A stretch of DNA of 64,000 nt from Prochlorococcus marinus str. SB. Lineage in GTDB: Bacteria > Cyanobacteriota > Cyanobacteriia > PCC-6307 > Cyanobiaceae. Position numbers and translations under genes: made by a program. The notes below the pieces were generated by a model. It was given only the letters and a program-made list of their open reading frames with translations. It ran no database searches and had not been told where the DNA came from. How positions within the stretch are numbered: position 1 is the stretch's first letter; each line of letters opens with the position of its first letter. The DNA lies in the NCBI RefSeq assembly GCF_000760115.1, contig NZ_JNAS01000001.1, positions 248,001-312,000 on the forward strand, read 5' to 3'. Of the stretch, positions 1 through 64,000 are shown one piece after another.

Positions 1-1538
1 TCTCCTAAATACATTTCATTATTATCAGAATCCATTGAAATTGGACCAATAATTGAAAATCCATATTTTGTAACCATTTCCCTTACGATATTTGTCGCAT
101 AAGAGATATCATTCATGGAGCATTGAGTAATTTCACCTTCACCAAAAACTATGGTTTCTGCTGCTCTTCCAGCTAAAGCAACTTCAATTTTTGAAAATAA
201 TAATTTTTTTGAAATCAATCCACTAGAAATTACATCTTCGTCAGGACATATTTTTGTATATCCTCCTATAAATCCAGATCTAGGTAAAATCGTAATTTTA
301 TCAACTGATTCAATTCCATTTCTCACAGCAGATACAATTGCTCTACCTACTTCGTTATAAGCAATAATTTTTTTCATATTAGGAGAAGTTATTAATGAGC
401 TTCTCAGGCCAATAGTAATTTTATCAAGAGCATTTTCTATATGAAGATCACTGATTAATTTAGATTCGTCTCTTGCACAGTGAATAGCACTCTCGTTCAT
501 CAAGTTTGCAAGATCTGCTCCCGAAAATCCAACTGTTCTAGAAGCCCAATATCCTAAGTCAACTTCGCTTGAAAGTGGTTTTGAAAGTGAGTGAACTGAA
601 AGAATTTTTTTTCTTCCATCTAAATCTGGAAGCATTACTTCAATTTTCCTATCAAATCTACCTGGTCTTAATAATGCTGCATCCAAAATATCTGGTCTAT
701 TAGTTGCTGCTAAAACAATAATCCCAGAATTATCAGCAAAACCATCTAATTCAGTTAGAAGCTGATTAAGGGTTTGTTCTCTTTCATCATTTCCACCGCC
801 GATCCCAGACCCTCTTTGCCTACCAATGGAATCAATTTCATCAATGAAAATTATACAAGGAGATTTTTCCTTAGCCTTGGAGAACAGATCACGAACTCGG
901 CTAGCTCCAACACCAACAAAAAGTTCTACAAACTCTGATGCCGATATTGAGAGAAAAGGCACTCCTGATTCACCAGCAATTGCTTTAGCTAATAATGTTT
1001 TACCTGTTCCTGGTGGGCCTATTAGAAGAACTCCCTTAGGAACTTTTGCTCCAAGATCTTCAAATTTCTTTGGTTCTTTCAAAAATGTTATTACCTCTTT
1101 TAATTCCTCAGCGGCTTCAGGGACACCAGCTACATCATCGAATCTCGTTTCTACATCATCAATAGTTACAAATTTAGCTTGATTTTTGGTAAAACCAAAA
1201 GCTCTTGAAGCCAATTTTGATGTACTCCTCAAGATTAAGACTATAGCTAATATGAAAATCAGGAAAAGACTTATTGAAGCAAATGAATTAGCAGCTGAGG
1301 CTTCTTTTCTACTGTTGTTAATAGTTAGATCTACCTTATTTTCAGTAGCCTTTTCAAGGATTAATTGATCGTTGTAGAGGATAGGTATTTTAAATTTATC
1401 GCCATTTTTATACAAAACATCAATTTCTCTCTGTCTTGGATAGAAAAATATTGATTCTATTTTCCCCGTCTCTATATCTTCTAAAAGATCAGAATAACTT
1501 GATTTAGAATCTGAATATGAGAATTTTGATCTAAACAC
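1..1538 (-). CDS. FtsH-family AAA+ membrane protein, protease site lost (3' end beyond window)
   Basis: FtsH proteins are membrane AAA+ zinc proteases that unfold and degrade membrane proteins such as damaged PSII subunits. The reverse-strand reading begins with GTG at 1538; an in-frame TAA lies just upstream. It shows a short luminal-type domain, one membrane segment (about residues 75-95), Walker A GPPGTGKT, Walker B IIFIDEID and the second region of homology ([19 protein letters not shown]). The AAA+ motor therefore looks intact. In the M41 domain the expected HExGH is NEVGR (342-356), so both zinc-binding histidines are gone, although the downstream ND that supplies the third ligand remains. 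The usual first membrane helix is also missing. I infer an unfoldase or partner subunit like chloroplast FtsHi, not a protease. The C-terminus lies outside the window. Confidence 0.9.
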
Positions 1539-1669
1539 TAATCTTTATAAGTGATTAATAAAGCATATATGCTTATTTAAAAAATTGACGTATATAAACA
1601 AAATATACTCAAAAGTTTTGGAGATAACCAGTTAAAGGTTATATTATTATATGGAAATAAAGAAACAGA

Positions 1670-1840
1670 ATGGCTGTACCAAAGAAGAAAAAATCAAAGA
1701 GCAAAAGGAACCAAAGGCATGCTGTTTGGAAAGGTAAAGCAGCAATAGCAGCTCAAAAAGCTATATCTTTAGGTAAATCAGTTTTAACTGGGAAAGCTCA
1801 AGGATTTGTTTATCCTATTGAAGAAGAAGAAGAAGAGTAG
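1670..1840 (+). CDS. rpmF: 50S ribosomal protein L32
   Basis: This 56-residue basic protein is a structural component of the large ribosomal subunit. It begins [18 protein letters not shown], the standard L32 N-terminus, followed by the W-K segment, and ends in an acidic YPIEEEEEE tail like other cyanobacterial L32 proteins. The Cys zinc-ribbon of some L32s is absent, as expected for this lineage. It is transcribed divergently from the FtsH-like gene; the 131-bp spacer must hold both promoters. The length is normal for the family. Confidence 0.93.
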
Positions 1841-1843
1841 CTT

Positions 1844-2170
1844 TTAAGATCCTAATTTAAATGCTTCAAGTATAACAGCATAAATTGCACCAATTCTTAA
1901 TTTATCAACTACGGTCCATAGATAATAAAATTTTGAACTTGCTGCAGGTTTAATTCTTATAATGATTTCAATAAAAATTATAATTATAGGGACCATTATC
2001 AACTCATTTTTACCTTCAGATATAAATTTTGTAATAAAATTTGCAAACAAAAAATAACCTGTCAAAACAGAAATTAGACCAATAGATTTTGTGCTCCAAG
2101 TATCACTTAGAAAACCAAAAAATAAATTATTTAACTGGTTGGTAATTCTTGAAAAATTAGTTTTTTGCAT
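1844..2170 (-). CDS. ycf20: Ycf20 / DUF565 membrane protein
   Basis: This 108-residue protein has two to three hydrophobic segments (about 28-48, 55-75 and 88-102) and ends AVILEAFKLGS, a C-terminus typical of Ycf20 (DUF565). The family is conserved in cyanobacteria and plastids. In algae and plants Ycf20-like proteins have been linked to non-photochemical quenching; a role in Prochlorococcus is not established. Its start overlaps the end of the upstream HAD hydrolase gene by 14 nt, which suggests co-transcription and translational coupling. It converges with rpmF, with only three bases between the stops. Confidence 0.82.
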   Translation of the reverse strand: MQKTNFSRITNQLNNLFFGFLSDTWSTKSIGLISVLTGYFLFANFITKFISEGKNELIMVPIIIIFIEIIIRIKPAASSKFYYLWTVVDKLRIGAIYAVILEAFKLGS

Positions 2171-2918
2171 TACTAAAATACACTAAATAATCACTTAGAA
2201 AGTTATAGTCAATATATGATTTTTTTAGTTTAGGTCCTTTAATTACATTTGCCACATTATTCTGATCACCAAGACTGTCTAAAATACAATCTAATTTAAT
2301 ATTTTCCTCAAGAACAATTGGGATATTTGAAGGAACAAAAATTGTTGGCAAGTTAGCTGCCAAGGAAGATTTCAATCCTGGATTTGAGTCTTCAAAAACA
2401 ATTGAGTTGTTTTTGTTTATACCACTTAATTGGATTGCCTTTAAATATGGTAATGGATTTGGTTTCTTTAATTCAACGTCTTCGCTTGAAATAATGAACT
2501 CAAAAGGATTGAAGCCATTAAAAAGATAATCAACAAGTAGATTAACTTGAATTCTTGAGCTTGAAGTAACAATAAATTGTCTTACTTTTTTTCTATGTAA
2601 TTCATTTATTAATCTAAAAACACCAATATTTAAACTAACACAATTTTTTTTTATAATTTTTAAATAATGAAACTGCTTTGTTTCATGAATTTTGAGAATT
2701 AAATCTTCTGAGAAATTATCATTATTAGATTTAGCGTAATAAGCAATCCTATTTTTGCCCCCATTTATCTTCAGAAGTTTTATATATGTATTAGTATCCC
2801 AATCCCAATCAATACCAAGGTCATTAAAAGCATTATTAAAAGCAGGTAAATGAGCCTCTAATTCAGTATTTGCGATGGTACCATCTAAATCCCAATAAAC
2901 ACCCTCCAGATAAGTCAC
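2157..2918 (-). CDS. HAD-superfamily hydrolase (CbbY/beta-phosphoglucomutase-like)
   Basis: Haloacid dehalogenase-fold phosphatases act on small phosphorylated metabolites. Motif I is YWDLDGTIANT near the N-terminus, with two nucleophile/acid Asp residues. Motif II is VTSSSR and motifs III/IV are KPNPLPYL followed by FEDSNPGL. The helical cap between motifs I and II fits the CbbY/PGM-like subfamily. The open frame extends to 2957 but would then run into the upstream psb30-like gene. I chose GTG at 2918 (TTG at 2921 is also possible), just before the conserved TYLEGVYWDLDGT. The substrate cannot be told from sequence. Confidence 0.8.
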   Translation of the reverse strand: MTYLEGVYWDLDGTIANTELEAHLPAFNNAFNDLGIDWDWDTNTYIKLLKINGGKNRIAYYAKSNNDNFSEDLILKIHETKQFHYLKIIKKNCVSLNIGVFRLINELHRKKVRQFIVTSSSRIQVNLLVDYLFNGFNPFEFIISSEDVELKKPNPLPYLKAIQLSGINKNNSIVFEDSNPGLKSSLAANLPTIFVPSNIPIVLEENIKLDCILDSLGDQNNVANVIKGPKLKKSYIDYNFLSDYLVYFSNAKN

Positions 2919-2931
2919 CAAAAAATTTATT

Positions 2932-3009
2932 TTATTTACGGTAAAATACAAGAGCAATTATTGCTGGTCCTGCCAGCGCAACTACAGCCAAAGGAATAAG
3001 TGTTGCCAT
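2932..3009 (-). CDS. psb30: Psb30/Ycf12-like small photosystem II subunit
   Basis: This 25-residue single-helix peptide begins MATLIPLAVVALAGPAI and ends VFYRK. The LAGPA-I-FYR pattern matches the membrane helix and cytoplasmic end of Psb30 (Ycf12), a peripheral one-helix subunit of the PSII core. The shorter N-terminus is consistent with compact picocyanobacterial versions. It lies 13 nt upstream of the HAD gene on the same strand. The reading is my own translation; a different one-helix photosynthetic subunit cannot be excluded. Confidence 0.6.
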   Translation of the reverse strand: MATLIPLAVVALAGPAIIALVFYRK

Positions 3010-3091
3010 GATTAATGAATATGTTTTGTGATACTATTTTTACAAATAAATGACGAAACTGTACTGATACGTTACAAGATTGAATTAAATC

Positions 3092-3439
3092 ATGAAATCA
3101 TGGACATGTATAGAAAATTGTGGAGCTTGTTGTAAATTCGACTTGAACGAAAGAAGCGATTTGGCTAACAAACTTAACAAAGAAGATATAGCTTTGATAA
3201 ATTCGATGATGGCTAAAGACGGTTGGTGTAAAAACCTGGACAGAGAAAATAAAAAATGCTTAATTTATGAAACCAGACCACATTTTTGCCGTGTAAGTGA
3301 ATTTTCAACTTTATTTAAAGGATATTTGAAATCTGGTGATGAATTTTTAATAGATTGCTGCAAACAACATATTTCATCAAATTATGGATACCAAAGTAAA
3401 GAGATGAAAACTTTTAAAATTGCTGTTTCAGAAAAATGA
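3092..3439 (+). CDS. YkgJ-type cysteine cluster protein
   Basis: This 115-residue protein has a conserved cysteine cluster: CIENCGACCKFDL near the N-terminus, CKNLDRENKKCLIY in the middle, RPHFCRV and a later DCCKQH. The pattern matches the UPF0153/YkgJ family, predicted to bind zinc or iron. There is no signal peptide, so it is probably cytoplasmic. Its stop overlaps the start of the first UPF0016 transporter by 4 nt, so it probably shares an operon with putative divalent-cation transporters. Whether it is a metal-binding partner is inference. Confidence 0.8.
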   Translation: MKSWTCIENCGACCKFDLNERSDLANKLNKEDIALINSMMAKDGWCKNLDRENKKCLIYETRPHFCRVSEFSTLFKGYLKSGDEFLIDCCKQHISSNYGYQSKEMKTFKIAVSEK

Positions 3440-3762
3440 ATAGTAAATTAGAAAAAAAGGAAAACAATATAGAAAAAAGTTTTTTTTCTATATTCATAAC
3501 GACTTTTACAACAATCTTTATTGCTGAACTTGGCGATAAAACTCAGATAGCCACATTGATGCTTTCTGCGGAATCGGGCAAGCCAATTATTGTTTTTCTG
3601 GGAAGTTCTCTAGCATTAATAAGCTCTAGCATAGTAGGAGTTCTTATTGGTAAATGGGTATCAAAAAAAATATCTCCTAGCAAATTTGCTTTATCTACTG
3701 GTGCTTTAATGATAATAATAAGTATATTTTTAGCTTATGAAACTTTCAAAAATTATTTTTAA
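3436..3762 (+). CDS. UPF0016/GDT1 half-transporter, first copy
   Basis: UPF0016 (TMEM165/GDT1, Mnx) proteins are cation/proton exchangers moving Mn2+ or Ca2+; cyanobacterial members remove manganese from the cytoplasm. This 108-residue protein carries one copy of the hallmark motif, AELGDKTQIATL (about residues 31-42), and three membrane segments. Standard family members have two such halves in one chain. The partner half is the next gene, which starts at the base after this stop. The two products most likely form an antiparallel heterodimer. The start overlaps the Cys-cluster gene. Confidence 0.85.
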   Translation: MNSKLEKKENNIEKSFFSIFITTFTTIFIAELGDKTQIATLMLSAESGKPIIVFLGSSLALISSSIVGVLIGKWVSKKISPSKFALSTGALMIIISIFLAYETFKNYF

Positions 3763-4074
3763 ATGGTTTTAAGTCTATTACTATCAACATTTCTAACAGT
3801 TTTCATAGCTGAATTAGGTGACAAAACTCAACTAGCTACTTTAACTATAAGCGGCACTTCAAATAAACCATTAGCAGTTTTTCTGGGATCTTCTTCAGCA
3901 CTTGTTTTTGCGAGTTTACTGGGAGCTTTAACAGGCGGTTCTATTTCAAGTTTTTTACCTGAAGTAGTTCTTAAGTCAATTGCCTCCATTACATTTTTGA
4001 TTATTGGTATAAGGCTTTTTATCAACTCTTTCACTATTGAAAAAGAAGAAAAAGAAGAGAAAGAAAATAATTAG
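3763..4074 (+). CDS. UPF0016/GDT1 half-transporter, second copy
   Basis: This is the second 103-residue half of a UPF0016 cation exchanger. It contains AELGDKTQLATL near residues 16-27, three hydrophobic segments and a highly charged Glu/Lys C-terminal tail. The ATG follows the TAA of the first half with no spacer, which fits coupled translation and equal amounts of the two subunits. The two halves differ enough that both are probably needed, each giving one acidic ExGDKT motif to the transport path. Mn2+ is the likely substrate from work on cyanobacterial relatives. Confidence 0.85.
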   Translation: MVLSLLLSTFLTVFIAELGDKTQLATLTISGTSNKPLAVFLGSSSALVFASLLGALTGGSISSFLPEVVLKSIASITFLIIGIRLFINSFTIEKEEKEEKENN

Positions 4075-4146
4075 TTTTAAGCTTGGATAATAAGGTGTAA
4101 TAATGAAGTGTATAACTTTAAATTAATTTATAATTTCATTTAGATC

Positions 4147-6369
4147 ATGTTCACAGCATCCTCAATAATTGATAATCTTAATCAGTCAGAAAGATTAGAA
4201 TATAAAAAATTATGCAGATTATTAAAAATAACAAAGAAATCTGATAAGGATAAATTGGATATTGCTTTAACAGCTCTAGAAAAACTTGAAATAATTAATA
4301 AAAATGAAGATGATGAATATTCCTGCATAAAAGATAGTGATCATCTTGTCGCCAAAATAAGGTGTAGTAGCAAAGGCTATTGCTTTGCTGTAAGAGGAAA
4401 AGACAAAGAAGATATTTACATTAAAGAAAATCTACTTAACTATGCATGGAATGGAGATAAAGTTTTAGTAAGGATAATAAAAGAGGCTTATAGAAGAAGA
4501 TCACCTGAGGGAATAGTTGATTGTATTCTTGAAAGATCAAATCAAATACTTCTTTCTAAAGTTGAAATAATAAATAATGATGTATATGCAATACCAATAG
4601 ACGATAGGATACTTTCTAAAATTAAACTTCCAAAAGAGAATAAAAAATACACTTTCAATCCAGACAATAAGAATATAGTAAAAGTTGAAATTGATAGATT
4701 CCCCATAGGTCAAGAAGAAGGACTAGGTCATGTGATACAGGAACTAAAACTAAACAATAATGAAGACTATGATACAGACTTTGTTTTATCTAAAAGCAAT
4801 ATCGTTAAATCATACGATTTAAATCATATTGAATCAAAAAAAATAGAAAAAAGGGAGAGAATAGACCTTACAGATAAAAACTCTTATTTATTCAAAAGTT
4901 GGAATTCTAATAATTCTCCAATGCTACCAATGATTCAAATAGAGCAGGGAAAAAATAAAAATACTAAATTATGGATACATACAAATAATCTTGCTGAAAG
5001 AGTAGATCTAAATAGTAAAAAATCTCTAGAAATATTATTCAAAAGCTTTGAATCATTACCCTTATTAAATGATTGGCAAAACTACCTTGGTGAAGCCATA
5101 AGAAATGATTCTCAATTTAAATTAGGTGAAAAGAATGAAGCAATAAGCCTCTGTGTCAATTTAAATAGTGATAACGAAATAATTGATTGGTCTTTTCATC
5201 TTACTTTAGTAAAGTGCACCCTTATTGTTGGAAGTGATCATACTGACGCGCTTCTATCTAGAAAAAGCAAATCAAGAATAACCTCTCGGTTATTAAAACC
5301 TATAAAGGAATATGTCGACGATTTAGATAAAATACTAGAAATTTCATGTTCATTCAGAGAAAACCATCTTTTGGAGGGTAAGGTAGAAATTCCTTCGCCA
5401 CTGAATAATATTGAAGCACTAGAAGAATTTTTTATTCACAATCCTGCTGAATATTCAAAAGGATATTTTGAATCATTAAATAAAGAAGATTGCCAAACTT
5501 ACCTTTCACCAATACTATATGAAGCTAATTTAATATGGTTCAAACATTCAAATCAATATGGCTTAAAAAGTGCAGGATACATTTCAAATGGAATAGATTA
5601 CGTTAATGCTAATGAAATTATCAAATTCTCGGAATTTATTGATAATGGTGTAGAGCTTAATGAAGATGGTAATTTGACATTTAGTCAAGTAATTAAATTA
5701 TGTGACGACGATAATAAAAAAAGAATCTTACATAAACTTCTAATTAATGAATTTAAGGACAATGAAATAAGTTTGATATCTAAAGATCCCGATAATGATG
5801 AATCAGAAAAAATATTTATTACTCCGTGGACAATTCCAGGATTTGACCTCACAAATCTTATAAATCAGTACTGTATTTTTAATATGATAATAAATGGTAA
5901 GAAATCAAAGAAAAATAATATAAATGAAATTAATATATCTCAGAGTAATTCATTAGAATTAGTAAATTGGGATATATTTAATTCATCAATTTCAAAAAAT
6001 CTAGAAATATTATTTAACAAGTTTGTGATAGATAAACTTAATGAATTCAAGTACAAAGTTAACCAATATAAATCTAATATGATAAATATAAAAAAAGTAA
6101 GAAAAGCAGAAAAATTACTAGGTAATATTTATAGTGGTTTTATTTTATCAGTCCAAACATATGGTTTCTTTGTTGAGATATCAGAACTAAATGTAGAGGG
6201 TTTAGTACACGTAAGCACTCTTAATAATGATTGGTATGAATACAGGTCAAGGCAAAATCTATTGATTGGAAGAAAATCCAAAAAATCATATAAAGTTGGA
6301 GATGCAATAGAAGTAAAAATAATAAAAGTAGATATTCTTAAATATCAAATTGATTTAGAATTAACATAA
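4147..6369 (+). CDS. zam: Zam/RNase II-family RNB protein, apparently catalytically inactive
   Basis: RNase II/R enzymes degrade RNA 3'-to-5' using an Asp cluster in the RNB domain. The 740-residue product has an N-terminal helical/cold-shock-like part, an RNB-like core from about residue 239 and a C-terminal S1 domain (about 658-740, GNIYSGFILSVQTYGFFVEI). The RNB landmark LWIHTNNLAERVDL is clear. The stretch before it, where GEDxxDFDDA should be, reads NSNNSPMLPMIQIEQ (about 251-265) with no Asp. I therefore expect RNA binding without hydrolysis. Marine relatives are annotated as Zam, after a Synechocystis gene linked to acetazolamide resistance. Confidence 0.78.
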   Translation: MFTASSIIDNLNQSERLEYKKLCRLLKITKKSDKDKLDIALTALEKLEIINKNEDDEYSCIKDSDHLVAKIRCSSKGYCFAVRGKDKEDIYIKENLLNYAWNGDKVLVRIIKEAYRRRSPEGIVDCILERSNQILLSKVEIINNDVYAIPIDDRILSKIKLPKENKKYTFNPDNKNIVKVEIDRFPIGQEEGLGHVIQELKLNNNEDYDTDFVLSKSNIVKSYDLNHIESKKIEKRERIDLTDKNSYLFKSWNSNNSPMLPMIQIEQGKNKNTKLWIHTNNLAERVDLNSKKSLEILFKSFESLPLLNDWQNYLGEAIRNDSQFKLGEKNEAISLCVNLNSDNEIIDWSFHLTLVKCTLIVGSDHTDALLSRKSKSRITSRLLKPIKEYVDDLDKILEISCSFRENHLLEGKVEIPSPLNNIEALEEFFIHNPAEYSKGYFESLNKEDCQTYLSPILYEANLIWFKHSNQYGLKSAGYISNGIDYVNANEIIKFSEFIDNGVELNEDGNLTFSQVIKLCDDDNKKRILHKLLINEFKDNEISLISKDPDNDESEKIFITPWTIPGFDLTNLINQYCIFNMIINGKKSKKNNINEINISQSNSLELVNWDIFNSSISKNLEILFNKFVIDKLNEFKYKVNQYKSNMINIKKVRKAEKLLGNIYSGFILSVQTYGFFVEISELNVEGLVHVSTLNNDWYEYRSRQNLLIGRKSKKSYKVGDAIEVKIIKVDILKYQIDLELT

Positions 6370-6435
6370 ATAAATTTTCACAAAATATATTATGGAAACA
6401 TTAACCAAAAAAATTTAAGATAACTTTTTAAAATT

Positions 6436-6879
6436 ATGTTTAAGAAAAAATATTTACTTTTAACTCTTTTTTTAATAATTATTTTTCAAGTTTTATTATA
6501 TACAAATAATAATCAGAAGACTTCATTTAGATACTTTAAATGGACCTTCCAAGAAGTAAGTATAGGTAAGTTAATCAGTATTTCATTTTTTTCTGGTTTA
6601 TTTGTAAGCACTTTATTGAATACAACAATTACTAGTTCTAGTTTCAGAAAAAAAACTTTAGACAATGTGGAAGATGATTTTGTATCAAATAATAATGAGG
6701 AAGAAATGAAACCAAACGTTGAGATGCCGCCACAAAGAGATATTAGAGAAACTCAACCAACAATTTCTGTTAATTACAGAGTAGTCAAAAATATGGATGA
6801 TAATAATTTAAAAAAAGATCAAGGTTATTCAAATCAAGATATTAAAGATGACTGGGATAATGCTGATAATGATTGGTAG
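6436..6879 (+). CDS. Cyanobacterial membrane protein, LapA-like
   Basis: The 147-residue product has two N-terminal hydrophobic helices (about 5-23 and 45-63) joined by a short loop, as in LapA/DUF1049 proteins. A long polar, acidic tail follows, ending in Asp/Trp-rich residues (DDWDNADNDW). The tail is probably cytoplasmic and disordered. LapA-like proteins in proteobacteria help control envelope assembly; no role is known in cyanobacteria and the family match is approximate. It lies in a same-strand series between the RNB protein and a DUF2996 gene. Confidence 0.6.
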   Translation: MFKKKYLLLTLFLIIIFQVLLYTNNNQKTSFRYFKWTFQEVSIGKLISISFFSGLFVSTLLNTTITSSSFRKKTLDNVEDDFVSNNNEEEMKPNVEMPPQRDIRETQPTISVNYRVVKNMDDNNLKKDQGYSNQDIKDDWDNADNDW

Positions 6880-6937
6880 AAAAATAAATTAATTAAAAAT
6901 GTTTTTTTAATTTATAATGGAATAAATTGTTTTTTTT

Positions 6938-7504
6938 ATGGAAGAAAATTTAGACAAAAATAATGGAGTAAATAAAGAAAAATCTTACAAGGCTAATAAA
7001 TCAAACTCTGAGGAAATAAAAGGTCCTAAATCAGAAAAAGTTATCAATATGAATATTGATAATAGTGATTCTGCCTCTAGAGTTGTTAAAAATAATGAAA
7101 TTAATATTCCCGTAAAACCTACAATAAAACCCAAAAAAGAACTCCCATTAGAAAAAAAGCCTTTCCAAGAATTTATTAACCTACACCTAATTCCTTCACT
7201 TACTGAGGAAATTAATAAAAGGGGATTAGAAATAAACAATATTAACCTCACTAACACATCTAGACCTATTGCTGGAGATAAATGTTGGGTAATAAATTGT
7301 GAAATTAAAGACACTTGTAACTTTTGGCTATCCTTTGAGAAGGATGACATTAGTTCTTTAAAAAGTATTTCTTTATCAAAACCTAATCAAAAACCAAGCA
7401 TTATTGAATCTTTTCTTATTGACGAAAAAAGAATCACCCTAAAATTAATTATTTCAAGGGTACTTCAAAGATTGAATGGGCAAAAGTTAATAGGAGTTAA
7501 TTAG
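6938..7504 (+). CDS. DUF2996 cyanobacterial protein
   Basis: This 188-residue protein has a charged, low-complexity N-terminal third (about 1-75) and a conserved C-terminal domain. Its landmarks are FINLHLIPSL, the CWVINCEIKD strand pair, SIIESFLIDEKRITLKL and a final RLNGQK. These match DUF2996, a family largely restricted to cyanobacteria and plants. There are no membrane segments or catalytic motifs, and the function is unknown. The gene sits directly upstream of acsF on the same strand, which hints at, but does not prove, a link to chlorophyll metabolism. Confidence 0.72.
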   Translation: MEENLDKNNGVNKEKSYKANKSNSEEIKGPKSEKVINMNIDNSDSASRVVKNNEINIPVKPTIKPKKELPLEKKPFQEFINLHLIPSLTEEINKRGLEINNINLTNTSRPIAGDKCWVINCEIKDTCNFWLSFEKDDISSLKSISLSKPNQKPSIIESFLIDEKRITLKLIISRVLQRLNGQKLIGVN

Positions 7505-7584
7505 AAAAACAATAACACCAAGTTAACTTTTCCCTCGAAAAGACAAATCATAGTAAATAATAGTATTAATAAACCGAATAAAAA

Positions 7585-8757
7585 ATGGCTCAATCAACTG
7601 TTGAATCAAAAAATAAAAAAGATATTAATAATGGAAAGATACCTGCAAAAGAAACAATTTTGTCTCCAAGATTCTATACAACAGACTTTGAGGCTATGGA
7701 AAATATGGATTTATCAATAAACGAGGAGGAATTGGAAGCTATATGTGAAGAATTTAGGAAAGATTACAATAGACATCATTTTGTAAGAAATAGTGAATTT
7801 GAAGGGGCTGCAGAAAAATTAGATCCTGAGACAAGAGAGCTTTTTGTTGATTTTCTCGAGGGAAGTTGTACTTCAGAATTTTCAGGTTTTTTACTTTATA
7901 AGGAACTTAGTAAGAGAATTAAAGTCAAAAACCCTCTACTTGCTGAATGTTTTGCTCATATGGCCAGAGATGAAGCAAGACATGCAGGTTTTTTAAATAA
8001 ATCAATGAGTGACTTTGGACTTCAGTTAGATTTAGGTTTTTTAACAGCGAATAAAGATTACACTTATTTCCCACCAAGAAGTATTTTTTACGCTACTTAT
8101 TTATCCGAAAAAATAGGTTATTGGAGATACATCGCAATTTATAGGCATCTAGAAAAGAATCCAGATAGCAAGATTTTTCCACTTTTTAATTACTTTGAGA
8201 ATTGGTGTCAAGATGAAAATAGGCATGGTGACTTCTTTGACGCACTAATGAAAGCACAACCACGAACAGTTAAATCATTAAGCCAAAAAATTACCATTGG
8301 GGGCTCTACCTTTACACATCCACTATTTGACTATTTCCATAGATTTAGATACTTTTTGAACAATCTTCCATTAACATCCAAGTTATGGTCTAGGTTTTTC
8401 TTACTTGCTGTATTTGCCACTATGTATGCAAGGGATCTGGGGATCAAAAAGGATTTCTACGCTTCTTTAGGATTAGATGCGAGAGATTACGACCAGTATG
8501 TAATTAATAAAACTAATGAAACTTCTGCTAGAGTTTTTCCTGTAGTGTTAGACGTTTATGATAAATCCTTCTACGGAAGATTAGATAAAATAGTAGAAAA
8601 TAATAAGGTTCTTTCCGATATTGCAAGCAGTGAGGGAAATACATTATCTAAAACTTTTAAAAAATTACCTAAATATTTATCAAACGGTTACCAGTTATTG
8701 AGACTATACTTATTAAAACCTCTTGATAGCAAAGATTTCCAACCTTCGATTAGATAA
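7585..8757 (+). CDS. acsF: Mg-protoporphyrin IX monomethyl ester (oxidative) cyclase
   Basis: AcsF (ChlE) forms the isocyclic E ring of chlorophyll from Mg-protoporphyrin IX monomethyl ester, using O2 and a diiron centre. The 390-residue length is typical. Iron-ligand motifs are visible: the Glu in [12 protein letters not shown], then EARHAGFL and DENRHGDFF, each supplying Glu and His. The N-terminus is soluble; the helices at about 290-310 probably lie at the membrane. The window also holds chlH of the same pathway, about 13 kb away. Confidence 0.95.
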
Positions 8758-8787
8758 TCTTTATACAGAGAAGAATTATAGACTCAA

Positions 8788-10212
8788 ATGCTTTCGTCAC
8801 AAATCAAATCAAATGAAATTATTTTTGGCAGTTGCAATAAGGATTTGTTAGAAGAAATTATTTTCTATGGGATTAGACTAGGGGCTGATTTTGTGGAAAT
8901 ATTTATAGAAAATACCGATAACTCAAGTGTTTTAGCTGAGGAAGATTTCATTACAAGTGTAAGTCCATCATTTGGAAGGGGTGCTGGTATTAGGATCTTT
9001 AAAGAAAAAAAGGATGGATTTGTAAGTACAAATGATTTAACAAAGCATGGCTTGATGAGATCGGTATCTCAGGCTATTGAGATGTTAGACATAACAAACA
9101 ACAATAAAGGGGATTCATTTAACGGTTTAAATGAACATAGGGACTATAGCTTATCCAAGAAAAAATGGATTAATGAAGTCCCATCTATTCATGAGATAAG
9201 TGAAAAACTACTACTCAGCTCAAAATCTCTAAAAAAGAATAACAAAATAATAACTAGAAAAGGAAGTTACTCAAGAAATTTGCAAGAAGTAATTATAGCT
9301 TGCAGTGATGGAACCTATGTCTCAGATATTAGGTTGCATCAAACAGTTGGACTCAATGTAATTGCTAGTGATGCCCAATATAGATCTAGTGGAAGTAGAA
9401 GATTTGGATCGTCAGGAATGCCTAATGAATTCAGATTATGGGATCACGAAAAAGCAGCTAATGAGGTGTTTGAAAGTTCAATGAATATGTTGTATGCAGA
9501 TTATGTTGATGCGGGACAAATGCCTGTTGTATTAGCTAATAAATTTGGTGGCGTTATATTCCACGAAGCCTGCGGTCATTTACTTGAAACTACTCAAATA
9601 GAAAGAGGAACAACACCATTTGAGAATAAATTGAATGAAAAAATTGCACATGAATCAGTAACAGCAATTGATGAAGGAATATCAGAAGGATCCTTTGGTT
9701 CATTATCTGTAGATGATGAAGGTATGGAACCAGAAAAATCAGTTCTTATAAAAAATGGAATTTTAAAAAAATTCATATCTGACAGAGCTGGTGAATTAAG
9801 AACTGGTCATAAAAGGACAGGGAGTGGAAGAAGACAAAATTATTCCTTTGCTGCAGCTTCAAGAATGAGAAATACTTATATAGCTAAGGGTGATCACTCG
9901 AAAGAGGATTTAATCAATAGTATTAGCGATGGACTTTACTGCAAATCAATGGGGGGTGGCAGTGTAGGTGCTACAGGACAATTTAATTTTGCGGTGGAAG
10001 AAGGATATCTTATCAAAAACGGAAAATTAACTACTCCAGTAAAGGGAGCAACTTTGATTGGTGAGGCAAAAGAAGTTATGCCAAAAATATCAATGTGCGG
10101 TAATGACCTCGAATTGGCTCCTGGATTCTGTGGATCCATTAGTGGAAGTGTCAACGTAACTGTTGGCCAACCTCATATTAAGGTTGATTCAATCACTGTT
10201 GGCGGTAGATAG
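8788..10212 (+). CDS. tldD: TldD metalloprotease subunit
   Basis: TldD and its partner TldE/PmbA form a heterodimeric metallopeptidase that trims unfolded peptides; in E. coli it also processes microcin B17 and degrades CcdA. The 474-residue protein has the active-site HExxxH in IFHEACGHLLE (about 258-268) and the Gly-rich C-terminal core with GGGSVG and APGFCGSISG. The partner follows after three bases, so the two are co-transcribed and probably made in equal amounts. Local substrates are unknown. Confidence 0.9.
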   Translation: MLSSQIKSNEIIFGSCNKDLLEEIIFYGIRLGADFVEIFIENTDNSSVLAEEDFITSVSPSFGRGAGIRIFKEKKDGFVSTNDLTKHGLMRSVSQAIEMLDITNNNKGDSFNGLNEHRDYSLSKKKWINEVPSIHEISEKLLLSSKSLKKNNKIITRKGSYSRNLQEVIIACSDGTYVSDIRLHQTVGLNVIASDAQYRSSGSRRFGSSGMPNEFRLWDHEKAANEVFESSMNMLYADYVDAGQMPVVLANKFGGVIFHEACGHLLETTQIERGTTPFENKLNEKIAHESVTAIDEGISEGSFGSLSVDDEGMEPEKSVLIKNGILKKFISDRAGELRTGHKRTGSGRRQNYSFAAASRMRNTYIAKGDHSKEDLINSISDGLYCKSMGGGSVGATGQFNFAVEEGYLIKNGKLTTPVKGATLIGEAKEVMPKISMCGNDLELAPGFCGSISGSVNVTVGQPHIKVDSITVGGR

Positions 10213-10215
10213 GAT

Positions 10216-11568
10216 ATGAATTCAAAAGAAATTACAACACAAATCTCCAAAGCTGCAGATTTCCTAAATCTTAAAAAATGGGATTATGGTGCAAGCTTTT
10301 CTAATGACTATTCTGTGCAAGTAGATAAAGGTGAGGCTAAACAACTTAAGGCAACACAAAAGCAAATTTTAACTTTAAGAGTTTGGAATGAATCTAATTT
10401 AGTCGGTATTACAACAACAAGTGATATCAGTGAATCTGGTATTAAAAAGGCTCTGAATCAAGCAAATATTGCATCTGATTTTGGCAACAAGAATGAAAGA
10501 ACAGAATTCTCTCCACTAGCTAAGTATCCTATTGAAGTTAAGGACGCAAAAAAAAGAGATCCTGTTGGAATTAAAAAATTACTTACGATTTTAAGAGAAG
10601 CAGAAGAAAAACTATTAGAAAGCCATGAATCCATAAAATCTGTTCCATATAATGGTCTATCTGAGAGTTTTTATGAAAGAGTTTATGCAAATAGTGATGG
10701 TGCATTTCGCAGTTATACCAAAAGTCAAGCTGCACTTTATTTATATGCAAGAGCACAAGAGAAAAATAAGAAACCTCGTAGCTCAGGTTCTGTAAAACTA
10801 GGATATGGAGTTGAAGATATAGATATTGAGTCTTGTATTAAAGACGCATCTAATAAAACAATTTCTCATTTAAATTATTCATCTATTGAAACTGCTAAAT
10901 ATTTAATATGTTTTTCCCCTGAGTCTTTTTTAACGATCATTAACGCCTTTAGTTCAATGTTTAATGCTAGAAGCATTTTAGATGGTGTCAGCTTATCAAA
11001 TAAAAATTCTATTGGAGAGAAGCTATCTACAGAAGCACTTAATATTTATGATGATGGTCTTCACGAAGAGAATATTTCTTCATCACCATTTGATGGAGAA
11101 GGAACTCCTACCAAAAGACTATGTTTAATTAAAAAAGGTAGAATTGAAAATTTTATACATTCTGAATCAACTGCAAGAATATTTAAAACAATCCCTACAG
11201 GCCACGCTGGACTAGGATCAAAAGTCTCAGTATCTCCTGATTGGATAGTAGTTGAGAAATCAGAGGGGAACTCTGATCTAAAAATATCATTAGATCATTC
11301 AACTTATGAGGGAGAATTTGTTTATATTGAAGAATTAAATGCGATCCATGCAGGTGTAAGAGCAAGCCAAGGTTCATTCTCTCTTCCATTTGATGGATGG
11401 CTCTATAAAAACGGTAAAAAAACCTCAATAGATTCTGCCACCGTAGCAGGAGACATCAAATATCTTATGAAAAACATAGTAAATATTGAATCAAGCCAAG
11501 AGGTAACAACAAGTGGAATTTCTCCACATATATGGGTAGATGAATTATCAATAACTGGTGACGCGTGA
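10216..11568 (+). CDS. pmbA: TldE/PmbA-like partner subunit
   Basis: This 450-residue paralogue of TldD lacks the HExxxH zinc site, as expected for the non-catalytic TldE/PmbA subunit. The family is recognised from an N-terminal region resembling TldD, the central GVSLSNKNSIG segment and the C-terminal SFSLPFDGWLYKNGK and TVAGD motifs. It forms the substrate tunnel with TldD. It is three bases downstream of tldD and overlaps the GTG start of fmt by 4 nt, giving a tight three-gene operon. Confidence 0.87.
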   Translation: MNSKEITTQISKAADFLNLKKWDYGASFSNDYSVQVDKGEAKQLKATQKQILTLRVWNESNLVGITTTSDISESGIKKALNQANIASDFGNKNERTEFSPLAKYPIEVKDAKKRDPVGIKKLLTILREAEEKLLESHESIKSVPYNGLSESFYERVYANSDGAFRSYTKSQAALYLYARAQEKNKKPRSSGSVKLGYGVEDIDIESCIKDASNKTISHLNYSSIETAKYLICFSPESFLTIINAFSSMFNARSILDGVSLSNKNSIGEKLSTEALNIYDDGLHEENISSSPFDGEGTPTKRLCLIKKGRIENFIHSESTARIFKTIPTGHAGLGSKVSVSPDWIVVEKSEGNSDLKISLDHSTYEGEFVYIEELNAIHAGVRASQGSFSLPFDGWLYKNGKKTSIDSATVAGDIKYLMKNIVNIESSQEVTTSGISPHIWVDELSITGDA

Positions 11569-12551
11569 GAATTATATTCTGGGGAACACCTGAGTATTCA
11601 ATCGCTAGCCTTGATATTTTTATTAAATCTAAGCATGAGGTAATTGCAGTAGTTAGCCAACCGGATAAGAAAAGATCTAGGGGAAATAAATTAATACCCT
11701 CTCCTGTCAAAAGCTTTGCCGAGCAAGAAAATTTAAAAATTTATACTCCAGCAAAAATCAAGGACAATATACATTTTATAAATGAACTTAAATCACTTTC
11801 TTGTGATTTATTTATTGTTATAGCTTACGGGAAAATTTTACCCAAAGAGATATTGGAGATCCCAAAATTTGGTTGTTGGAACGCACATGCTTCATTACTT
11901 CCAAGATGGCGTGGTGCTGCTCCAATTCAATGGTCTCTAATAAAAGGTGATGAATTTACTGGTGTAGGAATTATGAAAATGAATGAGGGACTAGATACTG
12001 GGGACTTATTATTGGAAGAAAAAATTAAAATCGATAATGACGATAATTTAAATACACTATCGGAAAGACTTAGTATTTTATCTGCAAAATTATTTTTAAA
12101 TGCTACATATTTAATAGAAGAAAATATTAAGAAAAATACTAATTTTCAATTAACAAAACAACATAGCCTTGGAAGAGAAATTACTTACGCAAGAATGATT
12201 GAAAAATCAGACTTTAAAGTTGATTGGGGTAATGAGGCAATTAAAATTTCTCAAAAAATAAAAGCATTATACCCACGAGCAAATACAACTTTTAGAGGTA
12301 AGAACCTTAAAATACTTAAAATCAAAGTTTTGACTAGTGATGAAATTAAAAATGAAAAATACCTTTTAATGAGCCATTATTCAAGACCAGGTATTATTCT
12401 TGATGTAATAGAAAATGAAGGAATTATAATTTCAACTAAAACTGATCCGATTATTTTGTTAGTAGGAAAACTTGAAGGCAAAAACATTTCTAGCAAGAAG
12501 CAATTGATTCAACAGTTAAAGCCTTCAGCAGGTGAATATTTCTCAGATTAA
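11565..12551 (+). CDS. fmt: Methionyl-tRNA formyltransferase
   Basis: Fmt transfers a formyl group from 10-formyl-THF to Met-tRNAfMet, preparing it for initiation. The 328-residue protein begins MRIIFWGTPEYSIASL from a GTG overlapping the pmbA stop (GTGA). It shows the catalytic hallmark NAHASLLPRWRGAAPIQW (about 107-124), including the Asn and His, and the GEGLDTGD-like loop NEGLDTGDLLL. The C-terminal OB-like tRNA-binding domain follows. The tRNA substrate gene is in this window at 35.4 kb. Confidence 0.95.
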   Translation: MRIIFWGTPEYSIASLDIFIKSKHEVIAVVSQPDKKRSRGNKLIPSPVKSFAEQENLKIYTPAKIKDNIHFINELKSLSCDLFIVIAYGKILPKEILEIPKFGCWNAHASLLPRWRGAAPIQWSLIKGDEFTGVGIMKMNEGLDTGDLLLEEKIKIDNDDNLNTLSERLSILSAKLFLNATYLIEENIKKNTNFQLTKQHSLGREITYARMIEKSDFKVDWGNEAIKISQKIKALYPRANTTFRGKNLKILKIKVLTSDEIKNEKYLLMSHYSRPGIILDVIENEGIIISTKTDPIILLVGKLEGKNISSKKQLIQQLKPSAGEYFSD

Positions 12552-13261
12552 GTTTTAGATTCTTTTTTTGAGAATCCCCAAATGAAAGCAAAAAGAATCA
12601 AAAAATAAAAATAATAATCTGGCAGAATAGACTCTTTAATTAACGTATTTAGTAATAGCTTAATCCCAACTATCAAAATTGCTACATAACCGGCTGTTTC
12701 TAATCTAGAAAATATATCCAGAAGTTTTAGAAAAATCCCCGATGTAAATCTTAATGCTAATACACCAATTACTGCTCCAAATATAATTAATATATACTGA
12801 TCGCTTATAGCCACTGCAGTAGTAATACTGTCTATGGAAAAAGCAAAATCAGTAATTGAAAGAAGTGCTACAACTCTTAAGAACCTAAAATTATTATTTT
12901 TATTTTCTTTACCATTTTCAGCGTTGTCTATATCTGAATTTAAAAAAACATTAGAGAAGAATAAATAAATTAAATAAAAACCTGCAAAAACTCTTATGAG
13001 AATAAACTTTAGAAGAACATTAGATAATATGATTAGAATAATTCTAAATAATAAAGATATTGTTATGCCAATATTTAAGGCTCTTGACCTTAATTCTGAA
13101 CTATCGAGGGATTTTGTAAGAGAAGCTAATGCTACAGCATTATCTGCCGATAATAATAATTCTAGAGCAATTAATATTGGTAAAAGTGTAAAGATTTCGT
13201 ACCAACTGTCTACCTGATCTAGTGTGGGTATAAAAGAATTTATTGCGGCTGAATCCATCAA
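12548..13261 (-). CDS. TerC-family membrane protein
   Basis: TerC proteins are multi-span membrane proteins; bacterial members are linked to manganese export or tellurite resistance and a plastid member is needed for thylakoid biogenesis. The 237-residue product has about seven hydrophobic segments. It carries the acidic intramembrane motifs LELLLSADNAVALA (about 33-46) and ITDFAFSIDSITTAVAISD (about 135-153). It converges with fmt, the stops overlapping by 4 nt, and diverges from mfd across a short spacer. Metal transport is inferred from the family. Confidence 0.88.
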   Translation of the reverse strand: MMDSAAINSFIPTLDQVDSWYEIFTLLPILIALELLLSADNAVALASLTKSLDSSELRSRALNIGITISLLFRIILIILSNVLLKFILIRVFAGFYLIYLFFSNVFLNSDIDNAENGKENKNNNFRFLRVVALLSITDFAFSIDSITTAVAISDQYILIIFGAVIGVLALRFTSGIFLKLLDIFSRLETAGYVAILIVGIKLLLNTLIKESILPDYYFYFLILFAFIWGFSKKESKT

Positions 13262-13332
13262 ATATTATTCACAATCAGTATAAAATCTAATATAATGTAT
13301 CGGATATTTGTAATCAAGATTGATAGTTATAA

Positions 13333-16300
13333 ATGAGTTTAAATACTTTAGTTGATTATATTTCGAACTCACAAATTACTTCTGAATTAATAAAAAGAAT
13401 TTCAAAAAGTAATGAATTAAATATTATTGGTTCAAGTAGATATGCAAAATCAATAATATTAGATAGCATCGCAAAAAAAGAGAAAAAAAATATATTATTA
13501 ATTTGTCCTAATGTAGAAATTGCCTACAAATGGATTGGTTATTTTGAAAGTATAAATGATAAAGCAGTTTTATATTATCCTCCAACAGAACATCTACCAT
13601 ACTTATCAATTAACAAATCCAAAGAGATTGAATTTAGTCAGCTTACTGTTTTATCCAAATTAATAAAAAAAAAGAAAAATGAACCTAATATTGTTATATC
13701 AACTGAGAGATCACTACAACCTCATCTCATAAATAAAAACCTATTAATTGAAAACAAGTTAGATTTGCAAAAAGGGGTTCAAATCGAGATTCAAGAATTA
13801 GCAAATAAACTTACTTTGCTGGGTTATACGAAGGATAATGTAACTTCAACAGAAGGATTCTGGAGTAGGAGAGGGGAAATAATAGATATTTATCCTGTCA
13901 ATAATGAGTTTCCTATAAGATTAGAATTTTTTGATAATGTAATTGAGAAAATAAGAGAATATGATCCTCATACACAGAAAACTTTAGAAAGTATAAATAA
14001 TATTGAAATAATACAGGCTGGATTTGATTCGCTAATAAAAGATAAGTTAAATAATTTATCTAAGAACAATCTTTTTAATTCAGAAGATATAAATAAAAAT
14101 AATCTTGATCGTTATTTAGGAATAATTGAAGAAGAACCCTCAAACATAATAGATTTTATAAATAGGGAAACAATTCTTGTAATTGATGAATTAGAAGATT
14201 GTAAAAAATTTGCAAATAATTGGTATCTAGATTCAGAAAGTAATTTTGATAATTGTACGTATGAAGTAAATGAGAACCTTAAAAATAATGACATTAATTT
14301 AGAGGCCAAACCTAATTTGCATTTAAAGTTTGACGAAATATTAAATTCACTAGGAAATTTTAATTTAATAAAATTTTATGAATTTGAATCTAAAATCAAT
14401 ATTGATAATAGATTTTTGTTAAACGATAAAAGATTAAATTCATACTCTAAAAATGTAGGTAAATTATCCAATGATATAAATAAAAATATAAAAAACAATG
14501 AAAAAGTATGGATATTATCAGCACAACCATTGAGAACAAGGACTTTACTTTTTGAGCACGAATGTAATGCAAACTACTTAAACAATCCTAATGATATTGA
14601 TGAAGCATATAAGTCAATTAATAATTCAACTCCTCTAATTTTAAAAAATAAGAACAATTACGAAATAGAGGGGTTTTATCTACCGATATGGAAAATTGTC
14701 CTGATAACAGATAAAGAATTATTTTCACAACAATCTCTTTTTAATAACGTATTCATAAGAAGAAAAAAAAGAAGTGTCAATTCAAATATAAATGTAAATA
14801 AGATTAGTCCCGGTGATTTTATAGTTCATAAAAATCATGGAATAGGGAAATTTTTAAAAATAGAAAAAATAAATATAACCGGAGATTCAAGAGATTATTT
14901 AGTCATTCAATATCAAGATGGGAAGATAAGTGTTGCAGCTGATCAACTTGGTAGTGTTAACAGATATAGATCAAGCGGAAAAATAAAGCCGAAAATAAAT
15001 AAATTAGGAGGGACAGAATGGGAAAAAATAAAAGATAAAAATAAGAAACAAATCAAAAAAGTTGCTGTCGATATTTTAAAACTTTATGCAAAGAGAGAAA
15101 AATTAAAGGGTTACATTTACCCAGAAGATGGTCCTTGGCAAGATGAATTAGAGGAATCATTCCCTTATCAACCAACACCTGACCAAATTTCTGCTGTAGA
15201 AGAAATAAAATCTGATATGGAAAGCGATAAGCCAATGGACAGGCTTGTTTGTGGAGATGTAGGATTTGGAAAAACAGAAGTAGCTGTTCGGGCTATTTTT
15301 AAGGCTATTACATCAGGCAAACAGGTAATATTACTCGCACCCACAACAATCCTAGCTCAGCAACATTGGAGAACAATAAGTAATAGATTTTCACCTTACC
15401 CAATAAAAGTATCTTTACTCAATAGATTCAAAACCGTTAATGAAAGAAAGGAAATCTATGCAGGTTTGAAAAATAACAAAATTGATTTAGTTGTAGCAAC
15501 GCATCAAATTTTAGGAAAAGAAATAGAAATTAAAAACTTAGGACTACTAGTTATTGATGAAGAACAAAGATTTGGAGTAAGGCAAAAGGAGAAAATAAAA
15601 AAAATCAAAACCAACATAGACGTTTTAACTCTTTCGGCAACTCCAATTCCAAGAACTCTTTATATGAGCTTATCTGGACTAAGACAAATGAGCTTACTAA
15701 ATACTCCTCCACCATCAAGAAGATCAATAAAAACATATTTATCTGAAATAGATATGGATGTTATAAGAACTGCAATAAATCAAGAACTTGATAGGGGAGG
15801 TCAAATTTTTTATGTTCTTCCAAGAATTTCTGATATAGATCAAGCTGTTAACAAATTAAAAAATATGTTTCCCAACTTAAAATTTATTGTTGCTCATGGG
15901 CAAATGAACGAAACAGAGCTTGAAAATGCAATGATTGCTTTTAATAATGGAGAAGTAGATCTAATGATATGCACAACGATAATTGAAAGTGGATTAGACA
16001 TCCCTAAAGTAAATACAATCATTATTGAAGATTCTCACAAATTTGGCCTTTCACAACTTTATCAACTTAGAGGAAGAGTTGGTAGAAGCGGTGTACAAGC
16101 ACATGCTTGGTTATTTTATCCAAATATAAATAAAATTAATGACGCTGCAAAACAAAGATTGAAAGCGATAAAAGACTTTTCAGAACTAGGTAGTGGATAC
16201 CAACTTGCAATGAAAGATATGGAAATAAGAGGTGTTGGTAGTTTACTAGGAGAAGAACAAAGTGGAAAGGTTAATGCTATTGGATATGATTTATATATAG

Positions 16301-16842
16301 AAATGCTCCATGAGGCTATTTCAGAAATCAGCGGACAAGAAATACCTGAAGTTAACGACACTCAAATTGATCTACCAATAAATGCATTTATACCTGCAAC
16401 ATGGATATTAAATAGAGAAGAGAAGCTTGAGGCTTACAAATCTGCTACTGAATGTTCAAATAATGATGAATTAACTGAATTAGCTACAGACTGGGTAAAT
16501 AGATATGGAAACTTACCCAAACCTGTTGAGTCACTAATTATGATAATGAGACTAAAATTACTAGCTAAAAAATGTGGTTTTAATAAAATCAAGCTAAAAA
16601 AGCCAAACATCTTAATAGAGACAAAATTAAAAAATTCTACTTTTAAAATACTCAAAAATTCTTTGGCAAGTAGCGTTCATAATAAATTTAATTTTAATGA
16701 AGGCGAACAATTATCTACCATCACAATAAGGGGTTTAGGTGCAACTGAAATTCAGAATCAAATTGATCAACTAATATTGTGGTTCGGGTCTTTTGAAAGA
16801 GAAATAAAGAATTTCGACAAAGACCTTATTAAAATAGAATAA
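13333..16842 (+). CDS. mfd: Transcription-repair coupling factor
   Basis: Mfd removes RNA polymerase stalled at DNA lesions and recruits UvrA. The 1169-residue length is typical. From N to C I see the UvrB-like module (about 1-340), the RNA polymerase-interaction domain (GDFIVHKNHGIGKFL near 495), the RecG-like translocase with Walker A CGDVGFGKTE (about 637-646), DEEQ (Walker B), TLSATPIPRTL and the GRVGRSG motif VI, then the C-terminal regulatory domain. It stands alone, downstream of a divergent terC, so it probably has its own promoter in that 71-bp spacer. Confidence 0.96.
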   Translation: MSLNTLVDYISNSQITSELIKRISKSNELNIIGSSRYAKSIILDSIAKKEKKNILLICPNVEIAYKWIGYFESINDKAVLYYPPTEHLPYLSINKSKEIEFSQLTVLSKLIKKKKNEPNIVISTERSLQPHLINKNLLIENKLDLQKGVQIEIQELANKLTLLGYTKDNVTSTEGFWSRRGEIIDIYPVNNEFPIRLEFFDNVIEKIREYDPHTQKTLESINNIEIIQAGFDSLIKDKLNNLSKNNLFNSEDINKNNLDRYLGIIEEEPSNIIDFINRETILVIDELEDCKKFANNWYLDSESNFDNCTYEVNENLKNNDINLEAKPNLHLKFDEILNSLGNFNLIKFYEFESKINIDNRFLLNDKRLNSYSKNVGKLSNDINKNIKNNEKVWILSAQPLRTRTLLFEHECNANYLNNPNDIDEAYKSINNSTPLILKNKNNYEIEGFYLPIWKIVLITDKELFSQQSLFNNVFIRRKKRSVNSNINVNKISPGDFIVHKNHGIGKFLKIEKINITGDSRDYLVIQYQDGKISVAADQLGSVNRYRSSGKIKPKINKLGGTEWEKIKDKNKKQIKKVAVDILKLYAKREKLKGYIYPEDGPWQDELEESFPYQPTPDQISAVEEIKSDMESDKPMDRLVCGDVGFGKTEVAVRAIFKAITSGKQVILLAPTTILAQQHWRTISNRFSPYPIKVSLLNRFKTVNERKEIYAGLKNNKIDLVVATHQILGKEIEIKNLGLLVIDEEQRFGVRQKEKIKKIKTNIDVLTLSATPIPRTLYMSLSGLRQMSLLNTPPPSRRSIKTYLSEIDMDVIRTAINQELDRGGQIFYVLPRISDIDQAVNKLKNMFPNLKFIVAHGQMNETELENAMIAFNNGEVDLMICTTIIESGLDIPKVNTIIIEDSHKFGLSQLYQLRGRVGRSGVQAHAWLFYPNINKINDAAKQRLKAIKDFSELGSGYQLAMKDMEIRGVGSLLGEEQSGKVNAIGYDLYIEMLHEAISEISGQEIPEVNDTQIDLPINAFIPATWILNREEKLEAYKSATECSNNDELTELATDWVNRYGNLPKPVESLIMIMRLKLLAKKCGFNKIKLKKPNILIETKLKNSTFKILKNSLASSVHNKFNFNEGEQLSTITIRGLGATEIQNQIDQLILWFGSFEREIKNFDKDLIKIE

Positions 16843-16914
16843 ATTATTAAATAATTATTTAAAATCCGCGAAACAGTTTGATTTCGGTTAGGTTTATAAA
16901 AATTTATTTAATTT

Positions 16915-17076
16915 ATGGGTGAATATATAGACGTCGGAATCCAAAATTCGATTTTACCTTTATCAATTATTCTTTCATCAATTGTAATTGGCATATTTGC
17001 ATTATTTGAAGAAGAAACAGAAAATGATGACGATGACTCAGATTCAGGAAGTGGCGGCCTAATGCAACCTATTTGA
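16915..17076 (+). CDS. Small conserved-type membrane protein
   Basis: This 53-residue frame has one N-terminal hydrophobic helix (about 13-31) followed by an acidic, Asp/Ser/Gly-rich tail (EEETENDDDDSDSGSGG) ending LMQPI. The composition is not random and resembles small thylakoid-associated proteins of picocyanobacteria, but I cannot name the family. It converges with the membrane protein at 17079, leaving only two bases between the stops. Confidence 0.65.
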   Translation: MGEYIDVGIQNSILPLSIILSSIVIGIFALFEEETENDDDDSDSGSGGLMQPI

Positions 17077-17078
17077 AA

Positions 17079-17447
17079 TTATTTATAAACAATTTGTTTT
17101 GACTTTCTCTTAGAGATTTTAAATAACCTATTAAAAGAACCTACCATTAAAATAAGAGCAGTAAAAGTAGATACGAAAATAAAAATCACCAAAAATATCT
17201 CATAGAGATATGAAAGGAGTTCAATTAATAACAAAAAAGTTTTATGAAATGTCGAGGTTAGATTTTTTAAAAGCAAATTCTTATTAGGAATTAAATAATT
17301 TATATAAACTAATAAAACACTCAAAATAAACAAAAAGAAAGATTCAGTAAATAGTCTTCTTTTAGATTTTCTTCTTAAATTTAATTTTTTTTTAAAAATA
17401 TATTTATCATTTTTAATATTCAAATTTGGGATGTTTAAATCTGCCAT
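17079..17447 (-). CDS. Conserved-type two-helix membrane protein, unknown function
   Basis: The 122-residue product has a basic N-terminus (KKKLNLRRKSKRR), a first helix at about 33-51 and a second, longer hydrophobic stretch at about 70-108, then a basic C-terminus. The charge pattern puts both ends in the cytoplasm. I do not recognise a named domain. It is the last of a minus-strand run extending from dapB down to here and is probably co-expressed with at least the DUF4335 gene upstream. Confidence 0.6.
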   Translation of the reverse strand: MADLNIPNLNIKNDKYIFKKKLNLRRKSKRRLFTESFFLFILSVLLVYINYLIPNKNLLLKNLTSTFHKTFLLLIELLSYLYEIFLVIFIFVSTFTALILMVGSFNRLFKISKRKSKQIVYK

Positions 17448-17535
17448 TCATCAAAGCTCAAAGAATAAATTTGAATTACTCTGAAAAGAAATTAACCTAT
17501 AGTATCGTGTTTGTATTTAAGATGCTAATTACTCT

Positions 17536-18123
17536 TTATTCAGAGTTTATTAGTTCTTTTTTTTCTATATTTTCAAAAGGACTATAAAAATAAATAAAAG
17601 AAGAAGAGAATAGAATTAAAGAGCAAATTGCAATAAAAGGTGGAATAAAGAAATTAAAAAATTTAACTTTTTTATTTAACCCAAATCTTAATTTTTTTGG
17701 AATGTTAGTAGTTATATCAGTTTTTTTAATTCTTACTTTTGGAGATTCATTTAACTGATCAAAACAATTTATGGTATCTGAAAGCAATGAATTACCAATC
17801 TTTAGAACTAAAGGCTTTACATTTGCTTTAGAGCTTTTGAGAACAATATTATGCATGTGGAGATTATCCGCTTTTAAATCGATTAATTTAGACTCATATA
17901 TTGGAATTTCGTTTTTGATTAAAAGATTTGAATAAATATAAAAAGCATCCATAATAGGCCCTAAATGTTCAATTTTGCCCTCAATAAGTGGTTTATTAAC
18001 TATAGTTAATTTCCACTGAGAAATTATAGATATTTGATCTTTATTTTCATTATTGGAATAATCTGGCAATCCGATTATTTCGAGACTTACTGAAGATTGA
18101 TGAAATGACAATTTATTTTGCAT
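17536..18123 (-). CDS. DUF4335 cyanobacterial protein
   Basis: This 195-residue protein opens with the conserved LSFHQSSVSLEIIGLPDYS and has a mixed strand/helix N-terminal domain that resembles DUF4335. A membrane helix lies at about 158-178 and is followed by a short acidic tail, so it is probably anchored by its C-terminal part. In cyanobacteria DUF4335 genes often sit beside DUF3038 genes, as here (four bases apart). The pair's biochemical function is unknown. Confidence 0.7.
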   Translation of the reverse strand: MQNKLSFHQSSVSLEIIGLPDYSNNENKDQISIISQWKLTIVNKPLIEGKIEHLGPIMDAFYIYSNLLIKNEIPIYESKLIDLKADNLHMHNIVLKSSKANVKPLVLKIGNSLLSDTINCFDQLNESPKVRIKKTDITTNIPKKLRFGLNKKVKFFNFFIPPFIAICSLILFSSSFIYFYSPFENIEKKELINSE

Positions 18124-18127
18124 TATA

Positions 18128-18652
18128 TTAAAAATCGTATAAAAAATTCTTCAACTTTTGATAACCCTGATTTGAGATACAAAAAGATAACATTAGCAAT
18201 GATTTTATTATAATCTCACCATTTTCAGCTTGATTTAAAAGCTTTTTCACTCTCATACTATCTAAATTAAATCTCTCTTTAATCAACTCAATAAATCTCT
18301 TATTGAAATCAGTCCAAATAATTGAATTCTTTTTATTATCTTCTTTAGATTTCAGTATCTCTCTTATATAAGGATATAAATATTTAGACATTTCAACGGT
18401 GATTTTAATTAAGGCATCGAATTCGTTTAATTTAATATTATTATTAACATAAGATTTTCTCAATGGATTATTATTCCTTAATTTCCAAATAGTAATTTTA
18501 TTTGGAAGAACATCATTTAAATCAAGTTTATTTGATAAAGCGTAAAGGGATTGAATACCATTTAAATCAATAGTTTCTAGAATTAATAATAATAAATCAA
18601 GTTTCTCTATAGATTGTCTTGATACCTGATTTCCCTTAGTTAAATCTGTAAT
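18128..18652 (-). CDS. DUF3038 cyanobacterial protein with probable ATT start
   Basis: The first usual start codon in this frame is TTG at 18463, which would leave 111 residues and cut into the conserved NNNPLRKSY segment. Open coding sequence continues upstream to a stop at 18664. It encodes further DUF3038-like residues, including SIEKLDLLLLILETIDLNG and TIWKLRNNNPL. No ATG, GTG or TTG occurs in that extension. ATT at 18652 would give 174 residues, the normal family size. Function is unknown, but the DUF2949-DUF3038-DUF4335 order suggests one operon. A decayed start with reinitiation at TTG is the alternative. Confidence 0.7.
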   Translation of the reverse strand: MTDLTKGNQVSRQSIEKLDLLLLILETIDLNGIQSLYALSNKLDLNDVLPNKITIWKLRNNNPLRKSYVNNNIKLNEFDALIKITVEMSKYLYPYIREILKSKEDNKKNSIIWTDFNKRFIELIKERFNLDSMRVKKLLNQAENGEIIIKSLLMLSFCISNQGYQKLKNFLYDF

Positions 18653-18691
18653 TGTTCTCGATTAAGATATAAGAAAATTATAACAGAATTA

Positions 18692-18889
18692 TTAATCCAT
18701 TTTTTGAAATAAAAATGAATATAACTTATCTAGTTCTTCAATAGTTAGAATTCCATAACTCCATAATAATATTGGTAATGGAGTGTTATTTCTTACAGAT
18801 AATTTTATACCGAGTTCAATAGTTGATTCATCTAAACCTAATACATTAAATAAATAAATTATCATTTCTCTTGATAAATAATTATTCAT
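18692..18889 (-). CDS. DUF2949 cyanobacterial protein
   Basis: This 65-residue, mostly helical protein contains LPILLWSYGILTIEELDKL, matching the DUF2949 signature (LPxxLWxYGLI followed by an acidic amphipathic helix). DUF2949 proteins are small, soluble and largely cyanobacterial; no function is known. The gene lies five bases downstream of the UbiH-like monooxygenase and just upstream of DUF3038, on the same strand. Confidence 0.7.
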   Translation of the reverse strand: MNNYLSREMIIYLFNVLGLDESTIELGIKLSVRNNTPLPILLWSYGILTIEELDKLYSFLFQKMD

Positions 18890-18894
18890 GAATT

Positions 18895-20049
18895 TTATTT
18901 AATACTTGAGTAAATGAGAGATTTAGTCATTTGATTAAGGACTAATTTTCTTGTAAAAAGAAATTTATTTAAAAGTAAAAATGAAAATTTCCTTATTGGA
19001 AATAAAAAAACGTTTCGATTAGCAAAAATTGATATCAACGAGTCAGTTATAAAAATAGTGACAATAATATCTAAAATTCTGCTTGAAAAATACTTAAATT
19101 TAAATAATATCAATTGCAATTTAGTAATAGCAGTTTTTTTATTAAAAAGATCATAAATAGTATTAACATCTCTCCAGCAAGTATTTAGACCCTGACCACC
19201 AACAGGATGAAATGTATGAAATGCATCTCCTACAAAAACTAATTTTTTAAAATTTAAAACTGGTAAATTTAAGGATAATGAAACAGGAAAAATATTAAAT
19301 TCGCCAATTATTTGGTCCAACTTAAATTCATTAGGCAATATTGTTGATAAATTATCCATTAAAAAATTCTTGTCAGAATTGAACCTTTCAATTGCCTTTA
19401 ATGTACTGGAAGTCCAAATTACTTGATATAAATTTTTTTCTAAAGGTAATAATGCAAGTGGGCCTTCTTTTCTAAAAATTTCATAGGCTCGTTTTTCACA
19501 ATGACCTCTAAGAGAAACTTTAAAAGTTAAACAAGACTGACTATAAGATTTTTTTATATCAACAAAATCTATGAATTTTTTATCAAGTGAGTTTGCTCCT
19601 GTTGAAAAGAATTGATAATCAAATAATATTTTTTTACTTAACAATCTCTTTGGTGTCATAAAAAAAATATTTTCATAATTGTCAATCTCTTGAAAAAATA
19701 CCTTCATGAGATCCGAATGTTTAACTACCCAGCCTATATTTTCGGCAGAACTTATATCATCATCTAAGTCAGAAGTTGATAAATTGGTAAAAGCAGAAGT
19801 TACGCTATCTGAAATTGAAAGGGTATCAAAGCCGAATAAAAATGGTTCTAATTTTTCCCAAAGTCTGAATTTAGATAAGATTTTTCTCGTTGAGTGAGTA
19901 ATTGCATAAGTTTTATCTTTATCAATTAATCTATCTTTTGTTAATAAATCAGTTAAAAAAATATTGCAATCAAATTTTGAAAGTGCAATTGAAAGTAATA
20001 AACCTGTAGGACCTGATCCAACAATTTTAAAATTGAATTTATTTTTCAT
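18895..20049 (-). CDS. UbiH/COQ6-type FAD monooxygenase
   Basis: This 384-residue class A flavoprotein has the FAD-binding fingerprint VGSGPTGLLLSIAL at the N-terminus. The second FAD motif, FVGDAFHTFHPVGGQGLN, is near residues 270-290. The DG-like motif is weakly kept. UbiH/Coq6 relatives hydroxylate aromatic rings; in cyanobacteria a role in plastoquinone or another prenylquinone pathway is plausible but unproven. A hydrophobic C-terminal region may sit on the membrane. It precedes DUF2949 by five bases. Confidence 0.83.
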   Translation of the reverse strand: MKNKFNFKIVGSGPTGLLLSIALSKFDCNIFLTDLLTKDRLIDKDKTYAITHSTRKILSKFRLWEKLEPFLFGFDTLSISDSVTSAFTNLSTSDLDDDISSAENIGWVVKHSDLMKVFFQEIDNYENIFFMTPKRLLSKKILFDYQFFSTGANSLDKKFIDFVDIKKSYSQSCLTFKVSLRGHCEKRAYEIFRKEGPLALLPLEKNLYQVIWTSSTLKAIERFNSDKNFLMDNLSTILPNEFKLDQIIGEFNIFPVSLSLNLPVLNFKKLVFVGDAFHTFHPVGGQGLNTCWRDVNTIYDLFNKKTAITKLQLILFKFKYFSSRILDIIVTIFITDSLISIFANRNVFLFPIRKFSFLLLNKFLFTRKLVLNQMTKSLIYSSIK

Positions 20050-20068
20050 CGTATTATATAAGCGTCAA

Positions 20069-20710
20069 CTATCTATTCAGATAAATATAGCAAATTTCCT
20101 CAAATGCCGGTCTTAATAAATATGGGTACTCACCAACCCATAAGTTAATTTCAGGAAGCCAAGCATCGGTCAAATAAAAATCTCTGTCAAAATTACGGTT
20201 ATCAGATGTAATTAAACATCTAATACTCGAACCCACCCTAATTTGACTGTGCTTATTTTCCATAGGAAAACTTAATTTTTCCAAATAACCATCTTCATCT
20301 TCTAATTCAAGTACTAACCAAGTCCTTTTGTTTTCGATAACTTCTAATCGACCTTGCCTATTAGATTGTTCTCTTGAACTTTCAATCTTTTCTGTTTTAT
20401 AGATATCTGATACATAGCCATCAAATATAGAAAAAAATTTATATTTTCTTAATTGCAAGTTTTTTCTACTTGATTCAAGAATAGGGCCCCAGATGATATA
20501 CAAAAAGAAACCTACACATAGAAATAACCAGAAATTATTAGTTTGATCTCCAGTCGAACTAATAATTAATGAGATAAATCCACCAATTGAAGAAACTATT
20601 ACTCTTTGAAGAATTTTTCTAGGATTCCCCAACGCGTACTTAAATTGACTTCCTGTACCGACTGCAGGAATAAGTTTTGAAATTTGACTTGAATTAATTG
20701 GAATTATCAT
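20069..20710 (-). CDS. Cyanobacterial membrane-anchored protein of unknown function
   Basis: The 213-residue protein begins with a short conserved-looking segment (SKLIPAVGTGSQFKYALG). Two membrane helices follow (about 36-52 and 58-75), then a soluble domain of about 130 residues rich in strands and ending in an aromatic segment (WVGEYPYLLRPAFEEICY). I do not recognise a characterised domain; some relatives carry the unreliable label phosphate ABC permease. The gene starts one base after dapB on the same strand, so the two are probably co-transcribed. Confidence 0.65.
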   Translation of the reverse strand: MIIPINSSQISKLIPAVGTGSQFKYALGNPRKILQRVIVSSIGGFISLIISSTGDQTNNFWLFLCVGFFLYIIWGPILESSRKNLQLRKYKFFSIFDGYVSDIYKTEKIESSREQSNRQGRLEVIENKRTWLVLELEDEDGYLEKLSFPMENKHSQIRVGSSIRCLITSDNRNFDRDFYLTDAWLPEINLWVGEYPYLLRPAFEEICYIYLNR

Positions 20711-20711
20711 T

Positions 20712-21560
20712 TTAAAAAATCAATTTTTCAAGTCCGTAAACTAAAGTTTCATAATTACCAATTTTTTTAATTGCCTGTAAAACTCCTGGCATATATGCCT
20801 TTCTATCAATAGTGTCATGTTTAATTGTGTAAGTTTCACCTGGAGATCCCATAATTACTAACTGATGAGCGAGTAATCCTGGTAATCGTACAGAATGTAT
20901 ATTAATTCCTGAATCTCTGAGCCCACCGCGTACACCTTTCAATGACTCAGACTCTTTTACTAAATTCTGATTAAATTTCTTTGGATATTCTTCAATCATT
21001 TCTGCAGTTTTTATACACGTCCCACTAGGAGAATCAGCTTTTTGATTATGATGCATCTCAATTAATTCAATATTGTCGTAAAACCTTGCAGCTACAGATG
21101 CCGCCTGCTGAAGAAGAACCATACCTACTGAAAAATTTGGAATTATTGCACAACCAACCGATGCTTTCTGAGCAAAAACAGACAAATCTTGTATTTGAGA
21201 AGGGCTTAGACCTGTAGTTCCTACTACTGGTGATACCCCATATGCAATAGCTGATCTGGTATTTTCATATACAGAATCAGGATGAGTAAAATCAACCAAA
21301 ACCGGTTTGATTTTTTCATTTCTAAAATTTTGACTAACGGAACACATAGTCCCTTCAAAATCATTTGAAACAAAAACATCACAATTATTTACCTTCAATA
21401 ATTCAGAAATATTTGAGCCATTGTTCTTTTCGTTTATGTCGATTGCTGCGACAAGTTCACAATCTTTAGAATTTAGTACAGTATTAACAACTTCGCTACC
21501 CATTCTGCCTAAAGCTCCGGAAACTAGTACTGGTATGGGTTTTTTAGAATTTTCAATCAT
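20712..21560 (-). CDS. dapB: 4-hydroxy-tetrahydrodipicolinate reductase
   Basis: DapB performs the NAD(P)H-dependent reduction step in the diaminopimelate/lysine pathway, feeding peptidoglycan and protein synthesis. The 282-residue protein shows the nucleotide-binding loop [13 protein letters not shown], the substrate segment [15 protein letters not shown] (about 166-180) with the catalytic His and Lys, and FTHPDSV / VGTTGLS in between. Length is normal. It diverges from chlH across a 102-bp spacer that must contain both promoters. Confidence 0.94.
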
Positions 21561-21662
21561 TTTTTTAAAAAATTTTTTTTTAAAGGTTGTTACACGCTAT
21601 TTATATTGCACACAATAACGTCTTTTCATTCGTAGGCTGGTAGAAATACTTAAAGAAAATCA

Positions 21663-24600
21663 ATGTTTACGCAGGTCCGCTCAGCAAACCGCAGAGTATC
21701 TCCTGTTGAGGATAACAAACACAAAGTTGTAATAAAAGCAGTTTATGTTGTCCTTGAGCCACAATACCAAAATTCCTTAACGGAAGCTGCAAAGTCAATA
21801 AACAAAATGAATGGGCCCATAGGTATAGACCTTAGCGGTTATCTTATCGAAGAACTTAGGAATGATAGTAATTTTGAAGATTTCAAAGAAGATATAGCTA
21901 ATGCAGATATATTCGTGGCTTCTCTAATTTTCATTGAAGACCTTGCTCAAAAAGTGGTTGATGCAGTATCTCCATTTAAAGACAAACTTAAAGCATCAAT
22001 AGTTTTTCCCTCTATGCCAGAGGTAATGAGATTAAATAAGTTAGGTTCATTTAGCATGGCCCAACTTGGTCAATCTAAAAGTATTATTGGAGATTTAATA
22101 AAAAAGAAAAAAGAATCTGATGGAGCAAGTTTCCAAGATTCAATGTTGAAGTTATTAAATACACTACCTTCAATACTTAAATATCTACCAGTAGAAAAAG
22201 CTCAAGATGCTAGAACATTTATTCTGAGTTTTCAGTACTGGTTAGGTGGTACCACTGAGAACTTAAAAAACTTCTTGTTAATGATTTCTGAAAAGTATGC
22301 TGTTTCAGAGATCATAAAAGATCAAATAGAAGAATTCAAAATTCAAGACCCAGAAACATTCCCAGATTTAGGAATTTGGCATCCTCTTGCTCCTTGCATG
22401 TTTGAAAGTCTTAAAGAATATCAAAATTGGGAAAATAATAGGAAAGATATAAATCCTAAAGATGACAAAACTCCAACAATTGGTTTAGTCCTTCAAAGGA
22501 GTCATATCGTTACAGGGGATGATGCTCATTACGTTGCTGTTATTCAAGAATTGGAATACAGAGGTGCGAGAGTACTACCTATTTTTTGTGGAGGTCTAGA
22601 TTTTTCTAAACCAGTTAATGAATTTTATTATGATTCCATAAATAAGGATCAACCTACAGTAGACGGAGTTGTATCTCTAACAGGATTTGCACTAGTTGGC
22701 GGACCTGCAAGACAAGATCATCCTAAAGCTATTGAAGCCCTAAAAAGGTTAAACAGGCCCTATATGGTTGCACTTCCATTAGTCTTCCAAACCACGCAAG
22801 AATGGGAAGATAGTGATCTAGGGTTACACCCAGTTCAGGTAGCACTTCAAATTGCAATTCCAGAGCTTGATGGTGCTATTGAACCTATTATTCTCTCAGG
22901 TCGTGATGATGCTACAGGTAAGGCGCATACGCTCCAAGATCGAGTTGATGTTATAGCTGAAAGAGCCATAAAATGGTCAACTTTAAGAGTCAAACAAAGA
23001 AAGGACAAAAAATTAGCCATCACAGTATTTAGTTTTCCGCCAGACAAAGGAAATGTTGGTACGGCAGCATACTTAAATGTTTTCGGTTCAATTTATAGAG
23101 TACTCCTCGAAATGAAATCGAAAGGATATCAAATAGATGAACTTCCAAGTAATTCAAAAGAATTAATGGAAAAAGTAATTAATAACCCTGAAGCAATGGA
23201 CGGCTCTCCAGAGTTAAATATTGCTCATAAAATGTCAGTAAAAGAATACGAAGAATTCACACCATATTCACAAAGACTTGAAGAGAATTGGGGTAAACCT
23301 CCTGGAAATCTAAATAGTGACGGACAAAATTTACTTATTTATGGAAAACATTTTGGAAATGTTTTTATAGGCGTACAACCTACATTCGGTTATGAAGGTG
23401 ATCCGATGAGGTTACTTTATTCAAGAAGTGCCAGTCCTCATCATGGTTTTGCCGCTTATTACACCTATGTAGAAAAAATCTGGGGAGCTGATGCTGTTCT
23501 TCATTTTGGAACTCACGGATCACTCGAATTTATGCCTGGTAAACAGATGGGAATGAGTGAAACATGCTATCCTGATTCCCTCATTGGATCATTACCTAAT
23601 TTGTATTACTATGCTGCTAATAATCCTTCTGAAGCAACAATCGCGAAGAGAAGAGGGTACGCCTCAACCATTAGCTATCTAACTCCTCCAGCAGAAAATG
23701 CAGGACTCTACAAAGGACTTAAAGAACTAAGCGAACTTGTTGGTTCTTATCAACAATTAAGAGAAAATAGTAGGGGTATTCAAATAGTTAATGCAATAGT
23801 TGAGACTTCTAAACAATGTAATCTTGACAAAGATGTTCAGCTCCCTTCAAAAGATGTAGAGGAACTCTCAATTGATGAAAGAGATTTATTTGTTGGTAAT
23901 ATCTATAAACAGTTGATGGAAATTGAAAGTAGATTATTACCTTGCGGTCTTCATACTATTGGAGAAGCTCCAACAGCAGAAGAAGCAGTCGCAACTCTTG
24001 TAAATATTGCATCATTAGAGAGAGAGCAAGAGGGATTAAGATCTCTTCCTGGATTACTAGCTGAATCCATGGGGCTGAATATTGAACAAATTTATGATGG
24101 CAATAATAAAGGTGAACTCAAATTTGTAGAGCTAAATGAAAAAATCATAAAGACAGCGAGAGAGTCAATTTTTGCTATGGTCAACTCTTTAAAAATTGTA
24201 GATGGCCGAGTTTATTTAGAAAAATCATTTCTTTCCAAATTGTTTGACTTCCTTAAAGTTTTTGGTTTGAATTTACCTACCCCTTGGCTTAGGGTCTGTA
24301 ACTTAAATGGATTCAATGAAGTTAACCAGAAGGAATTAAATAAATTATTTGATTACTTACTTTTCTGTTTGGAACAGGTCTGTGCTGATAAAGAAATGGA
24401 TAGCCTCATTAAAGCATTAGATGGAAATTATGTTTTACCTGGACCAGGTGGAGATCCTATACGAAATCCAGGTGTTTTACCCAGTGGTAAAAATATCCAT
24501 GCACTTGATCCACAGTCAATACCTACCACAGCAGCAGTAGCTGCTGCAAAGTCGGTTGTTGACAAATTAATTGAGAGACAAAAGGAAGAGCAAGGGACTT

Positions 24601-25673
24601 GGCCTGAAACAATTGCTTGTGTTTTATGGGGTACTGATAACATCAAAACTTATGGAGAATCACTTGCTCAAATCTTATGGTTTGTTGGTGTAAAACCAAA
24701 ACCAGATTCTGTTGGCAGAATCAACAAATTAGAATTAATCCCTTTAGAAGAATTAGGTAGGCCAAGAATAGATGTGGTCGTTAACTGCTCAGGAGTTTTT
24801 CGAGATTTATTCATAAATCAGATGGCATTAATAGATCAGGCGGTCAAATTAGCTGCTGAGGCTGATGAACCATTGGAATCTAATTTTGTAAGGAAACATT
24901 CATTAGAACAAGCAGAAAAAGAAGGTACCTCTATCAGAGAAGCTTCAGCGAGAGTATTCTCTAACGCAAGTGGAAGCTACAGTTCAAATGTTAATTTAGC
25001 TGTAGAAAATTCAACTTGGGAGGAAGAAAATGAATTACAAGAAATGTATTTATCACGCAAAACATATGCTTTTAATGCCGATAATCCAGGTGAGATGAAT
25101 CAAAAAAGAGAGGTATTTGAGTCAGTAATGAAAACAGCAGATGTAACATTTCAAAACCTTGATTCCTCTGAGATTTCATTAACAGATGTAAGTCATTACT
25201 TTGATTCAGATCCAACAAAATTGATTAAGACACTTAGAGATGACGGGAAAGAACCAAGTAGCTACATAGCAGACACTACTACTTCTAATGCTCAAGTTAG
25301 AACACTTGGAGAAACCATCAGATTAGACTCAAGGACAAAACTTTTAAACCCAAAGTGGTATGAAGGTATGCTTAAATCTGGTTACGAAGGAGTTAGAGAA
25401 CTTTCTAATAGACTTAATTACACTCTTGGTTGGAGTGCAACAAGTGGTCAAGTAGATAATTTTGTATATGAAGAAACTAATGAAACATTTATAAATGACG
25501 AAGAGATGAGGAAAAGATTAATGGATCTTAATCCTAATAGTTTCAGAAGAATTGTTGGAACTTTGCTAGAAGTTAATGGTAGGGGATATTGGGAAACTTC
25601 AGATGAGAATATTGAACAGTTGAAAGAACTTTACCAAGAGGTAGAGGATAAAATCGAAGGAGTTAAAGAATAA
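21663..25673 (+). CDS. chlH: Magnesium chelatase subunit H
   Basis: ChlH is the large porphyrin-binding subunit of Mg-chelatase, which with ChlI and ChlD inserts Mg2+ into protoporphyrin IX at the branch to chlorophyll. The 1336 residues match the usual length. The CobN/Mg-chelatase core is clear: [18 protein letters not shown] (about 617-634), [11 protein letters not shown] and the C-terminal [17 protein letters not shown]. ChlI and ChlD are not in this window. The start is an ATG whose sequence ([13 protein letters not shown]) is typical of cyanobacterial ChlH. Confidence 0.97.
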
Positions 25674-25681
25674 TAAATTTA

Positions 25682-26536
25682 TTATTTTCTGTAAATCTTA
25701 TCAGCTACTTTCAGGACTTGATAATTTAGTTTGACGTTGTGTACCCTCACAATGTCAATATTAAATTGAGAACAAAGACAACTTATTGCAAGTGTTCCTA
25801 TATCTCTTTCTTTAGGATTTTTCTCATTCAAAATTTCACCTATAAATCTCTTCCTTGATGCACCTATCAAAATTGGCAAATTCCATTTTTTAAATAGATC
25901 TAAGTTTCTCAAGATTTCCAAATTATGAATGATATCCTTTGAAAAACCAATACCAGGATCCACTATTATATTTCTTTCAGATATATTTTTTTCTAAAGCG
26001 TTTTTTATTAAATTATCAAGCGAGCACTTAACATCACTTAATACATTATGGTAACTAGAGAGTTGATTCATATTTTGACTATTACCACGACTATGAGTTA
26101 TGACGTATGGACAGTTGAATTTTGATACAACATCCAAAATTTTTATATCTCTTCTTCCTCCCGTGACATCATTTATCCAGTTAGCACCATTTAAAAGAGC
26201 TTCGTAAGCCACTTCAGAATTAAAAGTATCAATAGAAATTAAAACATCTGGAAATTCAGATTTTATTAATTTTAGATATGGGATCAATCTTTTTATTTCT
26301 TTACTAGATCCAACTTCTTCAGCCCCAGGTCTCGTACTTTGAGCCCCAAGATCAATAACATCAACACCATTACTCAAGAAATGGTCTACTTGATCTATAA
26401 CTTTTTTTGAGGAGTTTAATTCTCCACCATCACTAAATGAATCAGGAGTTAAATTAATAACTCCCATAATTGAAGTTTTTTGGCCCCACCCTTTTGGCCA
26501 TGGATTTTTGTTATTGATAATTTGCAATTCTCGCAA
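25682..26536 (-). CDS. folP: Dihydropteroate synthase
   Basis: FolP joins 4-aminobenzoate to the pterin diphosphate to make dihydropteroate in folate synthesis. The 284-residue TIM barrel has the signature [37 protein letters not shown], the DPGIGFSKD loop and GASRKRFIG. All substrate-contacting motifs are present. The open frame starts 26 nt inside tpiA, an overlap consistent with coupling; the later MGVINL methionine is too deep in the domain to be the start. It converges with chlH. Confidence 0.94.
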
Positions 26537-27236
26537 AACTATTCGGATCTAATGAAGCCCCTCCAACTAACACCCCATCTATATCACTCATTGACATGAT
26601 TTCGTCAATATTATTAGGTTTAACAGATCCACCATATTGAATAATTACATCATCAAAACCTATTAATTTCCGAATCAAAGAACATATCTTATTAGCGTCT
26701 TCTGCCTCACATGTTTTACCGGTGCCAATAGCCCATATTGGTTCATAGGCAACAATTAAATTAGATGGATCTGTATTTTCTAATCCTTGTTCAACCTGTC
26801 TAGTAATAACTCTAACAGCTTCTCCTCTCTCTCTTTGTTCTAATGTTTCTCCTACACAAACTATTGGAGTAAGTCCACTAGATTGAGCAAAAACTGCTCT
26901 TTTATTAATTTGTTCATCACTTTCACTAAAATATTTCCTTGGTTCACTATGTCCAACGATTGCATATGAGACACCATGTTCAAGAAGCATTTTTGGAGAT
27001 ATTTCTGCAGTAAATGCCCCTTGATCTTCCCAATGAATATTTTGACTAGAAATATCTAAATAATCAAAATCAGAATGATCTGAAAAGGTTGAAATAGCTG
27101 TAAAAGGTGGCGCAATAACAACTTTACGATCTTCTTTAATGTTTTTAATTAAAGGAATAAACTCTTCTAAATAGGATTTAGCTTCAGCACAAGTCATGTG
27201 CATTTTCCAATTACCAGCAATTACAGATTTTCTCAA
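26511..27236 (-). CDS. tpiA: Triosephosphate isomerase
   Basis: TpiA interconverts dihydroxyacetone phosphate and glyceraldehyde 3-phosphate in glycolysis and the Calvin cycle. The 241-residue protein has GNWKMH at the N-terminus with the catalytic Lys, the catalytic His in [10 protein letters not shown], the catalytic Glu in [13 protein letters not shown], and the phosphate-binding [10 protein letters not shown] and [10 protein letters not shown] loops. Its 3' end overlaps folP by 26 nt on the same strand. Confidence 0.96.
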
Positions 27237-27288
27237 AATACTATCTCCAAGAAAAACATATTAATACAAAGTGAGTTGAATAAGGTAA

Positions 27289-27465
27289 CTATTCAAAAAT
27301 TAATTCATTTTTTAGAAATATTACTTTATCTCCCTTATTTAATTTTCTTCCTCTCCTAGTTTCTATTACACCATTAACCCTAACAGAACCAGATTTAATA
27401 AAAATCTTTGCTTCTCCACCAGAGGATACCAAATTTTTCCATTTTAAGAATTGATCCAATTTCAT
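27289..27465 (-). CDS. S4-domain RNA-binding protein (YbcJ-like)
   Basis: This is a compact S4 domain of about 58 residues: KLDQFLKWKNLVSSGGEAK, then GSVRVNGVIETRRGRKLNKGD. It matches small stand-alone S4 proteins (YbcJ/YaaA type) that bind structured RNA. The open frame begins at 27510, but the conserved domain starts at the ATG at 27465, which I prefer. It lies upstream of tpiA on the same strand and diverges from the ABC transporter. The target RNA is not known. Confidence 0.8.
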   Translation of the reverse strand: MKLDQFLKWKNLVSSGGEAKIFIKSGSVRVNGVIETRRGRKLNKGDKVIFLKNELIFE

Positions 27466-27522
27466 TGTTTTTATACACAAAGATATTGATAAAGTAGGAT
27501 AAACAATCAAATATATAATATC

Positions 27523-29229
27523 TTGAGACTAATACCACCAGTCAGACCATATTCAAATAGGTTTATCAAGGGTTTTGTATGCATGCTCATTTACGTAGCT
27601 TGTTGGCCTTTATTAGCTTATTTAGCTGGAAACCTAATCCCTGCAATTGGATCAGGTGATCTTTCAAAAGTTTCTAGTATTATATTTAAGTCTTTATTCG
27701 TATTTTTAGTTCAGAAAACTGCTCAATTTGGACAGGATGTATTCATAGCAAAACCATCATTAGAAATTAGTGAAGTGATGAGAGGAAATTTATTTAGCAG
27801 AATTCAAAAAATAAAGATGAATTCTTTTGAAAATATTTCAGCCGGGGACATCACATATAGACTTACAGAAGATGCCGACAGGGTAAGCGAAGTTATTTAT
27901 AAAACAGCTCAAGATACTATTCCCTGCACTTTACAGTTGTTAGCGGTAATAATCTACATGTTTTATTTAGACTGGTCACTAACAGTATCAACATTCGTTT
28001 TAGCACCATTGATTATTCTCTCAGTTAACAGTTTTGGAAGAAGAGTTTTAATAGCATCCGAAAAAAGTCAAGAATCAACAAGTAATTTAGCAGGTTTAAT
28101 AGGTGAATCTATAAATGGAATGTCTACGATAAGAGCATTTGCTGCAGAAAATTGGATTGAGAAAAGATTTTATAAAAGATTAAGTACAAATAAAAAAGCA
28201 AAATATAAAACATTAAAACTACTTGCATTTCAACATCCAGTTGTAGGATTTGTTGAAGCATTTGGAATATTAGCAATATTAGGTTTAGGAGCCGCAAGAA
28301 TCAATCTAGGCCTTCTAACAAGCGAAGAATTTAGTAGTTTTTTTGCTGCAATATTAATGCTTATCGATCCAATAAGCCATGTAAGTACAAATTTTAATGA
28401 CTATAAACAGGCAGAAGCCTCAATAAAAAGGTTGAAAAACATAAATCAAGAACCTGTAGAAGATGATAAAGAAAATTTACTAAGGGTATCCAATTTTGTA
28501 GGCAAAATAAGTTTCAAGAAAGTAAATTTCGCTTACAAAAAAGATAATCAAGTACTTAAAAATATCAATTTAGAAATAAAAAGAGGGGAAGTCACAGCAT
28601 TTGTTGGAGCTTCTGGAGCTGGTAAAAGTACAATGTTGGCTTTGATATTAAAGTTTATAACTCCAAATAATGGAGACATCTTTATAGATGATAAAAATCT
28701 CAAAATATTAAATACAAAAGATATTAGAAAAAAGATTGCATTAGTACAACAACAGCCTTTTTTGTTTTCAGGAACAATTATTGATGTAATAAGAATGGGC
28801 AGAAATTTCACTAAAGAAGAAGTTATTGAATCAGCAAAAAAAGCAAACGCTCACAACTTCATTCAAAAGCTTCCTGAGAAATATGAAACTGAAATAACTG
28901 AAAGAGGATCAAATTTTTCAGGTGGTCAAATCCAGCGGATAGCAATTGCAAGAGCAATACTCGGGAATCCCTCAATCCTTCTTTTAGATGAGGCCACAAG
29001 TGCATTGGATGCAGAATCAGAATCTGAAGTACAAAAAGGACTTAATAGAGCTATGAAAGATAGAACAGTTATTGTAATTGCTCATAGATTAGCCACCACT
29101 CAAGAGGCTAATAAAATAGTTGTTTTCGATAAAGGTGAAATTATTGAGGTTGGCGAACACATAGATTTAATAAATAAATCTGGAATTTATAAAGAATTAT
29201 GTGAAAAACAATTTATTAAAAAATTATAA
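27523..29229 (+). CDS. ABC exporter, fused permease-ATPase (MsbA/MDR type)
   Basis: This 568-residue half-exporter has six membrane helices (about 15-300) and a C-terminal ATPase. Walker A is GASGAGKST (about 363-371), the Q-loop follows VQQQPFLF, the signature is FSGGQIQRIAIA, Walker B is ILLLDEATSALD, and the H-loop is IAHRLATT. It should work as a homodimer exporting a lipid or hydrophobic compound. TTG at 27523 is the likely start, because the first ATG lies inside the first helix; residues PPVRPYSNRF before that helix look conserved. The substrate is unknown. Confidence 0.9.
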   Translation: MRLIPPVRPYSNRFIKGFVCMLIYVACWPLLAYLAGNLIPAIGSGDLSKVSSIIFKSLFVFLVQKTAQFGQDVFIAKPSLEISEVMRGNLFSRIQKIKMNSFENISAGDITYRLTEDADRVSEVIYKTAQDTIPCTLQLLAVIIYMFYLDWSLTVSTFVLAPLIILSVNSFGRRVLIASEKSQESTSNLAGLIGESINGMSTIRAFAAENWIEKRFYKRLSTNKKAKYKTLKLLAFQHPVVGFVEAFGILAILGLGAARINLGLLTSEEFSSFFAAILMLIDPISHVSTNFNDYKQAEASIKRLKNINQEPVEDDKENLLRVSNFVGKISFKKVNFAYKKDNQVLKNINLEIKRGEVTAFVGASGAGKSTMLALILKFITPNNGDIFIDDKNLKILNTKDIRKKIALVQQQPFLFSGTIIDVIRMGRNFTKEEVIESAKKANAHNFIQKLPEKYETEITERGSNFSGGQIQRIAIARAILGNPSILLLDEATSALDAESESEVQKGLNRAMKDRTVIVIAHRLATTQEANKIVVFDKGEIIEVGEHIDLINKSGIYKELCEKQFIKKL

Positions 29230-29260
29230 TACTATTTTACTTATTAAAAAAAGTAAATTC

Positions 29261-29479
29261 ATGAGCGAAAACACAAATGACTCTTCAAATCCAGTTTTAA
29301 CCTTTGAAGGGAAAAAATATTTAATAAATGAACTTTCTAATGAAATAAAAGAATCTATAAAAGTACTACAAATCGCGGAGACACAACTCAAGATGCATCA
29401 AGATACTCTCAAATTACTTTCAATTAGTCGAAACTTCTTAGTAAATCAATTGAGAGAAAAACTAAAAAACTTAGAATAA
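29261..29479 (+). CDS. Small coiled-coil protein, DUF6447-like
   Basis: The 72-residue product begins MSENTNDSSNP, then has TFEGKKYLINELSNEIKES and a heptad-rich helix (about 25-65) likely to form a coiled coil. The F-x-GK-Y-x-xxxLS pattern resembles DUF6447, a small family of unknown function in marine bacteria and phage. An upstream in-frame ATG at 29201 overlaps the ABC gene, but the sequence before 29261 looks non-conserved. It converges with carB. Confidence 0.6.
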   Translation: MSENTNDSSNPVLTFEGKKYLINELSNEIKESIKVLQIAETQLKMHQDTLKLLSISRNFLVNQLREKLKNLE

Positions 29480-29483
29480 AATA

Positions 29484-32400
29484 TTAACAATTATGGATTT
29501 CCTGTAGAGAGTAGGTATTAATTTTATTGCATTGCAAAGCTTTGATCGCCTTAATGGCTGCCTTTGCTCCAGGAATAGTTGTAAAAGTTGGAATATTATA
29601 TTCTAAAGCAGCACGTCTTAAATAAGCATCATCATGAAGAGCCTGTGGGCCTATTGGAGTATTAATTATTAATTGAACAAGTCCTGAACGAATTAGGTCC
29701 TCAATATTTGGTCTTCCTTCATGAACTTTTAGCACTTCTTCAACATGAATTCCTAAATTAACCAAATATGAAGCTGTACCTTTTGTTGCGATTAATTTAA
29801 ATCCTAAATTCAACAGTTCTCTAGCAACTTCCTCAAGATTTTTTTTATCTAAATCATTTGTAGATAAAAAAGCAACTCCTTCTGAAGGAACACCATTACC
29901 TGCTGCCAATTCCGACTTGGCATAAGCAATTCCAAAATCTTTAGCTAAACCCATCACTTCTCCAGTAGATCTCATTTCAGGACCAAGTAATGTATCAGAC
30001 CCAGGAAATCTTTTAAAAGGTAAAACGGCCTCTTTTACTGCCTGAAATTTTGGAGAAAATTCTTCTGTGAAATTAAGATCTTCTAATGTAAAACCTTGCA
30101 TTAACTGAGTAGCTAATTTTGCAATTGGTTTGCCAATGGCTTTTGAAACAAATGGAACTGTTCTGGATGCTCTTGGATTTGCTTCGAGAATAAACAATTT
30201 ATTTTCTCTATTATTTGTATTTATTACTGCAAATTGCAAATTAATTAAACCAACAACATTTAGTCTTTGTGCAATTAATTTAGTCCAGTTCCTTACATTT
30301 TCTATTGTAGATATTGAAAGAGAAATTGATGGTAAGCAACAAGCTGAATCCCCTGAATGAATTCCTGCAGGTTCCACATGTTCCATTAGGCCTGCAATTA
30401 CAACCGATCCCTTTGAATCACATAAAGCATCAACATCGATCTCAATTGCATTATTCAAATATTGATCAAGAAGGATTGGATGATCAGGTGATACCATAAC
30501 TGCTTCAGAAATGTATCTCGATAATTCATTCTCATCTTTAACAATTTCCATTGCCCTTCCACCCAAAACATAAGAAGGTCTTACAACCAAGGGGAATCCT
30601 ATATTTTTTGCTACTATTTCTGCTTCATTTTGATTACGTGCAACACCGTTTAAAGGTTGTCTAATACTTAATTCTTCAAGAATTTTTGTAAATTCCTCTC
30701 TATCTTCTGCTAAATCGATAGATATTGGAGAAGTCCCAAGAATTTTTGATCCAGTTCTTATCCCATCATTAGATTTAAGCCATTCAAATAAAGGTAATGA
30801 TAATTTCAATGGAGTTTGACCTCCAAATTGAACAATCAACCCATAAGGATTTTCAGCTTCTATTATGTTAAGCACATCCTCTAAAGTTACAGGCTCAAAA
30901 TATAAAATATCGCTAGTATCATAATCTGTTGATACAGTTTCAGGATTACTATTAACCATTATTGTTTTGTAGCCATTTGTAGAAGCTTGATATGATGCAT
31001 GGCAACAACAATAATCAAATTCTATTCCCTGACCTATTCTGTTTGGACCTCCTCCTAAAATCATAATTTTTTTTGATTTACTATTTTCTGAAATCTCGCT
31101 ATCAAAAATTTGAGAATTTAAATTAATGAAAGATTCTTCGTAAGTTGAATAATGATAGGGAGTTGAGGATGAGAATTCTGCTGAGCAAGTATCAACAGTT
31201 TTATAAATTGGAATTATATTAAGTGTTTTTCTATATCTTCTTACTTCAAAAAACTCAGAATTAGTTAACTTCGCTATCTGTTGATCTGAAAAGCCTAATT
31301 GTTTAGCATGTAACATCAAATCTCTATCTAGTGTATAAAGTTGCTTATCTTTCAAAAAATCATTTTCAAAATTAAAGATATTACGTAATTTTTCGATAAA
31401 CCATAAATCTATATTTGTAACTTCTTGAATATAATTATTAGTCTTCCCAAGTTTCATAGCTTTTTTAATTAGGAGAATTCTTTCAGATGTAGGGTTTCTT
31501 AAACTATTTTTAATTTGACTCTCATCCTTAAATTCATCTTGTGAATCACATTCCCATCCACAAATACCTACTTCTAATGACCTTAATGCTTTCTGAAATG
31601 ATTCTTCAAAAGAACGACCTATTGCCATTGACTCACCAACAGATTTCATAGCAGTGCTTAATGTATTAGATGATCCTTTAAACTTTTCAAAAGCAAATCT
31701 TGGGATCTTAGTAACTACATAATCAATTGATGGCTCAAAACATGCAGGTGTTTTTTTTGTAATGTCATTAATAATCTCATCAAGTGTATAGCCAACAGAT
31801 AATAAAGCTGCAATCTTAGCTATGGGGAATCCAGTTGCCTTACTTGCTAAAGCAGAGGATCTACTTACACGAGGATTCATTTCTATAACAATTACTTCTC
31901 CATTAGATGGATTTATTGCAAATTGAATATTACTCCCTCCTGTTTCAACTCCCACCTCTCTAATAATCTTCAATGACAAATCCCGCAACCTCTGATACTC
32001 CTTATCTGTTAAGGTCTGTGCAGGAGCTACAGTAATCGAATCTCCAGTGTGGACTCCCATTGGGTCTAAATTTTCAATACTGCAAACAATTACCACATTG
32101 TCAGCAGTATCTCTCATTACCTCCAGTTCAAACTCCTTCCATCCAATGAGTGATTTTTCAATTAATATTTGATTACTTGGACTTTCTTCTAAACCTGATT
32201 TACACAACTCGACAAATTCTTCAAGGTTAAAAGCAATTCCACCCCCTACTCCACCTAAAGTAAACGCAGGTCTTATTATAAGTGGATAGGAACTAATTTT
32301 TTTTGATACCTCAATAGCTTCATCTAGATTAGATGCAATACCAGATGGACAAACATTCACATTAATTTTCTCCATCGATTCTTTAAATAATTTCCTATCT

Positions 32401-32780
32401 TCAGCTTTATTAATCGCTCTTAAATCAGCTCCAATTAATTCAATATTATTTTGTTTTAAAAAATCTGACTCTGATAATTTAACCGCAAGATTCAAAGCGG
32501 TTTGACCTCCCATAGTGGGAAGAATGGCATCAGGTTTTTCTCTTAAAATGATCTGAGAAACTATTTCAGGAGTCAATGGTTCAATATATGTTTTGCTTGC
32601 GATATCAGGATCGGTCATTATTGATGCTGGGTTTGAATTTATCAAGACAATTTCATAACCAGCATTTCTTAATGCTTTGCAAGCTTGAGTACCAGAGTAA
32701 TCAAATTCGCATGCTTGCCCTATAACAATCGGTCCCGAACCTAAAATAAGAATTTTTTTTAGATCACCTCTTTGAGGCAT
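29484..32780 (-). CDS. carB: Carbamoyl-phosphate synthase large subunit
   Basis: CarB makes carbamoyl phosphate from bicarbonate, ATP and ammonia supplied by CarA, for arginine and pyrimidine synthesis. The 1098-residue chain contains two homologous ATP-grasp halves: [19 protein letters not shown] at the start of the first and [20 protein letters not shown] at the start of the second (near 575). The oligomerisation domain lies between them, and an MGS-like allosteric domain is at the C-terminus ([12 protein letters not shown] near 970). carA is not adjacent. Confidence 0.96.
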
Positions 32781-32887
32781 AATTTAAACATTCATTTATC
32801 TCATGCTACTTATAAATCATCAGATGTTAATCAAGTTACTTGAAAAGCAACATTTGTTTCTATAGTATTGAAAGAAATTAATTTTTT

Positions 32888-33526
32888 ATGAGCGAACTTC
32901 AGCGACTTAAAAGTTTGTTGCCTCCAGAGAATGAAAGTTGGGTATTTGTTGAAGCTGCTGCGGCTATAGATCCACCTTTAATAACACTTGAGGAAATCGG
33001 TCGTGACGAAGTAGAAATTCAAATAGATTTGGATGAATGGGATAACTTTGCTATTGACCATAGAAATTTATTATTTTGGCACGAGGTTGGGAAAATCCAA
33101 AATGATACAATTCCAAGAGATGGATGGGAAATGGCAGCTCTAGCCATAGGACTTGGAGGGGCGATAGGAGAGTTGTGGGTACAAGATGGGTTACTTTTAT
33201 TACTTGCTCTTGGTTTATCAAGTTTTGCAGGATATCGATTATATTTAAAAAATAATTCTGAAAAAAAGCTTCAAGATGCTATTTATGCAGATGAAAGAGC
33301 CATAGATCTTGCTTGTAGATTTGGATACAGCATTCCAAATGCTTATAAAAGTCTTGGAGGAGCATTAAAGGAGTTAATAGATAAAACACGAAAAAAGAAA
33401 AAAAGAAGTTTCTTTGAAGATAGATTAGATGCCTTAAGAAAAAGTGCAGAAAAAGCAAGATCAGAATTATCTCAGCAAGAAGGCTCTGATAAATCAGTTT
33501 CAAGTGAAAATGTTTATGGACAATAA
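32888..33526 (+). CDS. DUF3318 cyanobacterial protein
   Basis: This 212-residue protein begins MSELQRLKSLLPPENESWVF, the DUF3318 N-terminus. It has a polar N-terminal domain containing a Trp/His-rich segment (LLFWHEVGKIQND), a hydrophobic Gly/Leu-rich part (about 90-118) that could be one or two membrane helices, and a lysine-rich C-terminal helix. Function is unknown. It overlaps the start of rsfS by up to 17 nt, indicating coupling with the ribosome-silencing factor. Confidence 0.75.
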   Translation: MSELQRLKSLLPPENESWVFVEAAAAIDPPLITLEEIGRDEVEIQIDLDEWDNFAIDHRNLLFWHEVGKIQNDTIPRDGWEMAALAIGLGGAIGELWVQDGLLLLLALGLSSFAGYRLYLKNNSEKKLQDAIYADERAIDLACRFGYSIPNAYKSLGGALKELIDKTRKKKKRSFFEDRLDALRKSAEKARSELSQQEGSDKSVSSENVYGQ

Positions 33527-33860
33527 AAGTTTGGTTTTAATAGCAGCCAAAGCATGTGATGAAAAAAAAGCAAGAGATATAAAACTTATAAAAATTGACA
33601 AAGTATCATATATAAGTGAATGGATTTTGATTGCAGAAGGATTATCTGATGTACAGGTTAGATCTATAACTAACTCTGTAGAGGGAGAGCTAAGAGAAAA
33701 GGCTAAAGTTGAACCTATACGAAAAGAAGGAATTAACGAAGCAAAATGGGCTTTACTCGATTATGGTGATTTAATAGTAAATATTTTTCAACCAGAAATA
33801 AGAAAATATTATGACCTTGAATCATTCTGGAGTAATGGAGATAATCTTTTATTTCCATAA
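33510..33860 (+). CDS. rsfS: Ribosomal silencing factor RsfS (Iojap)
   Basis: RsfS binds L14 of the 50S subunit and blocks subunit joining, lowering translation when nutrients are short. The 116-residue protein shows the Iojap core: AAKACDEKKARDIKLIKID, SYISEWILIAEGLSDVQVRSI, then EGINEAKWALLDYGDLIVNIF. The open frame runs further upstream, but homology starts at ATG 33510 or 33516. It overlaps DUF3318 and precedes Ycf36, an order I associate with picocyanobacteria. Confidence 0.9.
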   Translation: MFMDNKSLVLIAAKACDEKKARDIKLIKIDKVSYISEWILIAEGLSDVQVRSITNSVEGELREKAKVEPIRKEGINEAKWALLDYGDLIVNIFQPEIRKYYDLESFWSNGDNLLFP

Positions 33861-33869
33861 TTTTATTTT

Positions 33870-34364
33870 ATGAATCAATCTAAATGTCCTGTCCCTAGAG
33901 AACAGCAACCCACAAATGAATTCATAGAATTATCAAAATCTAAAATTTTTTCTTGGCCAAAAACAAAAAAGTCACTAATTCTTACATTGATAAAGTTCTG
34001 GGTAGGTGCTTTTGTTCTATTTCTTGTTATTTCTTCAGGAAGTGTATATTTCAAAACGTCCCTTTTCAAATATATTCTATTAAGTTTTTTTAGCAGCTTA
34101 TCAATACCTCTTTTAATTTCAATAAGGTTATATCTAGGTTGGAAGCATATATTTAATAGATTAATTTCTGAAAAAGTTGAATATGAGGAATCTGGTTGGT
34201 ATGACGGTCAAGTTTGGGAAAAACCATTAGTTTTGAAAGAAAAAGAATCACTTATTGCTTCAATTGAGGTAAAACCTATTTTAACAAATTTAATTCAAAT
34301 TTTTTCTATTATTTCAGTCTTAGCTTTATCTGGCATTCTGATTTTTCAATATAACAATTTCTAA
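33870..34364 (+). CDS. ycf36: Ycf36 / CGLD27-family membrane protein (DUF1230)
   Basis: The 164-residue protein opens CPVPREQQPTNEF and carries RLYLGWKHIFNRL and EESGWYDGQVWEKP, all hallmarks of the Ycf36/CGLD27 family shared by cyanobacteria, plastids and green plants. Hydrophobic helices lie at about 38-58, 65-85 and 140-160. The plant homologue is linked to photosynthetic function or iron-limited growth, but its biochemical role is unsettled. The asparaginase ATG follows the stop directly. Confidence 0.85.
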   Translation: MNQSKCPVPREQQPTNEFIELSKSKIFSWPKTKKSLILTLIKFWVGAFVLFLVISSGSVYFKTSLFKYILLSFFSSLSIPLLISIRLYLGWKHIFNRLISEKVEYEESGWYDGQVWEKPLVLKEKESLIASIEVKPILTNLIQIFSIISVLALSGILIFQYNNF

Positions 34365-35330
34365 ATGAGTTCTAATTTCAAAAACCTCTACACCTCTAAC
34401 AATCCTCCCTTACAAGCAACCTTAATTAGAGGATCAAATATTGAGTCGATCCATAAAATTCATGCTGTTATTACTGATAAAAAAGGGAGGGTTTTAATGT
34501 GCGCAGGTAACCCAGAATATAAAAGTTTCATAAGATCAGCACTAAAACCATTTCAAGCAATACCATTTGTTAGTAGTGGAGCTGCATCAAAAATCAATAA
34601 TGAATCAAAATCAATTGCGTTGGCATGCGGTTCACATAGTGGATCAAAACTTCATTCAAGAGAAGCCTTCAAAATTTTATGGGAATATGACATTGACATT
34701 AATAATCTTAAATGTCCAAAATCCAAGACAAGTCCATTAGAACATAATTGTTCGGGTAAACATGCTGCTTTTTTAGCTACATGCAAAAAAATGAATTGGC
34801 CATTAGATAGTTACCTAAAAGGGGATCATCCTCTTCAAATAGAAATATTCAGAATTGTTTCTGAATTACTTGAAATCCCGCCATCTGAAATAAACGCAGA
34901 ACGTGATGATTGTGGTGCACCCACTCTTTTTTTAAAACTATTAGAAATGTCGAGGTTATATTCACTTCTGAGCAGCTCCGAAAATGCTGAATTAGAACAA
35001 ATCAGTAGAGCTATGACAATAAATCCAATAATGATAAGTGATAACAATAAATTTGATACAGAAATAATTAAAGCTTCTCATGGGAACGTTATAGGTAAAG
35101 GTGGAGCCGAGGGAATACAATGTCTATGTAAAGTAAATGAAGGGATAGGTTTAGCTTTAAAAGTAGAAGACGGATCAAAAAGAGCAAAGCATGCTGTTAG
35201 TCTTCACTTACTAAAACAGTTAGAGTGGATATCTGAATTAAGAATTCAAGACATCGAAGAAAAAGTTTTTAATTTTCCTGAAGGAGTGCGACTTGAAGTT
35301 AAAGGTAAAGTAAAATTCCAAGAATCCTAA
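34365..35330 (+). CDS. Asparaginase II-type amidohydrolase
   Basis: This 321-residue protein resembles the L-asparaginase II (AnsA-like, Rhizobium/cyanobacterial) family, not the common bacterial type. Recognisable segments are NPEYKSFIRSALKPFQAIP, ACGSHSG, SPLEHNCSGKHAAFLATC, ERDDCGAPT and the C-terminal GKGGAEGIQCL. It should release ammonia from asparagine, useful for a nitrogen-limited cell. It starts at the base after the ycf36 stop and is the last gene before the initiator tRNA. Confidence 0.85.
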   Translation: MSSNFKNLYTSNNPPLQATLIRGSNIESIHKIHAVITDKKGRVLMCAGNPEYKSFIRSALKPFQAIPFVSSGAASKINNESKSIALACGSHSGSKLHSREAFKILWEYDIDINNLKCPKSKTSPLEHNCSGKHAAFLATCKKMNWPLDSYLKGDHPLQIEIFRIVSELLEIPPSEINAERDDCGAPTLFLKLLEMSRLYSLLSSSENAELEQISRAMTINPIMISDNNKFDTEIIKASHGNVIGKGGAEGIQCLCKVNEGIGLALKVEDGSKRAKHAVSLHLLKQLEWISELRIQDIEEKVFNFPEGVRLEVKGKVKFQES

Positions 35331-35374
35331 AAAACAGGAAAAATAACTCATTCAGATGTATGCTATGTATATGT

Positions 35375-35451
<77 letters not shown>

Positions 35452-35456
35452 AATAG

Positions 35457-35480
35457 AAGCAGCTTTACTGCTGCTTTTTT
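35457..35480 (+). terminator. Intrinsic terminator after tRNA-fMet
   Basis: An inverted repeat AGCAGC / GCTGCT (35458-35463 and 35470-35475) with a six-base loop is followed by a run of T. It begins six bases after the tRNA CCA end and is placed to end the tRNA transcript. Confidence 0.85.
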
Positions 35481-35549
35481 AGTATTCGAAGTACAGCAAT
35501 TATAAAACTAAAAATTATAAAGTCTTAACTAAAAAGAGTTTATTAAAAA

Positions 35550-35651
35550 TTATTTGAAATCTTTTTGAATAGAAAATTTCAAGTCAACTCTAACTAATAA
35601 TCCAGTAACAATAAAAAGTATTCCAATGTATGAATTCAAAGATAGGTCCAA
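35550..35651 (-). CDS. Possible 33-residue one-helix membrane peptide
   Basis: The reverse strand has a 33-codon frame from TTG at 35651. It has one hydrophobic helix (YIGILFIVTGLLV) and a basic end (VRVDLKFSIQKDFK). Codon choice and the helix-plus-charge layout resemble small photosynthetic peptides, but I see no clear ribosome binding site and cannot name a family. It occupies part of the otherwise empty 35481-35814 spacer, where I see nothing else. Confidence 0.35.
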   Translation of the reverse strand: MDLSLNSYIGILFIVTGLLVRVDLKFSIQKDFK

Positions 35652-35814
35652 AATATTAAATTAATTTCTAAGTGAATTTTAACTCACAAATCATATCTAT
35701 TAAATACCTCAATAAAAAAGATTTTTTTTTTAATAAATCTGAATTTTGAACATTTGCATCTTTAATAAGTTGTTTAATAAAGTAGAGTAAAATTTATCTA
35801 ATTCAGAAAAATAT

Positions 35815-35961
35815 ATGCAGAATTTGCTTCAGCGTGATTTAGGTTCCAGTATGTTATCAATAGCTGTCATATTAGGTTGGTTAGGTCTGTTTTTTGTATT
35901 TTTGAGAGTATTAACAATTTCAATAAAGAGAATCCTTGAAGCTGTTTTCAAAAAATCTTAA
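35815..35961 (+). CDS. Small one-helix membrane protein
   Basis: This 48-residue frame begins MQNLLQRDLGSSML, has one hydrophobic helix (about 14-36) and a basic, amphipathic C-terminus ending VFKKS. The design suggests a small thylakoid or inner-membrane protein. I do not recognise the family. It lies upstream of the PetP-like gene on the same strand, separated by 70 bp. Confidence 0.55.
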   Translation: MQNLLQRDLGSSMLSIAVILGWLGLFFVFLRVLTISIKRILEAVFKKS

Positions 35962-36031
35962 TTATTGAAATAAATCAATAATCCTGAATTCATCGCATAA
36001 ATCCTTTATCAATAGGTATAATAACCTAAAA

Positions 36032-36421
36032 ATGTCAATTTTAGATAAGGTTAAAATAGGTAATTCTGTTCAAGTTAACTTAGAACTATCTAAGGATAGA
36101 CTTAACAAAGAAACTATTGATGCAATAAATGTTTCTTCATTAGGAAAGGTAAGTGATTTCAGAATAACTGATGGCAAAGGTATAGGAGTTGTCTTGCAAT
36201 TATCTAATGGACAAGAGAAATGGTTTTTTGAGGATGAAATTGATCTTCTCGACGAAAATGGTAATGTAATAAAGAAAAATTATGATAAACAAGACGATAG
36301 TAATTTTATACTTGATTTTTTAAAAGGATTAAATTATGAAAATAAAAATAACGTAAGAGAGTTACTTAATCCAATTAACTTTTTTATCTGGCTGCTTGTA
36401 TCGTTTAAAGATATTTTTTGA
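36032..36421 (+). CDS. petP: PetP-like protein (DUF2862)
   Basis: The 129-residue protein has the DUF2862 core: IGNSVQVNLELSKDRL, LGKVSDFRITDGKGIGVVLQL and the EKWFFEDEIDLL motif. DUF2862 includes PetP (ssr2998), a small SH3-like peripheral subunit of cytochrome b6f that affects cyclic and linear electron flow. Unlike the short Synechocystis form, this one has a C-terminal extension of about 45 residues ending in a hydrophobic helix (LLNPINFFIWLLVSF) that could anchor it. Orthology is by motif only. Confidence 0.7.
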   Translation: MSILDKVKIGNSVQVNLELSKDRLNKETIDAINVSSLGKVSDFRITDGKGIGVVLQLSNGQEKWFFEDEIDLLDENGNVIKKNYDKQDDSNFILDFLKGLNYENKNNVRELLNPINFFIWLLVSFKDIF

Positions 36422-36498
36422 TTTGTTAAAAAATTTTCTAAAATAAAATTAATATAACAAATTATTTAAAAATTAAATTTCAGTAATTAAAAATTTAA

Positions 36499-37494
36499 AT
36501 GGTAAAAAATATTATCGATGTAAAAAATTTATCTAAGTCATTTGATATCTCTTCCAAAGAACCAGGCTTTAAAGGAACAATTAAACATTTTTTTAGAAGA
36601 CAAACAAAAAGTTTAAAAGTTATAAAAGATATAAGTTTTGAAATTAAAGAAGGAGAAATAGTAGGTTTTCTAGGTGCTAATGGAGCTGGGAAAACAACAA
36701 TATTAAAAATGCTTTGTGGCTTAATTTATCCAAGTGAAGGTTCGATTTTGGTTTCAGGCTATTTACCTTTCAGGAGAAAAGAAAATTTCCTAAAGAATAT
36801 CACCTTAATAATGGGACAAAAGCAACAGCTTATATGGGATCTTCCTCCAATTGAATCATTCTATTTGAATGCATCAATATATGACTTAGATAAGTTCGAA
36901 GCTAAAAAGAGAATAAAAAAACTATCGGAAATGCTTGAAATTGATGAAGAGCTTTTCATACCTGTTAGAAAACTTTCACTAGGGCAACGTATGAAATCAG
37001 AATTACTAGCAGCTTTGATACATGAACCAAATATTCTATTTTTAGACGAGCCGACACTTGGATTAGATATTAATGCACAGAGAAATTTAAGAAAATTCCT
37101 TCAAAAATATAATAAGGAAACTAATGCAACGATATGCCTAACAAGTCATTACATGAAAGATATTACATCGCTATGCAAGAGAGTTATATGTGTGCACGAA
37201 GGGGCGATATCATATGATGGGAAACTTGACATGTTATTAAAAAAACTTTCTCCTGTTAAAGAAATATTAATAGTTTGTCGATCAGAAGAGGATGCAATTA
37301 GATTAGAAAATTTCGGTTTTAATGTTAAAAATAAAATAAAGAATGAAATAACTATAAAAATTGAAAACAATACTATTACCTCTTCACTAAAAACTATCCT
37401 AAATAATTTTGATATTGAAGACCTTTTTATAAATGAACCACCCATTGATGAAGTTATTGGGAAGGTTTTAATCAAAAAAGATTATGTTTTCTAA
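36499..37494 (+). CDS. ABC-2 type exporter, ATPase subunit
   Basis: This 331-residue ATPase has Walker A GANGAGKTT (about 58-66), the Q-loop at LIMGQKQQ, signature LSLGQRMKSELL, Walker B ILFLDEPTLGLD and the H-loop TSHYM. A C-terminal regulatory part of about 90 residues follows. It is the motor for the two permeases directly downstream, overlapping the first by 11 nt. Such DrrA/NatA-like systems export lipids, drugs or polysaccharide; the substrate is unknown. Confidence 0.88.
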   Translation: MVKNIIDVKNLSKSFDISSKEPGFKGTIKHFFRRQTKSLKVIKDISFEIKEGEIVGFLGANGAGKTTILKMLCGLIYPSEGSILVSGYLPFRRKENFLKNITLIMGQKQQLIWDLPPIESFYLNASIYDLDKFEAKKRIKKLSEMLEIDEELFIPVRKLSLGQRMKSELLAALIHEPNILFLDEPTLGLDINAQRNLRKFLQKYNKETNATICLTSHYMKDITSLCKRVICVHEGAISYDGKLDMLLKKLSPVKEILIVCRSEEDAIRLENFGFNVKNKIKNEITIKIENNTITSSLKTILNNFDIEDLFINEPPIDEVIGKVLIKKDYVF

Positions 37495-38278
37495 TTTAAT
37501 TAACCGTAAAATATTCACTTTATTAAAAGTTCAATATTCAAACATGTTGGAGTATAGGGTAGAAATTGCATTGTGGGCAATTTCAGGGATTATTCCTTTT
37601 TTCATGTTAAACATTTGGACAAATAATAATCTAAATGAATCCATAAACATTAGTGATACATTGCTTTCTAGGTATTTCTTATGTGCTTTTTTTGTAAGAC
37701 AGTTTTCTGTAGTTTGGGTTGTATTTAGTTTTGAAGAAGATTCTCTTATGGGGAAGGTATCTCCGTATTTAATTCAACCTTTAAATCCATTTTTCAGATA
37801 TTTTGCACAACATCTTGCAGAACAAATAACAAGATTTCCTTTCGCAATAATAATCGCATTTTTCTTTTTTATTTTTAATCCAGAAAGTATATGGATACCA
37901 AATTTAGGTATTTTACTTTTATCGATAGTATCTACTTTCTTATCCTTCTTGATTCAATTTTTAATTCAGTCAATAGTTGCATGTCTATGTTTCTGGACAG
38001 AGAAAGCGTCATCGATAGAAAGATTGTTATTTATTCCAACTTTATTTCTCTCAGGTCTTCTAGCACCAGTAGTTTCATTTCCCGCATATGTTAAATCTTG
38101 GATTTATTTAACTCCTTTTCCATATCTAATTGATTTCCCTGCAAACATACTTTCAGGTAATGAAACAAATATTCTTGGAGGGTTAATTATGCAAATTCTA
38201 TGGATTTTTATACTTTTCCCATTATTTAAGAAAATCTGGTCTGAAGGAACAAAAAAATATACAGCAATGGGGTCATGA
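37484..38278 (+). CDS. ABC-2 type exporter, permease subunit 1
   Basis: The 264-residue protein has about six membrane helices and no ATPase motifs. It resembles the DUF990/ABC-2 permeases found in ATPase-permease-permease operons, with a central FEEDSLMGKVSPYLIQPLNP segment typical of this group. It overlaps the ATPase by 11 nt and the second permease by 4 nt (ATGA), so all three are translated together, forming a heterodimeric channel. Confidence 0.82.
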   Translation: MFSNLINRKIFTLLKVQYSNMLEYRVEIALWAISGIIPFFMLNIWTNNNLNESINISDTLLSRYFLCAFFVRQFSVVWVVFSFEEDSLMGKVSPYLIQPLNPFFRYFAQHLAEQITRFPFAIIIAFFFFIFNPESIWIPNLGILLLSIVSTFLSFLIQFLIQSIVACLCFWTEKASSIERLLFIPTLFLSGLLAPVVSFPAYVKSWIYLTPFPYLIDFPANILSGNETNILGGLIMQILWIFILFPLFKKIWSEGTKKYTAMGS

Positions 38279-39069
38279 ATTTAAGAAAATATCTAAAAGT
38301 TTATAAAAAATTCTTACATACTTCTTTAGCTTCTGAATTGGAGTATAAGACAAACATATTAGTTGATTTAATTACTGCAATTTTAAGTTTAGTAGGGAGT
38401 ATTTTTCTATTATCTATTTTCTTTCAAAATAGTGGATATATTGGAGGTTGGAAATTTGAACAGGCACTAATAATCCAAGCTATTTATACAATTTTGAATG
38501 GGATAACAAATACATGGTTCAATCCTAATCTTACAGAAATAGTTAAACATATAAGAGAAGGAACATTAGACTTCGTACTTTTAAAACCTATTGATAGTCA
38601 ATTTTTTATTTCATTAAAAAAAATAAATCCATCTGGATTTTTAGAAATAATGCTTGGATTTTTATTGTTGTTCTTCTGCATGAGAATAAATCAAATTAAT
38701 TTAAATTTAAGTTTTCTGACCCTATCCTTGATTACTATAAGTTGCTCGATTTGTATTTTATATAGCTTATGGTTTTTTATCTCTACTACTACTATTTGGT
38801 TTGTTAAGACTTGGAATGCAATAGAAGTATTAAGATCATTCCTTTATATTGGAAGATTTCCTCTAAGTTCATTTTCATTTTCTTTAAGAATATTTTTTAG
38901 TGTTTTTATTCCTATTGCTTTTTTAACTACAATTCCTTCTGAAGTTTTTCTAGGACTTTCTGTATTTTGGAAAATATTGCTTGAAATTATTGTGGCGACA
39001 ATATTTCTTATTAATTCAAGAAAGTTCTGGTTATTTGCATTAAAATTCTATTCATCAGCCTCTAGTTAA
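38275..39069 (+). CDS. ABC-2 type exporter, permease subunit 2
   Basis: This 264-residue partner permease also has about six membrane helices. It contains IREGTLDFVLLKPIDSQFF, equivalent to the LIQPLNP segment of the first permease, which suggests an old duplication. The pair fits the DUF990-type ABC-2 architecture. Its ATG overlaps the stop of the first permease by 4 nt. Substrate unknown. Confidence 0.82.
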   Translation: MNLRKYLKVYKKFLHTSLASELEYKTNILVDLITAILSLVGSIFLLSIFFQNSGYIGGWKFEQALIIQAIYTILNGITNTWFNPNLTEIVKHIREGTLDFVLLKPIDSQFFISLKKINPSGFLEIMLGFLLLFFCMRINQINLNLSFLTLSLITISCSICILYSLWFFISTTTIWFVKTWNAIEVLRSFLYIGRFPLSSFSFSLRIFFSVFIPIAFLTTIPSEVFLGLSVFWKILLEIIVATIFLINSRKFWLFALKFYSSASS

Positions 39070-39072
39070 GTA

Positions 39073-39339
39073 TTATTTATTAACCTCGCTACAAAATTTC
39101 CAAATTTGTTGTTTACTTTTCAAATTAGAAAGCCTAGATAATTTTTTAAAATGAGGTTTAGATTTTTCCACAGATAAAAGCCTGCAGTTGTATTCAATTT
39201 TATGAGTTCTAGATATGATGCCGAATTTGAGTGCTATATCACCAAGGATAATTATTAAAGTAAGAAAAAAAAATATTCCGAAAAATTGTAAAAATGATTT
39301 TGAATAATTTTCTTTTTCAGTTTTTAATTCAAACTTCAT
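39073..39339 (-). CDS. Hypothetical one-helix protein
   Basis: The 88-residue product has one membrane helix (about 17-38, LQFFGIFFFLTLIIILGDIALKF) after a charged N-terminus, and a basic C-terminal domain with two cysteines. I do not recognise it. Its ATG overlaps the TAA of the upstream gene (TAATG), so the two are probably coupled. It converges with the ABC operon, leaving three bases. Confidence 0.5.
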   Translation of the reverse strand: MKFELKTEKENYSKSFLQFFGIFFFLTLIIILGDIALKFGIISRTHKIEYNCRLLSVEKSKPHFKKLSRLSNLKSKQQIWKFCSEVNK

Positions 39340-39566
39340 TACTTAACTATATGCTGAGGGCACTTAATTGCAGCAATAGCAACAGCCGTTACTTTAAAAT
39401 TTTTTGACTTCTCAATAACCTTTTTAACCTCTAATGGACCAAATTTATTACTTGCATCACTGTAGGAAAGAAGTAAAGATTTATAGTTATCATGGCCTAG
39501 ATTTCTATACTCACAGAAATTATCCCCAACATAATTCAAAAGAGTTAGTAGAGTTAATTCAATCAT
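39339..39566 (-). CDS. Small hypothetical protein
   Basis: A 75-residue soluble-looking protein with segments NYVGDNFCEYRNLGHDNY and FKVTAVAIAAIKCPQHIVK. The layout is orderly and has two cysteines, but I cannot assign a family. An in-frame stop lies 9 nt before the ATG, so the start is constrained. It is coupled to the following gene through a TAATG overlap. Confidence 0.5.
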   Translation of the reverse strand: MIELTLLTLLNYVGDNFCEYRNLGHDNYKSLLLSYSDASNKFGPLEVKKVIEKSKNFKVTAVAIAAIKCPQHIVK

Positions 39567-39738
39567 TAAAACTTTTTACTAGCGAAGTTCTTACGAATGA
39601 TACTGTGCAGGACATTTTTAACAAGTAAAATTACCAAAAACATTTGAAATTATGAAATTAGATTTTCATTGATAAACTTTAAAGTTTCAAAATTATTTCA
39701 GAATTTATTAATTCACATACATGAAAATCATTAAAGCA

Positions 39739-39860
39739 CTATCTGTAGTGTAGTAAGTTAACAATAATTGCACTACAGATAGGGGGTTGCATTTTTTAAG
39801 AAATTGGTTTAAAAATAAGATTCCCCATCACCCGGCCCCACATATGTGAGGCCTTTTTTT
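39739..39860 (+). ncRNA. Candidate small RNA with intrinsic terminator
   Basis: The 449-bp spacer between 39567 and 40015 has no convincing gene but strong structure. A perfect 12-bp inverted repeat (CTATCTGTAGTG at 39739-39750, CACTACAGATAG at 39771-39782) is followed by GGGGGTTGCA, an A/T-rich stretch, a CCCC-containing part (39823-39826) able to pair with the G run, and then a terminator hairpin. This looks like a free-standing short transcript. Picocyanobacteria have the Yfr family of such RNAs; I cannot assign it to a member. The direction is set by the terminator T-run. Confidence 0.45.
39834..39860 (+). terminator. Intrinsic terminator in the 39.8-kb spacer
   Basis: GGCC-C-CAC at 39834-39841 pairs with GTG-A-GGCC at 39846-39853 with one C-A mismatch. 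It is followed by seven T. No protein gene on the plus strand ends nearby, so it must end a noncoding transcript. Confidence 0.75.
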
Positions 39861-40015
39861 ATGGTTTTTAAAATAAGGCATATTTAAAAGTTTTATTTAA
39901 TAAAACAAGTAATTAATCCCTTTAATAATGAATAAAGATAATAATTTATTTATTTTTTAATTTATAATCATGCTTTAGAATTTTTACCAAAATGTACTGC
40001 TATCCTCCAATAATT

Positions 40016-40828
40016 TTATAAAAAGCTTTTTATGGATTTAAACAATAAGCTAATACCAACCAAAATACAAACTGTTATAAAAGTTTTCTTAATTAGAGTA
40101 TTCCCATTTAATTTTGATAGGTGAGCTCCGAAATATCCTCCTGTAAAGGAACCAATTATTAAAACTATCAATAAATTAAATGGAACCGATCCTATTCTTG
40201 CCAAAGAAACTGCTCCAATAAAATTCCAAAAAATCCCAACAGTAAAGAATGTCATACTTATAGCTCTAAGAAAATCCATTTCAAAAGTTTTTATTAAAAG
40301 TATTGTTACGAGCAATCCAGTTCCTGAAGAAATAGAACCATTTAATATACCTATAAGAAAAATAAAAATTAAAAATCTAATTTTATGAACAAAATTAAGC
40401 TTTTTACTACCAGATGACATACCTAAATCTGGTTTAAGGAATGAGTAAAAAGCTAATAATATGGATATTATTCCTAAAATTAAGTACAAGTACTTTTCTG
40501 ATATATATTCAACTACAGAAGCCCCAAAAATTACTCCTGGTAAACCAAAAATTAAAATTTGCCAAGCAACACTTATATCATTACCTAAAGATTTGTAATT
40601 TCTTAAGGAACCTCCTATTCCTAGTGCTACTGTTGCTAATTTATGACTAGCCAGAGCCTGATAATAAGGAACTCCAGATAAAATCAATGCTGGCAATTGT
40701 AATAATCCTGCTCCTCCTCCAGAAATCGCTGAGAACGTATTAGAAAAAAACGATATCAAAAAGATATAAGTACTTTTAAATAAAGAATGATCAAAATTTC
40801 CTAATAATATTGTTAATAAATAAAGCAT
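40016..40828 (-). CDS. TauE/SafE (TSUP) membrane transporter
   Basis: This 270-residue protein has about eight membrane helices in two repeated halves, with the typical Gly-rich start FSAISGGGAGLLQLPAL and PYYQALASHKLATVALG, and later GSISSGTGLLVTILLIKTF. These fit the TSUP family (sulfite exporter TauE/SafE and relatives), which move organosulfonates or sulfite. The first ATG is used; a start within the next 25 codons is possible. The substrate cannot be told. Confidence 0.85.
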   Translation of the reverse strand: MLYLLTILLGNFDHSLFKSTYIFLISFFSNTFSAISGGGAGLLQLPALILSGVPYYQALASHKLATVALGIGGSLRNYKSLGNDISVAWQILIFGLPGVIFGASVVEYISEKYLYLILGIISILLAFYSFLKPDLGMSSGSKKLNFVHKIRFLIFIFLIGILNGSISSGTGLLVTILLIKTFEMDFLRAISMTFFTVGIFWNFIGAVSLARIGSVPFNLLIVLIIGSFTGGYFGAHLSKLNGNTLIKKTFITVCILVGISLLFKSIKSFL

Positions 40829-40969
40829 TTACTATAAATTGCCTTTTGTATTAATAAGTGAAAATTATTCTTTTCATAAGAGGAATTTGCTTTAAGAAGT
40901 CTTAACTTATCTTTTTCAATCATACTTTAAAAAAAACTGTTATTATCAGAAAAATTATCAAGAATTTTT

Positions 40970-41311
40970 ATGCATAGACAAGATGCAATTTACCTTGATC
41001 AGTTTTGTCCCAAGATAAGTAATAAAAATTGGAGAGATTCACTTAATAAAGTTACTAATTATAAATGTGTTTATTGCGGTAAACCCTCACAATCACTCGA
41101 CCACCTTCACCCAATGTCAAAAGGGGGGATTAGCATTACAAGTAATTGTGTACCATGTTGTTTGTCATGTAATGGGAAGAAATCAGATTCGGAAGTTCTT
41201 AGTTGGTACAGAAAACAAAATTTTTATGATCCTCGAAGAGCTATGGCGATACGAGCATGGTTTAATAATGATTTAAAACTAGCGTCAGTTCTTTTGAACT
41301 ACTTAAATTAA
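40970..41311 (+). CDS. HNH endonuclease-domain protein
   Basis: The 113-residue protein has an HNH/zinc-finger fold: CVYCGKPSQSLDHLHPMSKGG (Cys pair and DH), then SNCVPCCLSCNGKKSD (the second Cys pair and N). All expected metal and catalytic residues are present in the usual order, so it may cleave DNA. HNH proteins of this size occur in phage, restriction systems and intron remnants. Here it stands alone with no methylase or integrase beside it, and similar genes seem common in marine cyanobacteria. Confidence 0.85.
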   Translation: MHRQDAIYLDQFCPKISNKNWRDSLNKVTNYKCVYCGKPSQSLDHLHPMSKGGISITSNCVPCCLSCNGKKSDSEVLSWYRKQNFYDPRRAMAIRAWFNNDLKLASVLLNYLN

Positions 41312-41399
41312 ACAATGAGTGATAAATTGATTGAGATTCTAAAAAATATTTTTGTATACCCTTGAATAGGATCCTTTATTTTAGAAAGCAATGTTTTTA

Positions 41400-41594
41400 T
41401 TAAATTATTCTTATTGTTTCTAAATTTATATTATTGCTTTCAATAATCGAGATATTAGAAAAATCATCTTTCCACATTATTGGTGAATCTATAACCTTTC
41501 TCTCCGGAGACTTTACTGAAAAAATCAATCCAAATACAAAAAGAATAGTAATCAATATGATTGTCATTACTAATTTGTCTGAAATATTATTCAT
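41400..41594 (-). CDS. Small one-helix hypothetical protein
   Basis: A 64-residue protein with one N-terminal helix (about 8-26, LVMTIILITILFVFGLIF) and a polar tail. It may be a membrane anchor or secreted after cleavage. Family not recognised. It lies 9 nt downstream of the secreted two-cysteine protein on the same strand and may be co-transcribed with it. Confidence 0.45.
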   Translation of the reverse strand: MNNISDKLVMTIILITILFVFGLIFSVKSPERKVIDSPIMWKDDFSNISIIESNNINLETIRII

Positions 41595-41603
41595 TAACCT
41601 AAT

Positions 41604-42005
41604 CTATCTTGAAAAATTTTTGTCAGGAGTAGTTTTTTCGTAAATTTCTAGAAAATATGATTTAAAATATTTAATCCCCTCATTTCCAATCAATCCAATT
41701 GACCGACCGCAATCATTTACTACTTGTGATGAAATTTGATTTGCCAAGTCACTCTTCTCAATCCATTTTTTCTGAGGATTGTAAGAGAAAGATATAATGT
41801 TTTCAGTTTTTACAATAGCTGATTTCATTGCTTCATCTTTAGAAAGACCATTTTGGATAGCATTGCAATATTTCTTAGAGAAATTATTAGAGATCCTATT
41901 TTGTAGCAAAATAACACTAGGATCGGACGTTTCAAAAGCTAAACCCATTGTAGGTTTTAGTTGGAAAATTATAAATAAAAGTAAGACAAAAAATAATTTT
42001 AACAA
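41604..42005 (-). CDS. Secreted two-cysteine hypothetical protein, copy A
   Basis: The 133-residue product has a signal peptide (about 1-22, LFFVLLLFIIFQLKPTMGLA) and a mature helical domain. It carries FSKKYCNAIQNGLSKDEA, then a long gap, then VVNDCGRSIGLIG and an aromatic helix. The two cysteines could form a disulfide in the periplasm or lumen. The protein at 60675-61067 has the same spacing of landmarks and appears to be a distant paralogue. Function unknown. Confidence 0.62.
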   Translation of the reverse strand: MLKLFFVLLLFIIFQLKPTMGLAFETSDPSVILLQNRISNNFSKKYCNAIQNGLSKDEAMKSAIVKTENIISFSYNPQKKWIEKSDLANQISSQVVNDCGRSIGLIGNEGIKYFKSYFLEIYEKTTPDKNFSR

Positions 42006-42169
42006 CAGCTATTAATCAATTGTTTATAGGTAATATAATAGTATTTTAAAATTGTCTTTTCAATTAAATCTGATAATTATTAAAAGCAAATTAAATTTCA
42101 ATTTATTAAAAATTCAAAGTATTGCGATAAGTTCAGCAATAATAGTCAGAGATTTATCCGACTACTTAT

Positions 42170-42391
42170 ATGTACGAATCATTGATGACATTGCTATTTT
42201 TTCCTGACTGGACAAATGGGCTACCTTCAGACTTTTTAATCCTTCATTTTTTCGTAGGAGCTGTTATTTTCCCATTTAACATGATTCATGCTAAAGCAAG
42301 AAAAATTGATAGTCAGAACCCACAGGAAGCAGCTAATGGGTATAAAAACGGTGACAATACTACATTTTTTGGATACGAAGAAATCAATTAG
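42170..42391 (+). CDS. Small conserved-type membrane-associated protein
   Basis: A 73-residue protein with a hydrophobic, aromatic N-terminal half (LLFFPDWTNGLPSDFLILHFF, with a possible helix at about 22-40) and a polar tail ending FFGYEEIN. I do not recognise the family. The Trp/Pro-rich segment and small size are like cyanobacterial thylakoid accessory proteins, but this is impression only. Confidence 0.55.
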   Translation: MYESLMTLLFFPDWTNGLPSDFLILHFFVGAVIFPFNMIHAKARKIDSQNPQEAANGYKNGDNTTFFGYEEIN

Positions 42392-42426
42392 ATTTCCATA
42401 AATTTCTTTAAGGAATTACTTAATTG

Positions 42427-42651
42427 ATGATAATTTACCTAAATACAGCTTTAGATCTTAAAATTTTTAGCCCCAGTGAACCATTAGGAATATTAATTAT
42501 TTTTTTAGGATTAATATTTACTGGTATGATTTTCTATATTATTTATGCAGTAAGTACTAATAAAGAATCACTAGAAGATAAAAAAATAAGAACTAAAAAG
42601 GAGTACTTGCAAAAGGAGAAAATAGGAAAATTATTTCCTAAGAAAAAATAG
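42427..42651 (+). CDS. Small one-helix hypothetical protein
   Basis: A 74-residue protein (ATG at 42427; a TTG one codon earlier also fits) with one helix (about 19-41, PLGILIIFLGLIFTGMIFYII). A strongly basic, lysine-rich tail ends LFPKKK, giving a positive-inside tail. It follows the 42170 gene by 35 bp on the same strand. No family recognised. Confidence 0.5.
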   Translation: MIIYLNTALDLKIFSPSEPLGILIIFLGLIFTGMIFYIIYAVSTNKESLEDKKIRTKKEYLQKEKIGKLFPKKK

Positions 42652-42873
42652 ATTTTATTGTTTTATTACTACAAAGGTAGTTATTTATATTATTAATGAT
42701 CAAATCGGTAGGGTCCAAAAACATAAGTTTTAACTCTTTTAAATCAAACATTTTCTAAAATTCCATTTTAACAACTAATTTTTTTTGCGAGGAGTATATA
42801 TTGTTAATTGCACTACAAAATAATTTTCATATCATGCAAAAAATGTTAAAAATGGGAAAAATGATTAGAAGTC

Positions 42874-43377
42874 TTGGAGAATTCACCTCAATATCTATTT
42901 CTTGCTAGTGGAGTAAATAATGGAGAAGGTTTTTGGATAGTGGGAATAAAAAATTGCGATGAAAATATTCTTGAGGATGAAAATCTTTTAGATTGCCATA
43001 GAAAAGAATTAATAGGTAATGAATCAGCAAAAGATATTCTTTTAGCTATTAATTTAAACTTGAATAATTTATTAAATGAACTCAAAAACAAAAATTATTT
43101 AATTGGAAGTCCTTCAATGGGAATTTCATTTGATCTCCCTTTAGAAATCTTGGAAAATATTTTTGATTTTTGGTTAGATATTTATAAAAATCAAGAGGCT
43201 TGGGAAGCTTGTCTAGGACTTCTTAAAGTTAGAAAAAGGATTCCGTTAACAAACCTAATTGAAAGCGAAAGTTTAAAGGGAAACTCTAAAAAATGGGCAA
43301 TAAAAATTGAAACTTTACATACTTATGTTCCTTCTTCACTTAAAAAAGAAAAATTAAATGAGCCAATGTGGGAATAA
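42874..43377 (+). CDS. Conserved-type soluble hypothetical protein
   Basis: The 167-residue protein begins at a TTG (MENSPQYLFLASGVNNGEGFW). It has no membrane segment and contains ENIFDFWLDIYKNQEAWEACLGLLKVRKRIPL. No known domain is evident. The regular codon usage and extended structured sequence support a real gene. The 222-bp spacer before it (42652-42873) shows no gene or terminator. Confidence 0.55.
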   Translation: MENSPQYLFLASGVNNGEGFWIVGIKNCDENILEDENLLDCHRKELIGNESAKDILLAINLNLNNLLNELKNKNYLIGSPSMGISFDLPLEILENIFDFWLDIYKNQEAWEACLGLLKVRKRIPLTNLIESESLKGNSKKWAIKIETLHTYVPSSLKKEKLNEPMWE

Positions 43378-43452
43378 TAATATCATTAAATACTAAAAAT
43401 ATTTACTTCGTTGGATATTTAAGTAAAAATAAAAAAAATTAATAATTTAAAA

Positions 43453-43638
43453 ATGAATAAACCATATTCTTTTAGTATCGATCAAATGAACGGGATAGTT
43501 GAGGATACATACGCAAAGATAATAAATGAATGTGAAAATTTAAAAAAAAATACTAATTGTCCAAATGAGCAAGTGTTAGCACTTTTAAGTGTAATTGCTT
43601 CAAATTACGCTGCTAAAACAGTAAACAAAGATAATTAA
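43453..43638 (+). CDS. Small hypothetical protein
   Basis: A 61-residue, mostly helical soluble protein (SIDQMNGIVEDTYAKII ... LLSVIASNYAAKTV) with two cysteines. Family not recognised. It ends one base before the phosphoribosyltransferase-like gene, so it is likely the first gene of that three-gene cluster. Confidence 0.5.
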   Translation: MNKPYSFSIDQMNGIVEDTYAKIINECENLKKNTNCPNEQVLALLSVIASNYAAKTVNKDN

Positions 43639-43639
43639 G

Positions 43640-44035
43640 ATGATAAGTTATTTTACTTGGAGAGAATTTGATGAGAGCGTAGAACAAATAGCTAATAAAT
43701 GCAGGTTTAAGGACTTTTCTGGAATATATGGAGTTCCTCGTGGTGGCTTATGTCTTGCTGTAGCACTAAGCCATAAATTAAAAATTAAATTAATTTCAGA
43801 ACCACTAAAAAATTCACTAATAGTAGATGATGTTTATGAAACCGGTCTTACATTAACGAACTTCAAGGATATTGAAGGAGCAATGTTTTTTGTATTATTT
43901 AGTAAAATCAAACCTACATGGTGGAATACAGTATTTATATCTAAAAAAAGCCAATGGATAGTTTTCCCTTGGGAAAATACTTTAACTGCAAAAAGTGACT
44001 GCGAAGATTACATCAGAAAAAGAGGTTTGAGTTGA
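43640..44035 (+). CDS. Phosphoribosyltransferase-like protein
   Basis: The 131-residue protein has a type I PRTase fold signature: VPRGGLCLAVALSHKL (substrate loop side) and the PRPP-binding LIVDDVYETGLTL (two acidic residues before xxTGxT). It is short, lacking a large hood, like small purine/xanthine or orphan PRTases. Nucleobase salvage is the natural inference. It overlaps the deoxyribosyltransferase-like gene by 4 nt, linking two nucleotide-salvage activities. Confidence 0.78.
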   Translation: MISYFTWREFDESVEQIANKCRFKDFSGIYGVPRGGLCLAVALSHKLKIKLISEPLKNSLIVDDVYETGLTLTNFKDIEGAMFFVLFSKIKPTWWNTVFISKKSQWIVFPWENTLTAKSDCEDYIRKRGLS

Positions 44036-44490
44036 GTAAGAAATTATATTTGGCAAATCCATATGGATTTTCAAAACAAACTAAAACACTTTTAGATGAA
44101 TTTATTGAAATCTTCAATGATTTAAATATAGAAGTATTTGAACCTTTTGAGAGAGCAAAACTATTAACACAACAAAACAGTCAATGGGCATATGAAGTTG
44201 CAAAAAGTAATTTCAATGATTTAAAAGAATGTGATTGTATTTTTGCGATTGTTAATGGAAATCCTCCAGATGAAGGTGTAATGATTGAATTGGGTATCGC
44301 AATTGCTCTAAAAAAGGAAATCTTTCTATTCAGGGATGATTTTAGAAATTGTTCTGATAGCGATCAATATCCATTAAATCTAATGTTATTTCTTGGCCTG
44401 CCTAAAGATAATTGGGAAAAATATTATTTTGAATCATTACAAGACATAAAAAGTAATAAAAAAAGATTTATGGAGTGGGCAAAAAATTAG
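44032..44490 (+). CDS. Nucleoside 2-deoxyribosyltransferase-like protein
   Basis: This 152-residue protein matches the NDT fold: YLANPYGFS at the N-terminus, FEPFERAKLL, DCIFAIVNGNPPDEGVMIELGIAIAL (with the catalytic-type Glu near residue 88) and a final LNLMLFLGL. These enzymes swap bases on deoxyribose or hydrolyse deoxynucleotides. TTG (44032) is the start, overlapping the PRTase stop (TTGAGTTGA context). The exact reaction is unknown. Confidence 0.8.
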   Translation: MSKKLYLANPYGFSKQTKTLLDEFIEIFNDLNIEVFEPFERAKLLTQQNSQWAYEVAKSNFNDLKECDCIFAIVNGNPPDEGVMIELGIAIALKKEIFLFRDDFRNCSDSDQYPLNLMLFLGLPKDNWEKYYFESLQDIKSNKKRFMEWAKN

Positions 44491-44575
44491 CCAAATAAAC
44501 AATTAACCCTCGCTTAGAAGTTTATAGTTTAAATGTATCTGTTCAGGTGCTAGAATAAGTTTTATTTAGAAAATT

Positions 44576-44752
44576 TTGACACAAGTTACAGTTGGAGAGA
44601 ACGAGGGGATTGAGTCAGCCCTCAGAAGATTTAAAAGACAAGTATCTAAGTCGGGAATCTTTGCAGATTTAAAAAGACTTAGACATCACGAAACTCCTAT
44701 TGAAAAATATAAAAGAAAGTTGCAACAGAGAAGAAAAGCAAGAAGAAGATAG
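44576..44752 (+). CDS. rpsU: 30S ribosomal protein S21
   Basis: The 58-residue basic protein starts at TTG ([20 protein letters not shown]) and contains the S21 core [19 protein letters not shown] and [16 protein letters not shown]21 sits at the mRNA exit region of the 30S subunit and supports initiation. TTG is supported by the conserved TQVTVGENE right after it. It converges with the HhH protein gene. Confidence 0.94.
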
Positions 44753-44829
44753 TCTGCTACAGCTCATAAATTTTTTTAATATGAGTTGATATTAAAATTT
44801 TCTTAGAAAGGTTTAAAATAAAATTTTAA

Positions 44830-45174
44830 CTACTTAAGCTTTTTAAGCTTCTTAACAAAATTTATTCCAACTCCTGACACAGCAAGAAGATCTTTTTCAT
44901 CTGCAGCGATAACTGCCTTTGTTGTTTTAAATCCAGCCTCATACAAAGCTTTTGCGCTTTTTGCTCCAACACCTGGAAGTGTAGTCAAAGTTTCAATATT
45001 TTTCTTAGAATTTACTGCTTTGGTTTTTGTTTTTGATTTTGTTTTTGTTTTTGTTTTTGCTTTTGCAGACTTTGCTGACTTTGCTACTTTTTTTTCTTTC
45101 TTTAAAGGAGTTTCAGAAATTACTTCACTTTTAAATAAAATTGATTTTAGTTTGCTGAGAAATTTAGAAATCAT
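44830..45174 (-). CDS. Lys-rich helix-hairpin-helix protein
   Basis: The 114-residue protein has three parts. There is an amphipathic N-terminus (about 1-25), then a lysine/threonine/alanine repeat tract (about 27-52, KSAKSAKAKTKTKTKSKTKT) like a histone H1 tail. A C-terminal pair of helix-hairpin-helix motifs follows (LTTLPGVGAKSAKALYEAG and LLAVSGVGINFVKKL). HhH motifs bind DNA backbone non-specifically, so a nucleoid- or repair-associated DNA-binding role is inferred. Confidence 0.75.
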   Translation of the reverse strand: MISKFLSKLKSILFKSEVISETPLKKEKKVAKSAKSAKAKTKTKTKSKTKTKAVNSKKNIETLTTLPGVGAKSAKALYEAGFKTTKAVIAADEKDLLAVSGVGINFVKKLKKLK

Positions 45175-45442
45175 TGAAATATATAAGTAATAAAATTAGC
45201 TATTCAGTTTATTATTTTCTATTAAATTCTATAGGAATTAATAACAAGATAACAATAACTGTATAGAAATAATTTATTTACAATTATATAAAGACACACA
45301 TTTAATATTTATGCAAGCTTACGAGCCATTGCAAGGAATTCTAAATTATTTTAAAAACTAAAAAAGTTAAAATGTATATTCAAAATTTAAAGGTATTTAT
45401 AAATAGTAAAGTTAAAATCTTATTAAAGAACAAATCATAAAA

Positions 45443-46039
45443 ATGAAGCTTATTTTTATAAGTGGACCTTCTGGAAGCGGGAAAACAACTTTATCAAATA
45501 AAATAATAAAAAAAAATAAAAATGGTTTCGTGTTAAGTACCGACAATTACTATAAGACAGGGTTATTAAGTAAATTACTACCTAAATTTATAGAAGGTTT
45601 TTTTGATAGAAGTATTAGTTTTAATAACGAACTATTCAAAAAAGATTTTGATTTTATTTATAAGAATGGAATTTCAATCTGTGATCGTTATTATAATTTC
45701 GAAAAGAAAACAATTAAAAATATCTTAAACGAAACAAATAATATTAGTTTTTTAATTGTTGAGGGTATATTTGCTAAAGAATTATCAAACACTTTAAATA
45801 TTAAGGATTATATTTTTTTAGAAATAAAAACTAAAAAAAATGAGTGTATGAAAAGAGTTTTACAAAGAGATATAAAAGAAAGGGGGAAGGATAAAAAACA
45901 AGCTGAGAATGACTTCTTAAAATCATGGAGTATTTATTATGAAAAATTCAAACCTGATAGCATAAAAAATAATACAAATAAATTCATTATTGAAAAAAAC
46001 ACTGACATAGATAACATTCTGAAAAAATTATTTAATTAA
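45443..46039 (+). CDS. Uridine kinase-like P-loop kinase
   Basis: The 198-residue protein has Walker A SGPSGSGKTTLS at the N-terminus, STDNYYK as in uridine kinase, a DRYYNFEKKT region, LIVEGIFAKE, and a lid-like RVLQRDIKERGK. The fold matches uridine/phosphoribulokinase-type kinases. The substrate could be a nucleoside or another sugar alcohol. The gene is more A/T-rich than the housekeeping genes and converges with a FAD oxidoreductase (12-nt overlap). Confidence 0.78.
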   Translation: MKLIFISGPSGSGKTTLSNKIIKKNKNGFVLSTDNYYKTGLLSKLLPKFIEGFFDRSISFNNELFKKDFDFIYKNGISICDRYYNFEKKTIKNILNETNNISFLIVEGIFAKELSNTLNIKDYIFLEIKTKKNECMKRVLQRDIKERGKDKKQAENDFLKSWSIYYEKFKPDSIKNNTNKFIIEKNTDIDNILKKLFN

Positions 46040-47194
46040 GTCTTTAATTTTTTTTTCTAATATTAAAGCACTTAAAATTGAACCTTCAATTCTGCCAAAT
46101 CCATCTCCTTCAAACCAGTCTCCGCAAAATCCAATTTTATATTTTCTACTAAGTTGTAAAGATAATGGTACGGCAAGGCCAGAAGGCTGTGAAGCTCTCC
46201 ATTTCATAATAGATATTTTTTCATCAAAAGTTAATTTATTTACTAAGGAATTCTTTTCAAACAATTTATTGAAATTTTTAATTATTTTTTGTTTAAAAAC
46301 TTCTTCATCTTTTGCACTAATATAAGAATTAATTAACTCTGCATTTTTTGAATGTACTACAATTCCTAATTTATTATTATCTTGCAGCTGAAAAATAATT
46401 CTTTCAAATCTATATTTTTTTTCTAAATTATTTTTTAAATAAAAATACCTTTGTTTTTTAGAATAATAATCTTTATAACTATATTTTTTATTTGTATAAA
46501 TTAGAAAAGTTAACCTGGGAATAAATGTTTGTTCTTCTAAGAAATTTAATAGTAAATCTATTTTTTTATCACTATTAATAGGAATTGCTTTTCTTAATGG
46601 AATTTGATTTACGTTTAATATTTTTAAAGACCTCTTATGTAACAACAAATTAGTTGAACAAATTAGATATTTAGACTTGAATTTGACGCCATTTTTAGAT
46701 GTTAGTAACCATTCCTTATCATTAAACTTCATATCTACTATTAAGGTTTCAAAGAAAAAATCAATTTCCTCTTTAAAATTATTTGACTCAATTATCTTTT
46801 TCGATAAATCACTCATGGAATCTAAAGATAAATAATTAACCCCGCAAGAAAATTCAGATTTTTTTATGGTTTCTAATTTAGAATCTTCATTTAAAAAAAA
46901 TATTTCTGAGTCGTCAATTTTTATATATTTATTTTCCAATAATTCATCAATATACCTTTTTAATAGAAGATTATTTTTACTGTTAGATATATTAAAATTT
47001 GGAGAACCATGATTTAGTTTCCATCCTTCATATTTTTTGCTTATTCTTGTACTGGATCTCCCTCCAAGTCCACGACCAATTTCAATTAATCCAACTTTTT
47101 TTGTAATATTATTTTTCAGATACTTCGAAGCGAAAACACAAGCAGATATACCTCCACCTATTATTAATAAGTCATATGTAACATCACTTTTCAT
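46028..47194 (-). CDS. FAD-dependent oxidoreductase (renalase-like)
   Basis: The 388-residue protein has the dinucleotide-binding motif LLIIGGGISACVFASKYL, then LIEIGRGLGGRSSTR (a second FAD contact), and a C-terminal FCGDWFEGDGFGRIEGSI, a GD motif binding the flavin ribityl chain. This order suggests the amine-oxidase/renalase group. The substrate is unknown. The next gene upstream on this strand is the TIM-barrel protein, 20 bp away, so the two probably form a pair. Confidence 0.78.
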   Translation of the reverse strand: MKSDVTYDLLIIGGGISACVFASKYLKNNITKKVGLIEIGRGLGGRSSTRISKKYEGWKLNHGSPNFNISNSKNNLLLKRYIDELLENKYIKIDDSEIFFLNEDSKLETIKKSEFSCGVNYLSLDSMSDLSKKIIESNNFKEEIDFFFETLIVDMKFNDKEWLLTSKNGVKFKSKYLICSTNLLLHKRSLKILNVNQIPLRKAIPINSDKKIDLLLNFLEEQTFIPRLTFLIYTNKKYSYKDYYSKKQRYFYLKNNLEKKYRFERIIFQLQDNNKLGIVVHSKNAELINSYISAKDEEVFKQKIIKNFNKLFEKNSLVNKLTFDEKISIMKWRASQPSGLAVPLSLQLSRKYKIGFCGDWFEGDGFGRIEGSILSALILEKKIKDLIK

Positions 47195-47214
47195 AGGTAT
47201 GATATTGACAGAAA

Positions 47215-48018
47215 TTATCTTTCATTTTCAAGAAAACTATAAACAGAATGAAGTTTTTCTAATGATGAAAAATCAGATTCAATTACAGGTGTAATATTAT
47301 TTTTTTTATAAAAACTAACTAAATCGTTTGTGAAATCAAAAAAATTCTCCAAGTCAGATAAACACTTTTCAGATATATATACCTCTTTCCAAGGACGAAA
47401 TTTAAACCGTGCTATAAATTGTTTAGAAGGAATAAATAAACTTCCAAATAAATTTAATTTTTCTTCTTTTGCTACGTTTTTAAGATAAGTCATCTCATTC
47501 TGAAGAACTTTAATATCTGTACCATATTGAAACCAAATTGAATTTATTAACCCAGTCGAAATTTTTTTTTCGAACCTTTCTCTTTCTGAAGAAATATTAT
47601 AATATTTTTCCAAATATGGATTGTAAGCTATACCTAATTTAACTTTTAAATATTTTTTTCTTTTTAAATAAGCTAACACATCAACTGAGTCAAAGTTTTT
47701 TTTCTTATTTGATCCCGACACAAGCAGAATTTCATAAATTTTATTAGTCTTAGAACTTTTAACAAAATCTAAAAATTCCTGATACGATTTTTCTTTATTT
47801 TTTGAATATTGATGATAAAGACTATAGTGATAGGTTACATTAAATTCATTATAGTTTTTTGATATATATTTAATAGTTGAGTTAAATAAATCCTTCTTTA
47901 TAAGTCCTTTACATGGAATATTAATATTTTTGATATTATTTAATTTGCAGAAATTAAGTTTATCGTCTAACTGAGAAATATTTTTAAATGATAATTCAAA
48001 TCTTATTTTATTGTTCAT
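47215..48018 (-). CDS. Possible MTHFR-like TIM-barrel protein
   Basis: The 267-residue protein has a barrel-like alternation and several features of methylenetetrahydrofolate reductases: a strand ending ILLVSG, KLGIAYNP, a FEKKISTGLINSIWFQYGTD segment and LFGSLFIPSKQFIARFKF. It is very Asn/Lys-rich and diverged, so the match is only moderate. If correct it would use FAD and a folate, which fits the adjacent FAD oxidoreductase. A distant aldolase-type barrel is the alternative. Confidence 0.5.
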   Translation of the reverse strand: MNNKIRFELSFKNISQLDDKLNFCKLNNIKNINIPCKGLIKKDLFNSTIKYISKNYNEFNVTYHYSLYHQYSKNKEKSYQEFLDFVKSSKTNKIYEILLVSGSNKKKNFDSVDVLAYLKRKKYLKVKLGIAYNPYLEKYYNISSERERFEKKISTGLINSIWFQYGTDIKVLQNEMTYLKNVAKEEKLNLFGSLFIPSKQFIARFKFRPWKEVYISEKCLSDLENFFDFTNDLVSFYKKNNITPVIESDFSSLEKLHSVYSFLENER

Positions 48019-48050
48019 TATTTAGTAGTCATATTTAGTCACTCAACATA

Positions 48051-48284
48051 TTAACGAAAACACGCATCTGCTACGATTCTGATTTTAGAAGACGTCTTTT
48101 TATTCTTAGCCTTTAGAAGGTAACTGGGGGAAATCTCTAATGCAGCTTTTAAAGAAATTTTATCTTGTGCAGATTTTGCAATAATTTGATTAAAACATTT
48201 CCAATTTTCTGGTATTACTAAACCGGGCCATGATAAATAAAGACCTACAAAAATACCGAAAAATAAAAATAAAAATAACCTCAT
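48051..48284 (-). CDS. Secreted or membrane-anchored small hypothetical protein
   Basis: The ATG at 48284 gives a 77-residue protein with a typical signal/anchor sequence (MRLFLFLFFGIFVGLYL), then a small domain with WKCFNQIIAKSAQDK and ends ADACFR. Two cysteines could pair outside the cytoplasm. A longer frame from 48326 adds a second hydrophobic stretch but looks less natural. Not recognised. Confidence 0.5.
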   Translation of the reverse strand: MRLFLFLFFGIFVGLYLSWPGLVIPENWKCFNQIIAKSAQDKISLKAALEISPSYLLKAKNKKTSSKIRIVADACFR

Positions 48285-48452
48285 GAGAAATAAAATTTTA
48301 ATTTTACTAATTAAAATAAAAAACAATAGTTAAATTGTATTAGAAAATAATTAACAAATTATTTCCTTTCTTCTTATCGCGGATATTTAATCCATGAAAG
48401 ATTTTCATGAACTCGAGAGGTTAGAATAACAAAAAAAGTATTATTTTAGAAT

Positions 48453-48857
48453 ATGGCTAGCCAAGATTATCTAATTGCAATAGCTTTAATAGAGCAAAAC
48501 TTAGTTAGAGCAATGCCTCTTGGAGGTAAAGAAGTTAAAGATAATTTAGAGGAATCAGAAAATTTCAAGAAACTTGGAGAAGAGGTAATTTTAAATCTTC
48601 TAATGAGAGTGTTTCAAAGAAGTGATGAAGGTGCTTTAAAAAGGGCTTCTGAAGAAAAAGGTTTGCTCCTTGTTCATATGCATCCTAAAAGAATGCAGAA
48701 AGAGCTTCCATTCATTAAATCTGAATGGATAAGAGATGGAGATACACAACAGTTTCTAAAATACCTTGGCAATCTCTCAAAAGAAGTATGGACTGCATCT
48801 TTCGTAAAATACAAAGGGATTGAATTTACTTCTATCTCGAAGAATGATGAGATCTAA
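48453..48857 (+). CDS. Conserved-type soluble hypothetical protein
   Basis: This 134-residue protein begins MASQDYLIAIALIEQNLVRA and is mostly helical, with HMHPKRMQKELPFIKSEW in the middle and a strand near YKGIEFTS. It has no membrane segment or known motif. The well-ordered sequence supports a real cytoplasmic protein; I cannot name it. It converges with the peptidase E gene. Confidence 0.6.
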   Translation: MASQDYLIAIALIEQNLVRAMPLGGKEVKDNLEESENFKKLGEEVILNLLMRVFQRSDEGALKRASEEKGLLLVHMHPKRMQKELPFIKSEWIRDGDTQQFLKYLGNLSKEVWTASFVKYKGIEFTSISKNDEI

Positions 48858-48880
48858 AAGATATTAAAAATATTTTCTTT

Positions 48881-49561
48881 TCAAAGAATTTCTTTCTTTA
48901 CAAGATTATTTTCCCTTGCAACTCTAAAGCAGTTTCTACCATTACCAAAATCAATTGTGGAATAGTCAATATCATTTTTAATATGCAAGGCACAATTGCC
49001 CTCAATACATATACAAGATTCAATAATTTCTCTCTGAATAACATCATTAACGTAAGGCTCCCTCTCTTTCTCTTCATCGAAATGCGGGCATGCAATACCT
49101 TCAACTATGCCTAAGCAATCAATTATGGCTAATTCATTAGCATATGAATCAGTTATACCTTTATCAAACCAACAAATAGCCCCAGCACTTACACCACTCA
49201 TTACAATTCCTTTTTCGTAAGCATTTCGCAAAATTATATGTAAATTCCATTCTTTCCAAACAGCTAACATACTTTTTGTATTTCCTCCGCCAACATAAAT
49301 GATGTCTTGAGTTAAAACTTTCTCTTCTAAGTTTTCTGTTCTAGAGAAGAAATCAATATGGCTTGTTATACAATCAAGTTTAGAAAATGCTCTATAAAAA
49401 TTTAGTTTGTACAAACTACTATCGCCAGATGCTGTTGGAATAAAGCAAATTTTAGGTCTTTTTTTATTACTTAGAGAAACAATATATTTTTCAATTTCAA
49501 GTGAGCCTAATGAACGTCCAAATCCTCCTCCCCCAATTGCGACTATATTTTTACTAGGCAT
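48881..49561 (-). CDS. Peptidase E family (S51) hydrolase
   Basis: The 226-residue protein has the S51 features: VAIGGGGFGRS at the N-terminus, IYVGGGNTKSML, and the nucleophile Ser in GVSAGAICWFDKG (about residues 121-133), then CPHFDEE supplying a catalytic-type His. PepE-like enzymes cleave aspartyl dipeptides; related cyanobacterial members handle cyanophycin, but no cyanophycin synthetase is seen here. It diverges from the GNAT gene. Confidence 0.85.
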   Translation of the reverse strand: MPSKNIVAIGGGGFGRSLGSLEIEKYIVSLSNKKRPKICFIPTASGDSSLYKLNFYRAFSKLDCITSHIDFFSRTENLEEKVLTQDIIYVGGGNTKSMLAVWKEWNLHIILRNAYEKGIVMSGVSAGAICWFDKGITDSYANELAIIDCLGIVEGIACPHFDEEKEREPYVNDVIQREIIESCICIEGNCALHIKNDIDYSTIDFGNGRNCFRVARENNLVKKEIL

Positions 49562-49581
49562 ATTAAATAAAAGATTTGTAT

Positions 49582-50052
49582 ATGAATTTAAGACAAATCA
49601 CTATTAAAGATCAACTGGAATTAAAGAAGGTTTATTTTGATTCAATTCAATCTTTAGATGAAAAAATTTATAGTCAAGAACAAAAAAGAGCTTGGTCAAG
49701 CCAAGCTTGGAATAACCCAAATTTTAATAAGTCAATAGTTAAAGGGAAAGGATGGCTTATAACTAAAAAAGGAATTATTATTGCTTTTGCCACAAGATAT
49801 CCCAACGATAGAATTGCTCTATTTTACTGTAAAGGTATATTTCAAAGAAAAGGATACGGCTCTAAATTACTTCATAAATTAGAAGATGAAGCAAAGAAAG
49901 AAGGTTTAGATTCTCTTTATACTGAAGCGAGCTTAATAAGTTATGAATTATTTCTTAAAAATGAATGGGAAATTATACGTAAAGAAAAAGTCATTATAAA
50001 TAACATTTTTTTTGAAAGATATAAAATGACTAAAACTATAAAAATTAATTAA
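49582..50052 (+). CDS. GNAT-family acetyltransferase
   Basis: The 156-residue protein has the GNAT acetyl-CoA loop (KGIFQRKGYGSKLLHKLEDE, Q/R-x-x-G-x-G/A). Strand 4 (RIALFYCKG) precedes it, and TEASLISYELFLKNEWEII follows with a Tyr near the usual catalytic position. ATG 49582 is chosen; TTG 49576 is also in frame. The substrate is unknown. It is transcribed divergently from the peptidase E gene. Confidence 0.82.
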   Translation: MNLRQITIKDQLELKKVYFDSIQSLDEKIYSQEQKRAWSSQAWNNPNFNKSIVKGKGWLITKKGIIIAFATRYPNDRIALFYCKGIFQRKGYGSKLLHKLEDEAKKEGLDSLYTEASLISYELFLKNEWEIIRKEKVIINNIFFERYKMTKTIKIN

Positions 50053-50054
50053 TA

Positions 50055-50378
50055 ATGTCTGGCAAAAGAAAGGGATTAATTCTGATTCAAAGGGTTCTAA
50101 TTTGGGCGTTATACTTTTTTTCAGGATTTATACTTTATTCAAACCAAAGTATTTTGCCTTCATTGATAATTACTTTCTCAAGAATAATTTATCCATTATC
50201 TATTTTTTGGTTACAAATAAGAATTAAAAAAAGAACCAATTTTCTGCCTATTGATTCAAAAATGACAACTTCGCAATTGTGGTTCAATTTATTACCCGTT
50301 ATTGCATCTCTATTAACAGTAATTTTTTCTTTAACTAATTCTTTCTTATATATCGTAGTAAAATTAATTAATTCTTAA
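50055..50378 (+). CDS. Three-helix membrane hypothetical protein
   Basis: The 107-residue protein has hydrophobic segments at about 10-28, 31-50 and 77-100 and a basic loop between the second and third (IRIKKRTNFLP). It follows the GNAT gene by two bases, so the two are probably co-expressed. No family is recognised. Confidence 0.5.
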   Translation: MSGKRKGLILIQRVLIWALYFFSGFILYSNQSILPSLIITFSRIIYPLSIFWLQIRIKKRTNFLPIDSKMTTSQLWFNLLPVIASLLTVIFSLTNSFLYIVVKLINS

Positions 50379-50492
50379 ATAAATTAATTATTAATTATTA
50401 GCCTTAGAATTTTCTCTCATAAAAAACATAATGTAAAGAAATTTGTCTTTTACTCATATTTGTTTAAATTTTAAATAGTGATCATATAAATC

Positions 50493-50642
50493 ATGAAGAA
50501 CATTTCATTAAAGGGAAATATTAATTTTGATAAAAAAAAAGATATAAATGATTATGAATTATTTTCTTTAAAAATCACAGATAGTTTATATAAAAAAGAT
50601 ATTGGAAAATTCCTTGAGACTCTCTCTTCTCACTTTATTTAG
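50493..50642 (+). CDS. Possible 49-residue protein
   Basis: The frame from ATG at 50493 encodes a 49-residue, lysine-rich, mostly helical peptide (NISLKGNINFDKKKDIN ... LETLSSHFI). It has no membrane segment and no clear ribosome binding site. It may be a real small gene, but the evidence is weak. Confidence 0.3.
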   Translation: MKNISLKGNINFDKKKDINDYELFSLKITDSLYKKDIGKFLETLSSHFI

Positions 50643-50734
50643 GAAAATATTTTTTTTCTGATCTTCAAATTCAAACAGTCCCATTAATAAATAAGTATTT
50701 GAGGGATAATGAATAAAACTTTGAGAATACTCCA

Positions 50735-51052
50735 ATGCAATTATTTCTTGCTGACTGCCAATTCCCAGATATTGAGAATCAAGTGAAAGCTTATCAATTA
50801 TTTGTAGAAGCATGGGAAAATGGTGAAATTGCAAAATCAGATAAAACGGACAAATTTGAGATGCTATTTAGAGTTCATGCTCCAGGGGAGGGTAGAGTAG
50901 TTTGTTTATGTAAGGCAGAGAGTGATAAAGAAATTTTCGAGCATTTTGCTCCATGGAGAGCCAAATTTGGCATTCATATGGAATTTACACCTGTAATAAG
51001 TTGTCAAAATGTTGTTGATTACCATAAAGATTTGTTCAAAACATTAGGGTAA
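50735..51052 (+). CDS. DUF3303-like protein
   Basis: The 105-residue protein has the compact DUF3303-type pattern: MQLFLADCQFPD, a helical part ending KFEMLFRVHAPGEGRVVCL, then FEHFAPWRAKFGIHMEFTPVI. DUF3303 proteins are small dimeric alpha/beta proteins of unknown function, common in cyanobacteria. No catalytic motif is evident. Confidence 0.7.
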   Translation: MQLFLADCQFPDIENQVKAYQLFVEAWENGEIAKSDKTDKFEMLFRVHAPGEGRVVCLCKAESDKEIFEHFAPWRAKFGIHMEFTPVISCQNVVDYHKDLFKTLG

Positions 51053-51075
51053 TTAGCTTAAATCTAAAATTTATC

Positions 51076-51255
51076 GTGATTAAACCTTTTTCCAATCTTA
51101 TTTATAAAAAAAAAGATAAAAATTTTCCTTCTTCAAAAAATAAGCTTAAGAAAGAAGAAAATGTCAAATCTAAACCATTAATAATATTTGGTTTTATTAT
51201 CTCATTAACTTCCATCTTTTTACTTTTATTTACCATTAATAATAAATTTGGATGA
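51076..51255 (+). CDS. Small basic one-helix protein
   Basis: GTG at 51076 opens a 59-residue frame with a lysine-rich N-terminus (KKKDKNFPSSKNKLKKEEN) and a C-terminal helix (IIFGFIISLTSIFLLLF). It would be tail-anchored with its basic part in the cytoplasm. It begins 24 nt after the DUF3303-like gene. Not recognised. Confidence 0.4.
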   Translation: MIKPFSNLIYKKKDKNFPSSKNKLKKEENVKSKPLIIFGFIISLTSIFLLLFTINNKFG

Positions 51256-51325
51256 TATATGAGTAATTAGAACTATTACCTGGGAACAATTATGTTCTAT
51301 TATTGATTTATAAATAATTAACTAA

Positions 51326-51442
51326 ATGGCGTTTAACGAAGGGGGGATGGCATCGGGCCTTCTAATCATCGCAGTATCAATAATTTTTGCTGCTGGTTTT
51401 GGATTTTTAGTCTTGCATTTTGTACCTGGAACGCCATTTTAG
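51326..51442 (+). CDS. Small one-helix peptide, unknown
   Basis: The 38-residue frame (MAFNEGGMASGLLIIAVSI ... HFVPGTPF) has one strongly hydrophobic helix and a short polar N-terminus. Such one-helix peptides are typical of photosystem or b6f subunits and of NDH-1 small subunits, but I do not match it to a named one. It is preceded by an A-rich leader with no strong ribosome binding site. Confidence 0.55.
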   Translation: MAFNEGGMASGLLIIAVSIIFAAGFGFLVLHFVPGTPF

Positions 51443-51474
51443 GTTATCCAACTGAATTTGGTTCAAAAAATATC

Positions 51475-51744
51475 TTAAACATTAACAGTTTCTAAATCCT
51501 GCATTTGATTATCAACAGAATTAGATTTCTTTTTTAATCGATATGCATAAATTAATGATCCTAAAGCTACGGTACTAGAGGCAAAAATACCCGATATGAG
51601 TATCAAGGCAAAAAGACCACCTATTAGTCCCCCTTTTAATCTAAGCAAATTTGATTTAATTAAAAGTATTGATAAAAAAACAATAGTAGCTTTAAGAGAA
51701 GAGATTTTCAAAAAAGTAAATGGATAAAAAGGATTTAACAACAT
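51475..51744 (-). CDS. Membrane hypothetical protein
   Basis: The 89-residue protein has hydrophobic segments at about 5-30 and 36-62, including a Gly-rich run (LKGGLIGGLFALILISGIFA), and a polar tail with YAYRLKKKSNS. Two membrane helices are likely. No family is recognised. A bidirectional terminator-like hairpin lies between this gene and the next minus-strand gene. Confidence 0.5.
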   Translation of the reverse strand: MLLNPFYPFTFLKISSLKATIVFLSILLIKSNLLRLKGGLIGGLFALILISGIFASSTVALGSLIYAYRLKKKSNSVDNQMQDLETVNV

Positions 51745-51803
51745 TTCTTTGGCGGAATATGATTTAAATTGATTCTAAAAATAAATTTAAAAAACCGCAT
51801 AAA

Positions 51804-51825
51804 AAAAGACTCAAATGAGTCTTTT
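51804..51825. terminator. Bidirectional terminator-type hairpin
   Basis: A perfect 9-bp inverted repeat AAAAGACTC / GAGTCTTTT (51804-51812 and 51817-51825) with a four-base loop, flanked by A and T runs. It could terminate the 45-residue minus-strand gene that ends at 51850, from which it would be read first. Confidence 0.7.
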
Positions 51826-51849
51826 AAAATCTATATAAAATATGATGAT

Positions 51850-51987
51850 TTATGCATCAGGGTCAAAATTCTTTAGGTTTGGACCCGCAACAAGACCAAC
51901 AAGACCAAAAAGGACTAAAGAACCAATTCCAAAGCCTGCTGCCCATGGATTGAAACCACCTAAAGCAAAAGAAGCTAATAAATTCAT
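51850..51987 (-). CDS. Small one-helix membrane protein
   Basis: ATG at 51987 gives 45 residues: MNLLASFALGGFNPWAAGFG, then a helix (IGSLVLFGLVGLVAG) and PNLKNFDPDA. The Gly/Pro/Trp-rich start and the single helix make it a good candidate for a thylakoid small subunit. An upstream in-frame ATG at 52056 adds a non-conserved-looking extension. The family is not named here. Confidence 0.6.
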   Translation of the reverse strand: MNLLASFALGGFNPWAAGFGIGSLVLFGLVGLVAGPNLKNFDPDA

Positions 51988-52187
51988 GATTTTAAAACAT
52001 AATATCTCCGAGTTAGCATACAGATTTTTATGAAAAATATACCTATATTGAGACATTTCTTCGTAATTATTAGAATCGTTTAACTATCCCTTTATAAAAA
52101 TCCACAAAATTTTTATTATTTGTTTTATTATCGAGGCATTACTATTTTGTTGGTGCACTTTAAAACCATCAAAACTGTTTTTTTCTA

Positions 52188-52568
52188 ATGACTTCCAACT
52201 ATACCTTTATTTATGATGGAGAATGCCCATTCTGCAATCATTTTGCTGAGCTCCTTGAGATCAGAAGCAAATTAAATAATATTAAAGTTCTTGATGGTCG
52301 TAAAAATCTAACCCTGATTAAATCCCTCCTAGATAAAGGTTATGACCTAGATAAAGGAGCTATTCTCCTGAAAGATGAAGATATCTTTCATGGGGCAGAT
52401 GCAATTAATACTATTTGCAAACAGATAAATAATCCTTCAAGTAGTTTACTTTTGTTACTTTCTAGAGTGTTTAAATCTAATAAACGAACAAATTTGATAT
52501 TTCCTTTACTAGTAAGAGCAAGAAGATTGGCATTGATATCAAAAGGTATATCAATATCCCTAGTTTAA
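52188..52568 (+). CDS. DCC-family thiol-disulfide protein (DUF393)
   Basis: The 126-residue protein begins FIYDGECPFCNHFAELLE, the DxxCxxC signature of DCC proteins, which have a thioredoxin-like fold. The second landmark FHGADAINTICKQI also matches. The C-terminal half is basic (RVFKSNKRTN, RARRLAL). It probably does cytoplasmic thiol chemistry; the partner is unknown. No operon partner is obvious. Confidence 0.84.
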   Translation: MTSNYTFIYDGECPFCNHFAELLEIRSKLNNIKVLDGRKNLTLIKSLLDKGYDLDKGAILLKDEDIFHGADAINTICKQINNPSSSLLLLLSRVFKSNKRTNLIFPLLVRARRLALISKGISISLV

Positions 52569-52675
52569 AAATAAAAACTTTCTAAATATTAAATAACATA
52601 TTTATAAGCTTCTGTATCAATAAATGATAATTAATTATTTCTTGGCTAGAACTAGGTGGTAACAACAAGTATTAA

Positions 52676-52861
52676 ATGATAGAAAACTTCAATCCCTTTA
52701 TTTCATTGGGTGGTGATAACCAAAAAGTTAATCATATGGCTGAAGCGGCACTTGAAATGAATTTAACTTGCAATGATTTAAAGAAGGATTTAAATTTAAC
52801 TGATGGTGATGTAGTTGATATGCTGCAACTAGTCATGGATAGGTTTAAAAATAATAATTAA
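52676..52861 (+). CDS. Small hypothetical protein
   Basis: A 61-residue soluble helical protein (MIENFNPFISLGGDNQKVNH, then MAEAALEMNLTCNDLKKDLN). It has no motif and no clear family. Acidic segments and a basic end (MDRFKNNN) give it a balanced charge. It precedes the 52903 gene by 41 bp. Confidence 0.45.
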   Translation: MIENFNPFISLGGDNQKVNHMAEAALEMNLTCNDLKKDLNLTDGDVVDMLQLVMDRFKNNN

Positions 52862-52902
52862 AAAAATATTGTAATTAATCACCATATATCCATTATTTTT
52901 TA

Positions 52903-53205
52903 ATGAAAACAGTACAAATTGAGTTTTCGAAATATGAATCAGTTAGCTTTTTATGGCCTGAATTAATAGAAGACTACGGATTTGATAAAGCCAGATCAAT
53001 AGTTTCTCAAGCTATTGACTTACAAAAAATGAATGGGAATAAAAATAGCACCATGCCAATCATATTTTCAGGAACAGGAGGATTAGCTCTAATACCGATA
53101 CAAATGCTAGAAAAAGAAAACTTGGAGATTAGTTATAAAGATAATCAAGTTTTAATATTTAATCTTAAAAGAAAGTCATTTCAAATCTTAAATGAAGCAA
53201 ACTAA
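52903..53205 (+). CDS. Small hypothetical protein
   Basis: A 100-residue soluble protein with segments FLWPELIEDYGFDKARSIV and FSGTGGLALIPIQMLEKEN. The GTGGLA stretch is Gly-rich but is not a P-loop. It has no membrane segment. I cannot assign a family. It is probably co-transcribed with the gene at 52676. Confidence 0.5.
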   Translation: MKTVQIEFSKYESVSFLWPELIEDYGFDKARSIVSQAIDLQKMNGNKNSTMPIIFSGTGGLALIPIQMLEKENLEISYKDNQVLIFNLKRKSFQILNEAN

Positions 53206-53271
53206 TCTAAATTAGTAATTTCTCGATAAAGCCAAAAGTGCCTTATAGTCTAATAAAATAATTAATTGATA

Positions 53272-53988
53272 ATGGCTTTTGAAGCGACCTACCTTGGTTC
53301 AAATGGTTGGTTTATAAAATTTAAAAAAACCAATTTAATTATTGATCCTTGGCTAAAAGGAGATTTAATATTTCCTCCTGGTGAGTGGTTTTTTAAAGGA
53401 TCATTAGAAGAAGAAATTTCAATAGATAAAAATATAGATATTATTTTATTAACCCAAGGATTACCTGACCACTGTCATGTTCCAACATTAGAAATGTTCA
53501 GGAAGGATATTCCTATAATTTGCCCTAAAAGTGCTGTTGAAACATTAAAAAAAATTAGTTTTAATTCAATTAAAGTGCTTAAGCCAACTGAAAAGACAAA
53601 CCTTCTTAATTTAAGTTTTGAAGCAACTGCTGGGGCTCCAGTGCCACAAATAGAAAACGGATATATTGTTAAAGACGATCAAGATAATGGGTTTTATATA
53701 GAACCCCATGGATATCTTGATGAAAATTTAAACAATCAAAGTCTTGATGCAGTAATTACTCCTACAAAAAATTTAGAATTACCCATAGTTGGTTCTTTTG
53801 TAAAAGGTGCTGATATAATCCCTAAATTGATTAACAAATTCAATCCAAAATATATACTTTCAAGCACCATAGGCGGAGATGCAAAATATTCAGGTTTTTT
53901 AAATAATTTTATTTCAGTTCAGGATTATGAAGAGGAATTAGATTGTAAGCTTGTAGATCTAAAAAGTATGCAATCTATTATGATTTAA
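53272..53988 (+). CDS. Metallo-beta-lactamase-fold protein with degenerate metal site
   Basis: The 238-residue product resembles cyanobacterial and plant MBL-fold hydrolases: TYLGSNGWFIKF, LIIDPWLKGD, and TQGLPDHCHVPTLEM where active MBL enzymes have THxHxDH. Only the final Asp-His of that motif is kept, so metal binding may be single-site or changed. Later strands and YILSSTIGGDAKYSG complete the fold. ATG at 53272 is preferred over TTG at 53266. The substrate is unknown. Confidence 0.75.
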   Translation: MAFEATYLGSNGWFIKFKKTNLIIDPWLKGDLIFPPGEWFFKGSLEEEISIDKNIDIILLTQGLPDHCHVPTLEMFRKDIPIICPKSAVETLKKISFNSIKVLKPTEKTNLLNLSFEATAGAPVPQIENGYIVKDDQDNGFYIEPHGYLDENLNNQSLDAVITPTKNLELPIVGSFVKGADIIPKLINKFNPKYILSSTIGGDAKYSGFLNNFISVQDYEEELDCKLVDLKSMQSIMI

Positions 53989-54046
53989 ATCGATCCAAAA
54001 AGATCTTTAATTAAGTCATTTAGCTTGAAAGTAAATCTACTTTAAA

Positions 54047-54051
54047 AGGAG
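54047..54051 (+). promoter_or_regulatory. Shine-Dalgarno sequence for an ATT start
   Basis: AAAAGGAGCTC contains AGGAG at 54047-54051, eight bases before ATT at 54060. Strong Shine-Dalgarno sites are uncommon in this window, and none of the usual start codons lies at a suitable distance downstream of it, so it supports ATT as the start. Confidence 0.6.
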
Positions 54052-54059
54052 CTCAAAAA

Positions 54060-54425
54060 ATTCATTCATTTTTTATTACCTCAATACTTTTATTAGCTTT
54101 AAATAGTAGCTATGTATGTGAAAATTCAAAGCTTAACCTTGTGATGAGAAATAATATTAATGGTGACTTTTCCATAGTAGAAGAGATATCTGAATTAAAG
54201 CCAGGAGCATTTATAAATATTAATTGGAATAAAAAAACGCTTATGCTTCCATATTCTCTAAGAAAAGATTATATTTCCTTTACAGATAAAAAATGGGACT
54301 GGAGGTACCAATTTAATAAGGACGGATCGCCTGATATTAATAATCCTTCTCTATACGAACTACTACCTTCTGGGGAAATTAAAACACATTTTTGTGAAAC
54401 AGATGATAATAAGCCAAACTTATAG
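54060..54425 (+). CDS. Secreted hypothetical protein with probable ATT start
   Basis: The first usual start in this frame is GTG at 54141, but the frame is open upstream to a TAG at 54021. The extra 27 codons encode a signal peptide (HSFFITSILLLALNSSYVC), strong evidence that they are translated. No ATG, GTG or TTG occurs there; ATT at 54060, eight bases after AGGAG, is the best start and gives 121 residues. The mature domain has NINGDFSIVEEIS and WDWRYQFNKDGSPD. Function is unknown. Confidence 0.65.
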   Translation: MHSFFITSILLLALNSSYVCENSKLNLVMRNNINGDFSIVEEISELKPGAFININWNKKTLMLPYSLRKDYISFTDKKWDWRYQFNKDGSPDINNPSLYELLPSGEIKTHFCETDDNKPNL

Positions 54426-54475
54426 TTTTAAAATAAGTATTCTAGATTTTTTAACTTCTGAACTTCTTTGTAAAG

Positions 54476-57082
54476 ATGAATAATCCAAAAACCCAAAATA
54501 ATATTTCAAGATATGTGAAACTTGAAGATTACAAAGTTTTTGATTATGAAATTCCAGAAATCTTTTTGGACTTCGTAATTAAGAAAAATGTTGTGAATGT
54601 TACGACCAAACTAAAATTGGTAAAAAAAAATAAGAATACCAGAAATCTAATTCTAGATGGTACGGATATATTAATAAAAAAAATATTTATAGATGACTCA
54701 CTACTGGGAAAGGAATACTACAAACAGCAAAAAAATAACTTAAAAATTGAAAATATAAACAAAGATAATTTTTTATTAAAAATAGAGGGAATAATTAAAC
54801 CGAAGGAAAATACATCCCTTTTAGGAATGTATGAGAGCAATGGAATTATAACTACGCAATGTGAGGCTGAGGGATTTAGAAGAATAAGTTTTCACTCTGA
54901 TAGGCCTGATATTCTAAGCAAATACACCGTGAGAATTGAGGCAGACAAGAATGATTACCCTGTCTTACTTTCAAATGGTAACGTCGTAAAAGAAAATAAT
55001 CTTGCAAATAATCGACATGAAATAATTTGGGAAGACCCATATCCGAAGCCCTCATATCTATTTGCATTGGTAGCGGGGAACCTTAATTGTGTAAAAAACA
55101 ATTTCATAACAAAATCGAATAAAAAAGTAGAAATAAATATTTATGTTGAGTATGGCGATGAAAAATATGTTCAACATGCAATAAGTTCCTTAAAGAAATC
55201 TATGAAGTGGGACGAGGATAAATATAACCTTGAATACGATTTGTCATTATTCAATATTGTTGCAGTCAGACACTTTAATATGGGAGCAATGGAAAATAAA
55301 AGTCTCAATATTTTCAACTCAAAACTAATACTCGCTAATTCTGAAACAACAACTGATGAAGAATTAGAAAGAATAGAGGGCGTGATCGCCCATGAATACT
55401 TCCATAATTGGACGGGGAATAGAGTGACTTGTAGAGATTGGTTTCAACTATCTCTAAAAGAAGGCTTAACAGTATTCAGAGATCAACAGTTCACAGCAGA
55501 CCTTCATAATCATGAAATCAAGAGACTTGATGATGCGAAATTTCTTAGGAAAAATCAATTTAGAGAGGATTCTGGTCCAACATCACATCCTGTAATGCCA
55601 GAGAGATACCAAGAAATAGACAATTTCTATACGACCACGATTTACGAGAAAGGAGCAGAAATAATTAGAATGCTTAATAAGCTTGTAAAAGATGAAAATT
55701 TCTATAGAGGATTTAGTAATTACATCTCAACATATGATGGAAAGGCAGCAACAATAGACCAATTTGTCGATAAAATATTAGAGCATAATAAGGAAATCGA
55801 TCCTGAAAAGTTTAAAATCTGGTACAAACAAAATGGGACCCCAAAAATAAAATTCAAGAGAATCTGGGATCAAACAGGCAAAAAACTTACAATTGAAGCC
55901 TCACAATGTAATCCAATAAAGAACAACCCATATAATGATTTACCACTAATAATTCCTATAAATCTGGCTATATTTTGCGGTGATAATATAACGATAGAAA
56001 AAACAGTTGTTTTAAAAACAAAAAAACAAGAATTCATTTTTAGGAATGTAAGATCTGACATTCAAATGCCTTTAGTAACTTATTTTCGCGAATTCTCTTC
56101 ACCTGTTGAGTGGGAATCAGATACTACCTTGGATGAAAAATTTTTAATTTTAAAATATGAAAAAGATTTTTTTACACTATCTAATACTGTAAAAGTATTT
56201 TATAAAAAAATTATTTTATGCAGATTAGATGAAAAACCAGATCATAAAATTGAAAATAAATTAATAAGCACCTTAATATCATTTATAAAAAATAAAGATA
56301 TTAATTTATCCCTTTTATCAGAATTACTAAGTATACCGACATTTGCTGAAATTGAATCGGAGATAGAAAATATAGACCCTTTAAAGATATATAAAACTAT
56401 TGACGAATTAAATCATTTATTTGGTACCAAATTAAAAGAAGAATTACGTTTTAAGCTCCAAGAAATAGAGAATAATCTAGATAAAGTTTGGCCAGAAGGT
56501 AAAAATGAAAGAAAAATAATCGAAACTATTTGGAAACTACTCTTAAGCAGTGATGATAGGGAAATTAAAGGCAAAATAATTAATTATGTCGATAGTAATT
56601 CGATGACGTTAGCAAAAGCTGCAATGAATTCTATCAGTAGAATTAATTGTCCTGAAAGAAAAATTATTTCAAATATATTCTTCAATAAATGGAAAAATAA
56701 TAGTGTCGTTTTGGATAGTTGGTTCTCATTTAATGCATCTATAGAAATTGATGAAAAAACAAGCAGCATTGAAAAATTGTTTGAAAACAAGTTTTTTGAT
56801 TCAAAATCACCCAACACTTTAAGAGCTATATTAAATACATTCGTAACAAAAAATAGTACTTTTCATGCAATTAATGGTTCTGGTTATAAATATATTGCAA
56901 AAAAGATAATTGAATTTGATAAATTAAATCCAATAGTAATTTCCCGTTTTGTAAAAGTATTTAGTAGATATAATTATTATTCAGAACCTTACAAAAGTAA
57001 TATGATAGAAACAATAAAGCAGATTAAAAAAAATAAACTATCAAAAAACACTAAAGAAGTATTAGATGCAATAATAGATTGA
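54476..57082 (+). CDS. pepN: Aminopeptidase N
   Basis: PepN (M1 family) removes N-terminal residues from peptides. The 868-residue protein has the substrate-binding GAMENKSLNIF (about 272-282), the zinc-binding HEYFHNW (HExxH) with the third ligand Glu in LKEGLTVFRDQ, and a Tyr in YEKGAEIIRML. Length and domain order match the E. coli-type enzyme, with a C-terminal helical domain. It begins 51 bp after the secreted hypothetical gene. Confidence 0.95.
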   Translation: MNNPKTQNNISRYVKLEDYKVFDYEIPEIFLDFVIKKNVVNVTTKLKLVKKNKNTRNLILDGTDILIKKIFIDDSLLGKEYYKQQKNNLKIENINKDNFLLKIEGIIKPKENTSLLGMYESNGIITTQCEAEGFRRISFHSDRPDILSKYTVRIEADKNDYPVLLSNGNVVKENNLANNRHEIIWEDPYPKPSYLFALVAGNLNCVKNNFITKSNKKVEINIYVEYGDEKYVQHAISSLKKSMKWDEDKYNLEYDLSLFNIVAVRHFNMGAMENKSLNIFNSKLILANSETTTDEELERIEGVIAHEYFHNWTGNRVTCRDWFQLSLKEGLTVFRDQQFTADLHNHEIKRLDDAKFLRKNQFREDSGPTSHPVMPERYQEIDNFYTTTIYEKGAEIIRMLNKLVKDENFYRGFSNYISTYDGKAATIDQFVDKILEHNKEIDPEKFKIWYKQNGTPKIKFKRIWDQTGKKLTIEASQCNPIKNNPYNDLPLIIPINLAIFCGDNITIEKTVVLKTKKQEFIFRNVRSDIQMPLVTYFREFSSPVEWESDTTLDEKFLILKYEKDFFTLSNTVKVFYKKIILCRLDEKPDHKIENKLISTLISFIKNKDINLSLLSELLSIPTFAEIESEIENIDPLKIYKTIDELNHLFGTKLKEELRFKLQEIENNLDKVWPEGKNERKIIETIWKLLLSSDDREIKGKIINYVDSNSMTLAKAAMNSISRINCPERKIISNIFFNKWKNNSVVLDSWFSFNASIEIDEKTSSIEKLFENKFFDSKSPNTLRAILNTFVTKNSTFHAINGSGYKYIAKKIIEFDKLNPIVISRFVKVFSRYNYYSEPYKSNMIETIKQIKKNKLSKNTKEVLDAIID

Positions 57083-57096
57083 TTTTTTGATGATAT

Positions 57097-57318
57097 TTAA
57101 CTAAATATAATAATAACAATTGTAAATATTAATAATAAAATAAATATAAGATACTTATTAACAAAAATATAATCAAATACATTAATATTATTATCGTTAT
57201 TCCACTTTTTATTTACATATTCCTTAGTTATAAATTTATTAGGTCTGCCACAATATAAACATGTTGGGGCAGTTTTTAAAATTAAATTTTTACATTGGGG
57301 GCACTTTTTTTTTTCCAT
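57097..57318 (-). CDS. Zinc-ribbon membrane-anchored small protein
   Basis: The 73-residue protein has an N-terminal zinc ribbon (CPQCKNLILKTAPTCLYCG, two CxxC pairs) and a C-terminal hydrophobic helix (about 50-71, NKYLIFILLLIFTIVII). Ribbon plus anchor suggests a membrane-linked adaptor or sensor. The family is not named. It converges with pepN. Confidence 0.6.
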   Translation of the reverse strand: MEKKKCPQCKNLILKTAPTCLYCGRPNKFITKEYVNKKWNNDNNINVFDYIFVNKYLIFILLLIFTIVIIIFS

Positions 57319-57370
57319 AATTTAATCTTACTGAATAAAATTGAAATAAGAAACAATAAATAAAATAAGT

Positions 57371-57399
57371 AATTTAAATTTAAATTTAAATTTAAATTT
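57371..57399. repeat. AAATTT microsatellite
   Basis: About four and a half copies of the 6-bp unit AAATTT lie in the noncoding spacer between 57319 and 57501. Such runs arise easily in very AT-rich DNA and I see no function. Confidence 0.8.
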
Positions 57400-57501
57400 T
57401 ATTTTTATATATTGAATAATTAAATATCATTGCAAAAAAAAATTTGATTCTAACTATTTAATAAAATTAAATATAATGAAAAATTAGTATTTGGTTTGAA
57501 A

Positions 57502-57662
57502 TGTTTGCAATTGCACTTGGAATGTCCCCTGTCGAAAAAATCACTGTTGCAATATCTGCTTCAATTTTTATAATCGCCTTTACATGGGTCTCGATTAAGG
57601 GAGATTTAAGAAAACTTGCTAATGAACTAATTGAAGATAATGAAAATAATCAGGATAATTAA
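57502..57662 (+). pseudogene. Small membrane-protein gene with one-base frameshift
   Basis: Frame 1 from ATG 57502 reads MFAIALGMSPVEK and then, after an A5 run at 57536-57540, falls out of frame and stops early (after SLLQYLLQFL). The other frame continues exactly where the first should: ITVAISASIFIIAFTWVS, KGDLRKLANELIED, to a TAA at 57662. One extra A in the run restores a 53-residue protein with one helix and an acidic tail. No start codon exists for the second part alone. This is either a real frameshift, programmed slippage or an assembly error. Confidence 0.6.
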
Positions 57663-57676
57663 AAAAATCTATCAAC

Positions 57677-57877
57677 CTACTTTGCATGCAAGCTAGGATA
57701 ATCAATAATATGCCTAATTTCTTTTAGAGAAGAACCATAGATTTTTTCACCATTAAAGTGAACACCAATCCATTTTTCCTTTTGATTAAAAAAATTACTT
57801 TTAGTAGTATCCCTCTCGAGATAATCTTTATTATCCCAATTTAAAGTTATATCCCAACCTTTATAATTTTCTATCAT
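57677..57877 (-). CDS. Small hypothetical protein
   Basis: ATG at 57877 (or 57892 upstream) gives a 66-residue soluble protein with IENYKGWDITLNWDN, KEKWIGVHFNGEKIYGSS and LKEIRHIIDYP. Conserved-looking Trp and Gly residues and alternating strands suggest a small beta-rich fold. No family is recognised. The gene is on the minus strand between the frameshifted gene and purT. Confidence 0.5.
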   Translation of the reverse strand: MIENYKGWDITLNWDNKDYLERDTTKSNFFNQKEKWIGVHFNGEKIYGSSLKEIRHIIDYPSLHAK

Positions 57878-57970
57878 TGAGAAAGAGAGCACATACCCAA
57901 ATAATACTCAGAGAGACACTTAATAAAAACAAAGGAAATAAGTATTTTTTTCGTTATTTTTATTTAATAT

Positions 57971-59146
57971 TTATATACTACTGACTTTTATTTTAAAAGC
58001 AGCTTCATCTGCATTTTTTCTAGCCAAATTAATGTCAGAATTTGATGAGAGAACAACACCCATTCTTCTGCCTTTTCTGGAAACTGGTTTGCCAAATATG
58101 AGCACTTTGGTCTTTTCAAATTTTAATGCTTCATTAAGACCCTCATAAATAGGATTAGGATACTCTTGGTTAGAGAGTATAACTCTGGTTGCAGAGGGCT
58201 CTATTAGATCTATGCGCGGTATTGGTAAATTTAAAAAAGCCCTTAAATGTAATTCAAATTCATTAATATTTTGACTAACTAATGTAACCATACCAGTGTC
58301 GTGTGGTCTTGGAGATAATTCTGAAAATATAACCTCACTTCCTCTTATAAAAAATTCTACTCCGTATAATCCAGCTCCATTAAGGTTATTTAATATTCTA
58401 CTTGTCATTCTCTTAGCTTCAATAATTAAGGATTCCTTGATCTCTAAAGGTTGCCAACTACATTGATAGTCTCCATTAGATTGCAGATGTCCAATTGGTA
58501 AACAAAAAATATTTTCACCATTTTCTTTTCTTACAGTTAAAAGAGTAAACTCAAAATCAAAATTAATAAATTCTTCAATAATTACACCTTTGACCTTTCC
58601 TCTTGAATTTGCTTGTGCCTGATTCCAAGCATTTTGTAAATCATTTTTTGTTTCAACCAAACTCTGCCCTTTTCCTGAAGAGCTCATTAAAGGTTTAAGT
58701 AAAAGTGGGAATCCAATTTCATCTGCTTTTTTTTCTAAATCATCAAATTCAAGAATATAATCAAACTTTGCAGTTTTAATTTTTAAATCGTTAGAAGCTA
58801 AGTCTCTAATTTTATCTCTATTCATTGTAATTTCTACAGTTCTGGCGTTGGGAACAATATTGAATCCTTCATCCTCGAGTTCTTTTAGGGCCTCAATTGA
58901 AAGTGCCTCTATTTCTGGGACAACATAATCAGGCTTAAATTCTTTTATAACACTTTTTAAAATATTTTTATCTCCCATATCAATTACTCTTGAATAATCA
59001 GCAACTTGCATTGCAGGAGCTTTTTCATATCGATCAATTGCAATAACTTCTAATCCTAATCTTTTGGATTCTATTACTAATTCTTTTCCAAGCTCGCCAC
59101 TACCAAGTAATAAAATTCTCTTTTTAGAAAAAATTGATTCTTTCAT
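57971..59146 (-). CDS. purT: Formate-dependent phosphoribosylglycinamide formyltransferase
   Basis: PurT formylates GAR in purine synthesis using formate and ATP. The 391-residue ATP-grasp protein shows ILLLGSGELGKELVIE at the N-terminus, LKPLMSSSGKGQSLVET (the ATP-binding lid), LYGVEFFIRGSEVIFSEL and SPRPHDTGMVTL with the Mg/ATP-binding Glu and the Arg. Length is typical. A small membrane-protein gene lies 11 nt upstream on the same strand. Confidence 0.95.
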   Translation of the reverse strand: MKESIFSKKRILLLGSGELGKELVIESKRLGLEVIAIDRYEKAPAMQVADYSRVIDMGDKNILKSVIKEFKPDYVVPEIEALSIEALKELEDEGFNIVPNARTVEITMNRDKIRDLASNDLKIKTAKFDYILEFDDLEKKADEIGFPLLLKPLMSSSGKGQSLVETKNDLQNAWNQAQANSRGKVKGVIIEEFINFDFEFTLLTVRKENGENIFCLPIGHLQSNGDYQCSWQPLEIKESLIIEAKRMTSRILNNLNGAGLYGVEFFIRGSEVIFSELSPRPHDTGMVTLVSQNINEFELHLRAFLNLPIPRIDLIEPSATRVILSNQEYPNPIYEGLNEALKFEKTKVLIFGKPVSRKGRRMGVVLSSNSDINLARKNADEAAFKIKVSSI

Positions 59147-59157
59147 ATATATAAAAC

Positions 59158-59400
59158 TTATTCCTCATCACCAGAAGGTTGTGAAGATGTATCATCTGTA
59201 ATTTTTTTATCTTTAGAAAAACTAAATAAAAAATTTCTACCATACCAATTTTGACTTCGAATGCTATTGGTTATTGATTTTGAAATTGCTCCTAAAAAAA
59301 AGATTCCAATCATTGCCCAAATAATTCTTTCTAAAGCAATTGCAGGCGAAAAACCTTGACCGGAATTAATAATTTCAGTAAGTGGGTCTAAAGGGTCCAA
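59158..59400 (-). CDS. Small one-helix hypothetical protein
   Basis: The 80-residue protein has one helix (about 23-43, LERIIWAMIGIFFLGAISKSI) and an acidic tail ending SQPSGDEE. The N-terminal part is polar with Pro and Asp. It is just upstream of purT in the same direction and probably co-transcribed, but no functional link is evident. Confidence 0.5.
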   Translation of the reverse strand: MDPLDPLTEIINSGQGFSPAIALERIIWAMIGIFFLGAISKSITNSIRSQNWYGRNFLFSFSKDKKITDDTSSQPSGDEE

Positions 59401-59545
59401 ATTTAAACTGATTTATAATAACAATTATAAATGGTTAAATAGATTAAAAATTAAAACTTACGAAAGAAATAACCAAAACTACAATATAAATTAAACACAA
59501 TAAAGTCTATACAATGCTATCTTCAAAGGGTGATTTTTTTTAGAC

Positions 59546-60025
59546 ATGCAAGTTGACGTACAAAATACTACTGTTCTCTCCGCAGACGGATCAGCCATAA
59601 AACTAGGTGAATATTCAGGGGAAGTAATTTTAATTGTTAATGTAGCTAGTTATTGCGGAAATACTGCTCAGTATGAGGATCTTCAAAAGCTACATGATTT
59701 ATATTCAAGCAAAGGCCTAAGAATACTTGCATTCCCTTGTAATGATTTTGGGAAACAAGAACCCGACTCTCTTTCAGAAATAAAAGATTTTTGCACAACA
59801 AAATATGGAGTTAAGTTTGAAATCTATGAAAAAGTTCATGCCAAAGGCAACACCACAGAACCATACACAACCCTTAACAAAGTTGAACCTGAAGGAGATG
59901 TTGAATGGAATTTCGAAAAGTTTCTGATTGGGAAAGACAGTAAAGTAATTGCAAGATTCAAGCCAGGTGTTAAACCGTTTGACGAAAACTTAATAGCAGC
60001 TATAGAAGTAGCTTTAGATTCATAA
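59546..60025 (+). CDS. Glutathione peroxidase-family thiol peroxidase
   Basis: The 159-residue protein is a Cys-type GPx: VNVASYCGNTAQYEDL holds the peroxidatic Cys (about residue 37), WNFEKFLI holds the Trp and Asn, and IKDFCTTKYGVKF holds a candidate resolving Cys. This suggests thioredoxin dependence. In the second motif, usually PCNQFGxQEP, the Gln of the catalytic tetrad is Asp (FPCNDFGKQEP), which may lower activity. It should reduce lipid and hydrogen peroxides in the cytoplasm. Confidence 0.88.
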   Translation: MQVDVQNTTVLSADGSAIKLGEYSGEVILIVNVASYCGNTAQYEDLQKLHDLYSSKGLRILAFPCNDFGKQEPDSLSEIKDFCTTKYGVKFEIYEKVHAKGNTTEPYTTLNKVEPEGDVEWNFEKFLIGKDSKVIARFKPGVKPFDENLIAAIEVALDS

Positions 60026-60159
60026 AAACCTTTTTATAATTCAAATTAAAATACTAAAATTAAAGACTCTTTATATTTAATTAAAAAATAAGCAATTTTT
60101 TTTAAAGTTTTTTTTTTAAGGATTTAACTTTTCTAGTATTCTTATATTTATTTTAAATC

Positions 60160-60627
60160 TTATTTATTATCAGAATCAACTTCTACGTCTATTATTTCAT
60201 CTTTAACAGTTCTTTTTTTAGGTTTAATTGATTTTACCTTTGGCTCTATTGTCTCTCCTTTAACTTCACTTTCTTCTGGTTCCTCTGATTTTACTTCTGC
60301 CTCTATTGTTTCTTCTTTAACTTCACTTTCTTCTGGTTCCTTTGATTTTACTTCTGCCTCTATTGTTTCTTCTTTAACTTCACTTTCTTCTGGTTCCTTT
60401 GATTTTACTTCTGCCTCTATTGTTTCTTCTTTAACTTCACTTTCTTCTGGTTCCTTTGATTTTACTTCTGAATTTACTAAGCTTTGATCTTCATCTTTAC
60501 TTAAGAGGAACTTTAATAGTTTTTTAAATAATAAGAAACCTTTTTCAATTCTTTTTGGACCTAAAATTGAAAGCAAAATTACTAATATTATGAATATTTC
60601 AGGTGAATTTAAACCTAATAGTTTCAT
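60160..60627 (-). CDS. TatA-like protein with tandem repeat tail
   Basis: The first 45 residues look like a TatA/TatB-type helix: LGLNSPEIFIILVILLSILG, then PKRIEKGFLLFKKLLKF, the amphipathic helix. The rest (54-148) is an acidic repeat region of four 19-residue copies (EVKSKEPEESEVKEETIEA) and a fifth degenerate one. Whether it works in Sec-independent export is uncertain: the helix matches but the tail replaces the normal one. Repeat length may vary between strains. Confidence 0.7.
   Translation of the reverse strand: MKLLGLNSPEIFIILVILLSILGPKRIEKGFLLFKKLLKFLLSKDEDQSLVNSEVKSKEPEESEVKEETIEAEVKSKEPEESEVKEETIEAEVKSKEPEESEVKEETIEAEVKSEEPEESEVKGETIEPKVKSIKPKKRTVKDEIIDVEVDSDNK
60241..60468 (-). 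repeat. 57-bp coding minisatellite
   Basis: Four tandem 57-bp units, nearly identical at DNA level, encode the acidic repeats of the TatA-like protein; a fifth diverged unit reaches 60184. Near-identity of the units points to recent amplification by slippage or recombination. Confidence 0.9.
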
Positions 60628-60674
60628 TAAATTTCATATTCTATTTATATTTTAGTACATGCTAAAAATTTAAT

Positions 60675-61067
60675 CTAATTATTCTCAAAAGTTGGTAAAT
60701 AGAGTTCCCTATTTGATGCAATTAAACCTTCTTCTTTAAAAAAAATCTCTAGGTCTTTTAGATCATTTATATCTACAAATTCACCACAATTATCTAATAT
60801 ATTATTATGGGTAAAATTCCATAAATCAGCCAAATATTCGTCATCATCTGGAAATGCTACAAATTTCAAATATGTATTATTCAGAGCATATTCACTAGCA
60901 AAATCAGAATCTAAACCTTCCCTCTTAGCATCACAAAAAACTTTAGCAAATCTTTTGCCTACAGAAGTTTGAGCACTTGATAAATCTAAATTACCTTGTA
61001 TAGCATTTACATTTATTGGTGAAATAAAAATAATTATTGGTAGAAAAATAGATACTAATATAAACAA
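60675..61067 (-). CDS. Secreted two-cysteine hypothetical protein, copy B
   Basis: The 130-residue protein has a signal peptide (about 1-24, LVSIFLPIIIFISPINVNA) and a helical mature domain with RFAKVFCDAKREGLDSDFA and NNILDNCGEFVDI. The Cys pair and the GL and CG motifs match those of the protein at 41604-42005, so I regard them as paralogues. Its exported location is supported by the signal sequence. Function unknown. Confidence 0.6.
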   Translation of the reverse strand: MFILVSIFLPIIIFISPINVNAIQGNLDLSSAQTSVGKRFAKVFCDAKREGLDSDFASEYALNNTYLKFVAFPDDDEYLADLWNFTHNNILDNCGEFVDINDLKDLEIFFKEEGLIASNRELYLPTFENN

Positions 61068-61238
61068 GAAAAAATTTCCTTTTTAAATTTCAACTCAATA
61101 TAAACTAGCAAAAAAAGTAATCAATTAGGCCTATTTAAGTAAAAGCACTTATTATAAATTAAGAAATAAATAAAAAACATAAAATCAGACCCTTATCTAA
61201 ATTTATAATAAAGAAATATTATATAAATTTAAAATTAT

Positions 61239-62246
61239 ATGTCTTCAAATATAAGGCTAAAAGGAAGGGGAGTTAACAGGATAATTACGAGTAAGGTCAT
61301 GCTATCGCCATTAGCAGGAGTTACAGATAATATTTTTAGACGGCTTGTACGTAAATGGGCTCCAAACTCTTTACTTTTTACAGAAATGATAAATGCCACA
61401 AGTCTTAAAAAAGGATATGGCACACAAAAAATCAATCAAATAGATTTAGAAGAAGGTCCAATTGGAGTACAAATATTTGATAATAGGCCATATGCTGTTT
61501 CTGAAGCTGCGAAACAAGCTGAGGATTCTGGAGCATTCTTAATTGATATAAATATGGGATGTCCAGTAAAAAAAATTGCAAAGAAAGGTGGAGGCAGTGC
61601 TTTAATTAAAGACCGAAAACTTGCTATAGAATTGGTCAAAAATGTTGTAAAAGCTGTTAGGGTTCCAGTAACAGTAAAAACACGACTCGGATGGGATAGT
61701 AAAGAAGAAAATATAGAGGATTTCTTATTTAATCTTCAAGATGCAGGAGCAACGATGATCACACTTCATGGAAGAACTAGAAAACAGGGTTTTTCAGGGG
61801 AATCAGATTGGGAAATGATCGGGAGACTTAAAAAGTTATTGGAAATTCCAGTAATTGCTAATGGAGATATCAAAAATCCAGATGATGCTCTTAATTGTTT
61901 AAAAAAAACAAATGCTGATGGTGTAATGATTGGACGCGGAATTTTGGGATCCCCATGGAAAATTGGAGAAATAGATTATGCTCTTAAAGAAAATAAAAAT
62001 TTTAAAGAACCAAACACAGAAGAAAAACTATATTTAATTATTGAGCATCTTGATGAATTAATAAAAGAAAAAGGAAATCACGGATTGCTAATTGCAAGAA
62101 AACATATCTCATGGACATGCAAAGACTTTAAAGGAGCATCAAAGTTGAGAAATAACTTGGTTAGAGCTGTTGATAAAAATGAAGTTAAAAATTTAATAAT
62201 TAAAATGATTAAAACTTTGAATAATGAAAAAAATAGATTAGCTTAA
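61239..62246 (+). CDS. dus: tRNA-dihydrouridine synthase (DusB-like)
   Basis: Dus enzymes reduce uridine to dihydrouridine in the tRNA D-loop using FMN and NADPH. The 335-residue barrel shows SPLAGVTDNIFRRL near the N-terminus, IDINMGCPVKKIAKKGGGSAL (catalytic Cys region near 110), TLHGRTRKQGFSGESDW, and IANGDIKNPDDAL with VMIGRG (FMN phosphate binding). It is followed by a DUF2470 gene 17 bp away. Confidence 0.93.
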   Translation: MSSNIRLKGRGVNRIITSKVMLSPLAGVTDNIFRRLVRKWAPNSLLFTEMINATSLKKGYGTQKINQIDLEEGPIGVQIFDNRPYAVSEAAKQAEDSGAFLIDINMGCPVKKIAKKGGGSALIKDRKLAIELVKNVVKAVRVPVTVKTRLGWDSKEENIEDFLFNLQDAGATMITLHGRTRKQGFSGESDWEMIGRLKKLLEIPVIANGDIKNPDDALNCLKKTNADGVMIGRGILGSPWKIGEIDYALKENKNFKEPNTEEKLYLIIEHLDELIKEKGNHGLLIARKHISWTCKDFKGASKLRNNLVRAVDKNEVKNLIIKMIKTLNNEKNRLA

Positions 62247-62263
62247 AAAAAATTATTTTTTAA

Positions 62264-62521
62264 ATGAAAATTATTAGTAAAGAAACAAGTAAAAGAGTTT
62301 GTGATCACATGAACAATGATCACATAGATTCAGTGCACAAATATCTTACCCATTATGGGAAGATATCAACATTTGAGAATGCCTATATGGAAGAAATTAA
62401 TAATAGTTATATAAAAATCAATTACGATGGCCAATCAGCAATTATCAATTTTAAAAATGAAATATCTGAAGAAGAAATTCATTCAACTTTAGTATCAATG
62501 ATTAAAGACATTAAAGAATAA
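62264..62521 (+). CDS. DUF2470-domain protein
   Basis: The 85-residue protein consists of a single DUF2470-type domain: RVCDHMNNDHIDSVHKYLTH with the HMNxDH motif, and INYDGQSAIINFK. This domain is the C-terminal part of some haem/FMN-binding split-barrel proteins (HugZ type) and occurs alone in cyanobacteria. Haem or tetrapyrrole binding is plausible. It is downstream of dus and likely co-transcribed. Confidence 0.78.
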   Translation: MKIISKETSKRVCDHMNNDHIDSVHKYLTHYGKISTFENAYMEEINNSYIKINYDGQSAIINFKNEISEEEIHSTLVSMIKDIKE

Positions 62522-62540
62522 AATAATTTATAAAAAAATT

Positions 62541-62705
62541 CTAATTTTTATTTTCATAGTAATCAGTTATCTTTTTACATTCTTCAAATGAAAGCATGCT
62601 TAATCTAGATGTGGCTTTTATTTTTAAAATTGCACAAACAGCTAATAAATCAGCGCTATCCACAGTAAGTGCTTCAGAAAGTTCTAGGACCCTAAGACCT
62701 TTCAT
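62541..62705 (-). CDS. IF2 N-terminal-like mini-protein
   Basis: The 54-residue frame reads MKGLRVLELSEALTVDSADL, then LLAVCAILKIKATSRLSMLSF and EECKKITDYYE. The pattern RVxELxxxLxVxxxxLLxxxxxLxI with a serine-rich turn and a final Ax-KI-Y-E helix resembles the IF2_N domain, normally the N-terminal module of initiation factor 2. As a stand-alone protein its role is not clear; RNA or ribosome binding is inferred. Confidence 0.55.
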   Translation of the reverse strand: MKGLRVLELSEALTVDSADLLAVCAILKIKATSRLSMLSFEECKKITDYYENKN

Positions 62706-62747
62706 TAGTATTAAAAAATCTTTTTTACATTATCAAGAACCTTAAAA

Positions 62748-62984
62748 TCAATGGGCTGCATTTTTCCCTAAACCTGCAACGAATGGAAAAGTTTGTTCAT
62801 CACCAAATAAATCTTCTACCGAAGAATTAGAAATCTTATTTTTTTTATTATCAGGCTTAATTTCTTCAATTTCATTAGAAATATTATCTTTAATGTTATT
62901 TTCAATTTCATTTGCTAATAAATTATTCGTATTAGAAAATATTGAAAAAACTAATACACATAAAAACAAAACAATTTTTTTCAT
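62748..62984 (-). CDS. Secreted small hypothetical protein
   Basis: The 78-residue product has a signal peptide (MKKIVLFLCVLVFSIFSNTN), an Asn/Lys/Glu-rich low-complexity centre and an ordered C-terminus (SSVEDLFGDEQTFPFVAGLG and a final KNAAH) that looks like the conserved functional part. It is probably exported to the periplasm or lumen. I do not recognise a family. Confidence 0.55.
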   Translation of the reverse strand: MKKIVLFLCVLVFSIFSNTNNLLANEIENNIKDNISNEIEEIKPDNKKNKISNSSVEDLFGDEQTFPFVAGLGKNAAH

Positions 62985-63085
62985 AAAAAAAATTTATCTA
63001 ATACTATTTTTATATGCAAATAGTGTTATTTAGAAAAACTAGTTTATTTTAAAACAAATCTATATAAATCAAAATCAAAAAATAT

Positions 63086-63322
63086 TCATCTTCCCAACTT
63101 ATTTCTATTTTTAAATCTAATTAAAAAATAAAGACCTATTAACAAAAGAATTGCCAAGGAGTACTGATTAAGAAAAACATAAACCATATAGACGAGAAAG
63201 GGGAATAAGCACGCCCTCTTGAAATTTAATTTCTGTTCCTTTGACATATTTTTCCAATTTAAATATTCTTCCCATTGAAAAATCTTTTTCATTTTTCTAG
63301 TTTTATTTTTACGATTAAACAT
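63086..63322 (-). CDS. Small two-helix membrane hypothetical protein
   Basis: The 78-residue protein has a basic N-terminus with FQWEEYLNWKNMSKEQKLNF and two close hydrophobic helices (about 38-52 and 54-68), ending RFKNRNKLGR. Positive charges flank both ends, indicating cytoplasmic termini. No family is recognised. It diverges from the thioesterase. Confidence 0.5.
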   Translation of the reverse strand: MFNRKNKTRKMKKIFQWEEYLNWKNMSKEQKLNFKRACLFPFLVYMVYVFLNQYSLAILLLIGLYFLIRFKNRNKLGR

Positions 63323-63425
63323 AACTTTATAAATATAGTTTTGATGATTCTTATGTTAATAAATAAAATTAATCTAAAATATCAAAATATGTTTTTTCAT
63401 TGAAATAAAATTTTCTAAATAAAAG

Positions 63426-63845
63426 ATGAACTCAAAACCAGTTTGGAAAATAGAAAAAATTGTTTTACCTCAACATGCAGATCATGCAGGGGTAATGTGG
63501 CACGGTAAATATTTTAATTGGCTTGAAGAAAGCCGAATAAATGCGCTTTCAGAAGTAGGTATAAGTTATTTCGAACTAACTAAAAATGGATTAGATTTAC
63601 CTTTAATCAATACTTCTATAAAATATAAATCTCCTTTATTTCTTGGTGAAAAAATAACAATCGAGAGCGAATTCAATATTGATAAAAGTCCTAGGATTAA
63701 TGTAATTTCAAAATTTCATAACAAGAAAAATGAAATCTTAACGATTGCTGAAGTCAATTTAGTCTTAATAAATAAACTGAATTTTTCTATAATAAGAAAA
63801 AGACCAGATTTCCTATCAGAAGCCTTTAGTAAATTAAATGGTTGA
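63426..63845 (+). CDS. Hotdog-fold acyl-CoA thioesterase
   Basis: The 139-residue protein is a 4-hydroxybenzoyl-CoA thioesterase-type hotdog: VLPQHADHAGVMWHGKYFNWLEE, containing the catalytic Asp in HADHAG, with a typical FNWLEESR helix and a later YKSPLFLGEKITIE. In cyanobacteria such enzymes hydrolyse 1,4-dihydroxy-2-naphthoyl-CoA in phylloquinone synthesis; that role is likely but not proven here. It overlaps the next frame by 8 nt. Confidence 0.82.
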   Translation: MNSKPVWKIEKIVLPQHADHAGVMWHGKYFNWLEESRINALSEVGISYFELTKNGLDLPLINTSIKYKSPLFLGEKITIESEFNIDKSPRINVISKFHNKKNEILTIAEVNLVLINKLNFSIIRKRPDFLSEAFSKLNG

Positions 63846-64000
63846 AATTATTATCCGCCAATTCAACGATTTAATGATTATGAATATATTTCAAGTTATT
63901 GATTCTTATCAATATGAAATGGAATCAAGATATCAAGAAAAATCAATGCTCACAAATCTTTTTACAGAGCACAAATTTATAGGATGGTTAGGGTTGTTTA
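63838..64000 (+). CDS. Partial ORF at right edge, unidentified
   Basis: An open frame from ATG at 63838 overlaps the thioesterase stop and runs to the window end without a stop (54 codons; MVEIIIRQFNDLMIMNIFQV ...). A menaquinone/phylloquinone-pathway gene could be expected after the thioesterase, but the visible part shows no known motif. It may start further downstream, at one of its internal ATGs. Confidence 0.35.
   Translation, partial: MVEIIIRQFNDLMIMNIFQVIDSYQYEMESRYQEKSMLTNLFTEHKFIGWLGLF

Follow-up and report, generated by a model that had tools for sequence, protein, structure and literature searches.

The ftsH gene and its zinc site

The window, a 64,000-nucleotide stretch of Prochlorococcus marinus str. 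SB (G000:C1:248001-312000), begins within an ftsH gene carried on the minus strand. The reading frame (positions 3-1538) has a GTG start at 1538 and is open past the window start. The full-length gene encodes 584 amino acids (G000:C1:247787-249538, stop left out), of which residues 1-512 lie at window positions 1-1538 and the remainder before the window start. Judged by published primers and tree position, the gene is the paralogue known in picocyanobacteria as FtsH4, a homologue of Synechocystis FtsH1. Positions 342-356 read tctacctacttcgtt on the plus strand; the reverse complement, aac gaa gta ggt aga, gives Asn-Glu-Val-Gly-Arg (residues 395-399) at the position of the FtsH zinc motif HExGH, and re-reading the sequence thus bears out the substitution on which a preliminary description of this DNA had centered. 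NEVGR falls inside a match to the Pfam Peptidase_M41 profile (PF01434) that covers residues 384-574 and scores 152.8 bits, the cut-off being 29.9. By sequence comparison, the third metal ligand position, Asp477 (108-110, minus strand), remains Asp.

The ATPase half of the protein matches the AAA profile PF00004 at 158.5 bits, and its motifs, also on the minus strand, are as intact as first described: Walker A GPPGTGKT (996-1019, residues 174-181), Walker B IIFIDEID (831-854, residues 229-236), and, at 648-707, the second region of homology, bounded by ATNR (residue 278) and RPGRFDR (residues 291-297); the pore loop FVG (912-920, residues 207-209) can be added to these. The sole strongly hydrophobic segment by hydropathy spans residues 85-103 (1230-1286, minus strand), with none N-terminal of it, and lies within a helix modeled by AlphaFold2 at residues 81-113; the model of the window part (mean pLDDT 66.4, pTM 0.42) is too weak for side-chain claims. 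At 648 bits against a cut-off of 600, the protein belongs to the FtsH family TIGR01241, for which the orthologue in genome G070 falls just short (589.7). With NEVGR it lacks the HExxH that marks an active zinc metalloprotease of the FtsH/peptidase M41 type, and it fits the descriptive definition of an FtsHi pseudoprotease, an FtsH homologue with ATPase motifs and no HExxH. The NCBIfam model is nevertheless named "ATP-dependent zinc metalloprotease FtsH", which masks the loss in automatic annotation. A family search finds four FtsH proteins in this genome, and the remaining three retain HExGH.

Upstream, the divergent neighbor rpmF (ribosomal protein L32; 1670-1840, plus strand; PF01783, 40.6 bits) serves as a synteny marker. 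Downstream of ftsH lie a 250-residue hydrophobic open reading frame with no Pfam match (L005 112-696) and an AhpC/TSA peroxiredoxin (L005 712-1464). Elsewhere in the window, tandem open reading frames at 3436-3762 (108 residues) and 3763-4074 (103 residues) each hold one whole GDT1 domain (PF01169, 78.9 and 73.8 bits), a pair that resembles the halves of a cation exchanger split over separate genes.

Assignment of the paralogue

In a 71-row quick tree, which contains neither the Synechocystis FtsH1 sequence nor plant FtsHi sequences (nor do the other trees), the gene joins the FtsH1-type clade of other cyanobacteria (support 99) and is separate from the remaining three paralogues; the picocyanobacterial branch within that clade has a support of 100. 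The published names can be attached through Table 1 of PMC6300248, in the available text of which qPCR primers are given for "FtsH 4" of strains MED4 and MIT9313. These are exact matches to L363 (G015) and L076 (G131) among the orthologues, and the two genomes are on that basis identified as MED4 and MIT9313, respectively; the MIT9313 reverse primer matches L071 (G089) as well. The same text takes Synechocystis FtsH1 as the counterpart of picocyanobacterial FtsH4, calling the relation "less obvious than the others", and pairs picocyanobacterial FtsH1 and FtsH2 with Synechocystis FtsH2 and FtsH3, respectively. Its FtsH1 primers match genes of the L002 type and its FtsH2 primers genes of the L001 type. 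Published primers and homology statement together make the L001 type Synechocystis FtsH3-like and the L003 type FtsH4-like. Both FtsH3 primers of PMC6300248 gave no match among the fetched loci, a set that left out the FtsH3 genes of MED4 and MIT9313.

Distribution of the substitution

HExGH is missing from all 84 orthologues read in one clade, which comprises high-light Prochlorococcus (56 genomes), the SS120 genus, the MIT9211 genus, and two further genera (g56 and g4). Four genomes carry strain names by our assumption: G070 is taken as SS120, G138 as MIT9211, G084 as RCC307, and G022 as MIT9515. The preliminary description had asked whether NExGR is fixed in orthologues and held that an intact HExGH in close strains would count against it. 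Close orthologues agree with the proposed fixation to the extent that no HExGH occurs within the clade; beyond it, however, the motif is intact in 55 of 55 family orthologues read, MIT9313 included, each with HE[VI]GH plus the third-ligand Asp. The loss therefore arose inside Prochlorococcus. Residue 477 is still Asp in 71 of the 84 dead orthologues.

Every one of the 56 high-light genomes (52 from the genus sample and four from family samples) is substituted, 55 with NEVGR and one with NEGGR. An orthologue was found in 52 of 61 sampled genomes of the window's genus, at 81-100% identity, and in 22 of 22 that are at least 90% complete. The other genera are more varied. Orthologues from 10 of 14 genomes of the SS120 genus comprise four HEIGK and one each of NEAGK, NEVGR, NEIGR, YEIGR, NEIGI, and NTIGR; those from 14 of 21 g56 genomes read QIIGK (12), QVIGR (1), and QIIGR (1). 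Two of three genomes yielded the gene in both the MIT9211 genus (NEVGK and HEAGR) and g4 (RNASK and QQVGR). Genomes without a full match in the clade's genus samples are 51 to 88 percent complete, and fragments in G208 and G232, which may be cut orthologues, were left out of the site counts.

The family sample of 71 genomes divides into 55 with an intact orthologue, 12 with a dead one (G063 included), and four in which the gene was not found (G074, G086, G119, and G133). That these four and G063 might belong to lineages that have lost the gene was considered and rejected after a search for rpmF in 10 genomes. In the five where rpmF was found, the ftsH gene adjoins it (5/5), and G063 itself has an orthologue next to rpmF (L405, G063:C1:286600-289300), with the site RNASK. 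G074, G086, G119, G133, and G164 yielded neither rpmF nor an FtsH1 orthologue; because rpmF was also not found there, the region is probably missing from these assemblies. The G063 orthologue has odd ATPase motifs (GSPGTGKT and RAGRFDK) and an M41 score of only 95.9 bits, and its motor may itself be starting to erode. A generic scan of genome contigs for FtsH motifs returned matches mostly from other bacteria.

Origin and order of the loss

Fourteen dead rows form one clade (SH-aLRT 96) in the FtsH tree, a quick tree in which checks flag long branches (L103 and L104) and, for most dead rows, an unusual letter composition. A second, careful tree covers 23 genomes and two other FtsH paralogues, with G133 represented by a single one; here the 11 dead genomes and G063 group together (12 rows) with a support of 85/94, which is moderate and below the tool's star. 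A single origin is the simplest account of these trees, and parallel losses in neighboring lineages are less likely.

The second zinc histidine is replaced by Arg or Lys in 83 of the 84 dead orthologues and by Ile in one. The first histidine is retained in five, leaving 79 in which both are gone, and the glutamate is retained in 67 and gone in 17. Because the second histidine is substituted in all 84 while the first survives in 5/84 and the glutamate in 67/84, the second was probably lost first. When the motif columns are left out of a 47-row quick tree, the second-histidine position takes at least eight letter changes, and two when Arg and Lys are counted as one state. Across 41 dead rows, 19 protease-domain columns are mostly Arg or Lys. 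Five of them have no basic residue in any of six active rows used for comparison; of these five, the second-histidine position shows one exception and each of the others between 9 and 19. Near-fixation relative to the other newly basic columns, together with the small number of state changes, suggests a structural role for the conserved Arg/Lys.

Selection and conservation of the motor

The ATPase motifs are nearly invariant among dead orthologues: ATNR in 84/84, FVG in 83/84, RPGRFDR in 82/84, and GPPGTGKT in 81/84. No internal stop occurs in the 52 high-light matches, and in-frame stops seen in G099 and G116 proved to precede the start codons by a short distance, outside the genes. Across nine high-light genomes, the NG86 dN/dS of the dead gene is 0.084 (ATPase part 0.050, protease part 0.139). 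Two active paralogues have lower values, 0.028 (FtsH2-like) and 0.017 (FtsH3-like). The three overall figures are medians over 30, 22, and 31 pairs, respectively, out of 36, pairs with dS outside 0.05-1.5 having been dropped. The ratio is thus below 1, as anticipated. The contention that the frame shows no decay and is under selection stands insofar as the gene is uninterrupted and under purifying selection, but that selection is looser than on the two active paralogues.

When FtsH1-type protein distance is divided by the mean for the two paralogues, 28 active pairs give medians of 5.0 (ATPase) and 3.5 (protease), and 36 dead pairs give 6.4 and 5.4. Active picocyanobacterial FtsH1 is therefore itself fast, and loss of the site came with only moderate additional loosening. 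The dead protein evolves faster than the paralogues in both domains, and the extra loosening of its protease domain beyond that of the ATPase domain is modest.

Comparison with known FtsH systems

Synechocystis FtsH1 (Slr1390), a subunit of the FtsH1/3 complex, resembles the Prochlorococcus protein in published homology (PMC6300248, available text), ATPase motifs, and FtsH1-type branching. The FtsH1-type genes of other cyanobacteria differ from it in having HExGH, found in all 17 tree rows from other families, and a hydrophobic N-terminus, both of which the Prochlorococcus gene is without. According to the available text of PMC11287208, Synechocystis FtsH3 forms hetero-oligomers with FtsH1 (FtsH1/3) and with FtsH2 (FtsH2/3), the former of which is essential and exerts control over nutrient-stress regulators. 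A precedent for a dead subunit comes from Arabidopsis type-B FtsH2, in which mutation of the catalytic site indicated that not all catalytic sites are needed (Zhang 2010, as cited in the part of PMC6019477 available): chloroplasts develop when a dead type-B subunit is combined with live type-A ones. The dead subunit was engineered in Arabidopsis, whereas in Prochlorococcus it is natural and fixed, and its heteromer is a predicted one.

The preliminary description also drew a parallel to the inactive FtsHi proteins of chloroplasts. Arabidopsis FtsHi1-5 share with the Prochlorococcus protein an FtsH-like sequence with a lost zinc motif; the table in PMC11266112, as far as available, lists TEVGV for FtsHi1, NEAAM for FtsHi2, and WAAGR for FtsHi5. 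The parallel holds as one of kind and is unlikely to be one of lineage. Plant FtsHi are of mixed ancestry (PMC9020784, available portion), whereas the Prochlorococcus gene branches with FtsH1 and its nearest relatives are active. Shared descent of the loss is unlikely since the FtsH1 neighbors of the clade, in trees built without plant sequences, are active.

An inactive FtsH of Prochlorococcus is already in print. In its available part, PMC6460958 counts a single FtsHi for strain SS120 of P. marinus and reports no such protein for the chlorophyll-a cyanobacteria that it examined, and PMC8197885, likewise available in part, repeats the SS120 count. The orthologue in G070, taken here as SS120, reads NEAGK and is very probably the protein counted in PMC6460958. 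That report, in the part available, concerns one strain and gives no paralogue name, clade, loss order, or neighbors. What appears to be new is the identity of the paralogue, the clade-wide extent of the loss, its order, and the conserved Arg/Lys. No paper on the clade-wide loss was among the matches listed in literature searches, whose scope excluded most subscription journals.

Proposed role

From the substituted motif we infer that the site is dead and that proteolysis has been lost. The reading given most weight, at slightly better than even odds (about 0.52), is that the gene encodes a protease-dead type-B subunit that has kept its motor and would assemble with active FtsH3 in a mixed hexamer. 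In the ancestor of the clade, the second zinc-binding His would have been replaced by Arg/Lys, a change that should stop zinc binding and proteolysis; the first His, and in some lineages the glutamate, would have followed, with the AAA+ motor kept throughout. Like Synechocystis FtsH1, the dead subunit would join the active type-A subunit, which corresponds to Synechocystis FtsH3 and is encoded in the window genome at G000:C2:401905-403758. FtsH3 is the presumed partner by analogy with the Synechocystis complex, and stoichiometry and substrates are likewise presumed. Dead subunits would hydrolyze ATP, pull on substrates, and complete the ATP sites of their neighbors, with cutting done by FtsH3 subunits only. 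As a further step, the Arg/Lys may occupy the emptied zinc site and keep the protease domain in shape. The combined, more specific version, a half-dead FtsH1/FtsH3 hexamer fixed once in the clade ancestor with Arg/Lys as a structural cation in place of zinc, is doubtful. If it is true, Prochlorococcus, the ocean's most abundant photosynthetic bacterium, would run the same unfolding motor on half as many cutting sites. The amount of FtsH4 may be small, since the isoforms said to balance the MED4 ftsH transcript pool are 1, 2, and 3, with FtsH4 unnamed in that connection (PMC6300248, available text).

Other roles are conceivable for a protein whose motor and pore-loop motifs are intact around a dead protease site. 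It could form its own hexamer, or one without an active subunit, and act as a membrane-bound unfoldase or translocation motor in the manner proposed for chloroplast FtsH12/FtsHi, for which the FtsHi literature (PMC11266112 and PMC9020784, available parts) offers a precedent. This is unlikely: the nearest studied relative, Synechocystis FtsH1, works with FtsH3 (PMC11287208, available text), and three active FtsH are present as possible partners in both G000 and G070, where all four were read.

It is likewise improbable that the gene is on its way out, its function reduced and held by weak selection or as a competitor limiting FtsH3 assembly. A dN/dS above that of two active paralogues, fast divergence in the SS120 genus and in G063, and the RNASK site of G063 point in that direction; the odd ATPase motifs of G063 and the faster evolution relative to paralogues also fit slow decay. 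Against decay are the absolute value of the ratio, the uninterrupted frames of the high-light matches, the presence of the gene wherever rpmF was found, and the retention of Arg/Lys at one site in nearly every dead orthologue.

Retention of protease activity via other ligands is very improbable. Glu396 and Asp477 are still present in the window genome, but both histidines are gone from most of the clade, the glutamate from a fifth of it, and the ligand position holds a basic side chain, which should repel zinc. Sequencing or assembly error is ruled out, and chance with it, as nothing favors error and all 56 high-light genomes agree at both histidine positions with synonymously varying codons (Arg AGA, CGT, and CGA; Asn AAC and AAT).

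A non-cutting FtsH4 would bear on current annotation. PMC6300248 and PMC11262661, in their available portions, treat FtsH4 as an ordinary homologue, with the words "zinc" and "inactive" in neither main text, and the latter assigns to Prochlorococcus FtsH4 a function presumably parallel to that of Synechocystis FtsH1/3. If the Prochlorococcus counterpart cannot cut, this assignment needs correcting. The clade also offers a natural, free-living series of dead states (HEIGK, HEAGR, NEVGR, QIIGK, and RNASK), with live orthologues in MIT9313 and others, useful for asking why AAA+ proteases retain non-cutting subunits.

The N-terminus

FtsH1 of other cyanobacteria has a hydrophobic start ending in AxA-like sites (L109, L111, L113, L115, and L122), and this stretch looks like a signal peptide. 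With the start taken as the farthest upstream start codon, peak N-terminal hydropathy is 1.29-1.95 in 21 other-cyanobacterial loci. Among picocyanobacteria the peak is lower in 19 of the 22 active rows and all eight dead ones. Most picocyanobacterial FtsH1 rows (window 1230-1538 and loci L043-L108) are without a signal-peptide-like N-terminus. Active or dead, picocyanobacterial FtsH1 keeps one strongly hydrophobic segment.
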